Source: Microcaldota archaeon
GTDB lineage: Archaea > Micrarchaeota > Micrarchaeia > Micrarchaeales > Micrarchaeaceae
Assembly (NCBI GenBank): GCA_021828155.1
Contig: JAKAST010000001.1
Span: 1-64,000 of the forward strand
DNA length: 64,000 nt
Reading direction: 5' to 3'
The notes under the pieces were generated by a model, which made no database searches, had not been told where the DNA came from, and was given only the letters and a program-made list of their open reading frames with translations. Shown here one piece after another: positions 1-64,000 of this stretch. How positions within the stretch are numbered: position 1 is the stretch's first letter; each line of letters begins with the position of its first letter. Both the position numbers and the translations under genes were made by a program.

Positions 1-2
1 TC

Positions 3-788
3 CTGCTTGCATTCCTGTTCGGCATGGCGGTTGTGTTTCTTCCTGGCGGCATGGTGAAGGTGTTCGTGCAGCTACTTTTCATACTCAACCTGTTGCTTGC
101 AGTGTTCAACATACTGCCATGGTTCCCTATGGACGGCGGACGCGTGCTGAGGAGCTACCTCCAACGTGGGCGCAGCTTCCTTGAGGCTACGCGCACCTCG
201 GTTAAGGTAAGCAACGTGCTCATCGTGCTGTTTGTAATCGGCACCTTGGTGTACGTCGGGGTAGAGCCAAGCTATCCATTCTTCTACAAGGAGTTCATAG
301 TGCTATGGGACGTATTCATAGCCGTGTTCCTGTACGGCGGGGCCAAGGCTGAGCTGCAGGCCGCATACATTAAGACATACACGCAGGGACTGTCAGCAAG
401 CTCTGCAATGACTAACGATTACATAATGTCCAGAAGCACAACTACGCTGGCGCAATTGTATGAGACGGTAGTCGCAAGGCGCATACACATCGTGCTGTTC
501 AGGCGAGCTGGAAGGTATTACATAGTGTCGCGATTGCCTTACAACTCGTTCGGCAAGGCAGCCGAGGGCATGGCCGACCAGCGCATCTCTAGATTTGGCG
601 AGGAGCTGCCTATGCTGGACATCGGGTCTAGCCTCTACTCCGCCCTGGAGAAGATGCAGGAAGCCAACATAAGCGTGATCGGGGTGCAGCGCAGCGGCAG
701 GCTTGTTGGCATACTGCAGAGGCAGCACGTAGAATCTGTCATAACTCTCCACATCTCCCGCACCAGAGGAAGGGCTAAAAATGCTTAG
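3..788 (+). CDS. Site-2 protease family (M50) membrane metalloprotease with CBS-like tail, 5' partial
   Basis: The reading frame is already open at base 3, so the N-terminus, including the expected HExxH zinc motif, lies before the window. The visible part has hydrophobic segments, then the second M50 motif PMDGGR, in which the Asp is the third zinc ligand. After two more membrane segments comes a soluble C-terminal region of about 150 residues that looks like a CBS-domain pair. Such proteins cleave substrates within the membrane; CBS domains often sense adenine nucleotides. SMC follows 31 bases downstream on the same strand. The family call is firm; the substrate is unknown. Confidence 0.8.
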   Translation: MLAFLFGMAVVFLPGGMVKVFVQLLFILNLLLAVFNILPWFPMDGGRVLRSYLQRGRSFLEATRTSVKVSNVLIVLFVIGTLVYVGVEPSYPFFYKEFIVLWDVFIAVFLYGGAKAELQAAYIKTYTQGLSASSAMTNDYIMSRSTTTLAQLYETVVARRIHIVLFRRAGRYYIVSRLPYNSFGKAAEGMADQRISRFGEELPMLDIGSSLYSALEKMQEANISVIGVQRSGRLVGILQRQHVESVITLHISRTRGRAKNA

Positions 789-819
789 ACGGCATATCTA
801 AGCGGCGACCGGTGGATTT

Positions 820-3800
820 ATGCTCTATCTTGACAGGCTTACCCTGCATAACTTCAAGTCGTTCAAGCATGCGAACGTGAGCTTCAGCCACGGTTTCAAC
901 TGCATAGTGGGCCCGAACGGCTCCGGCAAGTCTAACCTGTGCGACTCGCTGCTGTTCGCGCTTGGCGAATCCTCGCTCAGGCGCATGCGCATTACCGCGA
1001 CCTCAAACCTGATAAACAGCTCGGTAAAGCCAGATCCAGAAACGCACCTCAAGCGCAGCTACGTGACGGTGTCGTTCGCAGATGACGACGGGAAGCGAAT
1101 AGAGGTTTCCAGGATAGTGCGCTCCAACAGCAAGATATCGTACAGGCTTGACGGCAAGAGGGTGCACAGGCAGGACGTCATGGATGTGCTGAACGCCAAC
1201 AATTGCAGCATAAACGAGGCCAACACCATAACGCAGGGAGAGATAACCCGCATACTCAACTACAATGCGAGGGAGCGCCGCGGTCTTCTTGATGTGGCCG
1301 CAGGCATAAAGGCGTTCGACGACAAAAAGGAGAGCTCCCTGAAGGAGCTTGCCAAGGTCGAGGACAAGATATCAAACGCGAGGGTCATGCTCGGGGAGCG
1401 CGAGGGCTTCCTGAACGAACTAAAGAATGAGAAGGAAGATGCCGAGCACTACATGGAGCTAACAGAATCGGTCAAGCGCATGAACCATTCGCTTCTCAAG
1501 AAGCGCGAGGCGCAGCTCTCCAAGGAATACAACGATGCAGCTGAGAAGCTCTCGAAGCTCGCAGAGACGCGCACGGAGACAGAGCGCAAGCTGGCGGCTT
1601 TGGGCGACGAGGTAAGCAAGCTCAGTGCCGAGCGCACAGAAAAATCGCAGAAACTCGGCGAGCGCTCCCTTGAGACAAGCTCTGTAAGCAAGAAGCTCGA
1701 GGAGATAAATGCCACTGCCGCTACTGTTGTCGCACAGCTGGAAAGCATGTCGAAGGAGCTCGCCGCTAACAAGGAGCGCATTGAGCTCCAGAAATCAGAG
1801 CGGAAGAAGATAAAGTCGCAGATCAGTGCCAATGACGCCGAGCTGCAGGCGGTCAGGGCGCAGACCGATGAACGCTCTTCGGTATTGAGGTCGTTAGGCG
1901 GCGGCCTTGAAGAGGCCGAGGAGGCACTAGCGGCATACGAGGAGCACCAGAAGCGTGTCGATTCCGTGATGGAAGAAGAGGAGGTGTTGCAGCGCAGGCT
2001 CTCAAGCGCCAAGGTAAGGTCGCAGCAGCTCGAATCAGAGTCAAAGGGCATAGGCCTGCAGATCGCCTCGCTTTCCGATGAGTTGGCAGCCAGCGAGAGA
2101 AAGGCGCAAGATGCACAGGCAGCTGGCGCATCAGTGGCAAAGAAGATAAGCGACGCGAAGGCCGGCATATCTGCATTAATGGCCGAGGACGAAAGGCTGC
2201 AGAAGGAGCGTGCACGCGTCGAAGAACAGATAATAAATGTGCGCGAGTCGCTTGCGCTTTACGGGGGCAGCCAGGACAGGGCCGCAGCCGCGCTGTCCAG
2301 TTCGGTCAAGCAGGGCTTCTACGGAAGGGCGTTCGAGCTCTGCTCATTCGACGACAAGTATGCTGAAGCCGTCTCTGCTGCCGCAGGCAGCAGGCTGAAC
2401 TATTTCATAGTTGATTCGATAGACGTGGCCAAGCAGTGCATAGAGATTATAAAGCAGAAGGGTCTCGGCCGCTCCACGTTCATGCCGCTCAAAGAGCTTT
2501 CGGTGAAGCCAGCCGAAAAGGCTGCGGCCGCAGTGCCTCTAATAAGCCTAATAAAGTTTGACAAGAAGTTTGCACAGGCGTTCGAGTACGTGTTCTCCAA
2601 TACCTTCCTTGTTGCAAGCATTGAAGAGGCGCAGAAGCTCGGCATAGGAAGGCGCAGGTTCGTCACGCTTGGCGGAGAGCTGATAGAGCCGTCCGGCACA
2701 ATAACGGGCGGCCAGATAAAAGCGATGCAGTTCCCCGGCAAGCTCCAAGCGGAGCTGAAGGGCCTTGAGTCGGAGCACACGGCCATAGCCAAGGGCTCTG
2801 CAGAGGTTTATGCGCGTATGGATTCGGCGAAGAAGGCGCTTTCGGCCCTAGAGATAGAGGCGATGAACTACAGCCTCGAACTGAAGCATGCCCAGGAGTT
2901 TGCAGACAAGGCAAAGTCAGCGCTGAAGGAGCTCAACGCGAATAGCTCCAATTTGTCTTCGCAGATGCTGGCTGTGCAGAAGGAGCTCAACAGCGTCGAG
3001 GCCACGCTTCGCGACGTCGCAAAGAAGAAAGCCAGCGCAATATCCGCCCGCGACGCCCTGCATTCGGCAGTGGCATCTTCCCAGAAGACGCCTGGCGCAC
3101 AGGCCGATGCCGCCAGGGTCAGATCCAGCAGCATAAGGCGGGAGATAGAGCAGCTTATGATGCGCAGCGCCTCCCTGACCAAGGAGAACGAAATGCTGGC
3201 CGCCCGCGATACAGAGCTCGAGACCGAGCTAGACAAACTGGCGCGAGACGCAGGGCAGGCAAAGGAATCGATCGGGTCGCTGAAGGCACGGCAGAGCGAG
3301 CTGCTGGCGCAGAAATCAGAGCTGGAGAATAAGATCAAGAGCCACGACGAACAGTCCTCGGCGCTCTACAAGGAAGTATCCGAGCTTGACAAGCGCATAT
3401 CAGATCTGGGGTTCAGGAGAGGTGAGCACCAGGCTGCGCTTGACAAGTTGAACAGGGAGTCGATGCTTGCGGAATCGGCCAAGATGCAGCTCGAGACCCG
3501 GCTCGGCGACATAAAGGCCGAACTGGCCACATACCCCACATACGAAGAGCTGCCGGACAGCGCAGACTCGCTAGAGAAGAAGTTAGTCATAGCAAAGAGC
3601 GATATAGAACGCCTGGGCAATGTCAACCTCAAGGCCCCAGAGGTGTATGAGGTAAGGAAGCGCGATGTTGATGAAGCGGGCGCGAAGCTGCAGGTGCTCG
3701 ACAACGAGCGCAATTCGGTATTGTCCATGATAAACGAGATAGAGTCGAAGAAGCTTGCCGTGTTCATGGATACATTCAGGGCCGTGAACGAGAACTTCAG

Positions 3801-4233
3801 GCAGCTGTACAGCTACATATTCGACGGCGAGGCGTCGCTCATGCTAGAGGACCCGAAGGAGCCATTCGAGTCCGGGCTAAGGATAAGCATACAGGACAAG
3901 TTCAAGAAGTCTGCGGAGCAACTTTCCGGCGGCGAGAAGTCGCTGCTCATGCTCATACTGATATTCGCCATACAGATGCGCAACCCAATGTCATTCTACA
4001 TATTCGACGAGATAGATGCGGCTCTGGACAAGGAGAACTCGAAGAAGCTCTCCCTGCTGATAAAGCAGATGAGCTCTAAGTCGCAGTTTGTAGTTGTGAG
4101 CCACAACGATACGCTGATAAGTGCTGCAGAGACTGCCATGGGCGTGGCCCTGCAGAACGGCGAATCCAGGGTTATAGGCATACAACTCGTCGGTCCGGGT
4201 ACGCCGGAGGGCGCAGAGAAGAAGAGAGCGTAG
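820..4233 (+). CDS. smc: Chromosome segregation protein SMC
   Basis: SMC ATPases compact and segregate chromosomes. The 1137-residue protein has the full SMC layout. Walker A GPNGSGKS is at residues 31-38. It is followed by a long heptad-rich coiled coil, a hinge at about residues 487-630, the returning coil, then the ABC signature LSGGEKS near residue 1035 and Walker B FYIFDEID near 1060 with the D-loop. Length is normal for the family. No ScpA or ScpB gene is visible nearby. The signal peptidase gene begins 4 bases after the stop, so the two are probably co-transcribed. Confidence 0.96.
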   Translation: MLYLDRLTLHNFKSFKHANVSFSHGFNCIVGPNGSGKSNLCDSLLFALGESSLRRMRITATSNLINSSVKPDPETHLKRSYVTVSFADDDGKRIEVSRIVRSNSKISYRLDGKRVHRQDVMDVLNANNCSINEANTITQGEITRILNYNARERRGLLDVAAGIKAFDDKKESSLKELAKVEDKISNARVMLGEREGFLNELKNEKEDAEHYMELTESVKRMNHSLLKKREAQLSKEYNDAAEKLSKLAETRTETERKLAALGDEVSKLSAERTEKSQKLGERSLETSSVSKKLEEINATAATVVAQLESMSKELAANKERIELQKSERKKIKSQISANDAELQAVRAQTDERSSVLRSLGGGLEEAEEALAAYEEHQKRVDSVMEEEEVLQRRLSSAKVRSQQLESESKGIGLQIASLSDELAASERKAQDAQAAGASVAKKISDAKAGISALMAEDERLQKERARVEEQIINVRESLALYGGSQDRAAAALSSSVKQGFYGRAFELCSFDDKYAEAVSAAAGSRLNYFIVDSIDVAKQCIEIIKQKGLGRSTFMPLKELSVKPAEKAAAAVPLISLIKFDKKFAQAFEYVFSNTFLVASIEEAQKLGIGRRRFVTLGGELIEPSGTITGGQIKAMQFPGKLQAELKGLESEHTAIAKGSAEVYARMDSAKKALSALEIEAMNYSLELKHAQEFADKAKSALKELNANSSNLSSQMLAVQKELNSVEATLRDVAKKKASAISARDALHSAVASSQKTPGAQADAARVRSSSIRREIEQLMMRSASLTKENEMLAARDTELETELDKLARDAGQAKESIGSLKARQSELLAQKSELENKIKSHDEQSSALYKEVSELDKRISDLGFRRGEHQAALDKLNRESMLAESAKMQLETRLGDIKAELATYPTYEELPDSADSLEKKLVIAKSDIERLGNVNLKAPEVYEVRKRDVDEAGAKLQVLDNERNSVLSMINEIESKKLAVFMDTFRAVNENFRQLYSYIFDGEASLMLEDPKEPFESGLRISIQDKFKKSAEQLSGGEKSLLMLILIFAIQMRNPMSFYIFDEIDAALDKENSKKLSLLIKQMSSKSQFVVVSHNDTLISAAETAMGVALQNGESRVIGIQLVGPGTPEGAEKKRA

Positions 4234-4237
4234 GCAA

Positions 4238-5257
4238 GTGTTTACAATGCAGAGAAAGAGAGCAGCTCCAAGCCCTAACAGGCAGCGCAGGCGCGGCATA
4301 ACCACCTGGCCGCTCTACGTGCTGCTCGTACTGCTACTTGCGCTTTACATACTATCCCAGCGCGTCGCTTACCTATCGCTTGTGGCAGGCGTTCTTGTCG
4401 TCGTGGTTATAGTTGTGCTTCTGGTCCTTGAGCTGGCCAATACCTCCATGCAGAAGGGAAAGGTGCGGAACATCGCCGAGATAGCGCTTGGTATAGTAAT
4501 AGTGGTAGCGCTCTGGTTCGGCCTTCAGGCAGTGCTGGCAACCAGTCATCCGCTTGATGTGGTGCCGAGCTGCAGCATGCTGCCCTACCTCCAGAGAGGC
4601 GACATGATAGTGCTCCAGGGTGTGCACAACATCTCACAGATAAGGGCGCCGGTTGTTGACGTAACACAGGCGCAAGTTGATGCACTGGAGCATAACCTCA
4701 GCAGGGAATCGCTGGAGTGCGTAGCATATATAAGCACATCCCAGGGCGTTTACGTCTCGCAGTTCGTAAGGCAGGGCTACAGCGTTGGCCTTCTCTACAG
4801 CACGCAGTCGGGCGGCCAGATAGTGTCTGGCAGCTTCCAGGACGGGAACCTTGTGCGCTACACCTGTGGCACAGCAGACGTGAAATTCACTAACGGCACT
4901 GTGATGCAGGAAGCCTACACGAAGTCAATAACAATAGGCAATACCACGATAACCGGCGATGCCAACAACAGCGTGGTAGTATACGGCACAGTGCCCGGCG
5001 ACCTGTTTTACAGCTACGGCGACGCCTACATAGTGCACAGGGTGTATGCTGTGCTCCGCACCAGCAGCAATTATTACGTGCTCACGAAGGGAGATAACAA
5101 TCCAGGCTTGGATCTGCAGTACGGCAACTACCCCGCGAACGCCTCGGAAGTGCAGGGCAAGGTTGTAGCATCGATTCCATATATCGGATACCTCAAGCTC
5201 GCGTTGAGCGGCAGCTTCACCGAACCCACAGGCTGCAACTACACAACGCAGGGCTGA
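4238..5257 (+). CDS. Archaeal signal peptidase I (S26B)
   Basis: This membrane protease would remove signal peptides from secreted proteins. The N-terminus carries about three transmembrane segments (roughly residues 20-100). The nucleophile motif CSMLP follows, with Ser113. The archaeal/ER-type catalytic pair is His267 in IVHR and Asp286 in TKGDNN, so the enzyme uses Ser-His-Asp rather than the bacterial Ser-Lys dyad. An insertion of about 130 residues between Ser and His is rich in Asn-x-Ser/Thr sites and probably faces outside. The GTG start lies 4 bases after smc; an in-frame ATG at 4247 is the alternative. Confidence 0.88.
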   Translation: MFTMQRKRAAPSPNRQRRRGITTWPLYVLLVLLLALYILSQRVAYLSLVAGVLVVVVIVVLLVLELANTSMQKGKVRNIAEIALGIVIVVALWFGLQAVLATSHPLDVVPSCSMLPYLQRGDMIVLQGVHNISQIRAPVVDVTQAQVDALEHNLSRESLECVAYISTSQGVYVSQFVRQGYSVGLLYSTQSGGQIVSGSFQDGNLVRYTCGTADVKFTNGTVMQEAYTKSITIGNTTITGDANNSVVVYGTVPGDLFYSYGDAYIVHRVYAVLRTSSNYYVLTKGDNNPGLDLQYGNYPANASEVQGKVVASIPYIGYLKLALSGSFTEPTGCNYTTQG

Positions 5258-5302
5258 TGCGCAGTTTTCTGGCGCTGATCGTTCTGAACCCCAAACGCAA
5301 TA

Positions 5303-5312
5303 ATTTATATAT
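5303..5312 (+). promoter_or_regulatory. TATA box for the L30e-S12-S7-EF2 operon
   Basis: An AT-only stretch (atttatatat) stands in GC-rich surroundings about 75 bases before the L30e start. It predicts transcription from about 5333 and a leader of about 50 bases. No other promoter-like box is seen before EF-2. Confidence 0.6.
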
Positions 5313-5386
5313 GTGTTTCTCCCAAAATACCTCTGCAAGAAAGCCGACTTAGCGTCTATTCTCTGGCCTAACGTTCGGATTTTACG

Positions 5387-5716
5387 GTGCCCGACATGGC
5401 AGACTTTGCAAACGACATACGGCTCGCGGTCGACAGCGGGGTCACAGCCATGGGCGTCAACAAAGTCATGGACTCGATAAAGGCCAGTAGCGCCAAGCTC
5501 ATAGTCTTGGCGGAGAAGAACAGGGCCCAGACTACGAGCGACATATCGCACCTGGCCAAAGTGGCGGGCGTGGGGGTGCTCGTATTTCCAGGCAACTCAA
5601 TGGAACTCGGAGCAGTGTGCGGCAAGCCGTACAGCGTTTCCGTACTGTCAATATCGGAACAAGGAAACTCGAAGATACTGGAGGAAGATTACAGCGCATA
5701 CGCAGCAAAGCAATGA
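5387..5716 (+). CDS. rpl30e: 50S ribosomal protein L30e
   Basis: A 109-residue protein of the L7Ae/L30e fold. The N-terminal helix with the MGVNKVMDSIKA pattern and the LVFPGNSMELGAVCGKP segment are typical of archaeal L30e, which often opens the operon carrying S12, S7 and elongation factors, as here. The start at 5387 follows a leader of about 50 bases; an internal ATG at 5396 also fits. S12 begins 10 bases after the stop. Confidence 0.9.
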   Translation: MPDMADFANDIRLAVDSGVTAMGVNKVMDSIKASSAKLIVLAEKNRAQTTSDISHLAKVAGVGVLVFPGNSMELGAVCGKPYSVSVLSISEQGNSKILEEDYSAYAAKQ

Positions 5717-5726
5717 TGGTGATATT

Positions 5727-6155
5727 TTGCCCAATGGTGAATTTGCAGCAAGGAAGCTCCTGAGGGAGCGGAGGCACCAGCGCCTTCTGAAGAAGTGGCT
5801 GAAACGCAGGAAGCTCAAGCTGAAGCAGAAGTACGACCCTATGGGCACAGTGCCAAGGGCAACAGGGCTGGTGCTGCAGAAGTTTGCGGTCGAGCAGAAG
5901 CAGCCGCACTCTGGCCAGATAAAGTGCGTCCGCGTTCAGCTGATAAAGAACGGCAAGGTTGTTGGCGCGTTCGTGCCTGGCGACGGCACCATAAACTACA
6001 TAGACGAGCACGACGAGGTAACCATAGAGGGTCTCGGCGGCTCGCAGAGGGGCCAGATGGGATGCATACCCGGTATGAAATACAAGGTAGTTGAGATTAA
6101 CGGGGCCAATGCGGTACAGATAGTGAAGGGCAAGCAGGAGAAGCCAAAGAGATGA
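5727..6155 (+). CDS. rps12: 30S ribosomal protein S12, with unusual decoding loops
   Basis: S12 lines the decoding centre. The 142-residue protein aligns along its whole length with archaeal S12 (KCVRVQLIKNGK, GDGTINYIDEHDEV, IPGMKYKVV). Two near-invariant loops differ. The PNSA loop reads PHSG (residues 60-63), with QI in place of the usual IR just after it. The GDIPG loop reads GCIPG, so the conserved Asp (site of methylthiolation in bacteria) is Cys113. Translation appears to start at a TTG after a GGTGAT motif; no ATG is available upstream in frame. S7 overlaps by 4 bases. Confidence 0.93.
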   Translation: MPNGEFAARKLLRERRHQRLLKKWLKRRKLKLKQKYDPMGTVPRATGLVLQKFAVEQKQPHSGQIKCVRVQLIKNGKVVGAFVPGDGTINYIDEHDEVTIEGLGGSQRGQMGCIPGMKYKVVEINGANAVQIVKGKQEKPKR

Positions 6156-6895
6156 TAATGATGGAGAACGCGGCGCAAGGCACAATGGGTGATACACAGA
6201 CGGCAGCTGCGCCGCAGACAGCCGCTACCACACAGAAACGGCGCCGCCCTACGGCCAAAGCGGCACCCCTGTCTGATCATCGCGAAGGTATGGACCTCTC
6301 GCTGCTTTTCGAGAAATACAGCTATGACGTGAATGTTTCAGACCAGAGTATAAAGAGCTATGTCAACATGAGGCCTGCAGCATATCCCGCAAGCTACAGA
6401 CGCACGAGCAACAAGATGTTCTCAAAAGCCAACATAAACATAATCGAGAGGCTTGAGAATGCTCTGATGCGCGGCGGCACGGGCAAGAAGATAGGCGGGC
6501 ACGTCATACGCACAAAGGGCAGGCTGCAGGGCAAGAAAATCAAGGTGATGCATATAATCGAGAGGGCGTTCGATGCGGTGCACACGCAGACAGGCGACAA
6601 TCCCGTGCAGGTGTTTATCAGGGCCCTCGAGAACAGCGCGCCTATAGAGGATACCACCCGCATAAGGCAGGGCGGAACGGTCTCGAACATACCCGTCGAC
6701 ATAAGTGCGAGTCGCAGGCTCGATACTGCTCTGCGTAACATAGCAACTGCGGCTATAATAGGCGCCTTCTCCAGCAAGCGCAGCATCTCACAGGCGCTGG
6801 CCAACGAACTCATCCTAGCTGCTAAGAACGATGTGAACAGCTATGCGGTCAAGCGCAAGAACGAGATAGAGCGCATGGCGAGAAGCGCGAAGTAA
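6152..6895 (+). CDS. rps7: 30S ribosomal protein S7
   Basis: S7 organises the 30S head and contacts the exit-site tRNA. The conserved S7 body starts near residue 45 and includes the PVQVFIRALENSAP region and the C-terminal helices. The first 45 residues are an Ala/Thr/Gln-rich basic extension longer than in most archaeal S7. The ATG overlaps the S12 stop (ATGA), pointing to translational coupling. EF-2 follows 9 bases after the stop. Confidence 0.93.
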   Translation: MIMMENAAQGTMGDTQTAAAPQTAATTQKRRRPTAKAAPLSDHREGMDLSLLFEKYSYDVNVSDQSIKSYVNMRPAAYPASYRRTSNKMFSKANINIIERLENALMRGGTGKKIGGHVIRTKGRLQGKKIKVMHIIERAFDAVHTQTGDNPVQVFIRALENSAPIEDTTRIRQGGTVSNIPVDISASRRLDTALRNIATAAIIGAFSSKRSISQALANELILAAKNDVNSYAVKRKNEIERMARSAK

Positions 6896-6904
6896 GGTGC
6901 TGTT

Positions 6905-9097
6905 ATGGTAAGGAAGGAATACGTTGTAGAAGAAATAGCAAAGATAATGCACGACATAGAGCGCATAAGAAACGTTGCCATAATCGCACACGTCCACCAT
7001 GGGAAGACTACACTGACGGATTCGCTGCTCGCCAGGGCCGGCCTAATATCCAAGACAGTGGCAGGCGATGCACTATATACCAACTACGAGGCCATAGAGA
7101 AGGACAGGCGCATGACTATAAAGTCTGCCAACATATCGCTGGGATTCGACTACAACGGCAAGGACTACATAATCAACCTGATAGACACACCCGGGCACGT
7201 AGACTTCGGCGGTCACGTGACTAGGTCAATGCGCGCTGTAGACGGCGTGGTGCTTGTCGTAGACCCGGTCGAGGGCGTAATGCCCCAAACTGAAACTGTG
7301 CTCAGACAGGCCCTGAAGGAGAAGGCCAAGCCAGTGCTTTTCATAAACAAGGTAGACCGCCTGCTCAACGAGCTCAAGCTGACGCAAGAACAGACATTCG
7401 AGCGCCTGCTGAAGCTCATAAGCGACATAAACAACCTGATAGACCGTTATGCACCCGAGGAGTTCGTCAAGGACTGGAAGGTCAGCGTGGACAACGGAAG
7501 CGTGGCAATGGGTTCAGCGTACAAGAAGTGGGCGATCTCGAAGCCTATAATGGACAAGTACAAGACGACGTTTAAGGACATATTCGCGCTCACGGCCGCC
7601 AGCGACGAGAAGAAGCTGCAGGAAGTTGCGCCGATAGACGAGGCGGTGCTCACTATGATAATAGACCACCTGCCGAGCCCTCACATTGCGCAGAGGTACC
7701 GCATACCGCAGATATGGCACGGCGACCTCAACAGTCCGGACGGCAAGGCCATGCTCGATACAGATGCATCGGCCGGCACAAACATAGTAGTGTTCAACAT
7801 AGTATACGATCCCCACAGCGGCGATGTGCCAGTTGGGAGAATATTTTCCGGCGTGGCAAAGAAAGGCATAGAGCTGCATGTCTCTGGTAGTCCAGGAACG
7901 CAGAGGTTGCAGCAGGTTGGGATATACATGGCTGCCGAGCGCGTGGCCGTTGAGCAGATACCTGCCGGCAACATAGTGGCGCTTATAGGCCTTAAGGACG
8001 TTAACATAGGCGACACCATAAGCACCGATGTCATAGATCCGTTCGAGCAGATAACACACTACTCTAAACCCGTTGTGACGAAGGCCGTAGAGGCCAAGGA
8101 TACGCGCGACACCACTAAGCTCATAGAGGCGCTGCGCGAGCTCTCGAAAGAGGACCCTACCATAGTGACGGAAATCAACCAGGAGACCGGGGAGCACCTG
8201 GTCAGCGGCATGGGAGAGCTGCACCTCGAGATAATAGAGACCAAGCTCAGAGATGACTTCAAGATACCAGTTATAACAAGCCCGCCTATCGTCATATACC
8301 GGGAGACTATAAATTCCAAGGCAGGGCCGATAGAGGGCAAGACCCCGAACAGGCACTCCAAGTTCTACGTTACAGTTGAGCCGCTTCCTGAGGGCGTGCA
8401 GAAGGCCATAGACGAGGGCTCTATACGTGAGGGCAAGCCGAAGGGCCAGAACGCGATAGAGGCCATGGTTGCGGCCGGGCTCGACAGGCAGATAGCCAAG
8501 AATGTAGAGGAAGTATCGAACAAATGCATGCTTGCTGACGTCACCCACGGCGTGCAGTACATGAACGAGGTGATGGAGTTGCTTATCGACGGCTTCGACG
8601 AGGCGGTCAAGGACGGCCCGCTGGCAAGGGAGAAGTGCTCGGGCGTGCTGGTTAGCGTTGTAGACGCAACCATACACGAGGATCCCGTGCATAGGGGGCC
8701 CGCGCAGATAATACCAGCCATAAGGAACGCGATATACGCTGGCATGCTGACGGCAGGTGTCACGCTTCTGGAGCCGAAGCAGGACTTCACCATAAACATA
8801 CCGCAGGAATACATGTCGAACGTAATAACATTCATACAGGGCAGGCGCGGCCAGGTGTCCAACATAACGCAGGACCGCGAGCAGGTCTCGATAATAGCAA
8901 AGATGCCGGTGGCAGAGACGCTGAAGGGCTTCTCTAACGACCTGCGCGGGCTTACGCAGGGCAGGGCAATATGGTACACCGCGTTTGCGGGCTATGAGCG
9001 CCTATCTCCTGACCTGCAGAGCAGGATAGTGCGCGAGATACGCGAGCGCAAGGGCCAGAATCCAGAACCCCCAACGCCAGCGCAGTTCATGGACTAG
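6905..9097 (+). CDS. fusA: Elongation factor 2 (aEF-2)
   Basis: This GTPase drives translocation. Length (730 residues) and domain order match archaeal EF-2: the G domain with DTPGHVDF and NKVD motifs, domain II, and domains III-V. The diphthamide His is present in the VHRGPAQ loop (His596). The P-loop is odd: the usual AHIDHGKTT reads AHVHHGKTT, so the near-invariant Asp is His31 (codon CAC at 6995-6997). It is the last gene of the L30e-S12-S7 operon; EF-1A and S10, often next, are absent and L7Ae follows from its own promoter. Confidence 0.95.
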   Translation: MVRKEYVVEEIAKIMHDIERIRNVAIIAHVHHGKTTLTDSLLARAGLISKTVAGDALYTNYEAIEKDRRMTIKSANISLGFDYNGKDYIINLIDTPGHVDFGGHVTRSMRAVDGVVLVVDPVEGVMPQTETVLRQALKEKAKPVLFINKVDRLLNELKLTQEQTFERLLKLISDINNLIDRYAPEEFVKDWKVSVDNGSVAMGSAYKKWAISKPIMDKYKTTFKDIFALTAASDEKKLQEVAPIDEAVLTMIIDHLPSPHIAQRYRIPQIWHGDLNSPDGKAMLDTDASAGTNIVVFNIVYDPHSGDVPVGRIFSGVAKKGIELHVSGSPGTQRLQQVGIYMAAERVAVEQIPAGNIVALIGLKDVNIGDTISTDVIDPFEQITHYSKPVVTKAVEAKDTRDTTKLIEALRELSKEDPTIVTEINQETGEHLVSGMGELHLEIIETKLRDDFKIPVITSPPIVIYRETINSKAGPIEGKTPNRHSKFYVTVEPLPEGVQKAIDEGSIREGKPKGQNAIEAMVAAGLDRQIAKNVEEVSNKCMLADVTHGVQYMNEVMELLIDGFDEAVKDGPLAREKCSGVLVSVVDATIHEDPVHRGPAQIIPAIRNAIYAGMLTAGVTLLEPKQDFTINIPQEYMSNVITFIQGRRGQVSNITQDREQVSIIAKMPVAETLKGFSNDLRGLTQGRAIWYTAFAGYERLSPDLQSRIVREIRERKGQNPEPPTPAQFMD

Positions 9098-9102
9098 CGA
9101 AC

Positions 9103-9111
9103 GTTTAAATA
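9103..9111 (+). promoter_or_regulatory. TATA box for L7Ae-S28e-L24e
   Basis: The box gtttaaata lies just after the EF-2 stop, about 80 bases before the L7Ae ATG. It predicts a start near 9132 and a leader of about 57 bases. The leader holds TTACAGGGAA (9142-9151), a word also present in the L1 leader. Confidence 0.5.
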
Positions 9112-9188
9112 GCTTAACTGGGAATTATCACAGGTTTCTCCTTACAGGGAATGAAAATACCGATGAGGTTAAAACCAAGGTGTTTCCG

Positions 9189-9719
9189 ATGGCAAAATCC
9201 TACGTGAAATTCGAAGTATCTAAGGAAGTGGCTGACAAGACGTACGAGGCCCTACAGCTAGCTAAGCAGGGCGGCAAGATAAGGAAGGGCGTTAACGAGG
9301 CCACGAAGAGCGTGGAGCGCGGCCTTGCCAGCTTCGTTGTGCTGGCAGAGGACGTGGAGCCCGAGGAGGTGATAATACACCTGCCCATGCTCTGCGAGCA
9401 GAAAAAGATCCCGTTCTCGTACGTACCCAGCAAGCTTGAGCTCGGCAAGGCGATAGGCCTTGGCGTGCAGTGCGCAGCTGTTGCCATAGAGGGCCAGGGC
9501 GGCGCCGCATCGGCCATAAAAGACGTCATAGCAAGAGTCACAGGCACCTCTCAGAAGGCGCAAGCCACCGCGCAGGCGGAGAAGCCGAAGCCAAAGGAGG
9601 AGCACAAGCCCCAGCCAAAGAAGCAGCAGGAGCAGAAGCCCAAGGAGGCACCAAAGCAGGGGGCTGCCGAACAGCCCGCCGCAGCGCAGGCCGAGCCGGC
9701 GCAGGAAGCCAAGCAGTAA
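9189..9719 (+). CDS. rpl7ae: 50S ribosomal protein L7Ae (kink-turn-binding protein)
   Basis: L7Ae binds kink-turns in rRNA, in box C/D and H/ACA guide RNPs and in some archaeal RNase P RNAs. It should therefore be the core protein of the two C/D guide RNAs found in this window. The first 120 residues are a standard L7Ae domain (IRKGVNEATKSVERG, VVLAEDVEPEEV, LPMLCEQKKIPF). An added tail of about 55 residues is rich in Lys, Pro, Gln, Glu and Ala and is unusual. ATG 9189 was chosen; a GTG at 9180 is in frame. S28e begins 25 bases after the stop. Confidence 0.93.
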   Translation: MAKSYVKFEVSKEVADKTYEALQLAKQGGKIRKGVNEATKSVERGLASFVVLAEDVEPEEVIIHLPMLCEQKKIPFSYVPSKLELGKAIGLGVQCAAVAIEGQGGAASAIKDVIARVTGTSQKAQATAQAEKPKPKEEHKPQPKKQQEQKPKEAPKQGAAEQPAAAQAEPAQEAKQ

Positions 9720-9744
9720 GCAGTATCTGTTCTAGTGATTAACC

Positions 9745-10011
9745 ATGGTTGCAGACACCCCGCAAAAGCCGGTCACACCCCAGAAGCCCGATGCGCAGCA
9801 CCTCGCAGGTTTCCCTGCAGAGATAGTTGACGTGAACAAGAAGGCCAAAACCGGTATGTACGGCGAGGTATATTCTGTGGCGTGCAGGATCCTGGAGGGC
9901 AACGATACAGGCCGCATAATAAGGCGCAACCTCATAGGTCCGGTCAAGAAAGGCGACATCGTTAGACTGCCAGACACAAGCAGGGAGGCAAGGGAGATAA
10001 GGGTAAAGTAG
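9745..10011 (+). CDS. rps28e: 30S ribosomal protein S28e
   Basis: An 88-residue protein. After a Pro/Gln-rich N-terminal extension of about 20 residues comes the S28e OB-like core, with the typical TGMYGEVYSVACRILEGNDTGRI-type pattern (split here) and the C-terminal SREAREIR. The L7Ae-S28e-L24e order is a common archaeal ribosomal cluster. L24e starts 8 bases downstream. Confidence 0.92.
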   Translation: MVADTPQKPVTPQKPDAQHLAGFPAEIVDVNKKAKTGMYGEVYSVACRILEGNDTGRIIRRNLIGPVKKGDIVRLPDTSREAREIRVK

Positions 10012-10018
10012 TGGTAGC

Positions 10019-10234
10019 GTGAAGTGCTCTTACTGCGGTAACGAACTGCCCAGGAATGGGGGAATGATGTATGTCTTCCGTACTGGCAAAATAAATTATT
10101 ACTGCTCAGGCAGGTGCTACAAGTACGACATAGTGATGCACAGGAAGCTTAAGAAGAAGGCAAAGGCCACAATCGCAGCGAGGCCCGCCAAGCCCGATGC
10201 GCAGAAGCCAGAAACACCTAAACAAAAGACCTGA
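10019..10234 (+). CDS. rpl24e: 50S ribosomal protein L24e (zinc-finger protein)
   Basis: A 71-residue protein with four zinc-binding Cys in the L24e arrangement CSYCG...CSGRCYK. It starts with GTG 8 bases after S28e. The C-terminal tail is rich in Lys, Pro and Ala. Its last 17 bases overlap the end of the convergent Nudix gene. Confidence 0.93.
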   Translation: MKCSYCGNELPRNGGMMYVFRTGKINYYCSGRCYKYDIVMHRKLKKKAKATIAARPAKPDAQKPETPKQKT

Positions 10235-10679
10235 TTCTTCTTTTGCCTTGCGCCTTTTTCTTGTATTTGATGAATTCAGTAATTACTTCTCTGTAGCTCT
10301 CTCCAAGATCCATCTTCAGCGCGTCTGAGGGTTTCATCCATCTGTAGCTGTTCAACGCCTCGTGTAGCCTGACTTTTCCTCCTATAGCTTTGCAGTGCAC
10401 GTCGAAGTACACGAAGTGCCTGGGATCGTCGAAGTCTTTGGAGTCTATCAGCTCGCCGTAGGTGACTAATGCTACAGGCTTGAGGTGGAGTTCGGTCTCC
10501 TCCTCGCCCTCTCTAGTCATCGCCTCGATTATGGTCTCTCCCGGCTCAACGTGCCCGCCCGGCATAACCCACTTGTTCCTCCATTTCGCATCTCTGACAA
10601 GCAGTATCTCGCCGCGCCTGTTCTCTATTATGGCGCTACCCGTTACCTCAACCCCCTTCGGGAACCCCATATTGCGCAA
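10218..10679 (-). CDS. Nudix hydrolase
   Basis: Nudix enzymes cleave nucleoside diphosphates linked to another group. The Nudix box GHVEPGE...REGEEETEL is complete, with the metal-binding REGEE core, in a 153-residue single-domain protein. The ATG lies 4 bases after the ftsZ stop, so it is probably expressed as the second gene of an ftsZ operon. It overlaps L24e tail to tail by 17 bases. Substrate cannot be told from sequence. Confidence 0.88.
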   Translation of the reverse strand: MRNMGFPKGVEVTGSAIIENRRGEILLVRDAKWRNKWVMPGGHVEPGETIIEAMTREGEEETELHLKPVALVTYGELIDSKDFDDPRHFVYFDVHCKAIGGKVRLHEALNSYRWMKPSDALKMDLGESYREVITEFIKYKKKAQGKRRIRSFV

Positions 10680-10683
10680 AAAA

Positions 10684-11760
10684 TCATTCCTTGCGGTTCT
10701 TCTCGAATATCTCGTCCAGGTCGAGCTCCTTCAGCTCGGCGACCTTCCTCTGTATGCCGGCTTCCGTGTATTCAGGAAACTCAACCCCGCTCACGACTAT
10801 CATGACGCGCAGCACGTCCTTCTGCATGTCAGGGTCTATCCTGGCGCCCCACTTGAGCATCGCGTCGGGGCTTATGCGGCCCGCCACGTCCTGAAATACT
10901 GATTCGGCTTCCCTGAGGGTAAGGCTCTCGCCGCCTATTATGTTGATTAGCGCCTTCTTTGCATTGCCTAAATCCGCATCTAGCATCGGGCTCTTTATTG
11001 CGTTATCCAAGGCGATGAGAGCGCGCTTGCCGTCGTTTGCGGTAGCAGCTCCCTCACCCGTGCCTATTACAGCATAGCCGGAGTCGCGCAGCACCGCGCG
11101 CAGGTCAGCGAAGTCTATGTTGACCATGCCCGGCTTTGTCACCATCTCCACAATGCCCTTCGTAGCGCTGGCCAGCACCTCATCGGAAACCCGGAATGCC
11201 ATGTTGAGCGGCAGGTCCGGTGCCACGGAAAGCAGCTTGTCGTTATGGATTATTATTACGGTGTCAGCAACTTTCTTCAGCTTGCTAAGACCCTCAAGCG
11301 CGTTCTTCATGCGCATCTTGCCCTCGCTCGAGAACGGCAGCGTCACAATCGCAACTGTTAGTGCGCCGGTCTCCTTGGCCTCGTGCGCTATGGTCGCGAC
11401 AGAGCCCGTGCCCGTTCCACCGCCAAGGCCGCACGTCACGAAAACCAGGTTCGCATCGCCAAGCATGTGCCTTATCTCGTCTTTGCTCTCAAGGGCTGCC
11501 TCTTCGCCAACTTTTATGTCGCTGCCTGCGCCAAGCCCCTTCGTGACCTTTTTGCCCAGGAGCAGCTTGCGCTCCGCGCTCGTCTTTATAAGGTGCGGCG
11601 CATCGGTGTTCATGGCCATCAGCACCGCGCCGTCAAGACCCAGGGAAGCGAGCCTCGTGACTGTATTGCTTCCGCTGCCCCCCGTGCCCACAACATATAT
11701 CTTCGGTTTCGCGCTCTCTATAAATCTAAGGATGTCCTCGTCGTCAACGCTAGCTGCCAT
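10684..11760 (-). CDS. ftsZ: Cell-division GTPase FtsZ
   Basis: FtsZ polymerises at mid-cell to drive division. The 358-residue protein has the glycine-rich GTP loop GGGTGTGS at residues 113-120, the N-terminal GTGGSGSNT nucleotide motif and the T7-loop NIDFADLR. The start was placed at the ATG at 11760 because AGGAGGG precedes it and FtsZ similarity begins there; longer versions reach into the shared promoter region. It is divergent from deoxyhypusine synthase. Confidence 0.93.
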   Translation of the reverse strand: MAASVDDEDILRFIESAKPKIYVVGTGGSGSNTVTRLASLGLDGAVLMAMNTDAPHLIKTSAERKLLLGKKVTKGLGAGSDIKVGEEAALESKDEIRHMLGDANLVFVTCGLGGGTGTGSVATIAHEAKETGALTVAIVTLPFSSEGKMRMKNALEGLSKLKKVADTVIIIHNDKLLSVAPDLPLNMAFRVSDEVLASATKGIVEMVTKPGMVNIDFADLRAVLRDSGYAVIGTGEGAATANDGKRALIALDNAIKSPMLDADLGNAKKALINIIGGESLTLREAESVFQDVAGRISPDAMLKWGARIDPDMQKDVLRVMIVVSGVEFPEYTEAGIQRKVAELKELDLDEIFEKNRKE

Positions 11761-11800
11761 AAAATTACCCTCCTGCTCGCCTGTTTCCCTTTTCCAAGTA

Positions 11801-11810
11801 AAAATATAAA
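11801..11810. promoter_or_regulatory. Shared TATA-rich promoter between ftsZ and dys
   Basis: The AT-rich box (aaaatataaa) in the divergent gap can be read on both strands. Rightwards it predicts a start near 11830-11835, favouring ATG 11861 for the synthase. Leftwards it lies about 40 bases before the ftsZ ATG, a short leader. Confidence 0.45.
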
Positions 11811-11860
11811 AGGTTAGACTCTCTATGAGGAAGTGCGTGTTTTCCGTCAAGGTGCTGAAA

Positions 11861-12826
11861 ATGCCGAACACTAATGGTAATTCACAGAAGAGAGCTCTCC
11901 TGAGAGAGGGCGTAAAGGACATACGTCTCAAGAAGGGCATGCGGGTTTCAGAGCTGATCGCCGCAATGGATAAAATGGGCGGCTTCTCAGCTCAGCACAT
12001 GGTCGATGGCATACACATACTCGACGCTATGCTGTCCAACAAAGAGTCGTACAACTTCCTCTCCTTCCCTGCAGATATAGTCTCGACAGGATTGCGGGGC
12101 GTGCTCGCTGACATGGTGAAACACTTCGACGCCATAATCACTACCTGCGGCACCCTTGACCACGACATTGCAAGGGCGTTTGGGGGCAAGTACAGCGTAG
12201 GCACGTTCAATGCGGATGATGCCAAGCTGCACTCTATGGGAATATATAGGCTTGGAAACGTCTTCATCGAGAACAGGGAATACGGCAAGATGCTCGAGGA
12301 CTCGTTCAGGAAGATAATGGATGAAATATACTCATCGAAGGACTACAAGAAGGAGTACAGCCCGAGCGAACTAATCAATGAGTTCGGCAAGCGGATCCCG
12401 GACGAGCATTCGATACTGCGCCAGGCGTACCTGCACAATGTCAAGATATTCAATCCAGGAATAGTTGATGGGGCATTTGGTACCCAGCTGGCAATATTCG
12501 CGCAGGATCATGACTTCAAGTTGAATGTCATAAAGGACGAGCTGGAGCTGAGCAACATGGTGTTCGACAACAAGGTCACTGGCGCTCTGATGATCGGTGG
12601 CGGTATAAGCAAGCATCATGTCATATGGTGGAACCAGTTCAAGGGTGGTCTGGACTATGCGGTCTACATAACAACCGCCACGCAGTACGATGGTTCGCTT
12701 TCGGGCGCGAGGCTTACCGAGGCTGTATCGTGGGGTAAGATAAAGGAGAAGGCCAAGTACACCACGATAGACGGCGATGCGACCATAATACTGCCGTTCA
12801 TGGCCGCAGCGCTGGACATAGTCTGA
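11861..12826 (+). CDS. dys: Deoxyhypusine synthase
   Basis: Transfers the aminobutyl group of spermidine to a Lys of aIF5A, the first step of hypusine formation. The 321-residue protein has the family pattern throughout; the catalytic Lys is in GGGISKHH (Lys251 from this start), and DLDHD-type NAD-site residues appear in TLDHDIARAFGG. ATG 11861 was preferred over the in-frame ATG at 11825 because AAGGTG precedes it and the TATA box predicts transcription starting after 11825. aIF5A itself is not in the window. Confidence 0.93.
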   Translation: MPNTNGNSQKRALLREGVKDIRLKKGMRVSELIAAMDKMGGFSAQHMVDGIHILDAMLSNKESYNFLSFPADIVSTGLRGVLADMVKHFDAIITTCGTLDHDIARAFGGKYSVGTFNADDAKLHSMGIYRLGNVFIENREYGKMLEDSFRKIMDEIYSSKDYKKEYSPSELINEFGKRIPDEHSILRQAYLHNVKIFNPGIVDGAFGTQLAIFAQDHDFKLNVIKDELELSNMVFDNKVTGALMIGGGISKHHVIWWNQFKGGLDYAVYITTATQYDGSLSGARLTEAVSWGKIKEKAKYTTIDGDATIILPFMAAALDIV

Positions 12827-12896
12827 TTCAAAGCGTGCTCCGGTCCAGCCGTGCCATCACGATTGGATTTTTGCCTGTACCATGGCCGCACTGCGC

Positions 12897-13583
12897 TCAA
12901 TCCACTGTAGTGCCGTTGTGCTGCCTGCCATGAATTGCTGCTTCGAAATCTTTAATCTCAGGCCCGACAAACAGTACCTTTACCTTCGACCTGGCAGCCA
13001 GCAGCGAGGCTACCACGTCGAAAATGAAGTCGCTTTTGGCTTCACGCCTGTCAAACCTTTCAGCCAAGCCTACCATCTCCTCATGGCTCAGCCTTTTTAG
13101 AGCCCTCGCTCCGCGTTCGCTAGGGTTCCTGTCATACACATATGCAGTCATGCCTATGTTAATAAGCGTCTTCGCGCCAGAGGCCTCAGCTGCAAGCATT
13201 GCATCAGCATCGGTAGTTACGCCCTCTACGAAGCCCCCAAACACGGTGATCCTGTGGCGCGTGTGCAGCTCCTTGAACTCGTTAAGGGTTGCTGGCACTA
13301 TGGGCGCAACGTCCATCCCATATTCGAGCATGATGTTCTTCAGGGCCATGGCATTCGTCCTAGTCATGGCTATGCCTATCTCGTCGAGCAGGAGCTTGTT
13401 CCTTATCACGCTACTTACCGCGCCGATTGCGGTGCGCGCGGCGTGGCCTCCGCCCACCGATATGACAAACTTTATGCCACGTTCCCTTCTGATAATGCCG
13501 CAGAACTGCTTCACGTAATTTACATTGAAACCGCTTTCCGGGTGTATTATGCTTCCCCCAAGCGAAATCGCTATTGTCCTCAT
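12897..13583 (-). CDS. pyrH: Archaeal UMP kinase
   Basis: Phosphorylates UMP to UDP. The 228-residue protein has the amino-acid-kinase fold motifs: ISLGGSII at the N-terminus, SVGGGHAAR, and the TTDADAMLAAEASGA substrate segment, as in archaeal PyrH. It starts 38 bases after the beta-CASP nuclease stop and is probably in the same leftward transcript. Confidence 0.88.
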   Translation of the reverse strand: MRTIAISLGGSIIHPESGFNVNYVKQFCGIIRRERGIKFVISVGGGHAARTAIGAVSSVIRNKLLLDEIGIAMTRTNAMALKNIMLEYGMDVAPIVPATLNEFKELHTRHRITVFGGFVEGVTTDADAMLAAEASGAKTLINIGMTAYVYDRNPSERGARALKRLSHEEMVGLAERFDRREAKSDFIFDVVASLLAARSKVKVLFVGPEIKDFEAAIHGRQHNGTTVD

Positions 13584-13621
13584 CAGTCAGCTGGGGCAAC
13601 TCAGATTATTAGCGCTTTCCG

Positions 13622-14878
13622 TTAGTTGGAAAGCTCTATACTGTCCCCCACTATAGGTGCGTACGCGTCGAAGCCCTCCCCCTTCAGCTCCTCCGCGAAT
13701 GCCTTGGTGTTCGCAGGGTCGCCGTGGACGCATATTACAGTGTTTGGCGTGCTCTCCCTGACATACTTGTATAGGTCTGACTTGCCCGCATGCGCAGAAA
13801 AGTCGTACACGCTTATCGGCGTAGCTATCTTGCGCCTCTCGCCATCCACGTCTATCCTGCCCGTTTCTACAAGGCTTCTCCCATTCGTGCCCTCTACCTG
13901 GTAGCCCGTAATGAATATGTGTGAGTTCCTGTTGAGCCTTGTTATGTATTCGAGCGCAGGCCCGCCGTTGAGCATGCCCGCGGGCGTTAGTATTACTGCC
14001 GGATCATCGAGTATGCCCTTCCTGTCGCCGGGGCTGTCTATGAACGTGGCGGCTTTTATTGCATCGCCCAGCAGCTTCGCGTTGTCTATGTATGCGCTGT
14101 GCGTCATCACTATATGCGTGGCCTCGCGAGCCATGCCGTCGATGTATGTGCGCTCCGCCAAGCCGGCCTGCTGCAGCATCGCCAAAAGCTCCTGCGCCCT
14201 GCCTACTGCGAAGCTCGGCACGAGAGCGGTGCCGCCGTTGTCGAGTGTTTCTTTGATCTCGTCTATGAAGCCTCTGACAAGCTTCTGCCTATCTGGGTGC
14301 TCCCTTGTGGCGTATGTAGACTCTATGACCAACGTATCGCTCTTCACGATTTGGGCTCCACGGTGGAGCAGCTGCGGCTGTAGCTTGAAATCGCCAGTGT
14401 ACACTATGCGCCTGTTGTCCCTGCCCTTGCTCCGCTCCACCAAAGTCACAGCGCTTCCGCTTATATGCCCTGCATCGCTCAGAGTGATGTCGTAGTTGCC
14501 GAAGCTGGCGCGGGCCCCATAGTCAATCGCGATGTACCTGCTGTTGAATGTGCCAAGCTGCTTCTTGTGATAGTTCAGTCTGGTGTGGTTCCTCTGCGAG
14601 AGCTTGAGCGAGTCCTCGAGCAGCAGGTTTGCGAGCCTCAGGGTCGGCAGCGTGCCGAACGTCGGTATGGAGATCTCGTTGTACAGCGCTGGAGCGCACC
14701 CGCTGTGGTCCAGGTGGGCATGCGATATGACTGCGAGATCAACCTTTGGGCTGCCTGTAGGGAACCTCGTCTCATGGTCTATCTTAAGCCCGTAGTCGAG
14801 CATTATGTTGCGCTCGTCCTCTATGAGTATGGCGGACCGCCCAACCTCGCTCGCTCCGCCAAAAAAGCGTATTTTCAT
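13622..14878 (-). CDS. Beta-CASP metallo-beta-lactamase RNase (aCPSF2-like)
   Basis: A predicted RNA nuclease. Motif 2 SHAHLDHSG, the DAGHISGSA and YTGDFK metal motifs and the beta-CASP motifs (ESTYATREHP, PSFAVGRAQELL, DFSAHAGK) are all intact. At 418 residues it lacks the N-terminal KH domains of aCPSF1, so it matches the shorter aCPSF2 group; a distant RNase J relation is possible. ATG 14878 was chosen over an in-frame TTG at 14887. Divergent from the membrane-tailed winged-helix gene. Confidence 0.87.
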   Translation of the reverse strand: MKIRFFGGASEVGRSAILIEDERNIMLDYGLKIDHETRFPTGSPKVDLAVISHAHLDHSGCAPALYNEISIPTFGTLPTLRLANLLLEDSLKLSQRNHTRLNYHKKQLGTFNSRYIAIDYGARASFGNYDITLSDAGHISGSAVTLVERSKGRDNRRIVYTGDFKLQPQLLHRGAQIVKSDTLVIESTYATREHPDRQKLVRGFIDEIKETLDNGGTALVPSFAVGRAQELLAMLQQAGLAERTYIDGMAREATHIVMTHSAYIDNAKLLGDAIKAATFIDSPGDRKGILDDPAVILTPAGMLNGGPALEYITRLNRNSHIFITGYQVEGTNGRSLVETGRIDVDGERRKIATPISVYDFSAHAGKSDLYKYVRESTPNTVICVHGDPANTKAFAEELKGEGFDAYAPIVGDSIELSN

Positions 14879-15005
14879 CAGAATCAATCAGGTTCTTGGC
14901 CTTGCGGCTGCATTGTTCGCATTTACACACCAACTTTTCCACTTACCTATAAAAACATTGGTATTCAATACTCTATGCCGCACTGCTGGTCGGCGGGCAG
15001 ATTCG

Positions 15006-15794
15006 ATGTCAGATGAGATAACGTTCCTAGATTTATTGGCTCTGGAGAAGATAACTGGCAATACAGTGGTTGAGAGGTTCGGCAGCCTGATAAACTCCTC
15101 GTTCTTCGACGCGCAGAACATACTCGGTACCCTCAAAGTGAAGGGTGTAATAGACTTCACCACCATGGTGCCCGGTCAGAATGCAATAACGGTAACAGAT
15201 GCTGGAAAGCAGCTTCTTGCCGAAGCCGCAGAGAAGGCAAAGTCGCAGTTCGACCAGCTCGACCTCTCGGTTCTTACGCAGCTGTCCGGCGGCAAGCGCA
15301 CGCTTGTGGATCTTGCCGGCGTTACCAACATAAGACCTAAGGACATGGCGATGCACCTCAACAAGCTCGTAGAGCAGCAGTTCATAACTGCAGACATTCG
15401 CAATGGAACTGTCAACATCATGCTCACCGAGAAGGGCTTCCTGCAGGTGAAGGCCGGCATGCCCGTGCAGGCACCGACACCTCAGACGCCGCAGCAGGGT
15501 GCTCCCGCGCCCATGCCTGCCATGCAGCAGGCACAGCCAACCACGACTCAGACCCCGATGCCGCCCATGGCCACACAGCCAATACCTGCACAGGGTACAG
15601 GTATGCAATCTGTGCAACCACAGGCGCAACCGCAGGGCATTCAACCCCAGCCCGGAAACGGGAACGGCATAGCAGAGCTGGAAAAAGAGCTCAAGGCTAC
15701 TAAGGTAAAGAGGGGCAAGAAAATCACAATTGTTGTAGCTGTGATAGTAATAATCGTAATTGTTGTAGTGCTTCTCCAGCGCGGCATAATATAG
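15006..15794 (+). CDS. Winged-helix protein with Pro/Gln-rich linker and C-terminal membrane anchor
   Basis: Not assigned to a named family. Residues 1-150 look like two winged-helix-type modules (for example LDLLALEKITGNTVVERFGSL and LTQLSGGKRTLVDLAGVTNI as separate helices). A linker of about 80 residues, very rich in Pro, Gln, Ala and Met, follows. The last 25 residues are a basic patch then one hydrophobic helix (ITIVVAVIVIIVIVVVLL), so the DNA-binding part would be held at the membrane facing the cytoplasm. The start at ATG 15006 follows a TATA-like box near 14947-14955; upstream in-frame codons overlap the divergent gene. Confidence 0.65.
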   Translation: MSDEITFLDLLALEKITGNTVVERFGSLINSSFFDAQNILGTLKVKGVIDFTTMVPGQNAITVTDAGKQLLAEAAEKAKSQFDQLDLSVLTQLSGGKRTLVDLAGVTNIRPKDMAMHLNKLVEQQFITADIRNGTVNIMLTEKGFLQVKAGMPVQAPTPQTPQQGAPAPMPAMQQAQPTTTQTPMPPMATQPIPAQGTGMQSVQPQAQPQGIQPQPGNGNGIAELEKELKATKVKRGKKITIVVAVIVIIVIVVVLLQRGII

Positions 15795-15809
15795 CGCTCG
15801 AGTGGTTTG

Positions 15810-16430
15810 ATGGGCAAACTCCTGGAATACATGAAAGCATACTATATGCTGCGGCGCCATGGCATAAGGGCCCTGGACGCCAAGTACGTCAGCAGCGCTG
15901 CGGACGCAATTGATTTCTCTTCGGGCAAACCTATAGTATTGAAGGCGATTTCCGAAAAGGCGCTGCACAAGAGCAAGAACGGCCTTGTGAAACTAAATCT
16001 CTCAACAGAGCGCGACATACGCTCTGCTTATGCCGATCTCGAGTCAAAGGCGCGCAATCTCAAGCCCTACAAAATATTAGCGCAGAGGATGGTGACCAAC
16101 GGCCTCGAGATAATAGTCGGCGGAAACACAGACCCACAGTTTGGGAAGATGGTTCTACTGGGCCTCGGCGGCATATACGTCGAGACGTTCAAGGACTTCG
16201 CGCTGCGCGTCTGCCCGATAACACGCTATGATGCAGCATCCATGATAAGCCAGCTCCGATCACATGCAATAGTTGCGCCAGACCCTGCAACGGAAAAGAT
16301 GATTGCAGACTTGCTGCTCGATGTATCTAACATGCTCACAAAGGAGCATGGCATAAGCGAGTTGGACCTGAATCCAGTTATACTGCACGACGGCACATAC
16401 GATGCCGTAGATCTACGCGTGATAGAATAG
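15810..16430 (+). CDS. acdB: ADP-forming acyl-CoA synthetase, beta subunit (ATP-grasp)
   Basis: With the alpha subunit next to it, this makes ATP from acetyl- or acyl-CoA, ADP and phosphate, the last step of archaeal peptide or sugar fermentation. The 206-residue protein is an ATP-grasp domain (KPIVLKAIS, GGNTDPQFGKMVLLGLGGIYVE in parts, ELDLNPVI). ATG 15810 is used; a TTG lies directly before it. Only 8 bases separate it from the alpha subunit. Confidence 0.88.
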   Translation: MGKLLEYMKAYYMLRRHGIRALDAKYVSSAADAIDFSSGKPIVLKAISEKALHKSKNGLVKLNLSTERDIRSAYADLESKARNLKPYKILAQRMVTNGLEIIVGGNTDPQFGKMVLLGLGGIYVETFKDFALRVCPITRYDAASMISQLRSHAIVAPDPATEKMIADLLLDVSNMLTKEHGISELDLNPVILHDGTYDAVDLRVIE

Positions 16431-16438
16431 GTGCGCCG

Positions 16439-17875
16439 ATGGCCTCGAAATATGCAGACCTGAATCCTATGCTTCAGCCCAAAAGCGTAGCCATAATCGG
16501 TGCATCGTCAAATCCTGATAAGGTAGGCCACGTCATAATGCAGAACTACATAAACGTTGGCTATTCCGGCAGGCTCTATCCTGTCAACATAAAAGCCGAT
16601 GGCCCTATACTCGGATTCAAGTCCTACAAGAGCGTTCTGGACATAAAGGAAAAGATAGACCTCGCAGTAATAGCCGTTCCTGCGCCTGTAGTGCCGGCAG
16701 TGCTGGATGAATGCGGCAGGGCCAAGGTTAGAACTGCGGTGGTAGTAAGCGGCGGCTTTGCCGAAATAGGCGAGACAGCGCTCCAGAATGAACTGGCGGC
16801 CGTTGCTCACAAATACTCGATGCCAGTGCTCGGTCCGAACTGCCTCGGCGTCATGGACCTTAAGTCCAGGATCGACACACTTTTCCTGCCTACCTTCAAG
16901 ATCGACAAGCCGCAGATAGGCGGAGTCAGCTTCGTTTCGCAGAGCGGCGCCGTCGGCAGCGTGGTGCTAGACCTGATCTCGCACGAGGGCTTTGGACTAG
17001 CGAAGTTCATCAGCTACGGGAATGCCGCAGTTATCGACGAGGCAGACATACTGAACTACCTGGCTAACGACGTAGACACAAAAGTGATAATCTTCTACCT
17101 AGAAGGGGTGAAGCGCGGCAAAGAGTTCATAGAGGTCGCGAGGAAGGCCACGCTCAAGAAGCCTGTGATCATAATCAAGGGAGGCACCACAGAGGAGGGC
17201 TCCAAGGCCGTGCATTCACACACCGCGTCGCTGGCGGGCAGCGCCGAGGCCTATCATGCAGTCTTCGAGCAGTTCGGCTTCATCGAGGCCGAAGATTTAG
17301 ACGATCTGCTCTACTTCGCAAAGATATTCGACACGCAGCCGCTCACAACAAAGAACAGGATTGCAGTTATAACGAACGGCGGCGGCATAGGCGTGCTTGC
17401 TACCGATGCACTATACCACAACTCGTTGAGGATGGCAGAGATGAGCAAGGAATCGGAGCGCAAGCTCCGCAAGGCCATGCCCCCAATAGTCAACGTACGC
17501 CTGCCGCTCGACCTCGCGGGCGATGCCGACGACAAGCGATTTGGAATAGCGATCGAGACGCTATCCGAGGACCCCAATGTCGACGCGATAATGGCGCTCG
17601 TGCTGTTCCAGACTCCCGGCGCGGACTCAAGTGTCGTTGCGGAGCTCATCAAGTACGGAACTACGGGCAAGAAGCCTCTAGTGGTGGTGAGTCCGGGCGG
17701 CAGCTACACCGCAGCGCACAAGATCATGATAGAGAGCGCAGGGGTACCGGTTTACGATTCCCCGAACTCAGCCGCGAGATCTCTCGCAGCGCTCATAAGC
17801 TATTCCGTTTATCTAGAGAACGCGGCGCATTCAAATGGCAATAAGAATAACGGGCAGGACAAAGAGACTCATTGA
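16439..17875 (+). CDS. acdA: ADP-forming acyl-CoA synthetase, alpha subunit
   Basis: Contains the CoA-binding domain (SVAIIGASSNPDKVG), the succinyl-CoA-ligase-like domain and the phosphohistidine site SHTASLAGS (His261), which carries phosphate between subunits. 478 residues is the usual size for a separate alpha subunit. It and acdB form a two-gene unit. Its final 41 bases overlap the start of the aminotransferase in another frame, suggesting coupled translation of all three genes. Confidence 0.92.
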   Translation: MASKYADLNPMLQPKSVAIIGASSNPDKVGHVIMQNYINVGYSGRLYPVNIKADGPILGFKSYKSVLDIKEKIDLAVIAVPAPVVPAVLDECGRAKVRTAVVVSGGFAEIGETALQNELAAVAHKYSMPVLGPNCLGVMDLKSRIDTLFLPTFKIDKPQIGGVSFVSQSGAVGSVVLDLISHEGFGLAKFISYGNAAVIDEADILNYLANDVDTKVIIFYLEGVKRGKEFIEVARKATLKKPVIIIKGGTTEEGSKAVHSHTASLAGSAEAYHAVFEQFGFIEAEDLDDLLYFAKIFDTQPLTTKNRIAVITNGGGIGVLATDALYHNSLRMAEMSKESERKLRKAMPPIVNVRLPLDLAGDADDKRFGIAIETLSEDPNVDAIMALVLFQTPGADSSVVAELIKYGTTGKKPLVVVSPGGSYTAAHKIMIESAGVPVYDSPNSAARSLAALISYSVYLENAAHSNGNKNNGQDKETH

Positions 17876-19169
17876 GCGCGACAGGAAGGTCTTCCTGTCA
17901 ACGACGCGAGAGTCGTATCCTTTTGTTGCGGACCACGGCGAGGGCGATCTCGTATATGACATGGAGGGCAACAGATTCATCGACTTCTCATCATTCATAT
18001 CAGTCTACAACTTCGGTGTCAATGCCAATGCTGAGGTGCGGAAGGCCATAACGAACCAGGTCGGCAAGCTCATGCACCCGGCATTTACCGACTACCACGC
18101 CGAACTGCCGGTAAAGTTCGGAGAGGAGCTCGTTACCATGTTTCCGAAGGGCTTCGGGCGAATGTTCCTCAGCAATTCCGGCACTGAGGCCAACGAGGCC
18201 GCTATAAAATTCTCCCAACTGTTCACGAAAAGGCAGTACATTATGGCATTCTACAGCGCCTTCCACGGCCGCACAAAGGGCTCGCTCGCATTGACAGCGT
18301 CGAGGGCCGTGCAAAGGGCGCACTTCGGCCCGTTCTCTAATACCATACACGTGCCATTCGCGTACTGCTACAGGTGCCCCCTCAAGCAGACATATCCGGA
18401 TTGCGGCTACGCATGCGTAGACTTCATAAAGCAGTACCCGCTCAAGAACGAGGTGAGCGGCAGGGAAATAGCAGCGTTCTTCATAGAGCCGATCCAGGGT
18501 GAGGGCGGCTATATAATTCCGCCGAAGGGCTACTTCAAGGAAATCAAAAAAATCACTGACGACAACGGCATGCTATTAGTTGCCGACGAGGTGCAATCAG
18601 GGTACATGCGCACAGGCAAGTTCCTGGCGCTTGACCATTTCGGCGTAACGGCCGACATATACACCATGGCGAAATCGATTGCGGGCGGGCTGCCGATGGG
18701 CGTCACGATGGTAAGGAAGAGCCTTGGCGACCTGCCGGCAGGGGCGCACGCGAACACCTTCGGCGGCAATCTTGTATCGGTTGCTGCGGCGTACGCGCTG
18801 CTAAAGCACGTCAAGCGCAACAGGCGCAAGCTCGAGGCTATGGCGAAGAGCAAGGGCCGGCGCATAATGAAAAGGCTGGAGCAGATGAGGGACCATTACG
18901 AGCTGGTGGGTGACGCAAGGGGCATAGGCATGATGCTCGCCATAGAGCTTGTCAGGAGCAAGAAAAGCAAGGAGCCCGCAATCAAGGAGCGCGAAAGGGT
19001 ACTTGAGGAGGCGTTCAGCAACGGACTGCTTATGCTGCCAGCTGGCGAATCCACTATACGCATAATACCGCCGTTGACCATGTCTGTGCAGCACATAGAC
19101 AGGGGTCTAGACGTGCTCGAAGATTCGATAAAGAAGGTCAACGCGGAGATGCTGTCGAGCAAAAAATAG
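17835..19169 (+). CDS. Class III PLP aminotransferase (4-aminobutyrate/amino-acid racemase-like)
   Basis: PLP enzyme of fold type I. The cofactor Lys is in MAKSIAGGLPMG (Lys280). Other class III marks are NSGTEANEAAIKF, FHGRTKGSLA, EPIQGEGG and DEVQSGYMRTGKF. A Cys-rich insert (CYRC...CGYAC) is shared with archaeal members, some of which proved to be broad-specificity amino-acid racemases, so transamination is not certain. It overlaps acdA by 41 bases, so it may feed 2-oxoacids into the acyl-CoA pathway that AcdAB completes. Confidence 0.85.
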   Translation: MAIRITGRTKRLIERDRKVFLSTTRESYPFVADHGEGDLVYDMEGNRFIDFSSFISVYNFGVNANAEVRKAITNQVGKLMHPAFTDYHAELPVKFGEELVTMFPKGFGRMFLSNSGTEANEAAIKFSQLFTKRQYIMAFYSAFHGRTKGSLALTASRAVQRAHFGPFSNTIHVPFAYCYRCPLKQTYPDCGYACVDFIKQYPLKNEVSGREIAAFFIEPIQGEGGYIIPPKGYFKEIKKITDDNGMLLVADEVQSGYMRTGKFLALDHFGVTADIYTMAKSIAGGLPMGVTMVRKSLGDLPAGAHANTFGGNLVSVAAAYALLKHVKRNRRKLEAMAKSKGRRIMKRLEQMRDHYELVGDARGIGMMLAIELVRSKKSKEPAIKERERVLEEAFSNGLLMLPAGESTIRIIPPLTMSVQHIDRGLDVLEDSIKKVNAEMLSSKK

Positions 19170-19301
19170 CTACCAGACGAGGCCCTTCTCGCCGCATATC
19201 ATCTCGCTGCCACAGTTGGGGCACCTGAGGTGGCAGGCCTGTATAGTTTCCATTTTAGCACCGCATACCAGGCATGCGGTCTGGCTATCCCTCTGTTCCA
19301 T
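19170..19301 (-). CDS. Small zinc-ribbon protein (43 residues)
   Basis: A short open frame with ATG at 19299-19301 and TAG at 19170-19172. It has CLVC and CPNCG pairs plus Cys at positions 22 and 36, the pattern of a tiny zinc ribbon. Similar minute zinc fingers are common in archaea and some bind RNA or regulate; no function can be assigned. Its stop abuts the convergent aminotransferase stop. Confidence 0.6.
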   Translation of the reverse strand: MEQRDSQTACLVCGAKMETIQACHLRCPNCGSEMICGEKGLVW

Positions 19302-19339
19302 TGTAGCACCGCGGTTGCTTACCGGTACTAAGGTAACTT

Positions 19340-19834
19340 TTAATGCTGTTTTCGCTTTGGCAGTTCATCGAACGGGACTGTTATATATTCAGGGTTCTTT
19401 ATGCCTAAGTAACTTTCTATCAAATCATGGGACACGTTCGGCCCAAGGACTACAAGGAATATGCCAACATCGTCAATTATATTGAAATCCAGAATTATAT
19501 TTCCTAATTTATAAAACCTCCTCTTCTTTACCAAAACGCTCTTGATTCCGAACTCCTTCTCCAATGCTTTCTTCCTAGCCGCAGCATCTGTTATCTTTTC
19601 GTCCTGCAGGTAATCAAACCCTCCTTCCCTCGCCCTGAGGTGCACAATAGAATCTCCCTCGCCAGTCTCTGATATCTTTAGAACTTCGCCCTTCGGCCGC
19701 TTGAAGTAAGTATCTCTTACGCTTATCTCCTTGTCGAATTTCGCGCCAAGCGACAGAATGTGAGAGGTCATCGCAGCTAAATCGTCTACTTTTATCTTAA
19801 GTTCCTTGGTTTTGGCTTCTTGATTGTCATTCAT
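19340..19834 (-). CDS. CYTH-domain protein (CyaB/thiamine-triphosphatase-like)
   Basis: CYTH enzymes act on triphosphorylated substrates inside a beta tunnel. The signature begins at KELKIKVDD (ExKxK in place of ExExK), followed by the RDTYF, HLRAR and KKRRFYKLGN basic strands and the DFNIIDDVG acidic strand. The start was put at ATG 19834 because the signature normally lies close to the N-terminus; a GTG at 19885, closer to a TATA-like box near 19913-19924, would add 17 residues. The gene is somewhat AT-richer than its left neighbours. Confidence 0.75.
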   Translation of the reverse strand: MNDNQEAKTKELKIKVDDLAAMTSHILSLGAKFDKEISVRDTYFKRPKGEVLKISETGEGDSIVHLRAREGGFDYLQDEKITDAAARKKALEKEFGIKSVLVKKRRFYKLGNIILDFNIIDDVGIFLVVLGPNVSHDLIESYLGIKNPEYITVPFDELPKRKQH

Positions 19835-20064
19835 GTCATCAACACATATAGACAGTTTTTCACCGTCTTGTAGGGCTTTGTCCACCTCAAATTACCGCTC
19901 CCAAATCAAGTGTCATATAAACAATAATTATTGCGGCAAATAAACTAAAAGACAGTGGTATTTCGAGAAGAAGCTCATCTAACTACACTTGTCCGAAAAG
20001 TTGGTTTTGCCAGAGAAGTAGCACTTTCTGGAGACTTTGTGGACAAAGCCGGCACAGGAGCAAC

Positions 20065-20073
20065 ATATATAAA
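20065..20073 (+). promoter_or_regulatory. 23S rRNA promoter (TATA box)
   Basis: The box atatataaa precedes the 23S leader by a normal distance, giving a start near 20096 and a leader of about 165 bases. The region from the CYTH start to this box (19886-20064) shows no convincing gene. Confidence 0.65.
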
Positions 20074-20242
20074 CCTTACTCGGCCTAAATATAGCTGGTG
20101 TCAGTATGGCAGCCTGAGCTCTCAGAGGCTCTCGTATTTGAAAGCTAGTTTTCAGCTTGCTTTGTGAAGATACAAGTGCTATCTAGAGAACTCTATCCCT
20201 GCCTATTGCGCTTGTGTGATCGTGCGTTCGCGCGATTGAAAT

Positions 20243-20263
20243 GAGGAGAAGAGAAGCTTGCTT
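20243..20263 (+). other. 23S rRNA processing stem, 5' arm
   Basis: GGAGAAGAGAAGCTTGCTTAA can pair with TTATTTAGCAAGCTCTCTTCTCC at 23095-23116 (with a few bulges). Such flanking stems carry the bulge-helix-bulge sites at which archaeal 23S is cut from its precursor. This arm is unique, whereas the 3' arm is duplicated at 27.8 kb. Confidence 0.6.
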
Positions 20264-23098
20264 AATTTTAAGCCACCTAGGGGATGGCTTGGCTATAGCA
20301 GCGATGAAGGCCGTGGCAAGCTGCGATAAGCCCGGGGTAGCCGCAAGTCAGGCTTTGAACCCGGGATTGCCTAACAGCGCACAGCAATGTGCGAGCACAC
20401 GCGGGGAACTGAAATATCTTAGTACCCGCAGGAAAAGAAAGCGAAAGCGATGCGGCGAGTAATGCGAATGAAAGCCGCACAGGGCGAACCGAATCCCGCT
20501 TTGCAAAAGGCGTGGAGATGTGGGGCAGCGCCGATCCAGGACATGAGCCGAATGCGTTGGAAAGCGCAGTCATAGAGAGTGACAGCCTCGTAGGCTAAGT
20601 GCGATGGACCTGCTGCCGGAGAGTAATTCCGCTTGAGTATGCGGAGTGAATATGGGGGCATTAAACCCCAACCCTAAATATTGGCTATAGACCGATAGCG
20701 AACAAGTAGCGTGAGCGAAAGCTGAAAAGAACCCACACGCGTGGGAGTGAAAAGATCTGAAACTAGGTGGTTACACGAAGGTAGGGCGCGGAAGGAATGA
20801 TGTGCGCCGAAGCGCGAGTCCGAGAGGGCTTAGCGAGGCGCAAGAACCAGTGTCCTATCATTCTTCTTGAAGCAAGAGCCAGGGAGTGTATGGATGTGGC
20901 GAGCCGTAAGGCGTAGCGAAAGCGAGAGCGCGCAGCATGCGAGGCGCGAGGTATGAAAATGCCCGAGTCACACTCATACGACCCGAAGCCACTGCGAACT
21001 ACGCGCGCCCAAGGCGAAGCTAGGCTAACGCCTGGTGGAGGCCTGCAACCTGTCATGGCATGCCCTGTTGGGTGAGGCGCGGGTAGCGGCGATATACCAC
21101 TCGAGCGTGGCAATAGCGGGTCCCCTCTGAAGTATCTTTAGGATAGCTCCGGGCGAGCTTGCGCACGCGGTAGAGCGACCGATTGATGGGTACGGATCCG
21201 AAAGGGTTCACCTGTTCGTCAAACTCCGAATGCATGCGCTGCGTAGACCCCGGGAGTCGGCGGTGTTGGGTAAGCTAGCACCGCGAGACTGCAAAGATAG
21301 TGACCAAGGTTAAGGTCCCCAAATCCTAGTTAAGTGCAAGAAAAGCGAGAAGCGCCACAGACAGCTGGGAGGTAGGCTCAGAAGCAGCCATCCTTCAAAA
21401 AACGCGTAATAGCGTACCAGTTGAGGCGTTCCTTTCTGAAAATATACGGGGCTAAACTAGGTACCGAGACCCTGGAGTGCGAAAGCACTGGTAAGAGGGC
21501 GTACGGCGCGGCTGGAAGCATGCGCGAGAGCACATGTGGACCGCGCCGCAGTGAACATCCTGGTGTTAGTAATAGCATATATGGGTGAGAATCCCATACA
21601 CCGAAAGCACACGGGTTTCTTCGCAACGCTTGTCAGCGGAGAGTTAGGCGATCCTAAGCGGCGGGCCAATCACCTCGTCGCAAAAGGGAAGCTGGTTAAT
21701 ATTCCAGCCCCTAACGTGTAGGAGTGGCAACACAAGGCAGATTTCTGACGCCTGGGGACAGGTCCGCAAGAAAGTGCAAAGGGCTGTGGAGTCTCGTTAT
21801 GAGGAGAAGCAGCTAAATGAACTGTTGGACTGATTTCCTGGGCCCGTGAAAAGGGAATCTGCAACGATCACGTTAGTCCGTACCTAGAACCAGTACAGGT
21901 GTTGCTGGCTTAAAAGGCCAAGGTGTGTCGGAATAACCATGGTTAGGGAATTCGGCAAAATAGTGGCGTAAGTTTTCGACAAGCCATGTCTGCGCCTGGT
22001 AAGCGCAGATGTCACTGACAAGGGAACAACGACTGTTTATCAAAAACACAACTCACCGCAAAGCCGAAAGGCTAAGTACAGTGGGTGACGCCTGCTCACC
22101 GCCAGTACGTGAACACCCTTTTCAAGGGGGATAAGCGCTGGCAAAGAGCGGGAGTAACTCTGACTCTCTTGAGGTAGCGTAATACCTCGTCACTTAATAG
22201 GTGACTTGCATGAAGGGCGTAACGATTGTTCCACTGTCCCAACCATGGATCCGGTGAACTCACTTCGTGGTGAATATGCCACGATCCTCCAGTGGGAAAT
22301 GAAGACTCTATGAAGCTTGACTACAACCTGCTGTTGTTGTCCGGTTCGCCATACATAGCGTAAGTGGGAGCGTCGATGCGTGCGCTGCGGCGCACGCGGA
22401 GCGACAATGTAACACCACTTTTGGCTTTCCGTACAGCTCACCCGAGAGGGGACAGCTACAGGCGGGTAGTTAGACTGGACGGTTACTTTCGATAGGGAAA
22501 CGAAAGCGACCAAAGCTCTGCTTAGGCGAGTTGGAAACTCGCCGCTAAGCAAAAAGGCAAATGCAGGGCTGACTGTGCGCTGAAAAGCGTGGCGCGCAGA
22601 CTCGAAAGAGGGGCTTAACGAACGTTGGTAGCTCTTTTAATGGGGCTCCAAGCTGTCAGACAAGTTACTCTAGAGGTAACCGATTCGTCGCCGGCGAGAG
22701 TTCACATCGACCTGGCGCATTGATACAACGTTATGGGCTTGGGTTATCCTGGTGGTGCACAAGCTGCCAAGGGTTGGGCTGTACGCCCATTAAAAACCCA
22801 CATGAGCTGCGTTCAGTACGTCGCGAGACAGTACGGTAGTATCTACTGGAGGTGTTAGTGCCAGAGGATAAGACCCCCTTAATACGAGAGGAACGGGGGA
22901 TCGGCGCCACTGGTGTACCTGTTGTGAATGCATTGCAGGGTAGCTACGCGCCAAATGGATAAGTCCTGAAAGCATCTAAGGACGAAGCCAGACCCGAAAC
23001 GAGGCACTAGGGCGGCCGCAATCGACGGCTTTGATAGGAGGGGTGCGCAAGCAGGGAGCTCACGCGACCTGTGAACATTCCCTTACTAACGCCTTATT
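20264..23098 (+). rRNA. rrl: 23S ribosomal RNA
   Basis: Recognised from start to end: the 5' region (GATGGCTTGGC...GCTGCGATAAGC), the L11/GTPase centre, helix 69 at 22151-22172, the P-loop near 22475-22482, the peptidyl-transferase ring and the sarcin-ricin loop (TACGAGAGG at 22883-22891). At about 2.83 kb it has no large intron. Several universally conserved bases differ (see findings), some with compensating partners, so it seems functional rather than decayed. It has its own promoter, is not linked to 16S, and no 5S gene follows. Ends are estimates from the flanking stem. Confidence 0.95.
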
Positions 23099-23116
23099 TA
23101 GCAAGCTCTCTTCTCC
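23067..23116 (+). repeat. 50-bp direct repeat, copy 1 (23S 3' end, att-like)
   Basis: This 50-bp stretch (ACCTGTGAAC...TCTTCTCC) covers the last bases of 23S and the 3' arm of its processing stem. It recurs without mismatch at 27775-27824; five more bases (CACGC) on its left also match after one mismatch. The two copies bound the AT-rich island, as expected for attachment sites. Confidence 0.85.
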
Positions 23117-23227
23117 GATGAGTTTTTTCATGTTTTGTAACTATTACCGCTTCTTCCTCTCCTTTTTAGTTTTTTCTCCTCCACTGTTCTAGCGGAGCTT
23201 TTCAATACTTGATGAAAGTGCACTAAA

Positions 23228-23773
23228 ATGAAATATTATATATCACTTGAGCTGAGCGATTTGCCCAGTGAAATTAAAGGCATACTAAAAAAAGTAAGAG
23301 GCGCATACAAAAGTGGTTACAGAGACCCACTTTCCTATCATGTAACTCTGGTTGGCTACAGCGCGGGTAAAAACATCCCCAAAAGAGAATTTATCCAGGC
23401 AGTTGAAAACTTGAACCCTATAGAAATAAGGTCAACAAAAATAAAAAGGCAAAAAATTCGCAAATCCACTAATACATACATAATTTACTGTAATGTTCTC
23501 AGCACCAAGCCGCTTAAAAGGGCAAATACAATATTTTACAAAGTTGTTAAAAGACATAAGACGAACATAGACAAACGGTGGGAACCAGAAAACTTTAAGC
23601 CACATCTGACCTTAATATTTTCACTAGTTGATAAAACCGGGTCAGCATGGGAGATGTTAAGGGATGTAAATGTACATTTTTCAATCAAAACAAATTTTAT
23701 ACGAGTTTACAAAATTTATGCCAATAAGAGCAAACCGATAAAGGTGGCGTACAGCGCCCACATAGATACTTAA
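23228..23773 (+). CDS. 2H phosphoesterase (2'-5' RNA ligase-like)
   Basis: The 181-residue protein has both HxT/S motifs of the 2H superfamily: YHVTLV near residue 40 and PHLTLIF near residue 128. Such enzymes open 2',3'-cyclic phosphates or 2'-5' linkages in RNA. It is the first gene of the AT-rich island and faces the same way as the nucleotidyltransferase 61 bases on. Codon use is strongly AT-biased compared with genes outside the island. Confidence 0.75.
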   Translation: MKYYISLELSDLPSEIKGILKKVRGAYKSGYRDPLSYHVTLVGYSAGKNIPKREFIQAVENLNPIEIRSTKIKRQKIRKSTNTYIIYCNVLSTKPLKRANTIFYKVVKRHKTNIDKRWEPENFKPHLTLIFSLVDKTGSAWEMLRDVNVHFSIKTNFIRVYKIYANKSKPIKVAYSAHIDT

Positions 23774-23834
23774 GCTGCGGGCAGACACGTATATATCTTA
23801 AAATCAGATTTGTTCTTGTCAGGAAGGTAAAAAT

Positions 23835-24581
23835 ATGCAAGTTAAAATAAATAAAGTAAAGAGACCAAAATTCATCTCAATGCAAGACGATGTCATCGAG
23901 CTATTATTGCGTAGATATCCGCATTTTGTACTGCATGGAGGAATTGTCATAACACATTGTTTAAACGGGAATAGAAATCCAAAAGACATAGACATACTCA
24001 CCAACATGGATCCCCAAAAATTAAATTTACTCAGAGGGGAAGTCTACTCCATCTTAGAAGGTGCTGGCTATACAATAAAGGGCGAGAGGTACAGTAAAAT
24101 GAACAAACTACTAATAGACAAAAAATACACGTTGCCAAAAATTTCTGCTACGAAGCCAATTATAGAAAAAACTATTACCCTCCATATAAATTTCAGCAAA
24201 AACGGCATTTTTGGTAAAATAGATTTAACGTTCATGACCAAAAAAGTAAAGTGTGTCAAAATGAAGTATATTAGGTCTGACGGATTAGGGTTTTTAGTTT
24301 GCACACTACCCTTGGAAGCTCTGCTGAAAGAAAAAATTGATAAATATATTTACCAGTACAAGCGCAACTCTAATAAGATGCAGGATTTGTATGACATAAC
24401 AATACTGGTAAAAAAATTTAGGAAGCTGCCCCCTTACCTTCGTAAAAGCGTGTCTTCTTTCATAAAAGAAATAAAAGATATGCCACCCAAAAACGAATAC
24501 AAAATCAGAAAATATCTATCGCACGGAGCGCCTATAAACTTCAAAGAAGCTATACGAATAATCGAAAAAAGCTTACATTAA
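23835..24581 (+). CDS. AbiEii-like nucleotidyltransferase
   Basis: The 248-residue protein resembles the DUF1814/AbiEii group: an N-terminal gGG...R.PKDIDIL nucleotidyltransferase motif (NRNPKDIDIL, with two Asp for metal), a central LPLEALLKEKI segment and DLYDITIL. Relatives are toxins that block growth by transferring nucleotides to RNA, usually next to an AbiEi antitoxin. No AbiEi partner is seen. A TATA-like box lies near 23790-23799. The family is probable, the toxin role only possible. Confidence 0.65.
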   Translation: MQVKINKVKRPKFISMQDDVIELLLRRYPHFVLHGGIVITHCLNGNRNPKDIDILTNMDPQKLNLLRGEVYSILEGAGYTIKGERYSKMNKLLIDKKYTLPKISATKPIIEKTITLHINFSKNGIFGKIDLTFMTKKVKCVKMKYIRSDGLGFLVCTLPLEALLKEKIDKYIYQYKRNSNKMQDLYDITILVKKFRKLPPYLRKSVSSFIKEIKDMPPKNEYKIRKYLSHGAPINFKEAIRIIEKSLH

Positions 24582-24586
24582 ACTAA

Positions 24587-25339
24587 CTATCTGTACGCGA
24601 ATATCGAACCTCTCAACCCCTGTTCGCGTATGCCATGCTTTATGGGAAGTGGTTCAAGTATTTTTAAATTGAACCCTGCCCTCTTGAGCTTTCTTACAAG
24701 CGTTGTGCAGCCTTTGTGGTATTTTATGAACATTTGTCTGAATTTTTGTAGCGTTTCATTATCTACATTCAGTAAAGCTTCATATTCACATCCTTCACAA
24801 TCCATTTTTAAAATAGCACCATTCAACCCATAAAGCCTTACTAAATTTCTTAGTGTTGTTACCCTTATATTGATTCTCCCCCCCTCGTCTTTAAGCATAT
24901 CGCCAAGTCTGTTCGTGTGTGAGTTTTTAACTTTTACTTGGCCCGATTTCCCCCCACACCCCATATTGATGAGTGTTATTTCTTTCCCAAAATTGTTCAA
25001 TTTTATGTTTTCTTTTGCAAGTCTAAATGTATATGGATACGGCTCTACGGCATATACGTGTTTTGCTCCAGAAGCTGCAAAATAAATTGCGGTATCTCCG
25101 ACATTGGCGCCTATATCCACAACTGTTTCAGACTCAACATCAAGCGAAGAATAAGTCTTCAATACATAATTTCTTTCTAAAAGCTGCAAAAGATTTTCTA
25201 GGTCGCTGTCTGATTTGTATCTAAATTTCAGTATTTTTAGGCCGAGTTTGACCCTAACTAAGTCCTTACCTATGAAAATGCGCGGCTTTATCCCCAAATC
25301 GTATTGCCGGCTATACCTTGAAAAATTGGTATTTCTCAT
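24587..25339 (-). CDS. FkbM-family SAM methyltransferase
   Basis: Rossmann methyltransferase with VVDIGANVGDTAIYF (SAM motif I), VYAVEPYP (motif II) and the FkbM marker LKMDCEGCEYEAL. FkbM enzymes O-methylate sugars or small molecules. It is the last gene of a leftward three-gene unit with two radical SAM enzymes. ATG 25339 was chosen; a TTG at 25357, 3 bases after the preceding stop, is in frame. AT-rich like the rest of the island. Confidence 0.8.
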   Translation of the reverse strand: MRNTNFSRYSRQYDLGIKPRIFIGKDLVRVKLGLKILKFRYKSDSDLENLLQLLERNYVLKTYSSLDVESETVVDIGANVGDTAIYFAASGAKHVYAVEPYPYTFRLAKENIKLNNFGKEITLINMGCGGKSGQVKVKNSHTNRLGDMLKDEGGRINIRVTTLRNLVRLYGLNGAILKMDCEGCEYEALLNVDNETLQKFRQMFIKYHKGCTTLVRKLKRAGFNLKILEPLPIKHGIREQGLRGSIFAYR

Positions 25340-25360
25340 ATTTGACCAGTGTTGCAATAG

Positions 25361-26428
25361 TCAATAAAGGGACAATGGTTTTTCCACAAATTTAATGTTT
25401 GAAAACAGCTCTATAATGGAGTTAATTGACGAAATCATTTGTGCACGGGATTTACCGCGTAAGTCCCACCTGTATTTCGAATTGTTACAGTCGTCAATGT
25501 GCAATACCATGTTAGAAGATACTAACGGATTAAACATCCCCTTTTCACACGTTTTTCCAAAAAACGGGCATTTGTTTATGCATATATCTGGGTTAAAAAA
25601 GGCACCGCCTGCAGAGTTCAGTAGAATCACTCGTACGCCATTGACCTCTAACGTACGCTGTAAAGAGCCAAATCCCTCATTTTCTGGGCTATCTAGTATT
25701 CTGGCTCCATATTCTACTTTTAGATATTTTAGCACTTCATCAGGTTTAACATACTCCTCCTTCCAGTAGTCCAAAGGCGACAAACTCGAATACTTGCCTA
25801 TACTATTGTTTATCCCATCCGTTGCTATATACTGATTTTGTAAAAAGAGGTTGAACAATTTTACAGTGAAGCCAAACCTTCTTGCCAAATTAATAATCCC
25901 ATCAATCTCATTCATATTATGTTTAGTGACAACCATGTTTATCCTAGTCTTTATTTTACGCTTTGAAAGGTTTTCTAGAAGATTTTCAGTTTCAGGATTG
26001 AATGTTTTGTAGAACCCGTCTCTCATTTGGTGAGATGCCAGATCTAAAGAAAACTGTATCCCTACATTATCCCTTCTCTGCTCTAAGAAATCCAAGTTCC
26101 TCTTTAGATTCTTGCCGTTAGTTATTATAGTAAATGATATTTCATTATGCATATCAAGCAAAAGGCCAATTTTCTCAAACAACCAACTAACTAATGTCGG
26201 CTCCCCGCCACTTATTTTAAATTTATTAAATCCCACCTCAATTGCTGATTCAACTATAGATAAAAATTCTTCAGCAGACATGTTTATTCCAATCGTCTTA
26301 TTCTGCCCAAACGGATAGCAGTAACCGCATTTGTAGTTGCATTCCTTTATTATCGCTATTGAGAAATAAAGTTGGCTCGCTATTTTCTTGACTTCATCTT
26401 TTGGGGTGATTTCTGGGCGTTGATTCAT
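25361..26428 (-). CDS. Radical SAM enzyme, MoaA-like
   Basis: The CxxxCxxC iron-sulfur motif is CNYKCGYC near residue 31, followed by KISGGEPTL. The C-terminus has a second Cys group (CINKCPFFGKTC...DDC), as in MoaA-like proteins that hold an auxiliary 4Fe-4S cluster. 355 residues. It is 22 bases downstream of the second radical SAM gene and 21 bases upstream of the FkbM ATG. Substrate unknown; no moaC or other cofactor gene is nearby, so molybdopterin synthesis is unlikely. Confidence 0.82.
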   Translation of the reverse strand: MNQRPEITPKDEVKKIASQLYFSIAIIKECNYKCGYCYPFGQNKTIGINMSAEEFLSIVESAIEVGFNKFKISGGEPTLVSWLFEKIGLLLDMHNEISFTIITNGKNLKRNLDFLEQRRDNVGIQFSLDLASHQMRDGFYKTFNPETENLLENLSKRKIKTRINMVVTKHNMNEIDGIINLARRFGFTVKLFNLFLQNQYIATDGINNSIGKYSSLSPLDYWKEEYVKPDEVLKYLKVEYGARILDSPENEGFGSLQRTLEVNGVRVILLNSAGGAFFNPDICINKCPFFGKTCEKGMFNPLVSSNMVLHIDDCNNSKYRWDLRGKSRAQMISSINSIIELFSNIKFVEKPLSLY

Positions 26429-26451
26429 TGAAAGCCACCAAAATAACCTAA

Positions 26452-27564
26452 TTATTTGCCATTAGGGAAGTTTAAGGCCGGGCAACTGAGTTCCACCCTA
26501 TCCCCGCTAAACATCCCCCGGCTCCACCTTAATGTATTTTGGGTGTCAAGAGCCAATGTGCCATCAGGATTTAATACACCAATCCTATTTTCACTCCTGT
26601 ATATGTGTACTCCACATTTTATTATTGAGCCATTGGGTCTTATCATGTAAGAGTTGGGTTTTGAGGCGTAACAGATATAAGTTGGGTCCCGTGGCGTAAT
26701 CTTAAAACCTAGACTTTTAGCAAATTCAACAACATTGCTTACACTTTTACTATCTTTAGATATGACTGGCAACGTGGCATCATTTTCTCCGCCAAGTTTC
26801 ATCAAACCGCGCACGTTAAACTCAAACCGGTCATCATCATCTATCTCAGATTTGAAACGACGCAATAAACGCATCACGCTTTGTTCATTGATATTATTGA
26901 TATGGAGCCTTACTTTAATTGTAAAATCAAGGTTTGTTCTGTGTGCAGCGATTAAGTTCCCTAATATTGTATCAAATGATGGTTTTTCATCACGTCTTAA
27001 TCTAAGTTTATTATGCTCTTCCTGTTCTCCATCGAACGATATCTGGTATGTGCGAACACCAACGTTCACAAGTGTCGTAAACTTATCTATAGTTAAATTG
27101 TAGCCATTTGTCGTCATCTCACTGTAAATCCTCAAAGAGCTGGGTTTTAGCGCATTTATATGTCTCATTACCTCAACTACCTGATTGTAGGCAAGTAACG
27201 GCTCTCCGCCATACCACATCACATTCAAATCAGATAGATCATTTATCCTGTTGCTTATCAGATTTTTCACGCCCTCAATAACAGAAGGCTTTATCATGCC
27301 TAGCTCAAATTTTTCAAAACAGTACACACATTTAAAATCGCATTTTTCGGTTGGAAGTATAGTCAGAGTCAATTGCCTGTTGAAGGAGTTACATACATCC
27401 TTTATTGTACCATCAGGTGCACCGTTGTTATCCTTTTGGAGGGTCGCTTTCATTCCCTCTGTGGCTTCCTTTGTGCTAACGCTGGAAGAACTAAAAACCA
27501 ATCTGCCAAACTTATCAAAAGAGAGTGCCTCATAAATCTCGTGCGTTTGCTTACCTGTCTCCAT
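26452..27564 (-). CDS. Radical SAM enzyme, SPASM-like peptide maturase family
   Basis: Has the CDFKCVYC cluster motif near residue 79, the MWYGGEPLL motif typical of SPASM enzymes that modify peptides or proteins, and the TTNGYNLT strand. The C-terminal part keeps YMIRPNGSIIKCG, but ends at SCPALNFPNGK, so the closing Cys of a normal SPASM domain is missing; it may bind fewer clusters. It is the first gene of the leftward unit, with a TATA box about 30 bases before the ATG. No short precursor-peptide gene was found beside it. Confidence 0.78.
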   Translation of the reverse strand: METGKQTHEIYEALSFDKFGRLVFSSSSVSTKEATEGMKATLQKDNNGAPDGTIKDVCNSFNRQLTLTILPTEKCDFKCVYCFEKFELGMIKPSVIEGVKNLISNRINDLSDLNVMWYGGEPLLAYNQVVEVMRHINALKPSSLRIYSEMTTNGYNLTIDKFTTLVNVGVRTYQISFDGEQEEHNKLRLRRDEKPSFDTILGNLIAAHRTNLDFTIKVRLHINNINEQSVMRLLRRFKSEIDDDDRFEFNVRGLMKLGGENDATLPVISKDSKSVSNVVEFAKSLGFKITPRDPTYICYASKPNSYMIRPNGSIIKCGVHIYRSENRIGVLNPDGTLALDTQNTLRWSRGMFSGDRVELSCPALNFPNGK

Positions 27565-27595
27565 TAAACCCCAACTCTTTCATACGCGCTGCTTC

Positions 27596-27606
27596 AAATA
27601 TATAAA
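27596..27606 (-). promoter_or_regulatory. TATA box for the radical SAM-FkbM unit
   Basis: On the minus strand the sequence gatttatatatttga centres about 37 bases before the ATG, predicting a leader of only about 10 bases. It is the sole promoter-like site seen for the three leftward island genes. Confidence 0.55.
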
Positions 27607-27681
27607 TCTTTTCTACACATTCGCATTGACTAATAAATAAACTAGATCAGGCCTACTGTTTTAATTCCCTCCTGTACCCTT

Positions 27682-27774
27682 CTACTTCTCGCTGTTGCTC
27701 TTCTCCAGGAACTTCCTGCCTATTTCTGCCCTGTTCACTATGCTGTTGCCGAGCATCTCGAGCTTGCGCACGCC
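27682..27774 (-). pseudogene. C-terminal remnant of a second copy of the 172-residue protein
   Basis: Reading leftward, the frame gives ...NSIVNRAEIGRKFLEK then a few residues and TAG. This matches the C-terminus of the intact protein at 28513-29031 (SLMNRAEIGKRFLEK). No start or N-terminal part exists: similarity stops where the 50-bp repeat begins. It is GC-rich, unlike the island. The interval 27565-27681 between the island operon and this remnant shows only the promoter. Confidence 0.7.
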
Positions 27775-27824
27775 ACCTGTGAACATTCCCTTACTAACGC
27801 CTTATTTAGCAAGCTCTCTTCTCC
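27775..27824 (+). repeat. 50-bp direct repeat, copy 2 (displaced 23S 3' end)
   Basis: Identical over 50 bases to 23067-23116. Here no 23S gene precedes it; it sits between the gene remnant and a T-rich stretch (27830-27840). The stretch to 27905 holds no gene. This copy is best read as the displaced 3' end of 23S left at the far side of an insertion. Confidence 0.85.
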
Positions 27825-27905
27825 CATCTTTTTGTTTGATTTCAATAGCGGAGCCTCTCCGCCATTGTTGCAAAATATGGTGCCTGCGGGCCGGAAAAGC
27901 CGCGC

Positions 27906-28373
27906 TCAAGTGGATTTCGCAGAAACCGTAGCGACTTTTGATACAAGCCCGGTGTACGGGCCGCTATTGTACTCTATGTAGAGGTTACCTGTAAACGGCG
28001 TGCCTATGGCGTTGCTCGCCAGCGGGCACTTGAATGTGAGCGCCATCTGCTGCCCATCGTACAGCACCACGCTGTTGATTGGAGCGAATGCGCTGGGCAT
28101 TCCGGTGTTGCTGCAGGCCAGTCCGGTGAGTGTTATATTGGCTCCTATCTGTCCCAACGCGACATTGAGATTTCCTGCTGTGCTGAGCTGAGGGTTCGTG
28201 CAGAGATACCCCACCTGTGGTATGCACTCCTGCGCCGAAGAAGCAGTGTTTCCGTTGAACACCCCAAGATATACTAATGCGGCAAGCACCACCGTCATGA
28301 TAACCAGGGCCCATCCGTAGGCCGTCATGTATTCAAGGGGATTCTGCGCCGTGGCTTTTGGACCTGTATGCAT
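27906..28373 (-). CDS. Pilin-like secreted or surface protein
   Basis: 155 residues. A short basic N-terminus leads into NPLEYMTAYGWALVIMTVVL, one hydrophobic helix with a Glu near its start, a pattern typical of archaeal class III/type IV pilin-like signal regions. The rest is Gly/Ser/Thr/Asn-rich with four or five Cys, consistent with an extracellular domain. A TATA-like box on the minus strand (agttataaac, near 28396-28405) suggests a nearly leaderless mRNA. No pilus assembly genes are near. Confidence 0.6.
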   Translation of the reverse strand: MHTGPKATAQNPLEYMTAYGWALVIMTVVLAALVYLGVFNGNTASSAQECIPQVGYLCTNPQLSTAGNLNVALGQIGANITLTGLACSNTGMPSAFAPINSVVLYDGQQMALTFKCPLASNAIGTPFTGNLYIEYNSGPYTGLVSKVATVSAKST

Positions 28374-28512
28374 GTGATGCGCCCGAGCAGTGTAGTTTAT
28401 AACTCCATCATGCCGGCCCTGCCGACATTGCGCAGTTAACTATGCTAGACCGCATAAAAAGAATAAATATATTCCTTTTGTGCCCCGGCTAAAGGCTCAT
28501 GCCATTGCCTGC

Positions 28513-29031
28513 TTACGCGCCGCCCTCCTTCTTCTCGGTGTCGCGCTTCTCCAGGAACCGTTTGCCTATTTCTGCCCTGTTCATAAGGCTCTTGTTCATT
28601 GCATCTATCTCATCCGGCTTGAGCACGCGTTCAAGTATGAACCTAGAGTACGCAGCCGAGAGCTGCGACATGTCCATAAGCATGTTCTGCAGCTCGCCTA
28701 TCCTGAAGCTCATGTCCTTGGTGGGCTTGATTATCTCTATGCCTGCAGGCGCGTAGTTGAACGCGATGTTTATTATAGACATGAAGTTCTCGAACAGGAC
28801 CGTGACCATGGCGCTCGTGGTGTAGACGTCCTTCTGCTGCAGCGGCTCCTCTATTGCGCCGTAGCAGTATACAACACCCTTTTCCTTCATAAGGCGGTTG
28901 TTGATAAGATCGGTCATTAGTGGCTGGAGCTGCTCCTTGTCCTTGTGCTGCATGTCGAAGTAAAACTTGACCAGCACGCCCCCTCTCGCGACCTTCTCCT
29001 CGGTTACCCTGTCTACATCAGATTTCGCCAT
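28513..29031 (-). CDS. Conserved protein of unknown function (172 residues)
   Basis: I do not recognise the family. The protein is soluble, mixed alpha/beta, with a helical C-terminal third (IGELQNMLMDMSQLSAAYSR, MNKSLMNRAEIGKRFLEK). It begins 12 bases after the thioredoxin stop and is likely co-transcribed. A fragment of a second copy lies at 27682-27774, so the gene was once duplicated or carried on the neighbouring element. Confidence 0.6.
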   Translation of the reverse strand: MAKSDVDRVTEEKVARGGVLVKFYFDMQHKDKEQLQPLMTDLINNRLMKEKGVVYCYGAIEEPLQQKDVYTTSAMVTVLFENFMSIINIAFNYAPAGIEIIKPTKDMSFRIGELQNMLMDMSQLSAAYSRFILERVLKPDEIDAMNKSLMNRAEIGKRFLEKRDTEKKEGGA

Positions 29032-29043
29032 CGTATTGCCCGC

Positions 29044-29364
29044 TCACTTGTTGCCCTCTATCCATCTCTTAAGCACTTCCTTCGGCACGGCTCCAACGCT
29101 CTGTGCCTTCAGATTGCCCCTCTCGAAGAGCAGCGTGGTAGGTATACTCATTATGCCGTACTTGTTGGCCAGCTCCGGGTTCTCGTCCGCATCTATCTTC
29201 ACGAACTTTATCTTTCCCTCGTAGTCCTTCGCCACGTCCTCTACGACCGGCGAGTATATCCTGCACGGGCCGCACCACACCGCCCACACATCTGCCACTA
29301 CTGGCACGCTCGACTTAAGTACCTCAGCTTCGAAAGTCTTCTCGGTGACGTCTATTACGCTCAT
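29044..29364 (-). CDS. trx: Thioredoxin
   Basis: A 106-residue single-domain thioredoxin with the redox motif WCGPC at residues 30-34, the VKIDADENPELANKYGI strand-helix and the cis-Pro in SIPTTLLF. It keeps cytoplasmic disulfides reduced. A TATA-like box lies near 29404-29416 on the minus strand, about 40-50 bases upstream. The 172-residue protein is downstream. Confidence 0.93.
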   Translation of the reverse strand: MSVIDVTEKTFEAEVLKSSVPVVADVWAVWCGPCRIYSPVVEDVAKDYEGKIKFVKIDADENPELANKYGIMSIPTTLLFERGNLKAQSVGAVPKEVLKRWIEGNK

Positions 29365-29463
29365 TATTGCTCACCTAAAATTTGCATATTTTTAGGGCAT
29401 CTAGAATATTTAAACCTTGCGTGCCAGGAACGCACCTCTTCCGCTAATTATGCGCCTGCATCA

Positions 29464-29473
29464 GGTTTAAATT
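29464..29473 (+). promoter_or_regulatory. TATA box for C/D RNA and histone
   Basis: aggtttaaat is centred about 26 bases before the C box of the guide RNA, so transcription should begin right at the RNA. It is the only promoter-like box upstream of the histone gene. Confidence 0.6.
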
Positions 29474-29492
29474 CGTTAAACCGCACAATAAG

Positions 29493-29553
29493 CCTGTGAT
29501 GAAAAGAGAGTCAGCTGAGCTAAGGCTATGATGTGGATCTTGAGTGCTGAAAA
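29493..29553 (+). ncRNA. Box C/D guide RNA in the histone 5' leader
   Basis: Boxes in order: C GTGATGA (29496-29502), 12-base guide, D' CTGA (29515-29518), spacer, C' ATGATGT (29528-29534, one mismatch), 12-base guide, D CTGA (29547-29550). Two 12-base spacers are the archaeal standard. The D' guide pairs 11 bases without mismatch with 23S 22160-22170 (helix 69). By the N+5 rule the target is C22164, equal to E. coli C1920. The second guide has no clear target here. The RNA ends about 13 bases before the histone ATG and shares its promoter. Confidence 0.8.
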
Positions 29554-29565
29554 TTGGGCGAGCGC

Positions 29566-29772
29566 ATGGCGATATCGAAGGGCGACGTGAAGAAATTCGT
29601 TAAAGAACGCTTCAACGTCATGATAGAGGATGAGGCCGCAGAGGAGATGGTCAGCATGCTGGAGAGCAAGGCGGACGAGATAGCCAGGTTTGCAGTGGAG
29701 CACGCGAAGAGGGGCAGCAAGGCAGTCTGCGCGGAGGACATAGACGCCTACAAGCTTGAGCACGGGAATTGA
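29566..29772 (+). CDS. Archaeal histone
   Basis: A 68-residue single histone fold: three helices with the ISKGDVKKFVKERFNVMIED, AAEEMVSMLESKADEIARFA and GSKAVCAEDIDAYKLE segments (given in parts). Such proteins wrap DNA as dimers and tetramers. The ATG follows a C/D guide RNA within the same leader. The next gene starts at the base after the stop. Confidence 0.88.
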   Translation: MAISKGDVKKFVKERFNVMIEDEAAEEMVSMLESKADEIARFAVEHAKRGSKAVCAEDIDAYKLEHGN

Positions 29773-30315
29773 ATGGAAGCAGCAATATCCGAGAGCCCCC
29801 GCCACTCGATACGCCTTGACTATGCGGAGCGCACGCGCACCACAATGCTATGGGAGCCAATAGGCAGGGAGCACGCGCTCGAGACTGTGTTCGACGAGCG
29901 CGGCGCCATACTAGACCAGAAGCTGGTCAAGCTCAACGGGCACACGCTGCACGACCTTGTATCGGATTTTATTGAGAGCGCGGGAATCGAGCCCAAGGAG
30001 AGCGTGTATGAGGAGGTGCGCATAGGCGCCAGGTGCCCCAGCTGCGGCTCAGTGGGGCTCAGGCGTGCCGTGCAATCAGCAGCAAGCCCAGCCAGCGTGC
30101 CTGTAATGCCTCTCTATACCTGCCAGAACTGCGGTGCAAAGAGCTACCACCTGACCGATTCCTACCTCAGAGAGCTCGTCAGCCACAACAAGGGGCTTTT
30201 CGAGCCCAAGGAGCTCGAGGAACTCAATACGGACGAGGAAAGGTTTATAAAAGAGATTAGAGAGTATATAGCGCGCGTGTTTGCGTCGAAGAAAATTCTG
30301 AGCATAAAGCTGTGA
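29773..30315 (+). CDS. Zinc-ribbon protein of unknown function (ZPR1-like zinc pair)
   Basis: 180 residues. The centre has a zinc ribbon CPSCGSVGL...CQNCGAKSY, preceded by an alpha/beta region and followed by a helical tail. The arrangement loosely recalls ZPR1 zinc fingers but I cannot assign it. Its ATG directly follows the histone stop, so it is in the histone transcript and possibly translationally coupled. Confidence 0.6.
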   Translation: MEAAISESPRHSIRLDYAERTRTTMLWEPIGREHALETVFDERGAILDQKLVKLNGHTLHDLVSDFIESAGIEPKESVYEEVRIGARCPSCGSVGLRRAVQSAASPASVPVMPLYTCQNCGAKSYHLTDSYLRELVSHNKGLFEPKELEELNTDEERFIKEIREYIARVFASKKILSIKL

Positions 30316-30328
30316 AACTGATGATACT

Positions 30329-30571
30329 ATGGCCACCCTTTTGTCCGACCTGTACGGAAAGCAGATAATCACGACGACCGGCAACAAGCTCGGCCTGGTT
30401 GAGGATGTGATACTTGACTTCGAGTCCGGCGTAGTGTCCAACCTGCTCCTCACGAAAATCGACAACCTTGTCAAGTCCCAGAATACGGCATTGGAGCTCA
30501 GGAAGAACAGCGTCTCCTACGATCGTGTCAAGAACGTCTCTGAGACCATAATCGTAGGTACACAGAAGTAG
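30329..30571 (+). CDS. PRC-barrel domain protein
   Basis: An 80-residue small beta-barrel protein: LLSDLYGKQIITTTGNKLG and VEDVILDFESGVVSNLLL are the strand pairs typical of PRC-barrel proteins, which in archaea occur alone or in RNA- and division-linked factors. It is 13 bases after the zinc-ribbon gene, last in the histone unit, and converges on rpoP with only 26 bases between. Confidence 0.75.
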   Translation: MATLLSDLYGKQIITTTGNKLGLVEDVILDFESGVVSNLLLTKIDNLVKSQNTALELRKNSVSYDRVKNVSETIIVGTQK

Positions 30572-30597
30572 TCTGCATCGTCTTTTGCATGTGTCGC

Positions 30598-30729
30598 TCA
30601 GTCAGTAGGGACTTCTCTCGGCACGTTGGGCCTCTTCTTCACCAGTATACGCCCGCCGCAGTAGGTGCACCTTGTGAAGCCCTCCAGATCCTTTATCTCC
30701 TTCCCGCAACTCGCACACACATAAACCAT
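30598..30729 (-). CDS. rpoP: DNA-directed RNA polymerase subunit P (Rpo12)
   Basis: A 43-residue protein read leftward from ATG 30727-30729 to TGA 30598-30600. It has the Rpo12/Rpb12 zinc site CASCG...CTYCGGRIL followed by the basic VKKRP tail. Rpo12 bridges Rpo3 and Rpo10 in the assembly platform. It is the last gene of the exosome-L37Ae leftward cluster, its usual position in archaea. Confidence 0.9.
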   Translation of the reverse strand: MVYVCASCGKEIKDLEGFTRCTYCGGRILVKKRPNVPREVPTD

Positions 30730-30769
30730 AAAAGCACCAGCGTTGATTACGCACCCGAAATATAAATGT

Positions 30770-31129
30770 TTATCTGTTCTTCTTAAGCCACTTTGCGAAC
30801 TCGGTATGCAGGGCCGACTTGCTCGTGTCTATCACACGTATCTTGAGCGTCGAGGAGTTGTAGTGCTCGTCGTTAAGATCCATAACCGGCGAGTAGTCCT
30901 TCATCTCGCAGAAGTGCACCTCCATCCAATGGATTACGCCGTTCATGTAATCGTCTATGACCCTCTTAGACATAGGGACTGAGGAGAAGCTGAAGAGTAT
31001 GCCGTTGCACCAATATAGCGGCATTGTGCCTGCAGGCGTTACGCGCTCCCTGAGCAGGTCGTCGACCTGCACCTTGACGGCCTCATGCACCACAAGCTCC
31101 TGTATCGGCGCGTATGTTATCTTCACCAT
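30770..31129 (-). CDS. Conserved hypothetical protein between L37Ae and RpoP
   Basis: 119 residues from ATG 31129; similarity to a folded protein begins there, and longer frames run into L37Ae in another frame. No family recognised. It has a mixed alpha/beta pattern, no membrane segment and no zinc motif, with a basic C-terminus (FAKWLKKNR). Its place inside the cluster suggests a role in RNA processing or translation, but that is inferred from position only. Confidence 0.55.
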   Translation of the reverse strand: MVKITYAPIQELVVHEAVKVQVDDLLRERVTPAGTMPLYWCNGILFSFSSVPMSKRVIDDYMNGVIHWMEVHFCEMKDYSPVMDLNDEHYNSSTLKIRVIDTSKSALHTEFAKWLKKNR

Positions 31130-31152
31130 AAAACCACATTTTTTAATCGTAC

Positions 31153-31395
31153 TCAGTGCTGTGCATTCAGGCTCTCTATCTGCCGCCTGGCCATCTCGCC
31201 AGCGGGCGTCGTCATGGTGTACGCACCGCCAGCGTATATCTTGCCGCAGTGGGTGCACTTCCATATGCTTGTGCTTATCCTCCTTACACTCATGCGCCCG
31301 CATGCCTCGCACTTGTAGCGCGCAGTCTTCTGCCTCCTCACAGCATCGGCCCTCTTCCTTATCCGTGCTCCGTATCTAACGCTTGCGTTGACCAT
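31153..31395 (-). CDS. rpl37ae: 50S ribosomal protein L37Ae
   Basis: An 80-residue zinc-ribbon ribosomal protein. N-terminal RYGARIRKR, the CEACG...CTHCGK zinc site and GGAYTMTTPAGEM are all diagnostic. It starts 4 bases after Rrp42, in the standard archaeal order Rrp4-Rrp41-Rrp42-L37Ae-RpoP. Confidence 0.95.
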   Translation of the reverse strand: MVNASVRYGARIRKRADAVRRQKTARYKCEACGRMSVRRISTSIWKCTHCGKIYAGGAYTMTTPAGEMARRQIESLNAQH

Positions 31396-31399
31396 GCAA

Positions 31400-32185
31400 T
31401 CACCTGATGCTCTCCTCTATGCGCTTCCTGAGCTCGGCGTGCTTCTTGAACGACTCTTGTATGAGCCCATTTATCTCTTCTGCGCTGAATCCGCCGCTGA
31501 GCCCTTTCTGCATCGCCCGTATTATCTTGCCGTCAGTCTCGATTGTTAGCCTGCCATCGGCAGCGCTCTCCTCCGCGCCAGTCATGTCCAGCGCCACTTT
31601 GTTGTCTATCTTGCCGAACGTGGTAGATGTGACTATGCTGTTTATCTTTGCGGGCTTCTCGCGCTTCGTGTAGTCCGCTGCCCCATCCTTGTAACCGGGC
31701 ATCTTCGCGCTCGCGAGCGCGGCCATCGCTGCCAGCTCGCAGGCGTCGAAGAGGTTTCCATCATAGTTGAGAATGTAAAGGTCCACATAGGCGCTCCACG
31801 CCTTGCCCTCTTCTATGAACATGCCCTCCAGGTCGAGGCAGTTGCCTGCGCGTATGCCCCTGTCGACAACCCTGGCCAGCTCTATCGAGGCCGGGCTCGG
31901 GGGTCCAGTCTCGTAATCTGCATTGGCAAGCGGCAGCAGCTCCGCAGACATCACGAGGTTGCCCTGGTTTGGTGTATCGGGCTTCGGTTCTTCGACCACC
32001 ATCTTGACTCCAGCAAGCACTCGGGTGTTGCCGAGATCGACCTGCGCAGAGCCCTCCGCGTGGTCTATGATGCCCGTCTTTATCGATATGTTCCTAAAGT
32101 CAAGCATGCCCCTCGAATCCTCTCGCTGGCCCTTTGCCAGCAGCTCCTTGACGTATCCTACTCTAACTATATCAAGCGCGCTCAT
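31400..32185 (-). CDS. rrp42: Exosome subunit Rrp42
   Basis: The non-catalytic RNase PH-like subunit of the archaeal exosome ring; it pairs with Rrp41 to form the hexamer that degrades and tails RNA. 261 residues with the RNase PH pattern (GMLDFRNISIKTGIIDHAEG in parts, GSAQVDLGNTRVLAGVK, ELARVVDRGIRAG). Its ATG overlaps the Rrp41 stop by 4 bases. Confidence 0.94.
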   Translation of the reverse strand: MSALDIVRVGYVKELLAKGQREDSRGMLDFRNISIKTGIIDHAEGSAQVDLGNTRVLAGVKMVVEEPKPDTPNQGNLVMSAELLPLANADYETGPPSPASIELARVVDRGIRAGNCLDLEGMFIEEGKAWSAYVDLYILNYDGNLFDACELAAMAALASAKMPGYKDGAADYTKREKPAKINSIVTSTTFGKIDNKVALDMTGAEESAADGRLTIETDGKIIRAMQKGLSGGFSAEEINGLIQESFKKHAELRKRIEESIR

Positions 32186-32916
32186 TGGCTCACCTTGGTC
32201 TCGTAGACACGCTTCAGCGCATCCCGCTGCAGCGCGCTTATCGTCTTGCCCGCACCTATCGCCATCTTAACCGCTTCGTCAAACTGCTCTATTGTTAACC
32301 CTCCGTCCATCTGGAGCAACAGCAATTCGTTGTTCCTCGGTGCTATGGCCATCGGCATGTCCGCATCGGAATAGTTGTCCTCGATCATGTCAAAGTCAAG
32401 CGTTACATGGTCGCCGATCCGGCCCGCGCTAACCGCATAGACGAGGTCCTTCATCTTTATTCCAGCGTTGGCGAGCGCTACTGAGGCCGCAGTAAGCCCT
32501 GCAGCCCGCGTGCCACCGTCGCCCTGCAGTATCTCTATGAAGATGTCGATCTCGCTGCCCGGGAAATCGCTGGTTATGACTACGTTCTCGAAGACCTCTC
32601 TTATTACCTTCGAAATCTCTGTTGCGCGCCTGTTCGGGCCCGTCCTGTTGTGCTCTCCAAGCGACGAGAATGGCGCCATCTGGTACCTGCACTTAATTAT
32701 CGCCTTGCCCGGATCTGCCAGATGCTTCGGCGTTGCCTCCCTCGGCCCGTACACAGCCGCAAGTATCTTGTTGTTGCCCCATTCCAGGTATGCGGAGCCG
32801 TCTGCGTTCTTGAGTACTCCTGCCTCTATCTTTATGGGCCTGAGCTCGCCGAAGTCCCTGCCGTCGAGCCTCTTGCCATTCACTATCAGTTCCGGTTTGT
32901 TCAAAGATGATCCCAT
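32182..32916 (-). CDS. rrp41: Exosome subunit Rrp41 (catalytic)
   Basis: The phosphorolytic RNase PH-like subunit. It keeps RLDGRDFGELRPIKIE, the phosphate-loop region GDGGTRAAGLTAAS and the acidic segment SDADMPMA needed for catalysis. 244 residues from ATG 32916; a start at 32943 would overlap rrp4 by 23 bases. It is 4 bases after rrp4 and overlaps rrp42. Confidence 0.95.
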   Translation of the reverse strand: MGSSLNKPELIVNGKRLDGRDFGELRPIKIEAGVLKNADGSAYLEWGNNKILAAVYGPREATPKHLADPGKAIIKCRYQMAPFSSLGEHNRTGPNRRATEISKVIREVFENVVITSDFPGSEIDIFIEILQGDGGTRAAGLTAASVALANAGIKMKDLVYAVSAGRIGDHVTLDFDMIEDNYSDADMPMAIAPRNNELLLLQMDGGLTIEQFDEAVKMAIGAGKTISALQRDALKRVYETKVSQ

Positions 32917-32920
32917 CAAA

Positions 32921-33544
32921 TCACGTTCTCGACTCGTTTCCATTAATTTTTTCGAGCATGCTCTTTATCCTTTCGGTAAGCCCTGAGGTGTGCGCCTCGC
33001 GTTCCACTGTCAGTACCGCGGCCGTTGCTGCTGCGACATTGCTCCCGCGCATCCATACCAGGCCGTTCCTGCCGACTATTATGTTGCATCCTGTAAGCTC
33101 TATAATCTGCGTAATCATCGTGTTGGCCTTCCCAATAAGCCTGGGCACCCTCACCGCCTTTATCTGCATGAGCGAGCCCGCCCTCAATAGCTTGGGCCTC
33201 TCGAGCACGGCAAGCCTTTTGTGCTCGACGTCGCGTATCTCGGCCTCTATCACGTCGCCAACTGCGAACCTAGCGTTGTCGTACTTGTCCTGTATAAGCA
33301 AGCCATCTACAGCCTCAGTCAGCGAGATGCCGTACACGCCGTTCCTGCCGACACGTTCCACTATACCGACAACCACGTCGCCTGGCCTGGGCTTCCATCT
33401 ACCTTCAAGCTGTATGACCTCGTTGTGTGCGCTGTCATACAAGCCGACCACCTCGGAGCGCGTCTTAGCTCCGTCGAAGTATGTGTTTTCAGCCGAAATG
33501 CGCTGATCTGATATCGCTGTGCCCGGAAGCACTATCTCTCTCAT
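32921..33544 (-). CDS. rrp4: Exosome RNA-binding subunit Rrp4
   Basis: Cap protein of the exosome. N-terminal domain, an S1 domain (GDVVVGIVERVGRNGVYGIS in parts) and a KH domain with the GLIGKANTMITQI-type GxxG pattern (RLIGKANTM). 207 residues. SBDS starts upstream by 9 bases in the same transcript. Confidence 0.92.
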   Translation of the reverse strand: MREIVLPGTAISDQRISAENTYFDGAKTRSEVVGLYDSAHNEVIQLEGRWKPRPGDVVVGIVERVGRNGVYGISLTEAVDGLLIQDKYDNARFAVGDVIEAEIRDVEHKRLAVLERPKLLRAGSLMQIKAVRVPRLIGKANTMITQIIELTGCNIIVGRNGLVWMRGSNVAAATAAVLTVEREAHTSGLTERIKSMLEKINGNESRT

Positions 33545-33553
33545 TTTAATCGC

Positions 33554-34237
33554 TCAAACTATTTTCACTGCCGCCCTGCCCTGCGTCGCGTTGTTGATCC
33601 GCTGGTAGAAGTCGTTCTGGAGCCCGGCCGGAAACTCCACGGTCGCCTGCAGCGAGCCGTCGCCCAACCACTGTTCAGACTTCAACCCAAACTGCTTGAG
33701 TATGCTGTAGCACCTGTTAGATACGTCAGCAGGTATCGTTACCTCTATCTTCACTACAGCGAACTTTATCGGCACCAGCATGTTTATCTTCTTCACCACG
33801 TCGTCTATCTGTTCGGTCGCATTCTTGAAAGGGTCTATCGACACCCTGGCCTCGCGCATGGCGTTCTCGATCCTGAGCGCTGGCATTGGTGCATTTGTTC
33901 TTGGGTCTATTGCATTCCTGGCAATGGTCTCTACTATCTGCTTGCGCTTCTCCTCAGCCAGCCTGTTTCGTTGCTCGGTTGTTACCGGCACATCGCCCTT
34001 CTTGAGTATGTGGTCAACAACCGCAGCGAGGTCTGTGGTTCCAAACACCTTCTTTATCTTCTCCTCGCTCTGGCGCTCGCCCTTCCTTGCATCCTTGAAA
34101 ATCTCCTCTGCCTCGAGCACGCTCATCGGATCCTTGCGCTTCCCTGTTATGTACTCGTACGCAAGGTCCGAATTGACCAGGATCTCGAAATCGTCCTTGT
34201 TGGCGGAAAACTTTGCAATTACAGTTTTAGATGGCAT
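33554..34237 (-). CDS. sdo1: Ribosome maturation protein SBDS
   Basis: SBDS releases aIF6 from new 50S subunits with the help of an EF-2-like GTPase. 227 residues with all three domains: FYSH at the N-terminus (KFSANKDDFEILVNSDLAYEY in parts), a central helical domain, and the ferredoxin-like C-terminus. ATG 34237 starts the conserved region; a longer frame adds six residues. Confidence 0.93.
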   Translation of the reverse strand: MPSKTVIAKFSANKDDFEILVNSDLAYEYITGKRKDPMSVLEAEEIFKDARKGERQSEEKIKKVFGTTDLAAVVDHILKKGDVPVTTEQRNRLAEEKRKQIVETIARNAIDPRTNAPMPALRIENAMREARVSIDPFKNATEQIDDVVKKINMLVPIKFAVVKIEVTIPADVSNRCYSILKQFGLKSEQWLGDGSLQATVEFPAGLQNDFYQRINNATQGRAAVKIV

Positions 34238-34274
34238 TGAATCACACCGCGCCACGGCGCAGGCGTGCAGCGCC

Positions 34275-34970
34275 TTAGAGATAGTTGGTTATCTCCTTCG
34301 GCGAGAAGCTGGAATATCCCTTTTCCTTGGTTATGACTGATATGTCGACATTGTCTGGCGCGAGCTTCTTCTCGTTGATCTTCTTTATGATGCCCACTCC
34401 AAGGGCCACAGCATCGCTTACACTCATGTCATCCTTGAACTCCTTGGCCAGCGTTTCCTCTGCTACGCGCTTTCCTGAACCTATGGCATCAGCTTTGTAG
34501 CCGGAGAACGATGCTCCCGGCTCCACCTCGTAGAGGCGCTTTTCTGTGTCTACGCCGCCGATGAGCAGCGATATCGCGTACGGCCTCAGGCCTCCGTACT
34601 GCGTGGCCATCTGCATCTCCTCGGATATCTCCCTGGCCACGGCCTCTACCGATTCAGTCTCGTCGTACACCATCCTGTGCATCTGGGTCTTGTTACGCAT
34701 AAGGTTGACGACATGCAGACCATCAGACACAAGCCCGCTGTATGTCGCACCTATAAACGAGTCAACCTTGAATATTTTCTGTACAGTGCTTGGTATTATG
34801 AGCGGCTCTGTGATGTTCTTGTGGGCCACGAAAACTATGCCCGTGTCGGCCACTATGCCTATCGAGGTAGCGCCCCTGCGCACAGCCTCTTTGGCGTACT
34901 CTACCTGGAAGAGCCTCCCTTCCGGGCTGAACATTACTCCCCTGTCATAAGCCTGTATATTAGGATACAT
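34275..34970 (-). CDS. psmA: Proteasome alpha subunit
   Basis: Forms the outer rings of the 20S proteasome. 231 residues with the alpha signature YDRGVMFSPEGRLFQVEYAKEA (in parts) at the N-terminus, which gates the pore, and the RGATSIGIV strand. First gene of the SBDS-exosome run in the common archaeal superoperon. The double-AAA protein at 42-44.8 kb is a candidate unfoldase partner. The gap 34971-35110 holds a GC-rich hairpin region and a likely TATA box near 35095-35104. Confidence 0.95.
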   Translation of the reverse strand: MYPNIQAYDRGVMFSPEGRLFQVEYAKEAVRRGATSIGIVADTGIVFVAHKNITEPLIIPSTVQKIFKVDSFIGATYSGLVSDGLHVVNLMRNKTQMHRMVYDETESVEAVAREISEEMQMATQYGGLRPYAISLLIGGVDTEKRLYEVEPGASFSGYKADAIGSGKRVAEETLAKEFKDDMSVSDAVALGVGIIKKINEKKLAPDNVDISVITKEKGYSSFSPKEITNYL

Positions 34971-35110
34971 TTTTCCACCAGTTGAACGTCAGACAGCTGC
35001 CAGTACGCCCGCGAGCGGGCAGTGCACACTTATGCGGGGTGCAAACACCTGCAGCAAAAGCACGACCTTCTATTGCGATAATTATTCGAATAGAACATTT
35101 TTAATGCTTA

Positions 35111-35464
35111 TTATTGCTGTCCGGCCGTACTCTGTCCCACCGTGCGCCCGAGGGTCTTGGCGTAGTCCCTAAGCGCCCTTAGCGTGCCGGAGCTTTTCAG
35201 GGTGTAGAAGGCCACCTCGCTTCCTGCAACGCTCTTCACCATTGCGAGCGCAGCTATCACGCTGGGCGTGCCCTCGAGGCTCGCCCTGAGTATGAACATC
35301 TCGCTGCTGATGAACCCTATGACGTGCGGGTTAATGCGGTGGTAGCCCAGCTGGCCAGTGCAGTCCATCAGGCTTATGTAGAGCCTCTTCTTGAACTCGT
35401 CTAGGTCGCCGCGCACGGGTGTGCTGGCCTCAACTAGCAGATAGCGCCTCTTCTCACGCATCAT
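35111..35464 (-). CDS. rnp2: RNase P protein component 2 (Pop5-like)
   Basis: A small RNase P protein that folds with the RNA to mature tRNA 5' ends. The 117-residue protein has KRRYLLVEAS at the N-terminus, LGYHRINPHVIGF and the ILRASLEGTPSVIAALAMVKS segment typical of archaeal Pop5/Rnp2. It overlaps the end of rnp3 by 11 bases. The RNase P RNA was not found in the window. Confidence 0.82.
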   Translation of the reverse strand: MMREKRRYLLVEASTPVRGDLDEFKKRLYISLMDCTGQLGYHRINPHVIGFISSEMFILRASLEGTPSVIAALAMVKSVAGSEVAFYTLKSSGTLRALRDYAKTLGRTVGQSTAGQQ

Positions 35465-35993
35465 TGCTACCACCCAGCTCACGGTTTATTGCGCTAATTG
35501 CACTGCGCGCCTGATCCTCGCTCGCGCCTATGAGCTTTGCCAGCTCCACGAGCTGCATATACGAGCACATCTGCAGCCTCGATGCCGCGAGGCTCACAAA
35601 TCCCACACGCACCCCCGCCTTGGTTGCTTCCTTAAGCATATCATGCATGAAATACATGGTCCTTGTGCGCTTGAGCCCGAAGAGCTCTGTGACCGCGCTC
35701 ATTGGGAAGAGAAGTATAGTGCCATGGTCGCGCATCGCTGCGAGCAGCTTCTTGTCGGCATCGTTGCGCTCTACCACTAGTGCTTTCGCGCCGCCCCGTA
35801 TCATGTTGGCCAGCCAGCCCATGTCTCTGCCTACTGCAATGAACCTGCTTCCCTTTGGCCGCAAGCCGTCGCCCTGTATTGCCATCTCTACGTCCCTGCC
35901 AGCCTTGAAGATTTTCGTGAAGCCGAGCCTCTCGCTGAAGTAAGGCTCGTAATCGCACGTCGCCCTGACGAGGTCGTAATAATCCAAGCTCAC
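35454..35993 (-). CDS. rnp3: RNase P protein component 3 (Rpp30-like)
   Basis: A 179-residue TIM-barrel-like protein. The GVRVGFVSLAASRLQMCSYM and LVELAKLIGASEDQARSAI region matches Rpp30/Rnp3. It pairs with Pop5 in the enzyme, and here the two genes overlap, consistent with coupled production. Its start overlaps the Orc1/Cdc6 stop by 4 bases. Confidence 0.85.
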   Translation of the reverse strand: MSLDYYDLVRATCDYEPYFSERLGFTKIFKAGRDVEMAIQGDGLRPKGSRFIAVGRDMGWLANMIRGGAKALVVERNDADKKLLAAMRDHGTILLFPMSAVTELFGLKRTRTMYFMHDMLKEATKAGVRVGFVSLAASRLQMCSYMQLVELAKLIGASEDQARSAISAINRELGGSNDA

Positions 35994-37234
35994 ACACCCG
36001 CGTCCTCGCCGGTCGTGGCGGGCTCATCAGACTTGCGCTGCTCGCCCACGCTGAATAAATCTTTCTCGAGAACCGCCCTGGTCTTCTTGCTGGGATAGAG
36101 CAGCTTTATGAGCTTCGTGTGGCCGCGTATGCCCTTGCCAGAATCGAACGAGACTATGAGACCCTGCATCTCAAGCTCCGCTATGTAGTTCCTGTACCAG
36201 CGCTCGCTCTTGGGCGCCTTGTGCAAGCCCTCCGCTATGGACTTGTAGCGGTTATAGACCTCGCCGCTGAAGAGATAGGTGTCTACGCCGTCGGTAAGTT
36301 TTTTGTAGGAGCCGCCGCTCTCCGCCAGCATCACAATAGAATAGAGCACGAGCTTCTGGTGCTCAGGGAGCGATACTATGAGATCGTAGACCACGTCGTT
36401 CTCAGCGGTCTTTACCGCGTGCTCTGCATCATCCATGCTTACCTTGTCGCTTGCGTTCTCTTCTGCCAGCTCGCCCGCCTTTGAGAGCACCTTAAGCGAG
36501 AACCTAGCATCGCCGCCCTCCTTGGCTGCAGCCGCAGCTATGTAATGGAGTATCTCATCGCTTACAATGTTGGGCTTGAAACCATCCTTCGCGCGCTCCT
36601 TTATTATCGCATAAATCTCGTTCGAATAGTAAGGCGAGAACACCAGCTCTGATTCGTAGAGCGTCGACAGGCTCCTCGGGTCAAGCTCCTCCTTGAAGGA
36701 CACCTTGTTGGACACGCCTATCAATGTAACGCCACCGGCGCGTATGTCGCTGTTTATTCTTGTTAAAGTGTAAACCAGGTCGTCCAGATCTTTAACCACA
36801 TCTATCTCATCGAGCGCCACCACGAGTATCTTGCTGTCCTCCTCTATCCAGTTAGCCAGCTTCTCGTACAGGTCTACGGTGCCGTAGCCGCGCTTCGCGT
36901 ACGTTGGCATGTGGTCGCTTATTATCTTGTTGAGCACCCTGAAGCGGGTGTTGTAGACCCTGCAGTTGACATAAGAGATGCGTGCGTGCGTGTTCGGTAT
37001 CCCATTGACCTCGTTTATCACGTACTTTGTGCACGTCGTTTTGCCCGTGCCAGTGCGCCCATACACAAATAAGTTGCGCCCGCGCTCCCCCTTCAGCGAC
37101 GGGGCGAGAGCTCTTTCTATGAAATTGATCTCCTTCTCCCTGAAAACAAGCTTTTGCGGAGTGAAATGCGGCGATAGTACCTCCCTATTGGCGAATATTT
37201 TGGACTCGACGAGGAGATCATTAAGCGTCTGCAT
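35990..37234 (-). CDS. cdc6: Orc1/Cdc6 replication initiator
   Basis: Binds archaeal origins and loads MCM. 414 residues: an AAA+ module with Walker A YGRTGTGKTT, Walker B VVALDEIDVV and sensor IGVSNKVSF, then a C-terminal winged helix that reads origin boxes. It heads the leftward RNase P-proteasome-exosome run. Upstream (37235-37438) I see no repeated origin box. Confidence 0.93.
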   Translation of the reverse strand: MQTLNDLLVESKIFANREVLSPHFTPQKLVFREKEINFIERALAPSLKGERGRNLFVYGRTGTGKTTCTKYVINEVNGIPNTHARISYVNCRVYNTRFRVLNKIISDHMPTYAKRGYGTVDLYEKLANWIEEDSKILVVALDEIDVVKDLDDLVYTLTRINSDIRAGGVTLIGVSNKVSFKEELDPRSLSTLYESELVFSPYYSNEIYAIIKERAKDGFKPNIVSDEILHYIAAAAAKEGGDARFSLKVLSKAGELAEENASDKVSMDDAEHAVKTAENDVVYDLIVSLPEHQKLVLYSIVMLAESGGSYKKLTDGVDTYLFSGEVYNRYKSIAEGLHKAPKSERWYRNYIAELEMQGLIVSFDSGKGIRGHTKLIKLLYPSKKTRAVLEKDLFSVGEQRKSDEPATTGEDAGV

Positions 37235-37438
37235 GCAACCCCCTGCATTTACATTTGCCTACCGCTGAATTGTGGCGTCACACATGCACCATATTTGTGC
37301 GCTGTTTTCATGACGACCATGTCTATTGTGCCATTCCTATTTATCTATGTTGCGGTGGGCGCGTGCACCGTCCCTAAACTGCATGGGATTTTGCGCCCAC
37401 AAATACAAGTAATGCGCAGAGGCGTGCGAGGCCCAGCC

Positions 37439-37744
37439 TCATATCAGCTTGCGGTCCTTGAGCCGCCCGACGTCCATCAGGCTGTACTTCCAAACAATGT
37501 CGCCGCGCTCGTTGCTCTGGACTACCCAAGGCATGACTATGACAACATCGTTTGCCCTGATCCAGAAGCGCCTCTTCAGCCTCCCTGGAATAGAGCAGAC
37601 ACGCTCGTTGCCGTCGCTGCACTGCACTACAAACTTCGATGCACCAGATATCCGTATCACCTTGCCGAGTACCTGGCCGTTTTCCGGCAGCCTGAGCTCG
37701 TGCACCGGCTCCTCAGCTCTTGGCCTTCTCCTGTAGTAAGACAT
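37439..37744 (-). CDS. eif1a: Translation initiation factor 1A
   Basis: A 101-residue OB-fold factor with the aIF1A pattern LRLPENGQVLGKVIRISGASKF (in parts) and CSIPGRLKRRFWIRANDVV. It binds the A site of the small subunit during initiation, the very region altered in this organism's 16S. It begins 12 bases after aIF2-beta on the minus strand. Confidence 0.93.
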   Translation of the reverse strand: MSYYRRRPRAEEPVHELRLPENGQVLGKVIRISGASKFVVQCSDGNERVCSIPGRLKRRFWIRANDVVIVMPWVVQSNERGDIVWKYSLMDVGRLKDRKLI

Positions 37745-37756
37745 TACAACACCATC

Positions 37757-38173
37757 TCAATAGTTCTTTACAGCGTAGCGCGCACCACACGCCTCGCACA
37801 CCAGGTAGAACATGCCGCGGCCCGCTCCTTCGAGATGCGTGTCCGGCTTGTGGCACTCCCTACATATTACGTACACCTCGAAGTAGCGTTTAATGCGCGC
37901 ATTCAGGTCTTCAGTGCTGAATCTGCCGTTCAGCACCAGCCTCTGCTCCTCTATGCCCACAGGCACTCCTAGCTCCTTGCTCAGGTACCTGCTTATGTCG
38001 CTCACGTTCCTGCGGGCCTTGTCAGCTATTGCTGATATGTTCCTTATCACAGTCTTGGCTCCCTGCACTATGGAGTCCACAGACGGTATCACGAAGTCGG
38101 AATGCTCGGCAGCGAGGCTGGGCAGCTTTGAGAAGGCCCTGTCTAAAAGTGCGCTGTACTCATTGTCATTCAA
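37757..38173 (-). CDS. eif2b: Translation initiation factor 2, beta subunit
   Basis: A 138-residue protein: N-terminal helix, a central alpha/beta domain (LGVPVGIEEQRLVLNGRF in parts) and a C-terminal zinc ribbon CRECHKPDTHLEG...CEACGARY. Part of the trimer that delivers initiator tRNA. First gene of a two-gene leftward unit with aIF1A, divergent from SRP RNA. Confidence 0.93.
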   Translation of the reverse strand: MNDNEYSALLDRAFSKLPSLAAEHSDFVIPSVDSIVQGAKTVIRNISAIADKARRNVSDISRYLSKELGVPVGIEEQRLVLNGRFSTEDLNARIKRYFEVYVICRECHKPDTHLEGAGRGMFYLVCEACGARYAVKNY

Positions 38174-38230
38174 TCAGAACACCGACGTGCGCGAAGGCCG
38201 CGCAATGATATTACTAATGGCAACGAACCT

Positions 38231-38237
38231 ATTTAAA
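38231..38237 (+). promoter_or_regulatory. TATA box for SRP RNA
   Basis: atttaaa is centred 26 bases before the first paired base of SRP RNA, the exact archaeal spacing. No new TATA box is seen before tRNA-Ser, so one transcript may carry both. Confidence 0.65.
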
Positions 38238-38259
38238 GCGTTCCTGCGCTATACTAGCC

Positions 38260-38522
38260 GTGGCAGATAGGCCGGGAAGCTAAGGGTTTCCCATTCGCAA
38301 ATCCCTTTCAGGCGGGCCAGTGCCGGCTACGTGCCGGAATGCCATTTGAGGCCTGCACCGAGGCGTTGAGGTCTTGCCCTGGATGATGGCCCAATATGTG
38401 AACCAGGCCAGGCCGGAAGGAGCAACCTTAAGCATATTCAGGCTATGCTTCTAGGATACAGGGCTGAGTCGGGATGCAATCAACCCCAATTGGCGTTAAG
38501 GTGCAAGGCCGGCCTCTGCCAC
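38260..38522 (+). ncRNA. ffs: Signal recognition particle RNA (7S RNA)
   Basis: The ends pair (GTGGCAGATAGGCCGG with CCGGCCTCTGCCAC), closing helix 5 as in archaeal 7S RNA. The SRP54-binding helix 8 loop is present as CAGGCCGGAAGGAGCAACC at about 38408-38427, with the GGAAG tetraloop. Length (263) is slightly short of the usual 300. It directs membrane and secreted proteins to the translocon. Confidence 0.9.
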
Positions 38523-38582
38523 ACGATAGCGCTAAAAAGCGTTGTATGGCAAGTTAGCAAATGTTCATGGAACAGGAAACGT

Positions 38583-38666
38583 GCCGGGGTCGCCTAGAGG
38601 TAGGGCGGCAGCCTGCTAAGCTGTTTGGCTGAAAGGCCTCCGTGGGTCCGATTCCCACCCCCGGCG
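38583..38666 (+). tRNA. tRNA-Ser (GCT)
   Basis: 84 bases: acceptor GCCGGGG/CCCCGGC with discriminator G, T arm GTGGG/CCCAC, anticodon loop CTGCTAA giving anticodon GCT, and a long variable arm as expected for Ser. No intron; CCA is not encoded. It lies 60 bases after SRP RNA and 28 before the DUF429 gene. Confidence 0.93.
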
Positions 38667-38694
38667 TTCCATTCCACTTGATTGGTGTGGTTTT

Positions 38695-39474
38695 GTGTTA
38701 TTTGTAGGGATAGACCTTGCGTGGTCGGCAAAGAACAACACCGGCCTGGCCGTAATCGAGGGTGACGAGAGGGGCGCAAAGCTTGCCGGCGCAGGCATAA
38801 CCATTTCGGACGACTCTATACTCGACTATGTTAGGAAGAATGTCGGCAGCGCGGCCGCGCTGGTTGCCATAGATGCGCCACTCGTAGTGCCCAACAAGGC
38901 CGGAAGGAGACCAGCAGATACGCTGGTCAGCGAGCTTTTCAGGAAGTATGACGCAGGCGCGTACCCAGCCAACAGGACGCGCCTCGGTGCATGGTGCAAT
39001 GGCAAGGTACGCGGCGAGGAGCTTGTCGTGAAGTTTGAGAGGGCAGGCTTCTCGCACAGCCCCTACATAAAACGGTTCGAGCACTCCAGGAAGGCGTTCG
39101 AGGTATATCCGCACCCGGCAATGGTCGCGGTCTTCGAGCTTAACCACATACTCAGATACAAATCTAAGCCGGGCAGGGAGAGCGGCTTCAGGGTCAGGGA
39201 GTTCGCAAAGTACGAGCAACTGCTGAAGGGTCTCTCGAAGGCTAATCCGAGATTTGATGTCGGAAAGGGCCTGCTGCTTGGCAAGAAGCTGTCCGGCCTC
39301 AGCACTAGTGAGATGAAACGCCACGAGGACATGCTCGATGCGGTGTTCTGCGCATATACTGCATACTACTGCTGGGCCCGTCCCGAAAAATGCGCTGTGC
39401 TTGGCAGCATGAAAGGCGGATATATACTCACGCCTGTGCTAGATTCTATGCACGGTACGCAGACTACGCTCTGA
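38695..39474 (+). CDS. DUF429 family protein
   Basis: 259 residues. The N-terminus LFVGIDLAWS and the VAIDAPLVVPN and FEVYPHPAMVAVF motifs are those of DUF429, an RNase H-like fold family of predicted nucleases. GTG start at 38695, 28 bases after tRNA-Ser. Acidic residues in the GID and IDAP strands could bind metal. Function is not established. Confidence 0.75.
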   Translation: MLFVGIDLAWSAKNNTGLAVIEGDERGAKLAGAGITISDDSILDYVRKNVGSAAALVAIDAPLVVPNKAGRRPADTLVSELFRKYDAGAYPANRTRLGAWCNGKVRGEELVVKFERAGFSHSPYIKRFEHSRKAFEVYPHPAMVAVFELNHILRYKSKPGRESGFRVREFAKYEQLLKGLSKANPRFDVGKGLLLGKKLSGLSTSEMKRHEDMLDAVFCAYTAYYCWARPEKCAVLGSMKGGYILTPVLDSMHGTQTTL

Positions 39475-39534
39475 CACTTTTTTACAAAAGGTAAATTATT
39501 GCTGCGCGCCTGCTTAAAAGAGTTGGCATACCAC

Positions 39535-39711
39535 ATGCCGCAGATATCTATGTACGTGAACGACAAGCCAATAGCGGCAGATGACGGCAGGCGTATATGC
39601 CCCGAGTGCGGCCGCGAAATGATAGTTGTGGATGGCCAGCAATCATGCGGCTGTGGTTCAGATGAATCTGCAGCGTGCGGCTGCGGCGGAGCGTGCGGCT
39701 GTGGCCACTGA
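39535..39711 (+). CDS. Small Cys-rich zinc-ribbon protein (58 residues)
   Basis: From ATG 39535. A CPECG half-ribbon is followed by a C-terminal run of Cys-Gly pairs (CGCG repeats ending CGCGH), ten Cys in all, so it probably binds metal. Family not recognised. It ends 2 bases before the convergent MTA phosphorylase, whose C-terminus also carries a CSCK motif. Confidence 0.6.
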   Translation: MPQISMYVNDKPIAADDGRRICPECGREMIVVDGQQSCGCGSDESAACGCGGACGCGH

Positions 39712-39713
39712 GT

Positions 39714-40532
39714 TCACTTAACGCTTACCGCAGCATTGACCAGCGAGTCTTTGCAGCTGCAGGAGCGCTTCTCCGGCAGTGTCTTAATTATCTCAGTAAT
39801 CAGCGCCCTCGTCTTTCCGACGTTGGCGCTCATCCTTGCATTCACAACGTCTAACGTGACCGGCTCTATGCTCCGGTTCTCATCCACTCCCGAATCGTAG
39901 TCGGTTATTACTGTTATGCCCAGGAAGCACATGCCGCGCTCCTTTGCCAGCGCAATCTCAGGATACTGCGTCATGTTGACTATGTCGCCGCCTATGCTCC
40001 TGAAAAACCTCGATTCGGCTTTTGTCGAGAACCTTGGTCCGCTGACCACTATCACTGTGCCAGTATTGTGGTACTTTACGTTCGTAGTGTCACCGGCCGC
40101 TACAGCTATCTGCCGCATCTCGTCGCAATATGGTTCGGCAGTGCTCACATGCGTCACCGGCTCTGGCTCCCCGTCGAAGAATGTGTCCTCGCGGCCATGG
40201 CTGAAATTGATGAACTGGTCAGGAAATACGAAATCGCCAGGCATGAGGTTTGCGCGCAGAGAGCCAACAGCAGAAGTAGATATTATGCGCTCTACTCCGA
40301 GCTGGCTCATGGCGTCGATGTTCGCCCTGTAGGGCACCTTGTGCGGCGGTATTGTGTGCTTGCTGCCGTGCCTCGGCAGGAACGCCACCATTCTACCCGC
40401 AAGCTCTCCTATAGTTATGCTGTCGCTCGGCTTGCCGTACTTGGTTTCGACATCTATAGCCTTGCCGTCGCTCAGCAGCGAATACAGGCCTGAGCCTCCG
40501 ATCACGCCTATCTCGGCTTTCTGTTTCGTCAT
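39714..40532 (-). CDS. mtnP: S-methyl-5'-thioadenosine phosphorylase
   Basis: Splits methylthioadenosine from polyamine synthesis into adenine and methylthioribose-1-phosphate. 272 residues with GVIGGSGLY, PRHGSKHTIPPHKVPYRAN, GPRFSTKAE and MTQYPEIALA. The C-terminal CSCK element seen in some archaeal thermostable MTAPs is present. It starts 9 bases after glutamate dehydrogenase. It fits the spermidine demand of deoxyhypusine synthase. Confidence 0.93.
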   Translation of the reverse strand: MTKQKAEIGVIGGSGLYSLLSDGKAIDVETKYGKPSDSITIGELAGRMVAFLPRHGSKHTIPPHKVPYRANIDAMSQLGVERIISTSAVGSLRANLMPGDFVFPDQFINFSHGREDTFFDGEPEPVTHVSTAEPYCDEMRQIAVAAGDTTNVKYHNTGTVIVVSGPRFSTKAESRFFRSIGGDIVNMTQYPEIALAKERGMCFLGITVITDYDSGVDENRSIEPVTLDVVNARMSANVGKTRALITEIIKTLPEKRSCSCKDSLVNAAVSVK

Positions 40533-40541
40533 GCTAATGCC

Positions 40542-41807
40542 TCAGTACCAGCCGCGCACCTTCATCGCGCTTGCAACTCTGCCTATCGCTATTATGTAAG
40601 CCGCAGTCCTTGGCGTTATCTTGCTGCCCTTGGCCTCGTATTCCTTCTTTACGGCCATTGTGTCAGCGAATGACTTAGTTATTATCTTGTCGAGCTTCTG
40701 GTAGACCTCATCCGCGCTCCAGTAGTATCCACCTATGTTCTGCACCCACTCGAAGTACGAGCCTATGACGCCGCCGCTGTTGACAAGGAAGTCGGGCAGG
40801 TCCAGCACTCCCTTCTCGTGGAGTATCGCATCTGCGTCGGGCGTGACTGGGCCGTTCGCCAGTTCGAGGACAAGCTTGGCCTTTATCTTGTCCGCGTTGC
40901 TCCCGGTTATCTGGTTTTCTATTGCTGCGGGTATGAGTATGTCGACGTCGCTCTCCAGCAGTTGCTCATTGGTCATCTCTGTGCCGCCCTCGTAGCCCTG
41001 CACGCTGCCGCTCTCCTTCTTCGCCTTTTCGAGCTTTGCCAGGTCGAGCCCGTTAGCATCGTAAACCGCGCCCTTAGAGTCGCTTATAGCGACCACTTTC
41101 GAGCCGAAGAGCTTCTTCGACAAAGTGTACGCGAACATGCCGGCGTTGCCGAATCCCTGGACGGCTATTTTTGCATTCCTGAGGTCTATGCCAAGGCCCT
41201 TCGCGGCCTCGCGCATCACGTACATGCCTCCCATTGCCGTGGAGTCGTTCCTGCCTTCCGAGCCCCACACCTCAAGGGGCTTGCCCGTTATTGTTCCGAA
41301 GGCGTTATGCCTTACTATGTTGCTGTACTCATCCATCATCCAGGCCATAATCTGTGGCGTCGTATAGACGTCAGGTGCAGGTATGTCGACCTGCGGGCCT
41401 ATAAACGTGCCAATCGCGCGTATGTAGCCTCGCGAGAGCGCCTCGATCTCGCGCTCGCTCATGCTCTTCGTGTCGCATATTATCCCGCCCTTCGCACCCC
41501 CATATGGTATGTTGGCCAGGCTTGTCTTCCACGTCATCCAGGCCGCCAGCGCCTTGACCGTATCGAGGCTCTCCTGCGGGTGGAACCTTATGCCGCCCTT
41601 AACCGGACCCCTGGCATCGTTGTACTGCACCCTGAACCCTGTGAACACTTTGGTCTCGCCGCTGTCCATCCGCACAGGTATGTTTATCACAAGCGTGCGC
41701 ATCGGCTCCCTGAGTATCGCATGGGCCTGCTTGTCCAGGTTCATGACCTCAGCAGCCTCATCAAGCTGCTGCTGCGCTATCTTGAAAGGATTCAAATCCT
41801 CAGCCAT
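40542..41807 (-). CDS. gdhA: Glutamate dehydrogenase
   Basis: Interconverts glutamate with 2-oxoglutarate and ammonia. 421 residues. Substrate domain [21 protein letters not shown] (in parts) and PYGGAKGGI, with catalytic Lys and Asp (VDIPAPDV), then the Rossmann domain [10 protein letters not shown]. It could couple with the class III aminotransferase. Upstream 41808-41993 holds its promoter (tgtttaaag on the minus strand) and nothing else I can support. Confidence 0.94.
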
Positions 41808-41993
41808 AGAATCACAGCAATATTGTGCAGCTTAAAGCTTTAAACATAATGCAGAAAAATTACCATAAGCGTATCAAAGCGAGCCCGTCTAACAGCATGG
41901 CTGAAATGGAACAGCCCGTTTGCTGGGGTTAATGGCTGCAAAGCGATGCTGTGCAGCATGCAAGCCCATAAAGCCGCGCAATGGCGTGGCTGT

Positions 41994-44750
41994 TTATCTC
42001 TGTCCGTATCTCGCGTAGAAGGCCAGATAGTTGCTCATCACCATGTCTGACGCAGAGGGCTTCATTTTGTGTATTATGGAGAGCATGTCCTCCATGCGTA
42101 TCTTCTCTTCTGCCCCGCTATCCATGGCCCTCTCCATCACTAGCGTCTTTGCCTCCCTGCACGCGCTCGCTATGTCTGCACCGGTAAATCCTTTGGTCTC
42201 GTCTCCGAGCTTCGCATAGACTACGCTCTTCTCTACCGGCACCTTCCTAAGATAGGCCCTGAAGAGAGCCGCTCTGTGCGCTGAATCTGGCGGCCTGACG
42301 AATATGAGCTTGTCGAACCTGCCTGGCCTTAGTATTGCCGGGTCGAGCGCCTCGGGCTTGTTGGTGGCGCCAACCACAACCACGTCGACATTTTTCCTTA
42401 TGCCATCCATCTCCTGCAGGAACTCGCCGGTCACCTGCGCGGCGTACTCGTTCATGGCGCTTCTGTTCATCACAATGTCATCGATCTCGTCTATGAATAT
42501 TATCGAGGGCTTGTTCTCCTGAGCCCTGTAGAATATGTCCTTTATCGTAGCCCCTGCCCTCTCCATGCCGCCCTGCTGCAGCGTAGCTCCGTCTATCTCG
42601 AGCATGGTTATGCCGCGCAGCTCGTGGGTTATGGCCCTCATCAGCATCGTCTTGCCCGTGCCCGGCGGCCCGAAGAGAAGTATGCCATTTATGTTCTTTA
42701 TGTCGTATTTGGCGATGAGGTCGGGGTGCATCAGCGGCAGCTGCACAGCCTCGACTATGGCTTTTTTTGCATCCTCGAGGCCTATCACGTCGTCGAACGA
42801 TATACCCTCACTCTCGTTGGTTCCAGTAGAAGTAACACCGCGCGACCTGTCGAAGTCGAGCTTGAACCTGTTGTAATCATCTACCTGCGCCAGTGAGGTC
42901 GAGGCTTTTGTTGTGCGTATTGCATCCTCGAGGTCGTCCATGCCTATCTCTATTATCCTGTGCTCCTCCGCGGCTCTCTGCGCCACCTGCTGCGCCACAT
43001 TCTGGCACACGCCGCGTATGTCCGCGCCGGAATACCTTTCGGTCATCTGTGCTAGCTTGCCTATATCTACATCGCCCGCAATCGGCAGCTTCGAAAGGTA
43101 TATATTGAATATGGCCTTCCTGCCCTTTTCGTCTGGCAGGTGCATGTATATGACCCTGTCGAACCTGCCGGGCCTGAGGACCGCAGCGTCTAGCGCATTG
43201 GGTATGTTGGTCGCGCCAACAATGAGTACGCGCTCCAGTTTCTGGAAGCCGTCCATCTCCTGCAGGAATTGCGAGAGCAGGTGCCTGTGCACGTCGTCGG
43301 TTTCGGCCAGCCTGCTCGAGCATATGCTGTCTATCTCGTCTATGAAGAGCACGCAGGGTGTGTTCTTCTTCGCGGTGTCGAATATGCCCGCAAGCATCTT
43401 CTCGCTCTCTCCGGGATACGCGGATATCAGATTTGCGGACTTAACGTAGTAGAAATTCGCGTGTATCTCATTGGCGAGCGCGCGCATCATCATGGTCTTG
43501 CCCGTGCCCGGCGGCCCGAAGAACACTATGCCCTTCACTGGGTTGACATTGTAGGCGCGCGACACACCCCTCTGCTCTATGGGCCCTATCACTGCCTCCT
43601 TGAGCTCCTTCTTCACGCGATCGTAGTTACCAACGTCGTCGAATGTCTCTGTAACATTGCCCTGCTCAAGGTCCTCGAACGCCTCGCCGAACTTCATCCT
43701 TACGTCCTGCTTCCTGACGTCAAGGGCCTTGACTATATGGATGTTGTAGAGCTCCATGAACGCAATAGCCACTGGCGCGAGCACGAAGCTCGCGAACGGT
43801 ATTGCATAGATTATTGCCTGCCCGGAGTATAGCGACACGCCGACCGCGGTCAGCGGATATGCAAGGCCTATGAATGATGCTTTTGTGCCCTTGAACTTCG
43901 ACCTGCTTGTCACGACTGCCAAGTCAATGCCGAATGCCATCGCAATTGCTACAGCTAGCTGGAGCAGGTAGAACATGCTGTTAGCGAGTGCGCTTATAAA
44001 ACCGATGAACGTGTAGTCCATACCGTCTATTATCGCATTGCTTTTGAACAGGTCGTATGCGATTACGCTTTTCGGTACAAAGTTCTGCACCGTGAGGCGC
44101 GGAAGCTGCGGCGTCATGTACGGAAGCGACGGGTTGCCAATCAGGCTGGAGTGCGCTGCGGCCGCATTGTAAATAACGAAGGCATAGTTCTGCACGCCCA
44201 TCACGCCCGAGAGCGTGGCTATGCCTATAAATGCAATTGCGTAGACGGCTGCCGCGCGCTTGAACCCTATCACCAGCGGTACCACTATGAGTAATGGTAT
44301 GAAAAGCGTGTAGCCCGCAGGCGAGAATGCGAGCGCCACCAGCATATAAGCGAAAAGCATGGCGCGGTAGTGCATGTACCCGTATATCAGCGCGAGCGAG
44401 ATTATGAGCACGAAGACGAGGCCGAGCGCAGGTACTACATATGCAAGCATCGGAAAGGTTATGACCATCAGCACGACTACGCCGAGGAAGGGTTTGTACA
44501 GCGCGGCCGCGAAGAGCGCAGCGCCGAGCGCCACCACAAGAATGTATGGGTAATAGCCGAACGCATACGTAACTGCCAGGAACGCCGCCAGCGCCAGCAC
44601 CGCGTCCATGAAGTTAGGATTTGTCCCTATAATGAGCAGCTTGTCCTTTAGGCTGTAGAGGCCTATAGGCGTAAGTCTGTGTCTCTCCTTGACAAGCCTC
44701 CTTACCCGCTCGCTCTTGACTTTAGACCATTTAGGGCCAGAAGCAAACAT
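41994..44750 (-). CDS. Membrane-anchored double-AAA ATPase (CDC48/VCP-like modules)
   Basis: 918 residues. Residues 48-340 hold about eight to ten hydrophobic segments, with a soluble loop around 190-245. Then come two AAA modules: Walker A GPPGTGKT at 412-419 and 694-701, Walker B FIDEID at 469-474 and 752-757, and Arg-finger RPGRFDR/K at 526 and 808. Normal CDC48 instead has a soluble N-domain that binds cofactors, which is absent here. The protein may extract or degrade membrane proteins together with the proteasome. It is divergent from tRNA-Tyr, with a TATA-like box near 44783-44795. Confidence 0.88.
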   Translation of the reverse strand: MFASGPKWSKVKSERVRRLVKERHRLTPIGLYSLKDKLLIIGTNPNFMDAVLALAAFLAVTYAFGYYPYILVVALGAALFAAALYKPFLGVVVLMVITFPMLAYVVPALGLVFVLIISLALIYGYMHYRAMLFAYMLVALAFSPAGYTLFIPLLIVVPLVIGFKRAAAVYAIAFIGIATLSGVMGVQNYAFVIYNAAAAHSSLIGNPSLPYMTPQLPRLTVQNFVPKSVIAYDLFKSNAIIDGMDYTFIGFISALANSMFYLLQLAVAIAMAFGIDLAVVTSRSKFKGTKASFIGLAYPLTAVGVSLYSGQAIIYAIPFASFVLAPVAIAFMELYNIHIVKALDVRKQDVRMKFGEAFEDLEQGNVTETFDDVGNYDRVKKELKEAVIGPIEQRGVSRAYNVNPVKGIVFFGPPGTGKTMMMRALANEIHANFYYVKSANLISAYPGESEKMLAGIFDTAKKNTPCVLFIDEIDSICSSRLAETDDVHRHLLSQFLQEMDGFQKLERVLIVGATNIPNALDAAVLRPGRFDRVIYMHLPDEKGRKAIFNIYLSKLPIAGDVDIGKLAQMTERYSGADIRGVCQNVAQQVAQRAAEEHRIIEIGMDDLEDAIRTTKASTSLAQVDDYNRFKLDFDRSRGVTSTGTNESEGISFDDVIGLEDAKKAIVEAVQLPLMHPDLIAKYDIKNINGILLFGPPGTGKTMLMRAITHELRGITMLEIDGATLQQGGMERAGATIKDIFYRAQENKPSIIFIDEIDDIVMNRSAMNEYAAQVTGEFLQEMDGIRKNVDVVVVGATNKPEALDPAILRPGRFDKLIFVRPPDSAHRAALFRAYLRKVPVEKSVVYAKLGDETKGFTGADIASACREAKTLVMERAMDSGAEEKIRMEDMLSIIHKMKPSASDMVMSNYLAFYARYGQR

Positions 44751-44846
44751 CGCACACCCTCTCCCTAACTTATCATCGGCTTTGACTTAAATATCTCTTT
44801 GGGCTAATATTTAAATGTGCCGAGGGTGTGCAGAGCGCACTAAAAG

Positions 44847-44855
44847 CATATTAAG
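44847..44855 (+). promoter_or_regulatory. TATA box for tRNA-Tyr
   Basis: catattaag is centred about 28 bases before the tRNA, at normal archaeal distance. Confidence 0.5.
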
Positions 44856-44878
44856 CTTGTCGTGCAATTTTTATCCGG

Positions 44879-44979
44879 CCCGTTGTAGCTCAATGGCAGA
44901 GCGACCGGCTGTAGTTTGTTAGCTTCTTGCAAAACAAGAAGATACCGGTAGGTTGGGCGTTCAACTCGCCCCAACGGGA
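44879..44979 (+). tRNA. tRNA-Tyr (GTA) with a 29-base intron
   Basis: Acceptor CCCGTTG/CAACGGG with C1-G72, the archaeal Tyr identity pair, discriminator A, T arm GGGCG/CGCCC and anticodon stem ACCGG/CCGGT. The anticodon GTA is at 44911-44913. An intron at 44915-44943 sits at the canonical position after base 37 and would be cut by the tRNA-splicing endonuclease. Confidence 0.93.
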
Positions 44980-45005
44980 CTGTCAAATCCAAAATAGGTT
45001 GTTAG

Positions 45006-45512
45006 ATGGCAACGATACAGAAGGGCGCGCAGGGCGTCCAGACAATTTCACATGGGTCCTCTGCAGGATCCACCGCGGCGTCGCCGTATCCCGCGAAGAG
45101 GCCGAAGGCGGCATTCATCCTCATGCTCATCGGCGGCGTCATGATACTGATTTATGCGGTGCTGATACTGTTGGGAGGTCTGGCCGCGGTTTCGCTGGCG
45201 GGCAGGGCCGTCGGTAACACAATCACAATAGGCAACACAACGCTCACGCTGAACCAGACCGAGATAACCGCGCTTAAGAATGCGCCAAGCACGCTCTACC
45301 CTACTGGCGGCATCGGTTTCGTTACCGGGCTCGTGGTGATAGTGATGGCTTTCATGATGTGGAAGGCAATCGATCCGAAGAGGATTAGAAACCTTTCCAT
45401 CATAGCTCTCGTCGCATCTATAGTAAGCTTCTTCGGCGGTGCAGGCTTCCTGTACATAGGGATGGCGCTTGCTATAATCGGCAGCGCTCTGGGCGCGTTG
45501 CGCAAGGGCTGA
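45006..45512 (+). CDS. Small polytopic membrane protein (168 residues)
   Basis: A soluble Ser/Ala-rich N-terminus of about 35 residues is followed by four predicted membrane helices. A loop between helices 1-2 and 3 holds several Asn-x-Thr sites and probably faces outside. Family not recognised. It starts 26 bases after tRNA-Tyr, maybe in the same transcript, and ends at a strong hairpin terminator. Confidence 0.6.
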   Translation: MATIQKGAQGVQTISHGSSAGSTAASPYPAKRPKAAFILMLIGGVMILIYAVLILLGGLAAVSLAGRAVGNTITIGNTTLTLNQTEITALKNAPSTLYPTGGIGFVTGLVVIVMAFMMWKAIDPKRIRNLSIIALVASIVSFFGGAGFLYIGMALAIIGSALGALRKG

Positions 45513-45516
45513 ACGG

Positions 45517-45545
45517 AAATGGCGCCGCACGGCGCCATTTTGTTC
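45517..45545 (+). terminator. Hairpin terminator after the membrane protein gene
   Basis: Perfect 10-bp stem AAATGGCGCC/GGCGCCATTT with loop GCAC, then a short T-rich tail. It lies 4 bases after the stop. Confidence 0.6.
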
Positions 45546-45558
45546 ACGAACGGAATGC

Positions 45559-45567
45559 TTATAAAAG
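45559..45567 (+). promoter_or_regulatory. TATA box for tRNA-Asp
   Basis: ttataaaag is centred about 30 bases before the tRNA; transcription is expected a few bases upstream of the mature 5' end. Confidence 0.6.
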
Positions 45568-45592
45568 ACTGCGGCAGAAGTCAATACGCGCT

Positions 45593-45664
45593 GCCTTGGT
45601 GGTGTAGTGGTCAGCATACGACCCTGTCACGGTTGCGACCCGGGTTCGAATCCCGGCCAAGGCG
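45593..45664 (+). tRNA. tRNA-Asp (GTC)
   Basis: 72 bases. Acceptor GCCTTGG/CCAAGGC with discriminator G, anticodon stem CGACC/GGTTG around loop CTGTCAC, anticodon GTC, T arm CCGGG/CCCGG. No intron, no encoded CCA. Confidence 0.95.
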
Positions 45665-45697
45665 TGTTTTCAGCAATGGGCCTGGATCGGCCTCAGC

Positions 45698-46684
45698 TTA
45701 CGCCTGCTTAGCTTCTGATACGTGCACTGAGATGTAACCCAGCTTCTTAGCCGCGCCCATCGCTTTGTAATACCCTGCTATGCCTATAACAACCACGCTC
45801 ACTACGACCAGCATGAAACCCAAGCCAAGAGAGTCAAGATTGTGCACCTTTATGCCGGTGTATATCGCAAAGCCGAGGATCTGCGGAAACACGAGCACCA
45901 GAATGCCTCCTATTATGAATACCACGCCGCCGTATTTCAATACGAAGGTGGAGATTGAAACTGCAACGAACTTGAGTCCGTTTTCAGTAAGCCTTTTCAC
46001 CCTGCGCATATAGCCTCCGAAGAATGATCCGAACGCTATTTGCATGGTCATGGTTCCGAGTCCGAACAGTGCGCCCGGGATCCAACCCAACCATGCAGAA
46101 TGCATGGCCGGAGACAGAACCGTGTATATGATCAGCGCGAATGCGCCGAAACCGAAGCCTGCTATAAAACCATGCAGGAGTGCCAGCTTCGATGGAACCG
46201 GTTTAGTTGATATTGCGTCATCGCAGCAAAGCGACGGGTTTGCAGTGTGCTCGAATTCGTGCCTTTGTTCCTCGCTGCCCTTTTTGTGTATCCTGAATAA
46301 AACACCTAGTTTTTCTTCTATGTAATGCCAGTGAGGGTACTTTCCTCTTCCCGCTATGTAGAAGCCTGCGCCTGCCATAGCGATTCCCACGATTATGTAT
46401 GTCACTCCAAATGCAAAGTTTGACATGAAGATTGTCGCGAGGGCGAAGAACGCCACCTCCGAAAGTATGGCGCGTTGGACCGTAAAGCCCGTTGAAAACA
46501 TGAGTCCCGCCTTTGCGCCGCCCTTTACGCTGTAGCTTCCAATCGCATATGAGAACGTTATCGGCCACGTGTGCTCGTCAGGGGTTATACCGTGCACTAT
46601 CCCAAGCACGTACGCCAAAACTATAGCTTCGAGTATCGTCACGTTTGTAGGGTTCCAAAGATTAAGGTTGAAGTCGAAAGCCAT
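45698..46684 (-). CDS. NicO-like nickel/cobalt (metal) transporter
   Basis: 328 residues with about seven or eight membrane helices. Helix 1 has GIVHGITPDEHTWP, close to the His-x4-Asp-His metal motif of NiCoT/NicO permeases, and a His/Cys-rich cytoplasmic loop (HWHYIEE, RHEFEHTANPSLCCDD) follows. It begins 3 bases after a DtxR-like regulator, so it probably moves a metal ion under that control. Whether uptake or export is not clear. Confidence 0.65.
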   Translation of the reverse strand: MAFDFNLNLWNPTNVTILEAIVLAYVLGIVHGITPDEHTWPITFSYAIGSYSVKGGAKAGLMFSTGFTVQRAILSEVAFFALATIFMSNFAFGVTYIIVGIAMAGAGFYIAGRGKYPHWHYIEEKLGVLFRIHKKGSEEQRHEFEHTANPSLCCDDAISTKPVPSKLALLHGFIAGFGFGAFALIIYTVLSPAMHSAWLGWIPGALFGLGTMTMQIAFGSFFGGYMRRVKRLTENGLKFVAVSISTFVLKYGGVVFIIGGILVLVFPQILGFAIYTGIKVHNLDSLGLGFMLVVVSVVVIGIAGYYKAMGAAKKLGYISVHVSEAKQA

Positions 46685-46687
46685 TGA

Positions 46688-47104
46688 TTACACCGTATTT
46701 GCAGAATTCTGCTGTATACGTATAGGCAGTCCGTGCGGGCACAATCTGGGCTCCCTAAGCTTTTCGAACAGCTCGTTGGCAACCTTGTCGCTGACGAGAA
46801 AATCAAGCTTCCTGCATTCTGCGCAGGCGTCGTTTACGTTCACGCCGTTTCGCGCAAGCAGCGTCTCAAGCACACGGTGCCTGAAGATTATCCTCGCCAC
46901 GTTCCTTTCCCCAAAGGTAGTGAGCGTAATCGCATTGTTCTTATCCCTTGAAACTACCCCCTTCTCAATTAGCCTTTTGACAATAGAATGTGCGGTCGGA
47001 GATTTCACATCGAGGTCCTTGCTTAGCCTTACGAGCGTGACCCTGCCCTCATTATTTATCTGTTCCAGGCAGTCCCGTTCCCTCCTTGTAAACTTGATCT
47101 TCAT
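46688..47104 (-). CDS. DtxR/MntR-family metal-dependent repressor
   Basis: 138 residues: winged helix at the N-terminus (TLVRLSKDLDVKSPTAHSIVKRL in parts) and the metal-binding dimer domain with RHRVLETLL, CAEC and CPHGLPI. The C-terminal SH3 domain of longer DtxR is absent. Two palindromes lie at its promoter, so it probably controls itself and the co-transcribed transporter. Confidence 0.85.
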   Translation of the reverse strand: MKIKFTRRERDCLEQINNEGRVTLVRLSKDLDVKSPTAHSIVKRLIEKGVVSRDKNNAITLTTFGERNVARIIFRHRVLETLLARNGVNVNDACAECRKLDFLVSDKVANELFEKLREPRLCPHGLPIRIQQNSANTV

Positions 47105-47177
47105 GCTATCGCCAGTTTTGTGGGCTGTGGCCCATGCATCCGCATTATTCTAAAACCAGATTGTGTGCAGCCGATAG

Positions 47178-47214
47178 ATTTAGTATAATACTAAATAATT
47201 TAGTATACTACTAA
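47178..47214 (-). promoter_or_regulatory. Twin palindromic operator at the DtxR-like promoter
   Basis: ATTTAGTATAATACTAAAT (47178-47196) is a perfect 19-bp palindrome; TTAGTA-TAC-TACTAA (47200-47214) is a second. Centres are 20 bp apart, two helical turns on the same face. A minus-strand TATA box (cttataaat, about 47213-47221) precedes them, so bound repressor would cover the transcription start. Confidence 0.7.
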
Positions 47215-47254
47215 TTTATAAGACTTGCGCGTGGAATAGGGACTTTGCGCTTAC

Positions 47255-47283
47255 GTGCACTCCGTGCTCGCTACGGATTGCAC
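47255..47283 (-). terminator. Hairpin after the coiled-coil gene
   Basis: GTGCAcTCCGT and ACGGAtTGCAC form an 11-bp stem with one mismatch around GCTCGCT, 2 bases beyond the coiled-coil stop. No T-run follows, so termination is only probable. Confidence 0.4.
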
Positions 47284-47285
47284 GC

Positions 47286-48509
47286 TCAGTCGATGATCTT
47301 TATTTTTTGGCCGTAGTATTCGAGGAACAGCCTCTCTACCGATCTCTTCGTACTATCTAGCATCTCGGCGGCGTCCTTGCTGTGGGTCATTGCAGATTCA
47401 AGCGCGGCAGCTGTCCTCTTCTCTGAATCCCTGCTATCCCTGAGCCTTGCGAGTGCGGCCCTGGAGCGTCTTATGCCGCCCTCAAGCTCAAGCCTCTTGA
47501 CGTCAAGATCCCTAAGCGCGGATATCGTGCCGTGTAGGTTAGAGCCCATCAGCATGGCCAGCGCCTCTTTCAGTTTCGGGCTGTTCTCAATCTCTACAGA
47601 ACCAGATTCGAGAGCCTTTTCCATCTCGGAAAGCAGGCGTCTAAACTCCTCATACCCTGCCCGGTCTGCCATCCTGGCCTCTGGTTCGGCTATGAAGTCG
47701 GAAAGCCTCTCCTTCCTGCCTGACGCGTGGTCGAACTTTCTGGCGGCGCGCTCTAGCGGCGCCATTAGCCTGCCCATCTCAGCCCGCAGCCTCGAGCCTT
47801 CTGCATTCAACCGCTGCAGGTCTCTCTCGCTTGCGGCAATCTCATTTTCCAGCGTGCCCTCTTCTGCACTCAACTGGTCGCCAGTCGGTCGCGTGGTGGC
47901 CGCAAGCGATTCGACAGTATCACTGTTGAGCTTCATCTCGTCAATCAGCATGCGCAGCGAGACCAGCCTTTCTCTCACAGCATTATATTCGAGGAGTTCC
48001 CTGTTCACGCGCCCCAGCATGCCCCTCAGCAGGTCCCTCTGCCGTTCGATCATCGAGAACGCCCTCTTCAGTCCGCTCATGTGCTCAGCATAAGAATAGA
48101 GCGCCTGCTTGAACTTGCTGTTGACGAGCAGAGTCTCCTCTATGAAGCGCTCGGCCTTGAGCAGCGTGGCGTTGTACCTCTCGTACATGTTGGGCCCGCT
48201 GCCGGCTTCCGCGCTCCACGCTCTCAGTATGCGGTTCAGGGCCGTCGAGTATGCCCTCTTCTGCTCCTTCAAAGAGCTTAAATTGGTAATGTATGGGTTC
48301 TCTACATCGGGCTCAGCCTCGAGGCTCTCGAAAGCCTCACAGGCAAGCGCATAAGCCTCTCTGCCACTGGCAAGCTCGCCGATGCAGGCATTTGCCCTCG
48401 ACTCTACGGCCTTCAGCTTTTTGTCGAAAGCCGAATTGAGAAGGGCGTTGAGCTCATCATGCCTCACTTCGGCCGCGCCACCGCCACTCTTCCTGAAAAA
48501 CAACGACAC
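47286..48509 (-). CDS. Coiled-coil protein of unknown function (407 residues)
   Basis: Predicted almost wholly helical, with long heptad stretches (about residues 20-60, 150-290 and 330-400), many Arg/Glu/Leu and no membrane segment or enzyme motif. It ends in a short conserved-looking EYYGQKIKIID. It could be a structural or SMC-associated protein, but nothing supports a specific role. It is divergent from the L1 operon. Confidence 0.6.
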   Translation of the reverse strand: MSLFFRKSGGGAAEVRHDELNALLNSAFDKKLKAVESRANACIGELASGREAYALACEAFESLEAEPDVENPYITNLSSLKEQKRAYSTALNRILRAWSAEAGSGPNMYERYNATLLKAERFIEETLLVNSKFKQALYSYAEHMSGLKRAFSMIERQRDLLRGMLGRVNRELLEYNAVRERLVSLRMLIDEMKLNSDTVESLAATTRPTGDQLSAEEGTLENEIAASERDLQRLNAEGSRLRAEMGRLMAPLERAARKFDHASGRKERLSDFIAEPEARMADRAGYEEFRRLLSEMEKALESGSVEIENSPKLKEALAMLMGSNLHGTISALRDLDVKRLELEGGIRRSRAALARLRDSRDSEKRTAAALESAMTHSKDAAEMLDSTKRSVERLFLEYYGQKIKIID

Positions 48510-48584
48510 ACGATAGTATCGCTGTTAAAGTTATTATACAATACGCAGGCCTTTCTGGAAGCCGCGCAGCGCCAAATCTAAAAC

Positions 48585-48593
48585 CTTATAAAT
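48585..48593 (+). promoter_or_regulatory. TATA box for the L1-L10-L12 operon
   Basis: cttataaat predicts a start near 48615 and a leader of about 60 bases. The leader holds TTACAGGGAA (48617-48626) right at the start, shared with the L7Ae leader, and AGGAGGG before the L1 ATG. Confidence 0.6.
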
Positions 48594-48675
48594 GTTAGTG
48601 GGGCAAACCTACTGCTTTACAGGGAACGCAATTGCTGCTTTTCCCGCGACTACTGCAATTTGCAGGAGGGATTAG

Positions 48676-49308
48676 ATGGAAAAGGAACAGCTGGAGAGGC
48701 TTGAAGCATTTATCAACGAGAACAAAGGCAAGCGCAAGTTCACGCAGAGCGTTGAGCTTGCGATAAACTTCAAGGGCATAGACTTCGCAAAGCAGGACAA
48801 CAGGCTTAATCTCCAGGTCATGCTGCCCGAGGGCAGGGGCAAGGAGAGCAGGGCTCTCGTGTTTGCGGACAGTAAAAACATAGCAGAGAGGGCAGCGGGC
48901 CTCGGCGCAAAGGTTGTGCCGAGCAGCGAGCTCGGCGCGATAGCGAGCAACAAGGCCCGCATGGCAGAGCTGCTGGACTACGAGCTCGTTGCCGAGCCGG
49001 CGCTCATGGCCCCAATAGCAAAGGCGCTCGGACAGTTCCTGGGCCCGAAGAACAAGATGCCGAAGCCGCTTGTCGGCTTGGATGTCGCTAATGTAATAAA
49101 CACCATAAGCAAGTCAGTATACATAAGAAGCAAGGGCAAGTACCTGCCCACAGTGCACTGCGTGGTCGGCACAGAGAAGATGGCCGTGCAGCAGCTCGCC
49201 GCTAACATAGACGAGGTTGTCGGCTCGATAGCCAAGAAGGTCGGCCGGCAGAACATACGCTCGGTATACGTTAAACTGACCATGAGCGCGCCAATGAAGC
49301 TGCAGTGA
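48676..49308 (+). CDS. rpl1: 50S ribosomal protein L1
   Basis: Builds the L1 stalk that releases exit-site tRNA, and in archaea often represses its own operon. 210 residues with the usual KFTQSVELAINFKGIDF (in parts) and LGPKNKMPKPL motifs. AGGAGGG precedes ATG 48676. L11, commonly upstream, is missing. L10 follows 10 bases on. Confidence 0.95.
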   Translation: MEKEQLERLEAFINENKGKRKFTQSVELAINFKGIDFAKQDNRLNLQVMLPEGRGKESRALVFADSKNIAERAAGLGAKVVPSSELGAIASNKARMAELLDYELVAEPALMAPIAKALGQFLGPKNKMPKPLVGLDVANVINTISKSVYIRSKGKYLPTVHCVVGTEKMAVQQLAANIDEVVGSIAKKVGRQNIRSVYVKLTMSAPMKLQ

Positions 49309-49318
49309 GGTGATCTTG

Positions 49319-50158
49319 ATGCTTAGCAAGGACCAGAAGAGGAAGTTCGTCGACGAGGGCATAAAGGCCGTAAAGGCCAGCAAGGTCGTCGGCGTTGTGC
49401 CCCTGGCCGGCATACCAGACAGACTGTTCCAGAAGTCGAGGAACGGCATGCGCGGCTCGATAAGGTTCATAACCGGCAGGAAGTCGCTGCTTGCTATGGT
49501 ACTGGAGGGCGACGCTAAGACAAAAGAGCTCGCAAAGGAGCTTACCGGCACCTCGGCCATAATGCTCGGCAACGGCAACCCCTTCGAGATATACTCCAGG
49601 TTCAAGGAGGGCAGCATAAAGCTCGCCGCGAAGCCGAAGCAGGCCGCGCCGGAAGACATCCGCATAGAAGAGGGCGAGACAAGCCTGCAGCCCGGCCAGG
49701 CAGTTACTGGCCTTAAGAGCGCAGGCATAGACGTCAAGATAGACAAGGGCAAGGTCGTCATATCAAAGAGCAAGGTGCTCGTGAAGAAGGGCGAGCTGAT
49801 AAGCCTTGATGTGGCGAAGGCGCTGCACACGCTTGACATACTGCCTTTCCGCGCAATGCTCGCGCCTTCGGTCATGCTATCAGACGGCATTGCCTTCAGG
49901 CCGGATGTGCTCGACATAAACCCAGAGCGCACGTCCGCAGAGATAGCACAGGCGTTCGGAGCCGCACTCTCACTGAGCCTCGAGGCTGGCATAGTCAACG
50001 CCTATACAATAAGCAGCATGCTCACGAAGGCGTACCGCAACGCGATCACGCTCGGCATCGAGACGAAGGCGTATGACAGCGGAATTGTCGAGATGCTGCT
50101 CGAAAGCGCAGCCGCACACGCCACAGCGCTGAATGGCGCCGCAGGCGTAAATCAATAA
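49319..50158 (+). CDS. rpl10: 50S ribosomal protein L10 (P0)
   Basis: Base of the stalk that recruits elongation factors. 279 residues: rRNA-binding domain, the archaeal P0 insert (PGQAVTGLKSAGIDVKIDKG in parts), and helices that bind L12 dimers. The last acidic helix shared with L12 is not present, so the C-terminus is shorter than in most archaea. ATG 49319 follows GAGGTGAT; an in-frame GTG at 49310 is less likely. Confidence 0.93.
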   Translation: MLSKDQKRKFVDEGIKAVKASKVVGVVPLAGIPDRLFQKSRNGMRGSIRFITGRKSLLAMVLEGDAKTKELAKELTGTSAIMLGNGNPFEIYSRFKEGSIKLAAKPKQAAPEDIRIEEGETSLQPGQAVTGLKSAGIDVKIDKGKVVISKSKVLVKKGELISLDVAKALHTLDILPFRAMLAPSVMLSDGIAFRPDVLDINPERTSAEIAQAFGAALSLSLEAGIVNAYTISSMLTKAYRNAITLGIETKAYDSGIVEMLLESAAAHATALNGAAGVNQ

Positions 50159-50205
50159 ATATGTTGGGAAGCCAGATACTGGAATTGCGATAAAAAGGTG
50201 AAAAC

Positions 50206-50511
50206 ATGGAATACGTATATGCTGCACTGCTCCTCGACGCGGCAGGAAAGCCGGTCACCGAGAAGGACCTTATGGAAGTGGTCAAGGCCGCTGGCTTCTC
50301 GCCAGACGAGGCGCGCGCCAAGGCAATGGTAGAATCGCTCAAGGGCGTAGACATAAAGGATGTTATAAAGAGGGCCCAGAGCGCTCCTGTGCAGGCTGCG
50401 CCAGCCGCAGCTGCATCAGCGCCAGCCGCACGCGAGGCGAAGAAGGAGCCGGCCGAAGAGAAGAAGAGCGACGAGGAGGCAGCCGGCGGACTAGCCAGCC
50501 TGTTCGGCTGA
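50206..50511 (+). CDS. rpl12: 50S ribosomal protein L12 (P1)
   Basis: 101-residue stalk protein. N-terminal dimer domain (MEYVYAALLLDAAGKPVTE), Ala/Pro-rich hinge, Lys/Glu-rich stretch and the C-terminal GLASLFG that binds EF-2. Preceded by AAAAGGTG. It completes the L1-L10-L12 operon and ends 3 bases before the convergent metallopeptidase. Confidence 0.95.
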   Translation: MEYVYAALLLDAAGKPVTEKDLMEVVKAAGFSPDEARAKAMVESLKGVDIKDVIKRAQSAPVQAAPAAAASAPAAREAKKEPAEEKKSDEEAAGGLASLFG

Positions 50512-50514
50512 GCG

Positions 50515-51252
50515 CTAGGCCTTTATGAGGTGCGAGCTCTCCCTGAGCCATCTCCTGGCCTCTTTGTAGCCAGGCATGGCTACAGCCACGCTGTCCCAAA
50601 ACCGCTTGGAGTGGCTCCGCACCTTTGTGTGCGCGAGCTCGTGCGCTATGACGTAGTCGAGCACATTCTCTGGCGCGTAGAGCAGCTTAAGGTTAATGCT
50701 TATATCGTTATTCGGCGAGCACGAGCCCCACACTACGGAGTTGTCGCGCACTCTTACACTGCCGAGCACCGAGTTGAAGTGCTTGCTGTTGATTCTGGCT
50801 ATGCGCTCCTTTAGATATGGCAGTGCGGCCCTGGCCACGGTCTTCGCGACCAGCCTTGAAACTATGCGCTCATCGTAATTGTCGGGCGCGTATACGAGCA
50901 CAGAATCGCCGGAGAGCCTTGTCATGTAGCGCCTTGCGCCTTTCATCACCATTATGCTGAGCTGCCTGCCAGCAACGTTTGTCACATTGCCGTCGCGGAA
51001 CTCAAGATTCCTGCCTGCGAGGAACCTGCCGGGGTTCTTCTCTATGGTGCGCTTAATCCTCTTGTACAGGCTCTCGGCTGTTGAGCCTGCCTCGCGCCCC
51101 CTCATCCAGAGCGGCAGCCTTATCACAATAGCGCCGCCTCTCATGCCTGCATGCGCGTTCCTGAGACGTGCCCTCTCAACCCTGACGCATATTACCCTGT
51201 CGCCAACCGCAATTGCATCAAACTCCAACACAACGCCTCTATTAGAAACCAA
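50515..51252 (-). CDS. YgjP/DUF45-type metallopeptidase
   Basis: 245 residues. The zinc site VIAHELAHTKVRSHSKRFW (HExxH plus a downstream His) is that of the YgjP/M48-like group. The N-terminal half holds beta-rich RVERARLRNAHAGMRGG and VIRLPLW. It is soluble. Substrates are unknown. It is divergent from csl4. Confidence 0.82.
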   Translation of the reverse strand: MVSNRGVVLEFDAIAVGDRVICVRVERARLRNAHAGMRGGAIVIRLPLWMRGREAGSTAESLYKRIKRTIEKNPGRFLAGRNLEFRDGNVTNVAGRQLSIMVMKGARRYMTRLSGDSVLVYAPDNYDERIVSRLVAKTVARAALPYLKERIARINSKHFNSVLGSVRVRDNSVVWGSCSPNNDISINLKLLYAPENVLDYVIAHELAHTKVRSHSKRFWDSVAVAMPGYKEARRWLRESSHLIKA

Positions 51253-51324
51253 TAAATTACTTTAGGAGATAATCTTAATGCTTATTATCGTTTTCAGCTC
51301 AGCAGATTTTGGAAGTGATTATAG

Positions 51325-51975
51325 ATGGGAGGCGAAGAGAAGGAGCTAGTCATGCCAGGCGACAGGTTATCCACAGAAGAGGAGTTCCTGCCCGCATCGA
51401 ACACGTATGTAGAATCAGGCAGCATATACTCGCTGGTGCCAGGAGAGCGCACTGTAACGGAAGGCAAGATAGGCGTCAAGAGCCTGGGCAGGGAGATCAC
51501 GAAGTTCAAGAAGTCGATGCTAGTGCTCGGAACTGTTACGGGTGACCTGAAAAGCGTGCTGTTCGTCAAGATCGACAATCTGCCGCTCGGCAACAAGGAC
51601 TACATAGCGATAAAAGATGGAAAGATAGTGCTCTCAGGCAGAGGCGGCCCCAGGCCGAGTTTCCACGACAGACATGGTCCAGGAGGAAGGGAGCGCGAGC
51701 ATGAGCGCGAGGCGCGCCCCGCCGCGCTGGGCGACATACTGCTATCCAGGATACTGTTCGACGACGACGAATCATTTGTGCTTGACCTGAGGGACCCCGA
51801 GCTGGGCGTGGTATTTGCGCAGTGCGAGGAGTGCAACTCGCCGCTCGAGGCGAGGCAGGATGGCACGCTTTATTGCCCGGTATGCAAGCATGTCGAGCAC
51901 AAGAAGGTCAGCAGCCTGTACGGCCGGCATTCGGAGATAGAGAAGGCTCTGGCAGGCAATGCGAGGCTAGCTTAA
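51325..51975 (+). CDS. csl4: Exosome RNA-binding subunit Csl4
   Basis: 216 residues. The N-terminal VMPGDRLSTEEEFLPASNTY is the Csl4 signature; an S1 domain follows, carrying an unusual Pro/Gly/Arg/His/Glu-rich insertion (about residues 108-130), then a zinc ribbon CEECNSPLEA...CPVCKHVEH. It caps the Rrp41-Rrp42 ring encoded at 31-33 kb. RpoL is 14 bases downstream. Confidence 0.92.
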   Translation: MGGEEKELVMPGDRLSTEEEFLPASNTYVESGSIYSLVPGERTVTEGKIGVKSLGREITKFKKSMLVLGTVTGDLKSVLFVKIDNLPLGNKDYIAIKDGKIVLSGRGGPRPSFHDRHGPGGREREHEREARPAALGDILLSRILFDDDESFVLDLRDPELGVVFAQCEECNSPLEARQDGTLYCPVCKHVEHKKVSSLYGRHSEIEKALAGNARLA

Positions 51976-51989
51976 ACGCTGTGATTCAG

Positions 51990-52259
51990 ATGGAGGTCAA
52001 CACTATAAAGAAAGACGGCAAGGAGCTTGTATTGGAGTTCGTAACCAAGGACATGACGATACCTGATCTAATAGCAGGCGAGCTGCTGCAGAACGGGGAT
52101 GTGGCATTCGCGGGCGTTGAGAAGGACCATCCAGAGATCGGCAACCCTAGGCTTGTTATCAGGACTACCAAGAAGAAGCCCGAAGAGGCGCTTGATAAAG
52201 CACTTGAGAATATCGATGAGACCTTTTCCGAAATGAGAAAATCGTTCTCGAAGAAGTAG
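51990..52259 (+). CDS. rpoL: DNA-directed RNA polymerase subunit L (Rpo11)
   Basis: 89 residues. LVLEFVTKDMTIPDLIAGELLQNGDV (in parts) and GNPRLVIRT are typical of Rpo11, which dimerises with Rpo3 to start polymerase assembly. ATG 51990; a GTG at 51981 is in frame. Csl4-RpoL linkage is common in archaea. Confidence 0.93.
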   Translation: MEVNTIKKDGKELVLEFVTKDMTIPDLIAGELLQNGDVAFAGVEKDHPEIGNPRLVIRTTKKKPEEALDKALENIDETFSEMRKSFSKK

Positions 52260-52264
52260 TTTCC

Positions 52265-52828
52265 GTGAAGGGCGGCGTACGCATGCTCGCTCTTGCGAGC
52301 GGACCGATATACGGGCGCAAAAGGAGGCGCACTCTTGTTGTAGGGGTAGTAGGAAGAGCAGGCACTGTAGAGGGCGTGCTCTCCGGCCGCGTTACCATAG
52401 ACGGCGATGATTCATCTGCAACAGCCATAAGCATGTTCAGGAAGTCGCGCTTCAGGGAGCAGATAAGGGCCATAGCCCTGAATGGCATAGCCATCGCCGG
52501 CCTGAACGTGGTCGACGTGAAGCGCATAGAAAAGGCTACGCAAGTGCCAGTGCTGGTGCTGACGCGGTCAAGGCCCAATGTCGGCGAGTTCATGAGGGCG
52601 CTGAGCATATACCAAAGAACCGGGGTCAAGAACTCTGAGAAGAAACGGGCCCTCATCGAGAATACCAACAGGGAGCGCAGATTCGTCAGGATGGATGGCT
52701 TCTACGTGCAGGCCGGCCTCGATGCCACTGAGCTTAAGGGCATACTCCCAACGGCATTCGTGCTACTCAGGCTCGCACACATGATAGCGAGCGGCGTAAG
52801 CATGGGCGTATCGAAAGGCAGGATGTAA
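52265..52828 (+). CDS. DUF99 protein (UPF0215, endonuclease V-like fold)
   Basis: 187 residues from GTG 52265. GVVGRAGTVEGVLSGRVTIDG (in parts) and ALNGIAIAGLNVVDV match DUF99, an RNase H-like family distantly related to endonuclease V. The first strand lacks the usual acidic metal ligand as far as I can judge. Last gene of the csl4 unit, 5 bases after rpoL. Confidence 0.8.
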   Translation: MKGGVRMLALASGPIYGRKRRRTLVVGVVGRAGTVEGVLSGRVTIDGDDSSATAISMFRKSRFREQIRAIALNGIAIAGLNVVDVKRIEKATQVPVLVLTRSRPNVGEFMRALSIYQRTGVKNSEKKRALIENTNRERRFVRMDGFYVQAGLDATELKGILPTAFVLLRLAHMIASGVSMGVSKGRM

Positions 52829-52884
52829 AGCCGCGACGTGCATGGCGCGCACTTGCGGATAAATTTCGACGCCACGACCAGCAG

Positions 52885-52893
52885 CTATAAATA
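52885..52893 (+). promoter_or_regulatory. 16S rRNA promoter (TATA box)
   Basis: ctataaata predicts a start near 52912, giving a leader of about 140 bases. The leader contains the hairpins TCGCTCA/TGAGCGA and AATTCC/GGAATT and the processing-stem arm. Confidence 0.7.
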
Positions 52894-52997
52894 CTTTCCC
52901 ATGAGCAAATACTATCGCTCACTGCTGTTTTTGATGAGCGAGCAAGGGGCATCTAGTATGACCTTTGCCCAGTGAAAATTCCTGCTTGGAATTGGAT

Positions 52998-53010
52998 GCA
53001 GTCTTGAGGA
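52998..53010 (+). other. 16S processing stem, 5' arm
   Basis: GCAGTCTTGAGGA is the exact complement of TCCTCAAGACTGC at 55939-55951, beyond the 16S 3' end. The stem brackets the whole interrupted gene and is the expected site of bulge-helix-bulge cleavage. Confidence 0.75.
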
Positions 53011-54100
53011 GTGCAATAAGGTACCGACAATTGCGATGCGGCTTTCAGCCATCGACTCCAGTCGATGCTGCTGGAGGACACTGCTATCAGATTTCGACAG
53101 CCATGCAAGTCTGCTCGTGAGCTTCACGGGCGGCGTACGGCTCAGTAACGCGTAGTCAACCTAACGCACGGAGGAGCATACCCTCGGGAAACTGAGGTCA
53201 ATTCTCCATGGGCAAGGGCACCTGGAAGGAGCCTTTGCCGAAAGGGGCGCGAATTGCAGCGCTTCCGCCATGCGATGGGACTGCGTCGGATCAGGCAGAT
53301 GGCGGGGTAACGGCCCACCATACCGATAACCCGTAGGGGATATGGGAGTATGAGCCCCGAGAAGGGCACTGAGACAAGGGCCCTAGCGCTACGGCGTGCA
53401 GCAGGCGCGCAAACTCCACAATGCGCGTAAGCGTGATGGGGGGAATCTGAGTGGCTTACTTTGTAAGCCTTTTGCCAAGTATAGCAAGCTTGGCGAATAA
53501 GTGCTGGGCAAGACCGGTGGCAGCCGCCACGGTAATACCGGCAGCACAAGTGGTGTCCACGATTATTGGGCTTAAAGCGCTCGTAGCTGGCCTATGCCGT
53601 CTCACGTGAAATATTGGCGCTCAACGTCAATGCGCGCGCGAGATACCCATAGGCTAGGGAGCGGGTGAGGTCAGGGGTACTTACGGGGGAGGGGTAAAAT
53701 CCTGTAATCCTGTAAGGACCAACGGTGGCGAAGGCGCCTGACTAGAACGCATCCGACAGTGAGGAGCGAAGGCTAGGAGAACGAATCGGATCAGATACCC
53801 GAGTAGCCCTAGCAGTAAATGATGCAGACTCTGGTGTTGCGCGCGTCTTGAACGCGCGCAGTACCGTAGCGTAAGTGTTAAGTCTGCCGCCTGGGGAGTA
53901 CGGCCGCAAGGTTGAAACTTAAAGCAATTGGCGGGGGAGCACACAAGGGGTGGATGCTGCGGTTTAATTGAATCCAACGTCGGAAATATTACCAGAAGCG
54001 ACGGCAGGGTGAAGGCCAGACTGAAGATCTTGCCTGACGAGCCGAGAGGTAGTGCATGGCGACCGTCAGCTCGTGGTGTGAACTGTCCGGTTAAGTCCGG

Positions 54101-54617
54101 TAAGTTGACAGAGTGATGTGATGACACAGAAATTGAGGTTGACCCCAAAGACAAGCTACATGCTTGGTATGTATGTGCAGGGCACTCGTGAACGCATTGG
54201 AGTAACGTCCAAGAGCGAAGAGGTGATTGAGCGCTTCGTGAAGCTCGCGATGGATGAGTTCGGCATAGAGTCGGACCACATCCTTTTCGAGCAGAACGAG
54301 GGCGCGACTACCGCCTTCTTCTACAATTCAAAGCTCAAGAGACGTTTCGACAAGGCGCTGGAAAGGAGAGAGAGGCTCTTCAAGTACAGGAACGAGTACT
54401 CGGGCAATTACATAGCAGGCATGTTCGATGTGAGCGGCGGCAAAGATAGGTTCGGCCTGTATTTTCGCAGGCTGGAGCCCACAGACGCGCTCATATTGGA
54501 GAAGCTTGGAGTACATACGACAGGCAGGGCCCGCGTGCGAGTCACACACGCAGGCGAGCTCATCACGCTTATACGTGAGTACAGCCTCGTAATGTCGAAC
54601 ATCATTCGTTGACCCGG
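54101..54617 (+). other. 16S intron 1 (LAGLIDADG-encoding)
   Basis: About 517 bases inserted near E. coli 1099-1102 (GTCCGG...TAACGAGCG). CCGGTAA occurs at both borders, so the exact cut can shift by 7 bases; GTTGAC is also repeated just inside each border. Nearly all of the intron is one reading frame. Likely spliced by the tRNA-type endonuclease at a bulge-helix-bulge. Confidence 0.88.
54121..54612 (+). CDS. LAGLIDADG family intron protein, catalytic residues lost
   Basis: 163 residues. Two LAGLIDADG-type helices are visible: SYMLGMYVQGT (12-22) and NYIAGMFDVSGG (96-107), the single-chain two-repeat design. At the position of the catalytic Asp, motif 1 has Gly21 and motif 2 Ser105, so DNA cleavage seems lost. 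It may persist as a splicing helper or be decaying. ATG 54121 is preceded by an in-frame GTG. The frame fills the intron and stops 5 bases before its 3' border. Confidence 0.8.
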   Translation: MTQKLRLTPKTSYMLGMYVQGTRERIGVTSKSEEVIERFVKLAMDEFGIESDHILFEQNEGATTAFFYNSKLKRRFDKALERRERLFKYRNEYSGNYIAGMFDVSGGKDRFGLYFRRLEPTDALILEKLGVHTTGRARVRVTHAGELITLIREYSLVMSNIIR

Positions 54618-54890
54618 TAACGAGCGAGACCTTCGCCAACAGTTGCAACCTTGGCAGAGATGCTGGGGGCACTCTGTTGGGACCGCCTCTGTTTAAAGAG
54701 GAGGAAGGAGAAGGCGACGATACGTCAGTATGCTCTGAATCTTCTGGGCTACACGCGGCATACAAAGGTCGGCACAATGAGATGCAACGTCGAAAGGCGA
54801 AGCAAATCCCCTAAAACCGGCCTAAGTTCGGATTGAGGGTTGAAACTCACCCTCATGAAGCTGGAATCCCTAGTAATCGCATGTCACTAA

Positions 54891-55733
54891 ACTGTGACGA
54901 GCCGAAAGGCATATAGTAATCACCGTTAAATACAATAGCGGCGACTATGTGCCACCCAAACCCTTTGCAATCCTCTACGAAGAAGTAATGCAGGCACAGC
55001 GCAAACATCGCGATCTTGAGCCAGATATGCTCGTGGATTGCCCTGAGCACTTGCTTATATTCCGGTTGTCCCTTAGCATGGACCAGCGGAAATTTGCAAG
55101 AAAGCTGGGGGTAAGCCAGGGGACCATATGGGCGATAGAGAACGGATACCGAAAGCACATCAGCGCAAAAGTTGCATCTAAAATGCTTGACCTAATGGCG
55201 GCAGAAAAGATGCAGATTCCCACTGCCAAAATCCTAATGGCAAGGCGATCAGAGATTGCCATAAACGGGAGATTTGATGGGGAATATGCTAAGAGGATGG
55301 CTGATAGAGCGGCTTCAATGGAGATCGGCGTAAAGAGCGCCGTACTACAGAAACCGACAAAACAGGAAGCAGTTTTGCTAGATGAGCTGACTAGGCAAGG
55401 AATGGCCTTCCAGTTCCATGGTATAATCGAGGCCGGTAGGAAATTTGTCGTGGATTTTGTGTTTCCATCGAGCAGGTCTCCAAAGGTGGTTCTCGAAGCG
55501 AAAGATTTGCAGCTAAACTACAGGAAAAGGATGCAAGCAATAGATCTGGCATACAGAGCGCTCAAGATACGCCAAACCTACCCCCGCATCAAGCTAGTTG
55601 CGGTAATCGCCGGTGGTATACAAAATGATGCTTTAACTATACTCAAGGATGAGTATGACAAAGTCCTGCAAAATCCTTCTTCTGTAGAGGTTGCAAATAC
55701 TATAAGGGGTTTGGTCGGTTCGACAGTGTGAAT
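54891..55733 (+). other. 16S intron 2 (HTH-nuclease-encoding)
   Basis: About 843 bases inserted in the loop of helix 43 (near E. coli 1360-1365) between ATGTCACTA and TCGTGCGGTG. Border sequences ACTGT...ACAGT pair at the base of a stem, as expected for bulge-helix-bulge splicing. Borders are good to about 5 bases. Confidence 0.82.
54949..55731 (+). CDS. XRE-type HTH plus PD-(D/E)XK/Vsr-like nuclease, putative homing endonuclease
   Basis: 260 residues from GTG (or 247 from ATG 54988). Residues 34-70 form an XRE-type helix-turn-helix (MDQRKFARKLGVSQGTIWAI). A helical linker follows. Residues 137-222 look like the Vsr/DUF559/EDxHD nuclease fold: Glu140 in the first helix, then VVDFVFP (Asp169) and VVLEAK (Glu183, Lys185), followed by a helix and a hydrophobic strand (IKLVAVIAG). 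No LAGLIDADG motif. It fills intron 2, so a role in intron homing is the natural guess. AT-richer than the exons. Confidence 0.7.
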   Translation: MPPKPFAILYEEVMQAQRKHRDLEPDMLVDCPEHLLIFRLSLSMDQRKFARKLGVSQGTIWAIENGYRKHISAKVASKMLDLMAAEKMQIPTAKILMARRSEIAINGRFDGEYAKRMADRAASMEIGVKSAVLQKPTKQEAVLLDELTRQGMAFQFHGIIEAGRKFVVDFVFPSSRSPKVVLEAKDLQLNYRKRMQAIDLAYRALKIRQTYPRIKLVAVIAGGIQNDALTILKDEYDKVLQNPSSVEVANTIRGLVGSTV

Positions 55734-56000
55734 TCGTGCGGTGAATCTGTCCCCGCTCCTTGCACACACCGCCTACCAAGTCACCCAAGTGGGGTCTTAG
55801 TGAGGCAGCGCGTTTCGCGCTTTCGAACTAAGGTTCCGCGAGGAGGGCTAAGGTATAACAAGGTATCCGTAGGGGAACCTGCGGATAGATCACCTCGAAA
55901 ATATGTGTGCAAAAGCATCCTATCGGTGCCTGCATTAATCCTCAAGACTGCGTTTTTCGCTTCCCAGCGTGAGCGCTGCAAAACCTAACGCAAACGCGCC

Positions 56001-56010
56001 ATATTTATAT
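56001..56010 (+). promoter_or_regulatory. TATA box for the SIMPL-domain gene
   Basis: atatttatat, about 35 bases before the ATG, giving a leader of under 10 bases. The stretch 55898-56000 holds the 16S 3' processing arm and nothing else. Confidence 0.55.
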
Positions 56011-56039
56011 TTCTGATACACCTAGCCAAGAGTGGTTAA

Positions 56040-56762
56040 ATGGCTAAAGTCCAGGAAGGCAGGCAGACGGTTTTCGTTGTAATAGCATTTCTCATCGCCA
56101 TGGTCGCTGTAGTCTACGCGCTGGCTGTGCTCCATCCCGGGTTAGGGATACATGCGAGGACGCACACCATAACTGTCAGTGCTACCGGCTATGCTCCCAC
56201 ATATCCTGGCGAGGCACAGCTATTCCTGCTTGTCAACGGAACGGGCGATACCACTCAGGTTGCAGTGCAAAACCTATCGGCAACAATGTCGTCCCTGAAC
56301 TACACGCTGATGCCCTACATAGGTGCAAACGTCAGCAACATGAAGACAGTGTCCTACACAGTAAGCAAACTCAAGAACAGCACGCTTTACGAGGCCAGTG
56401 AGGGCATTGAAGTTACAGTGCCAGGGATTGCAAACGCTACGCACGCGCTGCTTGGTGTAACTTCGACACCCAATGTCTACGTGAGCAGCGTGCGCGCAGC
56501 ACTGACTACTGCGCAGACATCGACGCTTAGGACTGAGGCCATACAGTTGGCGCTGCAGAACGCCACATTGCAGGCATTGGCTGTGTCAGAGAACATATCA
56601 ATGACAAACGTCAGCATAAGCGGTGTTTACGTATATCCGTTCGCATCGCTGACTGGGTCAGAATTTGCTGCAGGTGCAACCGCCGCTACTGTAAACTCGC
56701 TGTTCTACGGCGGCCTTGCAGGCGTTACGGTAAGCATAAACGCGCAGTTCACATATAGCTGA
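56040..56762 (+). CDS. SIMPL-domain (DUF541) membrane-anchored protein
   Basis: 240 residues: a short basic N-terminus, one membrane helix at about 11-32, then an exported SIMPL domain (THTITVSATGYAPTYPGEAQ, with paired repeats of about 90 residues). Many Asn-x-Ser/Thr sites fit a cell-surface location. SIMPL proteins have no settled enzymatic role. Confidence 0.75.
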   Translation: MAKVQEGRQTVFVVIAFLIAMVAVVYALAVLHPGLGIHARTHTITVSATGYAPTYPGEAQLFLLVNGTGDTTQVAVQNLSATMSSLNYTLMPYIGANVSNMKTVSYTVSKLKNSTLYEASEGIEVTVPGIANATHALLGVTSTPNVYVSSVRAALTTAQTSTLRTEAIQLALQNATLQALAVSENISMTNVSISGVYVYPFASLTGSEFAAGATAATVNSLFYGGLAGVTVSINAQFTYS

Positions 56763-56837
56763 ACGTAACTTCCCATATCGCCATACCGGCGCTCATATTG
56801 CGACCTGAAACGGTCGGCCGCCGCTCTCCACAGAATG

Positions 56838-56845
56838 TTTTTAAA
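56838..56845 (+). promoter_or_regulatory. TATA box for hppA
   Basis: tttttaaa, 45 bases before the pyrophosphatase ATG, with GGGGATAAG as a likely ribosome site. Confidence 0.5.
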
Positions 56846-56889
56846 CCTTCACAGTGAATACCGCCTGTAATTTTTGATTTGGGGATAAG

Positions 56890-58872
56890 ATGAGCTTCTA
56901 CCTATACACCCTAGCAGCAGGAGTAGCTGCGTTGCTGTTCTCCCTGTTTGCGGCGTATTTCACGCTCAAACAGCCGGAGGGCACTGCGAAGATGCGCGAA
57001 ATATCGCTTGCGATACGCGCCGGATCAAAGGCATACCTGAACAGGCAGCTGAAGACCATAGCCGCGTTCGGCGTCATACTCGCTATACTGTTCTACTTCA
57101 TACCGCACGGCGGCGAGATAGACATCGCGTTCGCCACGGGCGCCATCGCATCGTACCTGACGGCCTACATAGGCATGAACGTGGCGGTGCGTGCCAACGT
57201 GCGCACGGCCAAGAGCGCAGAAAGGGGCGTTAAGCACGCTTTCAGCCTTGCCGTGATGGGCGGCTCTGTCACAGGCTTCGCGGCTGTAGGCTTCGGTCTG
57301 ATAAGCATAAGCCTGCTGCTCATCTATCTCACGCTTTCGAAGGTCGCGATACTGATAGGCTTCGGATTCGGCGCCTCGCTGATATCATTGTTTGCAAGGG
57401 TCGGCGGCGGCATATACACGAAGGCTGCAGATGTGGGCGCTGACCTGGTTGGCAAGACGGAGCTCAATCTGCCAGAGGATGACCCGAGGAATCCTGCTGT
57501 AATTGCCGACAATGTCGGCGACAATGTGGGCGACTGCGCGGGCATGAGCGCGGACGTGTTCGAGAGCTACGCCGTTACGCTCGTTGCTGCACTGCTCATA
57601 GCAAACAGCATCAAGGGCGCAACAACCTCGCTATTCTCGTACCCGCTGCTCATTGCTGGAGTAGGGATTGTGGGAAGCCTTCTGGCCATGCTGTTCGTCA
57701 GATCGTTCGCGAAGCCCGTAAGGGCGCTCTATGCTATAATACTGGCAGCAGTTGTCATATCAGGCATTCTGGATTTCGCGCTTACGACAATCATGGGTTT
57801 GCCGCTCACATACTTCGTGTCTGTCGCGGCCGGCCTGGTTATCGCGATACTGATATTCTGGATCACTGACTACTACACCGGCAACGTAAGCAAGCCCGTT
57901 ATTAAGATAGCAACAGCCGCTAAGGGCGGCGCTGGCACAGACGTGATAATGGGCCTCGCGGTGGGGCTCAGGAGCACGTGGATGCCTGTGCTGATAATAG
58001 TGGCCGCGATATTCATCAGCTACTTCGCAGTCAACAGCGTCTACGGCATAGGCATAGCCGCGGTAGGCATGCTCTCTCTCACAGCTACAATACTTACGAT
58101 AGACGCGTTCGGGCCTATAACCGACAATGCAGGCGGCATAGCGGAGATGAGCGGCATGGCGCCCGGTGTACGTAAGATAACGGACCATCTCGACGCGATA
58201 GGCAACACTACAAAAGCTACCACAAAGGGCTTCGCCATAGGCGGCGCGGCGCTTTCTGCCGTGGCACTGTTCGTAGCGTTCGCGAGCGCCGTTGGTCTTA
58301 CATCTATAGACGCGCTCACACCGCTTGTAACAATCGGCATATTCATCGGCGCGCTTCTGCCTTTCATATTCTCCTCGTTCCTCATGGAGGCTGTCGGCCA
58401 CGCGGCCAACCTCATGGTTGAGGAGGTGCGCAGGCAGGTCAAGACAATAAAGGGAATAATGACCGGCAAGGCGAAGCCGGATTACGCCAAAGCAGTAGAC
58501 ATAGCAACTGTCAATGCGCTCAGGGCGCTCATAGTGCCGGAAGTCATAGCTATAGGCACGCCTATAGCCGTGGGGCTTATACTCGGCAAGGCTGCGCTCG
58601 GCGGCCTGATAGTGGGCATGATACCCGCAAGCTTCGTGCTGGCCCTGTTCATGGCTAATGCCGGAGGTGCGATGGACAACGCCAAGAAGTACGTCGAGAG
58701 CGGCAACTTCGGCGGCAAGGGCAGCGATGCCCACAAGGCTGCTGTGGTGGGCGATACTGTGGGCGATCCTCTCAAGGACACGGCCGGGCCATCGCTCAAT
58801 TCGATGATCAAGGTTGTGAGCACAATAAGCATACTGCTCGCGCCGCTGTTCGTCGCATATGCGCTGCTCTGA
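56890..58872 (+). CDS. hppA: Membrane H+-translocating pyrophosphatase, K+-independent type
   Basis: Couples pyrophosphate hydrolysis to proton pumping. 660 residues, about 16 membrane helices. Substrate motifs DVGADLVGK, DNVGDNVGDCAGM and the C-terminal DTVGDPLKDTAGPSLN are intact. The K+ switch reads GNTTKATTKG, with Lys and Thr at the two diagnostic positions, which marks the K+-independent proton pumps. In a small fermentative or acid-living archaeon it would save energy from biosynthetic pyrophosphate. Confidence 0.95.
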   Translation: MSFYLYTLAAGVAALLFSLFAAYFTLKQPEGTAKMREISLAIRAGSKAYLNRQLKTIAAFGVILAILFYFIPHGGEIDIAFATGAIASYLTAYIGMNVAVRANVRTAKSAERGVKHAFSLAVMGGSVTGFAAVGFGLISISLLLIYLTLSKVAILIGFGFGASLISLFARVGGGIYTKAADVGADLVGKTELNLPEDDPRNPAVIADNVGDNVGDCAGMSADVFESYAVTLVAALLIANSIKGATTSLFSYPLLIAGVGIVGSLLAMLFVRSFAKPVRALYAIILAAVVISGILDFALTTIMGLPLTYFVSVAAGLVIAILIFWITDYYTGNVSKPVIKIATAAKGGAGTDVIMGLAVGLRSTWMPVLIIVAAIFISYFAVNSVYGIGIAAVGMLSLTATILTIDAFGPITDNAGGIAEMSGMAPGVRKITDHLDAIGNTTKATTKGFAIGGAALSAVALFVAFASAVGLTSIDALTPLVTIGIFIGALLPFIFSSFLMEAVGHAANLMVEEVRRQVKTIKGIMTGKAKPDYAKAVDIATVNALRALIVPEVIAIGTPIAVGLILGKAALGGLIVGMIPASFVLALFMANAGGAMDNAKKYVESGNFGGKGSDAHKAAVVGDTVGDPLKDTAGPSLNSMIKVVSTISILLAPLFVAYALL

Positions 58873-58881
58873 TTTTCTCTG

Positions 58882-58907
58882 GCCCGGCTGGTGCCGGGCT
58901 TTTTTTC
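58882..58907 (+). terminator. Hairpin and T-run terminator after hppA
   Basis: Perfect 7-bp GC stem GCCCGGC/GCCGGGC with loop TGGT, then eight T. It fills the 35-base gap between convergent hppA and alaS and looks like a bacterial-style intrinsic terminator; T-runs also end archaeal transcripts. Confidence 0.7.
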
Positions 58908-60722
58908 TTATTCAACAACCGCCTTGATGCGCCTGATTCCAGCTGCGACTGCCTCCTGCTTGGTTATCCTGAATCTGCCAAGCTCGCGCGTGTTCTTGAC
59001 GTGCGGCCCGCCGCAGATCTCAATAGAGTAAATAGTGCTGCCTTTTGCGATTGTATAAACCTTAACGGTTCTCTCATACCTCTCCTCAAATACCCCCTGT
59101 GCACCGAGTTTCTTCGCCTCATCAACGCTCATAGTGCGGAATGAGACATCAGCTCCTGCCTTTATGACATTGTTGACCCATTCCTCGACCTTTTTTATCT
59201 GGTCGTCCGTGAGCTTCTTGTCGTAGTTGAAGTCGAACCTCAGCCGCTCCGCGGTGATGTTCGATCCCATCTGGTGTATCGATGGGTCGACAACCCTCCT
59301 CAACGCTTCGTTGAGCAGGTGAGTTGCGGTGTGCAGCTTTGTCGTTTCAATGCTATTGTCAGCCAGGCCTCCCTTGAATTTCTGCTCTGCTCCCTTCCGT
59401 GAGAGTTCTTGGTGTTCCTTCATAAGTGCATCGAACCCGCTTTGGTCAACCCTGAACCCTTTCTCCTTGCACATTTCCACGGTCATCTCCAATGGGAACC
59501 CGAAGGTCTGGAATAGATCGAATGCGTCCTTTGCGCTTAGCTCCTTCTGCCCTGATCCCTCAAGGTGGTTGAGCATGCTTTCTAGACGCATCGTTCCGTT
59601 CTCAAGCGCTGCTGAGAATCTGTCCTCCTCCTTTTCTAGTTCAGCGAAGATGTAGCCGCGATTCCGTTCAAGCTCTGGATAAGAGTCACTCATTACGTCT
59701 ACTGCCACCTTTGCCACTGCCGAACAGAATTTTCCTGCGATGCCGAGCATCCGTGCATGCCTGATGCTCCTCCTGATAAATCTGCGCAGTATGTATCCCT
59801 GTTCGACATTGCTCGGAGCAATATGCTTGTCTTCCCCGAGAATCATAACGGCAGCACGGATATGGTCTGTGATTATGCGTGCGCTGCGGTTCGTTCTCTC
59901 GATGCCGGGTTTGGATAGGGATAGCACTTTGTCAAGGATCGGTGCAAGCGTGTCGCATTCATATACGCTATCGAAGCCGTTGAGTGCGGCAATCGTGCGC
60001 TCGACGCCCATCCCAGTATCGACGTTTTTCTGGGCCAGGGACTCGAATCTCCCATCCTTCGTCTTGTTGTACTGCATCAGCACGTCGTTCCATATCTCAC
60101 AGAACGAGCCGCTACTAGAGAGCCTCAAAAAGTCTTCGGTGTTTTTCTCCTGTACGTCTTGGACATGGTAAAACATCTCGGTATCCGGGCCGCACGGCCC
60201 AGTCTGCCCTACCGGCCCCCACCAATTGTCCTGTTTCCCGAGGAAGTGAATTCTGCTCTTCGGCATGCCCAATCTTTCCCAGGCATTCGCAGATTCGTCG
60301 TCGCGCGGCGCATCGCCGTCGCCCGCAAAGCACGTGACGCTCAGCCGCTCAACAGGGATGCCCAGGCGCTTTGTGAGAAATTCGAAGCTCATCTTTATGG
60401 CCTCGTCCTTGAAGTAGTCGCCCAGCGACCAGTTCCCAATCATTTCAAAGAAGCTAAGGTGCCATAAATCCCCCACATCATCTATGTCTACTGTGCGAAT
60501 GCACTTCTGAATGCTGCAAAGCCGCGGTCCCTCAGGATGCGGCTCCCCGGCCAAGAATGGGGCAAGAGGCTGCATTCCAGCCATCACGAAAAGCGCGCTT
60601 GGATCGTTTTCAGGTATGAGCGATGCGCTCTTGATTACCTTGTGGCCATGCTCCTGAAAAAATTCAATATACTTTTTCTTCAACTCTGAGGTTGAAATCA
60701 TCCCAACACCATCGACTTTCAT
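58908..60722 (-). CDS. alaS: Alanyl-tRNA synthetase lacking the C-terminal C-Ala domain
   Basis: Charges tRNA-Ala. 604 residues from ATG 60722. The catalytic domain is at the N-terminus (archaeal-type ELKKKYIEFFQEHGHKVI in parts; GPCGPDTEMFY), and the tRNA-binding helices and editing domain follow with HTATHLL and CGGPHVKN zinc ligands. The protein stops at GIRRIKAVVE, the end of the editing domain. Other archaeal AlaRS proteins run to about 900 residues, with a coiled-coil and C-Ala domain. Downstream sequence (hppA) shows no separate C-Ala gene. Confidence 0.92.
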   Translation of the reverse strand: MKVDGVGMISTSELKKKYIEFFQEHGHKVIKSASLIPENDPSALFVMAGMQPLAPFLAGEPHPEGPRLCSIQKCIRTVDIDDVGDLWHLSFFEMIGNWSLGDYFKDEAIKMSFEFLTKRLGIPVERLSVTCFAGDGDAPRDDESANAWERLGMPKSRIHFLGKQDNWWGPVGQTGPCGPDTEMFYHVQDVQEKNTEDFLRLSSSGSFCEIWNDVLMQYNKTKDGRFESLAQKNVDTGMGVERTIAALNGFDSVYECDTLAPILDKVLSLSKPGIERTNRSARIITDHIRAAVMILGEDKHIAPSNVEQGYILRRFIRRSIRHARMLGIAGKFCSAVAKVAVDVMSDSYPELERNRGYIFAELEKEEDRFSAALENGTMRLESMLNHLEGSGQKELSAKDAFDLFQTFGFPLEMTVEMCKEKGFRVDQSGFDALMKEHQELSRKGAEQKFKGGLADNSIETTKLHTATHLLNEALRRVVDPSIHQMGSNITAERLRFDFNYDKKLTDDQIKKVEEWVNNVIKAGADVSFRTMSVDEAKKLGAQGVFEERYERTVKVYTIAKGSTIYSIEICGGPHVKNTRELGRFRITKQEAVAAGIRRIKAVVE

Positions 60723-60735
60723 GTCAAGTAACTTA

Positions 60736-61605
60736 TCACGCCAGCTTCTTCTGGGGCCACCACACCTTGCACTGCTTACCAAAGAATATGCAGTAGTCAC
60801 ACTTCCATTTTTCTTCATACGGCACGGGCATCGCCTCCCGCTCGCCGTTCCAATACTTCATCGCGAACGTTATTATGCTGTTAAATTCATCGTCAGTATA
60901 TTCAAGCCTTATGGTCTTCAGGGTCTTTCCGGTGAACTGGTTTATATAGTGCAGCTGCACCGTGTTGCTCAGTTTGCCTATCTTTGTGCACTTCTCGAAG
61001 AACATGTCCGATACCGACCTTATGCTCCTCATGTCCCGGGCCACGCCAACCGCGTCGAGCTGCCTGGCGAATTCTGGCGTGAGTGAGAGCCTGTCCACGG
61101 TATAGCTCCTGCAGAAATTTGCCGAGGTGTAGAGCCCGTCGCGCAGATCCTGCAGCATCTTCCTGTAGAGCATTACCTGCACCCTGTGGGGGCGGATCTG
61201 CGGCTCGGAGAACTGGCCATTCTCTGACTTGGTCTTGTCCTCGCTGACCATTATGCCGTCATCATGAACCACGAGCTCGTCAATCTTTCCGACGAGCTTG
61301 TAGCCGTTGGCAGAGCCGTAGACCTGCACCTCACGCGTACGCTTGTTCTTGTGCAGCGCGTCCAGCGCCATGCTGTTCGTATACAGCATCTTGTACAGGT
61401 AGTCGGCATAGCTCTTGGGCTCCAACGGCACCGGCGCGTTGACCTCGTTCTCAAGTTGCTCATGCATCGAGCGCCCCTTGCGCATCTCCGCTGTAACCTT
61501 CTCCCCGACAGTGTAGCCCAATTCCATCTTGAGCTCGCACCAGTACTGCGAGGAAATGTCGGTAGCGCGTATGCTTGTCTTGTGGAGCCTCTCAAGCACG
61601 TTCAT
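60736..61605 (-). CDS. Exo5/Cas4-like PD-(D/E)XK nuclease with Fe-S cysteines
   Basis: 289 residues. GRSMHEQLE, GKIDELVV (metal Asp) and SEDKTK (Glu-x-Lys core) give the RecB-type nuclease core. Four Cys at 23, 269, 272 and 279 match the split iron-sulfur cluster site of Exo5, Cas4 and AddB. No CRISPR genes are near, so a repair exonuclease is more likely than Cas4. A C/D guide RNA fills its 5' leader. alaS follows 13 bases after the stop. Confidence 0.82.
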   Translation of the reverse strand: MNVLERLHKTSIRATDISSQYWCELKMELGYTVGEKVTAEMRKGRSMHEQLENEVNAPVPLEPKSYADYLYKMLYTNSMALDALHKNKRTREVQVYGSANGYKLVGKIDELVVHDDGIMVSEDKTKSENGQFSEPQIRPHRVQVMLYRKMLQDLRDGLYTSANFCRSYTVDRLSLTPEFARQLDAVGVARDMRSIRSVSDMFFEKCTKIGKLSNTVQLHYINQFTGKTLKTIRLEYTDDEFNSIITFAMKYWNGEREAMPVPYEEKWKCDYCIFFGKQCKVWWPQKKLA

Positions 61606-61606
61606 A

Positions 61607-61667
61607 AATCAGCCCGCCTACTTATCGTCATAGCGAAACGCTCAGCGATTACCTCACTCATCACGAG
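61607..61667 (-). ncRNA. Box C/D guide RNA in the Exo5-like gene leader
   Basis: On the minus strand: C GTGATGA (61658-61664), 12-base guide, D' CTGA (61642-61645), 10-base spacer, C' ATGACGA (61625-61631, one mismatch), 12-base guide, D CTGA (61609-61612). The D guide pairs 8 bases with 16S CCGCCTAC (55769-55776), with C55772 at N+5, equal to E. coli C1402. The match includes the three bases unique to this 16S. The D' guide has no firm target here. The D box ends 3 bases before the Exo5-like ATG. Confidence 0.8.
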
Positions 61668-61685
61668 GCTAATGCGCATCATGCG

Positions 61686-61693
61686 TATAAATA
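61686..61693 (-). promoter_or_regulatory. TATA box for C/D RNA and Exo5-like gene
   Basis: Read on the minus strand as tatttata, centred about 26 bases before the C box, so transcription starts at the guide RNA, just as in the histone leader. Confidence 0.65.
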
Positions 61694-61720
61694 GGTTTTG
61701 ACGGGCTTTCTCCATGCAGG

Positions 61721-62353
61721 CTATCTCTTCATGTACTTGACGGCCACCTTGTACACAACGTAGAGCACTATGGCAAACACACCTATCGCAGTTAGCGTTA
61801 TGACAGCGTTGTTGGTGGAGAGCGCCTTCATGCCGAAGACTATCAACACAGCGTCCCAGATGGCTGCTCCAAGTGCCGAATACCCAAAAAATTTCTTCTG
61901 GTTCATTCGTGCGAACCCTGCAGGGAAGCTCATTATTGTCCTTATCACGGGCACGAGCCTCGAGAGGAAAACCGCTGCGAAGCCGTTGCGTGCGAACCAT
62001 GCATCGAAGGCGTCGAGCCGCTCTTGCGTCACATGGAAGAGCCTAAGGTGCTTGTATACTACGTCCTTTCCTATGAAGTATCCTATGTAATAATCTACGG
62101 CCAGGCCGCCTATGCTGCCCAGCAGCGCCGCGAGGTACACCAGTACGAAATTTAGGGTTCCGTTCGCGATGAATATCCCGGCAAGCGGCAGCACCACCTC
62201 GCTCGGAACTGGCACAGTTGAGCCTTCCAGCAGCATGAGCACGAATATGGCTATGTAGCCATACTGGACTATAAGCGCGTGTATAGTGGCATACGCATTG
62301 GTGAAAAGCGATGCGAATAATCCTAATGTTACATAATCCAGCATTTTGAACAC
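61721..62353 (-). CDS. DedA/SNARE-associated family membrane protein
   Basis: 210 residues, five or six membrane segments. EGSTVPVPSEVVLPLAG and FLSRLVPVIRTIMSFPAGFARM (in parts) are the DedA marks, with the conserved Glu and Arg. Related proteins flip polyprenyl- or phospholipids and support proton-dependent homeostasis. Confidence 0.88.
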   Translation of the reverse strand: MFKMLDYVTLGLFASLFTNAYATIHALIVQYGYIAIFVLMLLEGSTVPVPSEVVLPLAGIFIANGTLNFVLVYLAALLGSIGGLAVDYYIGYFIGKDVVYKHLRLFHVTQERLDAFDAWFARNGFAAVFLSRLVPVIRTIMSFPAGFARMNQKKFFGYSALGAAIWDAVLIVFGMKALSTNNAVITLTAIGVFAIVLYVVYKVAVKYMKR

Positions 62354-62432
62354 GCTGCACTATTTGCTTTGCCAAGGTTTATGAATGTATATTGCTGCCA
62401 GTTCTTCTCGCGCAATCCCTGACTGCTAGAGG

Positions 62433-62440
62433 TTAAATAT
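62433..62440 (+). promoter_or_regulatory. TATA box for pelA (leaderless)
   Basis: ttaaatat centred 26 bases before the Pelota ATG predicts a leaderless mRNA. Confidence 0.55.
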
Positions 62441-62462
62441 CTTGCTTGCAATCTGGTAGCGT

Positions 62463-63491
62463 ATGCGCATAGTGAAGTTCTACGCTGCGGACAACACGCT
62501 GCGCGTCAAGCTCGACAGGCTGGAAGACCTGTGGGCCGTACAGCGCATAACGTTTGCGGGAGACATAGTAAAGGCTGAGAGCCAGCGCCGCTTCAAGGCG
62601 AGCGAGAGCGATGTGGGTGAGCTGAAGGACGTGATGATACGCTTGCGCGTCGAGAAAACCGAACTGGACAAGAACGCCTCGAGGCTCAGGGTCATGGGCA
62701 AGATCGTGGAAGGCAGGCCGATAGAATACGTTCGGCTAAACAGCTACCACACCCTGAACGTGGCACCGGGCGACACAATAGACATAACAAAGCCGAGATG
62801 GCCTGAATACATGCTAGATGTAGTAAAGGAAGCCGTATCCGACATGAGGAAGCCAAGGCTCGGCATAATAGTGGCGGACGACGAAAAGGCGCAGCCCGCA
62901 TATTTGCTGGGATACGGCCTTGAGTTCAGGAAGGAGATTTACAGCGGTCTTAGCAAGAAGATGACGCAGAAGGACTTCAACGAGCAGGAACGCAAGTACT
63001 TCCAGGCGATAGCTGATGCTATAGCAGGGATGAATGTCGATACGGTAATACTAGCAGGCCCGGGCTTCACGAAGGACGACGTCAAGAAGTACATGGACGC
63101 CAACGGATTGACGAAGAAGCTCACGCAGCGCCTCATACTCGAGAGCGCCAGCAACCCTGAACGTTCGGGCGTCTATGAACTGATAAAGGGCGAGCGCGTT
63201 GCCTCATTGCTGGAGAAGGAGCGCATACGCGATGAGTTCCTGCTCATGGAGAGGTTCCTGCAGGGCCTAGAGGGCAAATCGTCACGGTACGGCACCATAA
63301 ACGTCATGGATGCGATAGAGGCATACGAGGCCTCAACAATACTAGTAAACGACAGCGCGCTCGGCATGCAGGAAATCCAGGAGGTGCTGGCGTTGGCAGA
63401 GGAGAAGCGTCTGGCAATAAGAGTATTCAATTCAGACGACGAGGTTGGCCAGCAGCTCCATTCCTTCAAGGACATAGCTTCTATCTCATGA
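62463..63491 (+). CDS. pelA: Pelota (aDom34) ribosome rescue factor
   Basis: Binds the empty A site of stalled ribosomes and with aEF1A/ABCE1 splits them. 342 residues in three domains: N-terminal Sm-like (MRIVKFYAADNTLRVK), central (IVADDEKAQPAYLLGYG) and C-terminal L7Ae-like ending DDEVGQQLHSFKDIASIS. Length and motifs are normal. Confidence 0.95.
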   Translation: MRIVKFYAADNTLRVKLDRLEDLWAVQRITFAGDIVKAESQRRFKASESDVGELKDVMIRLRVEKTELDKNASRLRVMGKIVEGRPIEYVRLNSYHTLNVAPGDTIDITKPRWPEYMLDVVKEAVSDMRKPRLGIIVADDEKAQPAYLLGYGLEFRKEIYSGLSKKMTQKDFNEQERKYFQAIADAIAGMNVDTVILAGPGFTKDDVKKYMDANGLTKKLTQRLILESASNPERSGVYELIKGERVASLLEKERIRDEFLLMERFLQGLEGKSSRYGTINVMDAIEAYEASTILVNDSALGMQEIQEVLALAEEKRLAIRVFNSDDEVGQQLHSFKDIASIS

Positions 63492-63508
63492 GGCTAGGTG
63501 CTGTAAGC

Positions 63509-63579
63509 CACCTTGGACGGCTTTGTAGTTTAATTACCAATAAAACTACAGAATTCAGATTAAACTACACACCTTGGAC
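63509..63579 (+). repeat. Repeats before the structured RNA promoter
   Basis: CACCTTGGAC occurs directly at 63509-63518 and 63570-63579. TGTAGTTTA (63524-63532) can pair with AAACTACA (63543-63550) or TAAACTACA (63561-63569), two mutually exclusive hairpins. This could be regulatory or the tail of the Pelota mRNA. Confidence 0.45.
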
Positions 63580-63584
63580 ACAAG

Positions 63585-63594
63585 CTTTAAATAT
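63585..63594 (+). promoter_or_regulatory. TATA box for the structured RNA candidate
   Basis: ctttaaatat predicts a start near 63615. A palindrome GTGTG-CT-CACAC (63596-63607) lies between box and start. Confidence 0.5.
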
Positions 63595-63611
63595 GGTGTG
63601 CTCACACAAGA

Positions 63612-63790
63612 TATCTGCATAGGAGCGACATTAGCTCCGCATATACAACCAGGCAGTTTGCCGGTGTGAAAATGCAAATGCAACCACTGCGGATATGGTA
63701 TACGGTCTCATCCTTCAGGGGCAGCCGCAGCATTGATTGCATAATGAAGCTCACACCTAACAACTACCACCTGGCTGCATAAACACTTTC
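63612..63790 (+). ncRNA. Candidate structured non-coding RNA
   Basis: No reading frame fits this stretch, but nested complementary segments do: hairpin GGAGC/GCTCC (63622-63638), CCAGG/CCTGG (63649-63653 with 63770-63774), GGTGTGA/TCACACC (63663-63669 with 63751-63757), ATGCAA/TTGCAT (63672-63677 with 63737-63742) and CTGCGG/CCGCAG (63687-63692 with 63725-63730). A promoter precedes it. It lacks the conserved cores of RNase P RNA, SRP RNA and C/D RNA; an ACA triplet near 63783 leaves H/ACA as a weak option. Confidence 0.5.
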
Positions 63791-63810
63791 CAGCAAAAGA
63801 GGTGTTTCAT

Positions 63811-64000
63811 GTGGGCCGGATGGTAGTAGAAACTAGAGTATATTCTAAAGCGCTGGAGCTTACCGAGCGCGAGCAACTGCTCATGTTCGAGATAGGCAGC
63901 GACCGCATAGACAGCGCAAGCTCATTCGTGAACTACATCAGCGAGATGTACGGCTTCTCGAAGAGCTCGGTGTGGTACACGCTCAACAGATTAAGGGAGC
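63811..64000 (+). CDS. HTH transcriptional regulator, 3' partial
   Basis: The frame opens at GTG 63811 after GAGGTG (or at ATG 63820) and runs off the window. The 63 visible residues include a helix-rich region ending YGFSKSSVWYTLNRLRE, a likely recognition helix of a winged-helix regulator (MarR- or PadR-like). Too little is present to name a family. Confidence 0.55.
   Translation, partial: MGRMVVETRVYSKALELTEREQLLMFEIGSDRIDSASSFVNYISEMYGFSKSSVWYTLNRLRE

Follow-up and report, generated by a model that had tools for sequence, protein, structure and literature searches.

The DNA analysed in this study is a stretch of 64,000 nt, referred to here as the window, from a Micrarchaeota genome (G000) of 590 kb and 85% completeness, whose close relatives are also Micrarchaeota and include Candidatus Micrarchaeum sp. 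A_DKE. On its forward strand, a TATA box, TTTAAAT (29466-29472), is followed by the 55-nt core of a box C/D sRNA (29496-29550) and then by the gene of a 68-aa histone-fold protein (29566-29772), the start codon of which comes 15 nt after the D box. The C/D guide sRNA in a histone 5' leader that was proposed in a preliminary description of this DNA is thus borne out.

The core was delimited from the sequence with a script and reads GTGATGA-AAAGAGAGTCAG-CTGA-GCTAAGGCT-ATGATGT-GGATCTTGAGTG-CTGA, which is the full C-D'-C'-D order of archaeal C/D sRNAs with RUGAUGA-like C and C' boxes and CUGA as D and D' boxes. On the forward strand the C box GTGATGA (29496-29502) is followed by the D' guide AAAGAGAGTCAG (29503-29514) and the D' box CTGA (29515-29518), and the linker GCTAAGGCT (29519-29527) leads to the C' box ATGATGT (29528-29534), the D guide GGATCTTGAGTG (29535-29546) and the D box CTGA (29547-29550). 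Both guides are 12 nt long and lie directly upstream of their boxes (about 10-12 nt is asked of this class), so that the boxes and spacings are canonical, as had been described. The GC..GC ends of the linker are retained in nearly all relatives and a short apical stem is possible there. The sRNA span gave weak Rfam matches below the gathering thresholds, sR3 with 22.8 bits against 41 and sR2 with 21.2 against 42, and therefore it is placed outside those families. No conserved terminal stem was found beside the C and D boxes in the alignment of 30 histone loci; the sRNA ends of N. equitans are likewise unpaired (PMC3491384).

The histone ORF of the window has no Pfam match at the default E, and a looser search together with the orthologues gave the histone fold (PF00808; E=0.006 for the window's own copy, whereas same-place orthologues exceed the cut-off, down to 3e-8). 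Its best match in the PDB, and solved relative, is HMfA, and judged by these matches ORF 29566-29772 is a histone fold. The centre of the TATA box lies 27 nt upstream of the C box, and the A/T content of the 30 aligned histone loci was found to be 83-100% at -30 to -24 and 93-100% at -29 to -24 before the C box. TTTAAAT is the only visible promoter for both the sRNA and the histone, and nothing resembling a TATA box was noticed in the stretch from the sRNA to the start of the histone. Given the usual archaeal TATA spacing, transcription would start near the first base of the sRNA and, with no inner TATA-like element, the histone transcript most likely starts with the sRNA.

The D guide and its place before the histone gene

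The D guide was compared with the anticodon arm of tRNA-Leu(CAA) of its own genome (ACGGA-CTCAAGA-TCCGT; gene at contig C11:23730-23827, minus strand). It forms 11 contiguous pairs through 29535-29545, with the N+5 position falling on wobble C34, and its next-best target reaches 8 pairs; the pairing threshold used was at least 9 consecutive pairs (PMC4644070). Every genome with a located tRNA has kept the loop CTCAAGA and, with it, the pairing to positions 2-11 of the guide. Positions 1 and 12 of the guide are free, and therefore the conserved duplex consists of 10 pairs. Covariation between guide position 12 and tRNA position 41 was considered and discarded, as none was seen and position 12 is free.

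All 30 histone leaders that were parsed, drawn from two families, contain the sRNA; D-guide positions 2-11 are identical in every one of them, and the D' guides vary; one further leader (G023) has no sRNA. The preliminary description had proposed a search of related genomes for the same leader and for covariation. The leader was recovered in this way, and no covariation was seen for the D guide; since the tRNA loop is itself invariant, this guide shows conservation without covariation. Of 301 genomes in the phylum, 239 hold the D-guide unit at up to one mismatch, and by our own count about 150 of the 164 genomes of the order do so. On this complementarity and conservation, the D guide, with C34 as its predicted target, is the overlooked and more important half of the sRNA; the earlier reading stood for the D' guide and helix 69, and it had missed this conserved part aimed at tRNA-Leu(CAA).

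The element could in principle be a chance resemblance, or conserved coding or promoter sequence, with no RNA gene. The strict C/D pattern, however, has 2 matches in the 64-kb window and 0 in 40 Markov-shuffled windows, and the element is conserved in some 150 genomes though its linker and D' guide vary. A list of the window's 12-mers that precede CTGA was set aside, being contaminated by antisense rRNA. This explanation is already contradicted and has a negligible probability.

The position of the sRNA is also strict. Across 40 genomes of the second family, 4-31 nt separate the end of the D-guide match from the histone match, and such a position across the order would suit an element which is mainly a cis-regulatory kink-turn leader, with L7Ae controlling histone translation and the guide role secondary or lost; regulation of translation by L7Ae has been suggested for archaea in PMC5539422. 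A regulatory leader, however, would have no need of ten invariant nucleotides complementary to the anticodon loop of a tRNA. The same guide, moreover, is found in sRNAs outside the order, and 0 of the 30 loci fetched there had a histone nearby (flanks of about 1.5 kb, E up to 1). We therefore consider the regulatory leader very improbable as the main role, and the sRNA-histone association looks specific to the order.

The tRNA-Leu(CAA) gene itself carries an insertion in the T-loop in most sampled Micrarchaeales (G000:C11:23730-23827, L153, L157, L163, L175 and others), which is absent in G072 and is probably an intron at a non-canonical position. In family f4 (L245, L247, L248, L249 and L253), the Leu(CAA) guide with its D box (ATCTTGAGTTCTGA) is present in two or three copies at a spacing of about 45-60 nt, and these repeats have no C box before each copy.

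The D' guide, helix 69 and the exchange of guides

The D' guide pairs through 29504-29514 with positions 22160-22170 (+) of the 23S rRNA in helix 69. The match of 11 contiguous Watson-Crick pairs, which had been described earlier, was recomputed; N+5 points to C22164 and the next-best target scores 8 pairs against these 11. C22164 is taken by us to be E. coli C1920, anchored on the conserved GUAAC...UGAC. The match had been called unlikely by chance and this agrees with our count, as shuffled guides of equal composition reached 11 or more consecutive pairs in 16S plus 23S in 7 of 20,000 cases. Two further statements on C22160 fared differently. C1916 had been described as an unusual change from A, which the guide was said to follow. 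The C is indeed present, but it is not peculiar to this genome, being found in 86 of the 87 order genomes with a match, and other helix 69 guides place T, A or G opposite it. The guide thus cannot be said to follow an altered sequence, and C1916 was ruled out as a sign of a guide tracking an altered site.

Among the 30 histone-leader sRNAs examined, the helix 69 type of D' guide is confined to the window genome and a single congener (G001), the latter with identical guide and identical target. The D' guide accordingly has no helix 69 match in the other 28, and archaeal sRNAs that target a tRNA often have no target for their other guide (PMC7994747). The sRNA may therefore be real with the D guide as its sole functional guide, the helix 69 match of the D' guide being a passing or inactive complementarity. 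Against this stand the 11 contiguous pairs, rare by chance, and the retention of the identical guide in G001. A second sRNA, moreover, hits the same site in many relatives and was not found in this genus by its exact pattern. Activity of the D guide alone is thus unlikely, and 23S C1920 is supported as the predicted target of the D' guide.

In most relatives, an AGAGAGTC guide directed to 1920 or 1921 rides on a different sRNA. This second sRNA, with CGAGGTATTT, is present by exact pattern in 94 of the 164 order genomes and has a comparable A/T peak before it. Its other guide is directed to helix 69 in 38 of 53 parsed copies, with N+5 at 1920 (17) or 1921 (21), so that the targeting of C1920 finds a parallel in other sRNAs of the order bearing a guide to C1920 or U1921. 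None of the three genomes of the genus has the exact CGAGGTATTT pattern, a result for the exact pattern only and with G000 at 85% completeness. Since the second sRNA was not found there, a new pairing of the helix 69 guide with the Leu(CAA) guide seems to have arisen in this genus.

In family f3, which lies outside the order, a single sRNA holds both the Leu(CAA) D guide and a CGAGGTATT D' guide, which matches the 23S rRNA just 3' of helix 69, whereas within the order the Leu guide is on the histone-leader sRNA and CGAGGTATTT on the second sRNA. The simplest reading of these arrangements would be a duplication and partition of the guides, followed by re-pairing of the helix 69 and Leu guides in the genus, in an order of events that we infer. 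For other archaea, PMC4644070 describes duplications, rearranged guides and shifts of register of a similar kind.

The D' guides of other genera show further variety. In genera g3 and g4, the D' guide of the histone-leader sRNA resembles a match to 16S GTAGTGCAT, with 9-10 pairs where 16S was available. The D' guides of genera g6, g16, g20 and g24 have a common GCGC core (AAAGCGCA, TTTAGCGCT and TTTTGCGCT); no reliable rRNA target was found for these GCGCA/GCGCT-type guides, and a tRNA target is possible.

Proposed function and relation to known systems

With good confidence, the element can be predicted to be a dual-guide archaeal C/D sRNA for tRNA-Leu(CAA) C34 and 23S C1920 which leads the histone transcript. 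Transcription from the TATA promoter would start at about the 5' end of the sRNA and run on into the histone gene. As the 5' leader of that transcript, the sRNA would have to be cut or trimmed out, and its excision would leave the histone with a leader ranging from a few nucleotides to about 30. L7Ae and Nop5 are expected to bind the sRNA, and fibrillarin would be guided to 2'-O-methylate the two RNAs; a fibrillarin gene is encoded in the genome (E=1e-75), and no Nop5 gene lies adjacent to it. The D guide would have the ancient and constant role at wobble C34, and the D' guide probably a recent, genus-specific one at C1920 of helix 69. It can further be speculated that the leader sRNA serves as a coupling device, C/D RNP assembly and excision deciding the release of a nearly leaderless histone mRNA, which we regard as rather doubtful. 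If true, such coupling would tie the supply of a chromatin protein to the capacity for tRNA and rRNA modification in Micrarchaeales, and with promoter-sRNA-ORF units at alaX and exo5 (described below) leader sRNAs would become a general expression strategy in these reduced genomes.

The sRNA class and its machinery are of known kind. TrmL, a protein methyltransferase of bacteria, methylates C34 of tRNA-Leu. Bacterial TlyA (23S C1920) and TrmL together address the same two chemical sites, but as stand-alone proteins without a guide RNA. In Pyrococcus, C/D guides for C34 of tRNA-Leu(CAA) are known (PMC7994747; snoRNAdb predictions cited in PMC7668247), and the predicted Cm34 of this tRNA in P. 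furiosus is among those undetected in one survey (PMC7668247). Compared by target, the Pyrococcus sRNA is alike in being a box C/D guide directed at this tRNA's first anticodon position; the Micrarchaeota sRNA differs by its position in the histone leader and, in this genus, by the extra helix 69 guide. Helices 68, 69 and 71 are listed as predicted hotspots of archaeal 2'-O-methylation by Dennis et al. 2015 (PMC4644070), so the helix 69 region is a known one. The archaeal C/D sRNAs described there are alike by region, whereas in the present case one sRNA combines the helix 69 guide with a guide to a tRNA.

According to the summary of Tripp et al. 2017 in PMC7994747, archaeal C/D sRNA genes that overlap the 5' end of an ORF are rare (7%) and lower the expression of the downstream gene. 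The sRNA described here lies likewise at the 5' end of an ORF, but it is kept at one gene across the order, and this retention ahead of the histone gene is notable because the arrangement is reported there as rare and costly. No C/D sRNA work on Micrarchaeota was found in our literature search. The Micrarchaeota set, its order-wide position in the histone leader (a notable organisation) and the apparent re-pairing of guides are new. Two specific 2'-O-methyl marks are predicted in a lineage of tiny archaea. The sRNAs also offer a natural comparison of guide evolution, in which one guide is frozen and its partner is swapped between genera, the helix 69 guide appearing to have been transferred between sRNAs.

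Some minor observations were made along with these results. In L259, L269, L271, L276, L277 and L282, an ORF comes within 9-20 nt after the CGAGGTATTT sRNA and resembles AlaX (alanyl-tRNA editing), a likeness resting on the FYPTGGGQ motif as read by eye; the two make another promoter-sRNA-ORF unit. A second strict C/D sRNA candidate of the window (61609-61664, minus strand; GTGATGAGTGAGGTAATCGCTGAGCGTTTCGCTATGACGATAAGTAGGCGGGCTGA), for which no convincing target was found, is preceded by a TATTTATA element, and its D box is separated by 3 nt from the ATG of an Exo5-like nuclease that follows. The 16S rRNA gene of the window (53055-54979) is about 1925 nt long and matches the full 1478-position archaeal model, which suggests an insertion or intron. 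The 16S and 23S genes lie about 30 kb apart.

Follow-up and report, generated by a model that had tools for sequence, protein, structure and literature searches.

A Ten-Helix Membrane Domain Fused to a Double AAA ATPase in Micrarchaeota: A Candidate Membrane-Embedded Unfoldase

Introduction

Membrane-anchored AAA proteins are already known. FtsH-type proteases, a group that we take together with the m-AAA and i-AAA enzymes, have about two membrane helices N-terminal to an AAA module with an aromatic pore loop, followed by an M41 protease. Msp1/ATAD1 and Bcs1, each with a single helix and a single AAA module, are membrane-anchored AAA proteins that lack a protease and extract proteins from membranes or translocate them across. 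In archaea, membrane-bound AAA proteins were reportedly described in Sulfolobus in 2009. CDC48, p97 and VAT combine a tandem pair of classic-clade AAA modules with a Cdc48_N domain, and in the MoxR-vWA systems a soluble MoxR AAA protein is paired with a vWA gene.

How does the protein analysed here, encoded in a Micrarchaeota genome, compare with these systems? Like CDC48, p97 and VAT, it has two tandem classic-clade AAA modules (D1 and D2); unlike them, it has ten membrane helices in place of Cdc48_N, no pore aromatic in D2, and no C-terminal HbYX motif. With FtsH, m-AAA and i-AAA it has in common that a membrane domain precedes an AAA module with an aromatic pore loop and, presumably, that it works at the membrane, but it has two AAA modules and no M41 protease, and its AAA modules branch apart from those of FtsH. 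Set against Msp1/ATAD1 and Bcs1, a comparison made by description only, it has ten helices and two AAA modules instead of one of each. It resembles the Sulfolobus proteins, again by description alone, in being archaeal and membrane-bound. Finally, relatives in a second archaeal phylum recall the MoxR-vWA systems in the pairing of an AAA gene with a vWA gene, although the AAA protein is a classic-clade membrane protein and not a soluble MoxR, and no vWA pairing was seen among the Micrarchaeota members. We found no description of this protein in the open-access literature.

Results

The window, by which we mean the whole 64,000-nucleotide stretch of DNA that was analysed, is the first 64 kb of one contig of a 590 kb genome that is 84.7% complete. 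The open reading frame starts with ATG and its parts are listed in Table 1. It is 42–86% identical to its relatives over its whole length, and therefore it is not a chance frame. Pfam family PF00004 matches the protein in two stretches (E 3.3e-77), together with two AAA lids. Only about 20 residues follow D2, which leaves no room for a protease, in agreement with what a sequence-only reading of the locus had stated.

Table 1. Positions of the membrane double-AAA gene and its parts in the window.
Feature	Position	Strand	Remarks
Whole gene, membrane double-AAA protein	41994..44750	-	918 aa, stop included in coordinates; full length kept in relatives
Basic cytoplasmic N-terminus	44613..44750	-	Residues 1-46; model pLDDT <65 up to residue 30
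Membrane domain of ten helices, no Pfam match	43749..44612	-	Residues 47-334; AlphaFold2 pLDDT 91; Foldseek finds nothing in the PDB at E 0.001
Long extracytoplasmic loop, few charges	43974..44198	-	Residues 185-259 (about 75 residues, between helices 7 and 8)
Conserved linker KALDVRKQDxRMKFGEAFEDL, membrane domain to D1	43644..43748	-	Residues 335-369
AAA module D1, all ATPase motifs	42846..43643	-	Residues 370-635
D1 pore loop YPG (aromatic-x-Gly)	43410..43418	-	Residues 445-447
AAA module D2, all ATPase motifs	42066..42803	-	Residues 650-895
GME at the D2 pore-loop position, no aromatic	42561..42569	-	Residues 728-730
C-terminal tail YGxR, conserved, not HbYX	41997..42008	-	Residues 915-918

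An AlphaFold2 model of residues 1–362, based on 53 homologues, has a mean pLDDT of 91.1 and a pTM of 0.86. Taken together with hydropathy, it places membrane helices at residues 47–64, 69–85, 87–105, 107–123, 128–141, 146–161, 163–184, 260–281, 287–309 and 316–334; simple hydropathy by itself finds seven to nine of the ten. The two short helices, 128–141 and 146–161, could be re-entrant, and the parity is the same either way. Lys and Arg make up 19.2% of the residues in the cytoplasmic internal loops versus 2.3% in the outside loops, with the same direction of bias in all 53 sequences, and residues 1–49 hold 9.1 Lys or Arg per sequence. The predicted topology of the membrane domain is N-in/C-in, and the positive charges support it. 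The sequence-only reading had proposed a polytopic membrane N-terminus fused to a double AAA protein, and the ten helices, backed by model and charges, and the twofold PF00004 match bear this out.

Across the 53 sequences the invariant residues of the membrane domain and N-terminus include Y32, Y67, P68, G124, G146 and R165, and those of the linker are K347, D349, R351, K353, F354, G355 and E359; the linker peptide pattern was also used to search for named relatives. Residues 1–367 have no Pfam match, even with the threshold relaxed to E 10, and across the members the weak Pfam matches of the membrane domain are scattered, each occurring in only one or two of them. Similarly, a Foldseek search of the PDB with the ten-helix domain returned nothing at E 0.001 or better, the best VIA Z for the fold was 5.1, which is within noise, and profile comparison with PDB sequences gave best E values of 9.8 and 0.24. 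A weak or missing match is no proof of a new fold. As far as our searches show, the ten-helix domain, its fusion with a double AAA protein and the reversed pore-loop pattern described below are apparently new.

Which of the two AAA modules could act on a substrate? The Walker A Lys, the Walker B Glu, the sensor Asn and both Arg fingers are present in 53 of 53 sequences in D1 and D2 alike, and the Walker B Asp is present in 53 of 53 D1 and 52 of 53 D2 modules. The departures at the counted ATPase positions are confined to D2, where the Walker B Asp is Glu in one sequence and the Walker A Thr is Ser in two. The pore loops follow another pattern. An aromatic residue is found in the D1 pore loop of 47 of the 53 order-level Micrarchaeota sequences (the other six lack it), 16 of 21 class-level sequences and 11 of 11 from the second phylum; at the equivalent position of D2 it is found in none (0/53, 0/17 class-level, 0/5 second-phylum). 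The soluble CDC48 proteins of Micrarchaeota have the aromatic in both modules (D1 8/8, D2 7/7). Thus, the earlier impression that both rings look active holds for the ATPase motifs, as far as sequence can indicate, but not for the gripping loop of D2. According to one paper, the pore-loop aromatic grips the substrate in AAA unfoldases, FtsH unfolding requires an aromatic-x-Gly loop, archaeal VAT carries such a loop in D1, and eukaryotic Cdc48 has lost the aromatic in D1 and retained it in D2 (PMC5511170). With the aromatic in D1 only, the membrane family would therefore divide the work between its two modules in the reverse sense to eukaryotic Cdc48.

A profile built from just the membrane domain matches in 238 of 301 Micrarchaeota genomes and in 85 of the 96 good ones, and a profile with divergent members adds further ones (for example in G111, G130 and G060); it matches in none of the genomes listed for the Micrarchaeota families f24–f27. 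The named relatives, which include Ca. Micrarchaeum A_DKE and ARM-1, are all Micrarchaeota, a few of them labelled Marsarchaeota. Could the fusion be an artefact of genes that are separate in relatives, as the sequence-only reading had allowed? At 52 of 60 named loci the fused frame is complete and bounded by stops, and the other eight run off the contig on one side. Among 11 short or broken cases inspected, ten run into a contig end and one is interrupted by a run of N, and in no relative examined are the two halves separate genes. On these loci and cases, an artefact or a split gene was rejected. One Micrarchaeota genome (G013) has two copies of the gene about 30 kb apart (G013:C5:40289 and G013:C5:70472). 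Across 52 loci and the window there is no conserved operon partner in Micrarchaeota; the neighbour met most often is a convergent gene, present at 28 of the 53. A proteasome gene lies about 7 kb from the focus gene in the window and, judged by eye, recurs near some relatives and not most, and we base no conclusion on it. One match outside the phylum (G444, E 9.9e-4) is amino-acid permease-like by eye, has no AAA motifs, and was judged to be chance.

The first match outside Micrarchaeota that we accept came from a class-level profile (E 5.5e-8) and lies in another archaeal phylum, the second phylum of this paper. The frame has 1251 residues: besides membrane helices and two AAA modules it contains additional N-terminal parts, and it ends in YGTR, in keeping with the YGxR tail of the Micrarchaeota family, an ending common to the double-AAA members of that phylum. 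The membrane region matches in at least 16 of 194 second-phylum genomes, a lower bound since the query was a single sequence. Comparison of the second-phylum membrane-domain profile with those of Micrarchaeota scored 98.6% for the order-level profile (E 5e-16) and 99.6% for the class-level mixture (E 6e-24), and the motifs PFYP and YQSP are common to the membrane domains of both phyla. Among 12 second-phylum loci read, the number of AAA modules is two at four (L172, L196, L197, L198) and one at six (L190, L191, L192, L193, L199, L200). In L194 the Walker motifs of D2 are broken, and the L195 frame stops within the first residues of D2, a D2-like match following in another frame downstream. The D1 pore loop is WYG in all 11 that were counted. 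Because D2 is absent, damaged or split in some relatives while D1 stays WYG, these sequences point to the membrane domain and D1 as the working core of the family and to D2 as dispensable. As a separate observation, Ras-type GTPase matches in seven second-phylum genomes number 20 in G542, 14 in G485, one in one genome and none in the other four.

Is the protein a member of a described AAA family? It scores 437.8 bits against the CDC48 model TIGR01243 of NCBIfam (cut-off 802.65), 424.4 bits against the PAN model PRK03992 (cut-off 500) and 379.6 bits against the NCBIfam FtsH model (cut-off 600). The best PDB matches of the AAA part are p97/Cdc48. In trees of 73 modules (a quick run) and of 61 modules (without the long-branched D2 of L194 and the modules of a further twelve proteins, but with nine PAN modules added), D1 and D2 of the membrane family form one branch with an SH-aLRT of 96 in both. 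This branch is separate from soluble CDC48, from FtsH, and, in the second tree, from PAN, which forms its own branch. Both trees are without class-level Micrarchaeota D2 modules, whose sequences are incomplete. Within the branch the D1 modules of the two phyla group together (SH-aLRT 98 and 96), and the D2 modules do so more weakly (84 and 88). Taken at face value, the trees suggest that D1 and D2 arose by duplication inside the membrane family, whereas AU tests reject neither a pairing of D1 with CDC48 D1 (p 0.092) nor one of D2 with CDC48 D2 (p 0.172) and so allow an origin from CDC48. Calling the protein CDC48-like fits its two tandem classic AAA modules, but membership is not supported, given 438 versus 803 bits and a branch of its own.

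The sequence-only reading had called for a search for a separate soluble CDC48 and for PAN. A soluble CDC48 gene is present in the host genome (G000:C18); the other AAA-type matches there, assigned by eye, are replication factor C large subunit, MoxR, Cdc6, MCM and SRP receptor, and neither PAN nor FtsH was seen in what is an incomplete assembly. PAN scores over its curated cut-off in none of 116 Micrarchaeota genomes (79 of them good), whereas 18 of the 23 genomes searched from outside the phylum pass it. Proteasome subunits and Lon-domain proteins each occur in 41 of 41 genomes tested. An HbYX C-terminus is found in 0 of 53 membrane AAA members, most of which keep the YGxR tail instead, whereas the soluble Micrarchaeota CDC48 ends in MYR in 8 of 8 proteins read, an HbYX-type tail as the motif is described in PMC11475706. 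Soluble CDC48 is thus more likely to be what feeds the proteasome, with the membrane AAA protein a candidate for work at the membrane. Likewise, the membrane AAA protein was rejected as a substitute for PAN: PAN is also missing in families f24–f27, which have no membrane match, and it is over the cut-off in 10 of 11 second-phylum genomes that carry the membrane AAA protein, the eleventh being fragmentary. The absence of PAN therefore does not explain the membrane AAA family.

Discussion

What does this protein do? We propose a membrane-embedded AAA unfoldase, probably a hexamer, whose substrates would be membrane or membrane-bound proteins that it draws to the cytoplasmic side, and we give this reading about an even chance of being right. 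We counted in its favour the topology and fold, the ATPase motifs, the aromatic residue confined to D1, the second-phylum relatives whose D2 is missing, damaged or split, the near-universal presence in a phylum of small genomes, the separate CDC48, and the presence of proteasome and Lon; we counted against it the lack of an operon partner in Micrarchaeota, the vWA operon of the second phylum, and the 6 of 53 non-aromatic D1 loops. If a hexamer is assumed from the AAA fold, six chains would place the D1 ring directly beneath the membrane. The membrane domain would gather or hold the substrate and may form an exit path, D1 would grip the substrate and thread it, and D2, with its ATPase motifs and without the gripping residue, would stabilise or regulate the ring. 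A Lon-type protease, or the 20S proteasome working with soluble CDC48, would then break down the released chains. A bolder version, which we consider doubtful, is that a single polypeptide supplies both a retrotranslocation path and its motor, with six ten-helix domains as the passage, D1 as the puller and D2 as a support ring without grip. If this were true, the protein would be a one-gene analogue of what in eukaryotes takes several membrane proteins and p97, phylum-wide and shared with a second phylum.

The main rival to the extraction of membrane proteins is that the protein is the cytoplasmic motor of a complex for the assembly or export of surface proteins, its ATPase doing conformational work across the membrane on extracytoplasmic partners such as vWA proteins, in the manner of a membrane-bound MoxR-vWA chaperone; we regard this as possible though not probable. 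It draws on the second phylum, where all four scanned genes for secreted, single-pass proteins directly upstream encode vWA (PF00092, E 9.4e-11 to 1.4e-14) in the same direction as the AAA gene, and where the AAA proteins themselves carry large extra extracytoplasmic N-terminal parts. At L190, L192, L193 and L195 the upstream vWA proteins are secreted and single-pass with Pro-rich stems, and the AAA genes there are of the single- or split-AAA kind. At the double-AAA locus L196, however, the single membrane-anchored upstream gene scanned has no Pfam match, and in Micrarchaeota no such neighbour is conserved, the commonest being convergent, and the outside loop is just 75 residues long.

A second rival is a copy of CDC48 whose N-domain was swapped for a mere anchor and which does its usual cytosolic work near the membrane. 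The p97/Cdc48 structures among the best PDB matches and the CDC48-like pairings that the AU tests do not reject (p 0.092 and 0.172) are consistent with such an origin, but ten helices with invariant residues from Y32 to R165 exceed the needs of an anchor, D2 has no pore aromatic, and the AAA modules sit on their own branch (SH-aLRT 96); we hold it to be improbable. Least probable, and very unlikely in our judgement, is a membrane-tethered partner that feeds the 20S proteasome directly, as the sequence-only reading had suggested: the lack of PAN beside ubiquitous proteasome subunits would suit it, but the missing HbYX motif, a soluble CDC48 whose MYR tail fills the role already, and the coexistence with PAN in the second phylum speak against it.

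The removal of faulty or mistargeted membrane proteins in archaea is poorly known, and this family may be the means by which these cells draw proteins out of the membrane; a near-universal gene in a phylum of small-genome, mostly uncultured archaea offers a concrete protein on which to test ATP-driven membrane-protein extraction. Furthermore, the natural series of proteins with two AAA modules, with a damaged second module and with one module shows which parts are dispensable, and the family provides a case of double-AAA rings that appear to divide labour in the opposite way to eukaryotic Cdc48.

Other Features of the Window

Just upstream of the focus gene lies an opposite-strand tRNA of 101 bases (44879–44979) that was found with Rfam and missed by ARAGORN; it probably bears an intron. 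The 16S rRNA gene (53055–54979) exceeds the length of the family model by about 450 bases, and the extra stretch is probably an intron. Inside this gene a 164-codon frame (54118–54612) is weakly LAGLIDADG-like (E 5.8e-4, below Pfam's cut-off). Between 22001 and 28000 the GC content falls to 0.37–0.45, versus mostly 0.51–0.56, in a stretch that includes a radical SAM gene (25361–26428) and has possibly been acquired. Finally, at 31400–34970 a proteasome subunit gene adjoins RNase PH-type exosome genes, with what resemble SBDS and Rrp4 genes by eye, which we take to be the known archaeal proteasome-exosome cluster.

Follow-up and report, generated by a model that had tools for sequence, protein, structure and literature searches.

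The 5' leader of a nuclease gene in a 64,000-nucleotide stretch of DNA from a Micrarchaeota archaeon (hereafter the window) raises the question of whether this leader is itself a guide RNA gene and, if so, which part of the ribosome it serves. An earlier sequence-only reading of the window had described canonical C, D', C' and D boxes with 12-base guides here, and this description was borne out: judged from its sequence, the RNA encoded at 61609-61664 on the minus strand is an archaeal box C/D sRNA of the canonical double-guide type. Read 5' to 3' on the minus strand from 61664 to 61609, it has the order GTGATGA-GTGAGGTAATCG-CTGA-GCGTTTCGCT-ATGACGA-TAAGTAGGCGGG-CTGA. Box C (61658-61664) contains a TGATGA that is invariant among 23 host-family homologues, and is followed by the 12-nt D' guide (61646-61657), box D' (CTGA, 61642-61645, supported by the sequence and the alignment), a D'-C' loop (61632-61641) whose length differs between genomes by non-multiples of three, box C' (61625-61631, with a conserved TGANGA), the 12-nt D guide (61613-61624) and a box D (61609-61612) that is invariant in the alignment. 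The RNA thus shows the terminal RUGAUGA and CUGA boxes, the internal C' and D' boxes and the two 12-nt spacers of archaeal C/D sRNAs, and displays nearly every testable property of the double-guide family. No known Rfam family scored above its threshold; the best was RF01139 (sR2, a Pyrococcus C/D RNA; 21.5 bits versus a gathering score of 42), which resembles the present RNA in its boxes but not in its guides. A fibrillarin gene is also present in the host genome (G000:C7:19243-19875, E=1.2e-75).

The D guide points to the decoding site of 16S rRNA. The previously reported match was reproduced: eight contiguous pairs are formed with CCGCCTAC at 55769-55776, corresponding to 16S 1399-1406 (CCGCCUAC), and N+5 falls on C1402 (55772). 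The whole target strip, 16S 1398-1407 (ACCGCCUACC), lies at 55768-55777 on the plus strand. The true 3' end of the 16S gene, at about 55735-55896, is located beyond two introns, and the Rfam 16S model ends early, at 54979. These introns (about 54113-54612 and 54893-55735) each apparently encode a nuclease-like protein, and the second one, which stops just upstream of the decoding strip, misleads the Rfam model. The host strip carries U1404, A1405 and C1406, facing AAGGTATAACAAGG (G1495, U1496 and A1497) within the 3' strand of helix 44 (AAGGUAUAACAAGG, 1492-1505; 55850-55863, plus strand). Because U1404-A1497, A1405-U1496 and C1406-G1495 are all Watson-Crick pairs, the altered helix is compensated. 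These three bases had been considered special to this organism; they are indeed altered, but several genera share the same state, in both of the order's families.

The alteration of helix 44, whose usual state includes U1406·U1495, is clade-wide. The pairs 1404-1497, 1405-1496 and 1406-1495 vary jointly across the order's two families (UAC/GUA, UGC/GCA, CGC/GCG and UGU/UCA), with C1406-G1495 replacing U1406-U1495 in most genera. Wherever both strands were read, 1495-1497 matched the 1404-1406 state, including the states rarer than these four, and most outgroup families have the standard strip ACCGCCCGUC. C1400 is the base stacked under the P-site anticodon; position 1400 is U in genera g10, g19, g26, g25 and g45 and in genomes G244, G269 and G271.

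The RNA is widely distributed among relatives. A sequence-only model built from the 23 host-family homologues (R1) matched 67 of the 85 genomes of the host family and 137 of the 164 genomes of the order, and a second model (R2), with matches taken at E up to 0.001 and some of them weak or half, matched 57 of 74 additional genomes from the class. In an exact-pattern scan of one genome per GTDB species, 97 stretches were found; the 80 matches listed were all archaeal and mostly labelled Micrarchaeota, and among them were Ca. Micrarchaeum A_DKE, Ca. Mancarchaeum and Ca. Fermentimicrarchaeum. Micrarchaeota are tiny, acid-loving archaea. The model search gave no confident match in any genome of genera g7 and g15, so the RNA is probably dispensable there. 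The insert between D' and C' is unusually long in six f4 genomes (G185, G192, G198, G201, G202 and G206), where about 60-150 bases separate the C-D' half from the C'-D half. Of the two model matches in G146, one appears to derive from a contaminating G012-like genome.

Within a single genome, the match of the D guide to 16S is unremarkable, since 58 of 400 shuffled guides reached at least eight contiguous Watson-Crick pairs through N+5 in 16S plus 23S (p~0.15); the case therefore rests on comparison. The homologous RNA was compared with its own 16S strip (1398-1407) in 85 genomes from 62 genera, arranged in 67 genus-level rows with 670 guide-strip positions. The results showed that the guide follows the strip: 577 of the 670 pairs were formed, versus 542.9 +/- 3.9 when guides were shuffled over all rows and 566.4 +/- 1.8 when they were shuffled within families, and none of 20,000 shuffles of either kind reached 577, in tests that leave some shared ancestry in. 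Conservation and covariation together raise the D-guide match, through N+5, far above chance. Genus-level Fisher tests located the signal at 1400 (p=2e-4), 1404 (p=2.5e-10) and 1406 (p=2.6e-14). Guides facing U1404 always have A7 (30 genera), and those with G7 always face C1404; likewise, U1406 is always matched by A9 (28 genera), and C1406 in most cases by G9. U1400 is found with A3 in five genera (three of the host family and two of distant families) and in one genus with G3. The switch at 1404 can be seen even inside genus g4, in which G030 and G080 combine C1404 with G7 (guide GCGGG opposite strip CCCGCC), and G082-G088 combine U1404 with A7 (GCAGG or GTAGG opposite CCUGCC). At 1405, guide position 8 is U whether the genome has A1405 or G1405 (A-U or G-U); this position is uninformative because U pairs with both A and G, and the change to A1405 needed no change in the guide. 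The proposal that guide and target changed together holds over the 62 genera, with the joint changes seen at 1400, 1404 and 1406.

The correspondence has exceptions. The g26 guide GGTAGGCAGG, which carries A3, was first seen without a 16S in its assembly, and U1400 was then found in G089. As the sole predictor of U1400, A3 was nevertheless rejected, since the f2 genera g31, g32 and g41 have A3 with C1400; including these three, A3 stands opposite C1400 in five genera, and A7 stands opposite C1404 in nine. The 16S tree implies at least five changes at 1400 and at least five at guide position 3, with too few well-supported pairs for significance on a tree that is poorly resolved and leaves independent sign tests underpowered. 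At the methylation position itself, G5 pairs with C1402 in 52 genera, and A5 is opposite C1402 in ten, among them the Ca. Fermentimicrarchaeum-type genomes with the A5 guide GACGGACGAC. In G003 the D guide is unrelated. Full complementarity over guide positions 2-10 is found in a minority (19 of the 85 genomes); most D guides carry one mismatch, and its location differs between lineages. We infer from this single roaming mismatch that selection favours a releasable duplex.

The earlier reading had missed the second guide. The D' guide complements the 3' tail of 16S, namely the anti-Shine-Dalgarno stretch 1530-1538 (GATCACCTC), which lies within AGAUCACCUC (1529-1538) at 55887-55896 on the plus strand. 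In the host genome there is one mismatch, an A-C placed exactly at N+5, C1533 (55891); the D' guide thus lacks a productive N+5, a property not required of every family member. In most f2 and outgroup homologues, the D' guide is AGGTGATC, the exact complement of the tail GATCACCT, again with N+5 on C1533, and this tail is unchanged in nearly every genome read. The host family mostly has GAGGTAATC, which complements 1530-1538 except for A opposite C1533; in three of its genera the mismatch is at C1535 instead. Half-productive double guides are known, N+5 being mismatched in 16 of 262 (Dennis et al. 2015, PMC4644070). Across all genomes in which both guides were read, every D guide with A5 is accompanied by a D' guide with G5, and every D' guide with A5 by a D guide with G5. 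In addition, nearly every Micrarchaeota genome read has GGAUAGAUCACCUC as its tail (55883-55896 in the window), in place of the usual GGCUGGAUCACCUCC.

The computed architecture, promoter, conservation, strip covariation, tail complementarity and fibrillarin gene point to an RNA that would be expressed, assembled into an RNP and used for methylation, and that may also act as a chaperone. It is quite likely, in our judgement, that this double-guide C/D sRNA, conserved across the Micrarchaeota class, acts on the 3' end of 16S by directing Cm1402 and clamping the tail. The sRNA would be transcribed as the Exo5 mRNA leader from its own TATA box, with a start near box C, and would presumably be released in an RNP containing L7Ae, Nop5 and fibrillarin. 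Its D guide would bind the helix 44 decoding strand (1398-1407) and set fibrillarin on C1402, which predicts Cm1402 in the host organism. Its D' guide would bind the anti-Shine-Dalgarno tail, where the mismatch at C1533 probably permits binding without methylation. Holding both 16S segments during 30S assembly is a likely second role. Under this scheme, the guide would have stayed complementary as the strip changed (C1404U, G1405A, U1406C and, in places, C1400U).

How much of this function is methylation is less clear-cut. With A5 opposite C1402 in ten genera, Cm1402 cannot be assumed clade-wide, and pairing looks more conserved than methylation. The RNP could then be an assembly chaperone only, which clamps the decoding strand and the tail during 30S maturation with little or no methylation, the C1402 methyl being incidental. 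Flanking pairing is kept where N+5 is mismatched, both in the D guide of those ten genera and in most host-family D' guides, and Dennis et al. propose chaperone roles and report double guides with a mismatched N+5 (PMC4644070). However, the 52 genera with G5 argue against a purely structural role, as does the observation that no genome with both guides read has an N+5 mismatch in each of them, as though one productive site at least had to be kept; we regard the chaperone-only explanation as rather unlikely. A related possibility, which we put forward tentatively and rate slightly higher, is that the RNP works as a proofreading or holding clamp that keeps the decoding strand and the anti-Shine-Dalgarno tail jointly sequestered until late 30S maturation. 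The movable mismatch would allow release, and selection on the clamp may have driven the coevolution of guide and site, N+5 methylation having come and gone.

Another explanation concerns the D' guide alone, which in the host family might have been retargeted from the 16S tail to the flank of the 23S P-loop (CGGUUACUUU, 22480-22489). In the host genome this site offers ten continuous pairs, three of them G-U, and an A5-U at N+5. The pairing includes many G-U pairs, however, and is broken in G029, G011, G034 and G028, and the AGGTGATC guide of most f2 and outgroup genomes cleanly targets the tail. The flank was rejected as the host-family D' target, being weaker than the tail and broken in several genera, and retargeting appears improbable. 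The P-loop itself is unusual in these archaea: at 22474-22481 it reads CUGGACGG in most of the host family and CUGGGCGG in the sister family, both one base shorter than the usual CUGGGGCGG. The shortened stretch adjoins the bases involved in pairing with the tRNA CCA end.

The reading of the RNA as a 16S-directed double guide also has to be reconciled with its position in front of a protein gene. Box D is followed by TTT and then by the ATG at 61605 of an Exo5-family PD-(D/E)XK nuclease gene (60736-61605, minus strand; PF09810, E=2.6e-42), of which the sRNA is the 5' leader. The claim that the RNA makes up the whole of this leader extends to most host-family genomes, whose Exo5 leaders carry it with near-invariant boxes and guides. 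The TATA box claimed upstream of box C proved real: TATTTATA lies at 61686-61693 on the minus strand, 22-29 bases before box C, with a BRE-like AAAA upstream of it (61696-61699). When 25 host-family leaders were aligned on box C, positions -29 to -25 were 100% A/T, -35/-34 were mostly AA (BRE-like) and an A/T-rich patch was found at -11 to -8, a pattern from which transcription would be expected to begin near box C.

An entire leader consisting of this RNA would also suit a k-turn switch, in which L7Ae bound to box C/D controls translation of Exo5 and the guides are incidental; leader k-turns are reported to let L7Ae regulate some archaeal mRNAs (PMC5539422, PMC6298567). Such a switch does not account for guides that are conserved and track 16S. 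Of 60 relatives, 58 have the Exo5 gene. The RNA is retained in G020, a genome with no Exo5 match at all, and the outgroup sRNA loci checked have no Exo5 match nearby. These observations indicate that the RNA is independent of Exo5; the gene is probably a host transcript outside the sRNA function, and the switch seems very improbable. A short coding frame (MMSEVIAERFAMTISRRADL) instead of an RNA gene can be dismissed almost entirely, since, though open through the RNA in the window (ORF 61602-62000), it is broken in close relatives by the frame-breaking loop lengths, with boxes and guides intact.

As a 16S-directed double guide, the RNA shares with the archaeal double-guide C/D sRNAs (sR families; PMC4644070, PMC7994747) the same C, D', C' and D boxes and 12-nt guides, and likewise aims both guides at nearby sites in one rRNA. 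Overlap with the 5' end of an ORF, as in the present leader, is known but uncommon among archaeal C/D genes (7% in six archaea; PMC7994747). The target pair of 1398-1407 plus the anti-Shine-Dalgarno tail is absent from the text of a seven-species survey, in which helix 44 predictions are sparse and the equivalents of A1408 and G1494 are named, but not that of C1402 (PMC4644070). The present RNA also differs in its class-wide conservation, since archaeal guides are described as fast-evolving. The eukaryotic snR70/U43 C/D snoRNAs have the same C1402-equivalent target as the D guide, and in this respect the present RNA would work like them; their gene context is unlike that of the present RNA. 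We know of no tail-targeting second guide in snR70/U43. The corresponding modifications are yeast 18S Cm1639, guided by snR70 (PMC8307265), and Arabidopsis Cm1645, guided by AtU43 (PMC11542601). In bacteria, the 2'-O-methyl predicted here is made by RsmI, which together with RsmH yields m4Cm1402 and is a stand-alone protein enzyme with no guide RNA (PMC7694415). In a comparison table of C1402-equivalent methylation, the archaeal entry is blank (PMC11542601). On its sequence features, we place the RNA as an archaeal double-guide C/D sRNA with an unusual target pair and an unusually clear coevolution record.

Ca. Micrarchaeum harzensis A_DKE, which belongs to this clade and carries the homologous leader on NZ_CP060530, is grown in co-culture, and RNA-seq data of the co-culture are public (PMC8975820; SAMN15702898, SAMN15702859). 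The sRNA predicts an archaeal counterpart of the C1402 2'-O-methyl, which is protein-made in bacteria and RNA-guided in eukaryotes. It also provides a class-wide record of a guide tracking its target through changes in a stretch that is among the best conserved in any ribosome, which runs counter to the view that archaeal guides turn over fast. Finally, the lineages with matched and mismatched N+5 constitute a natural experiment that separates methylation from chaperoning.
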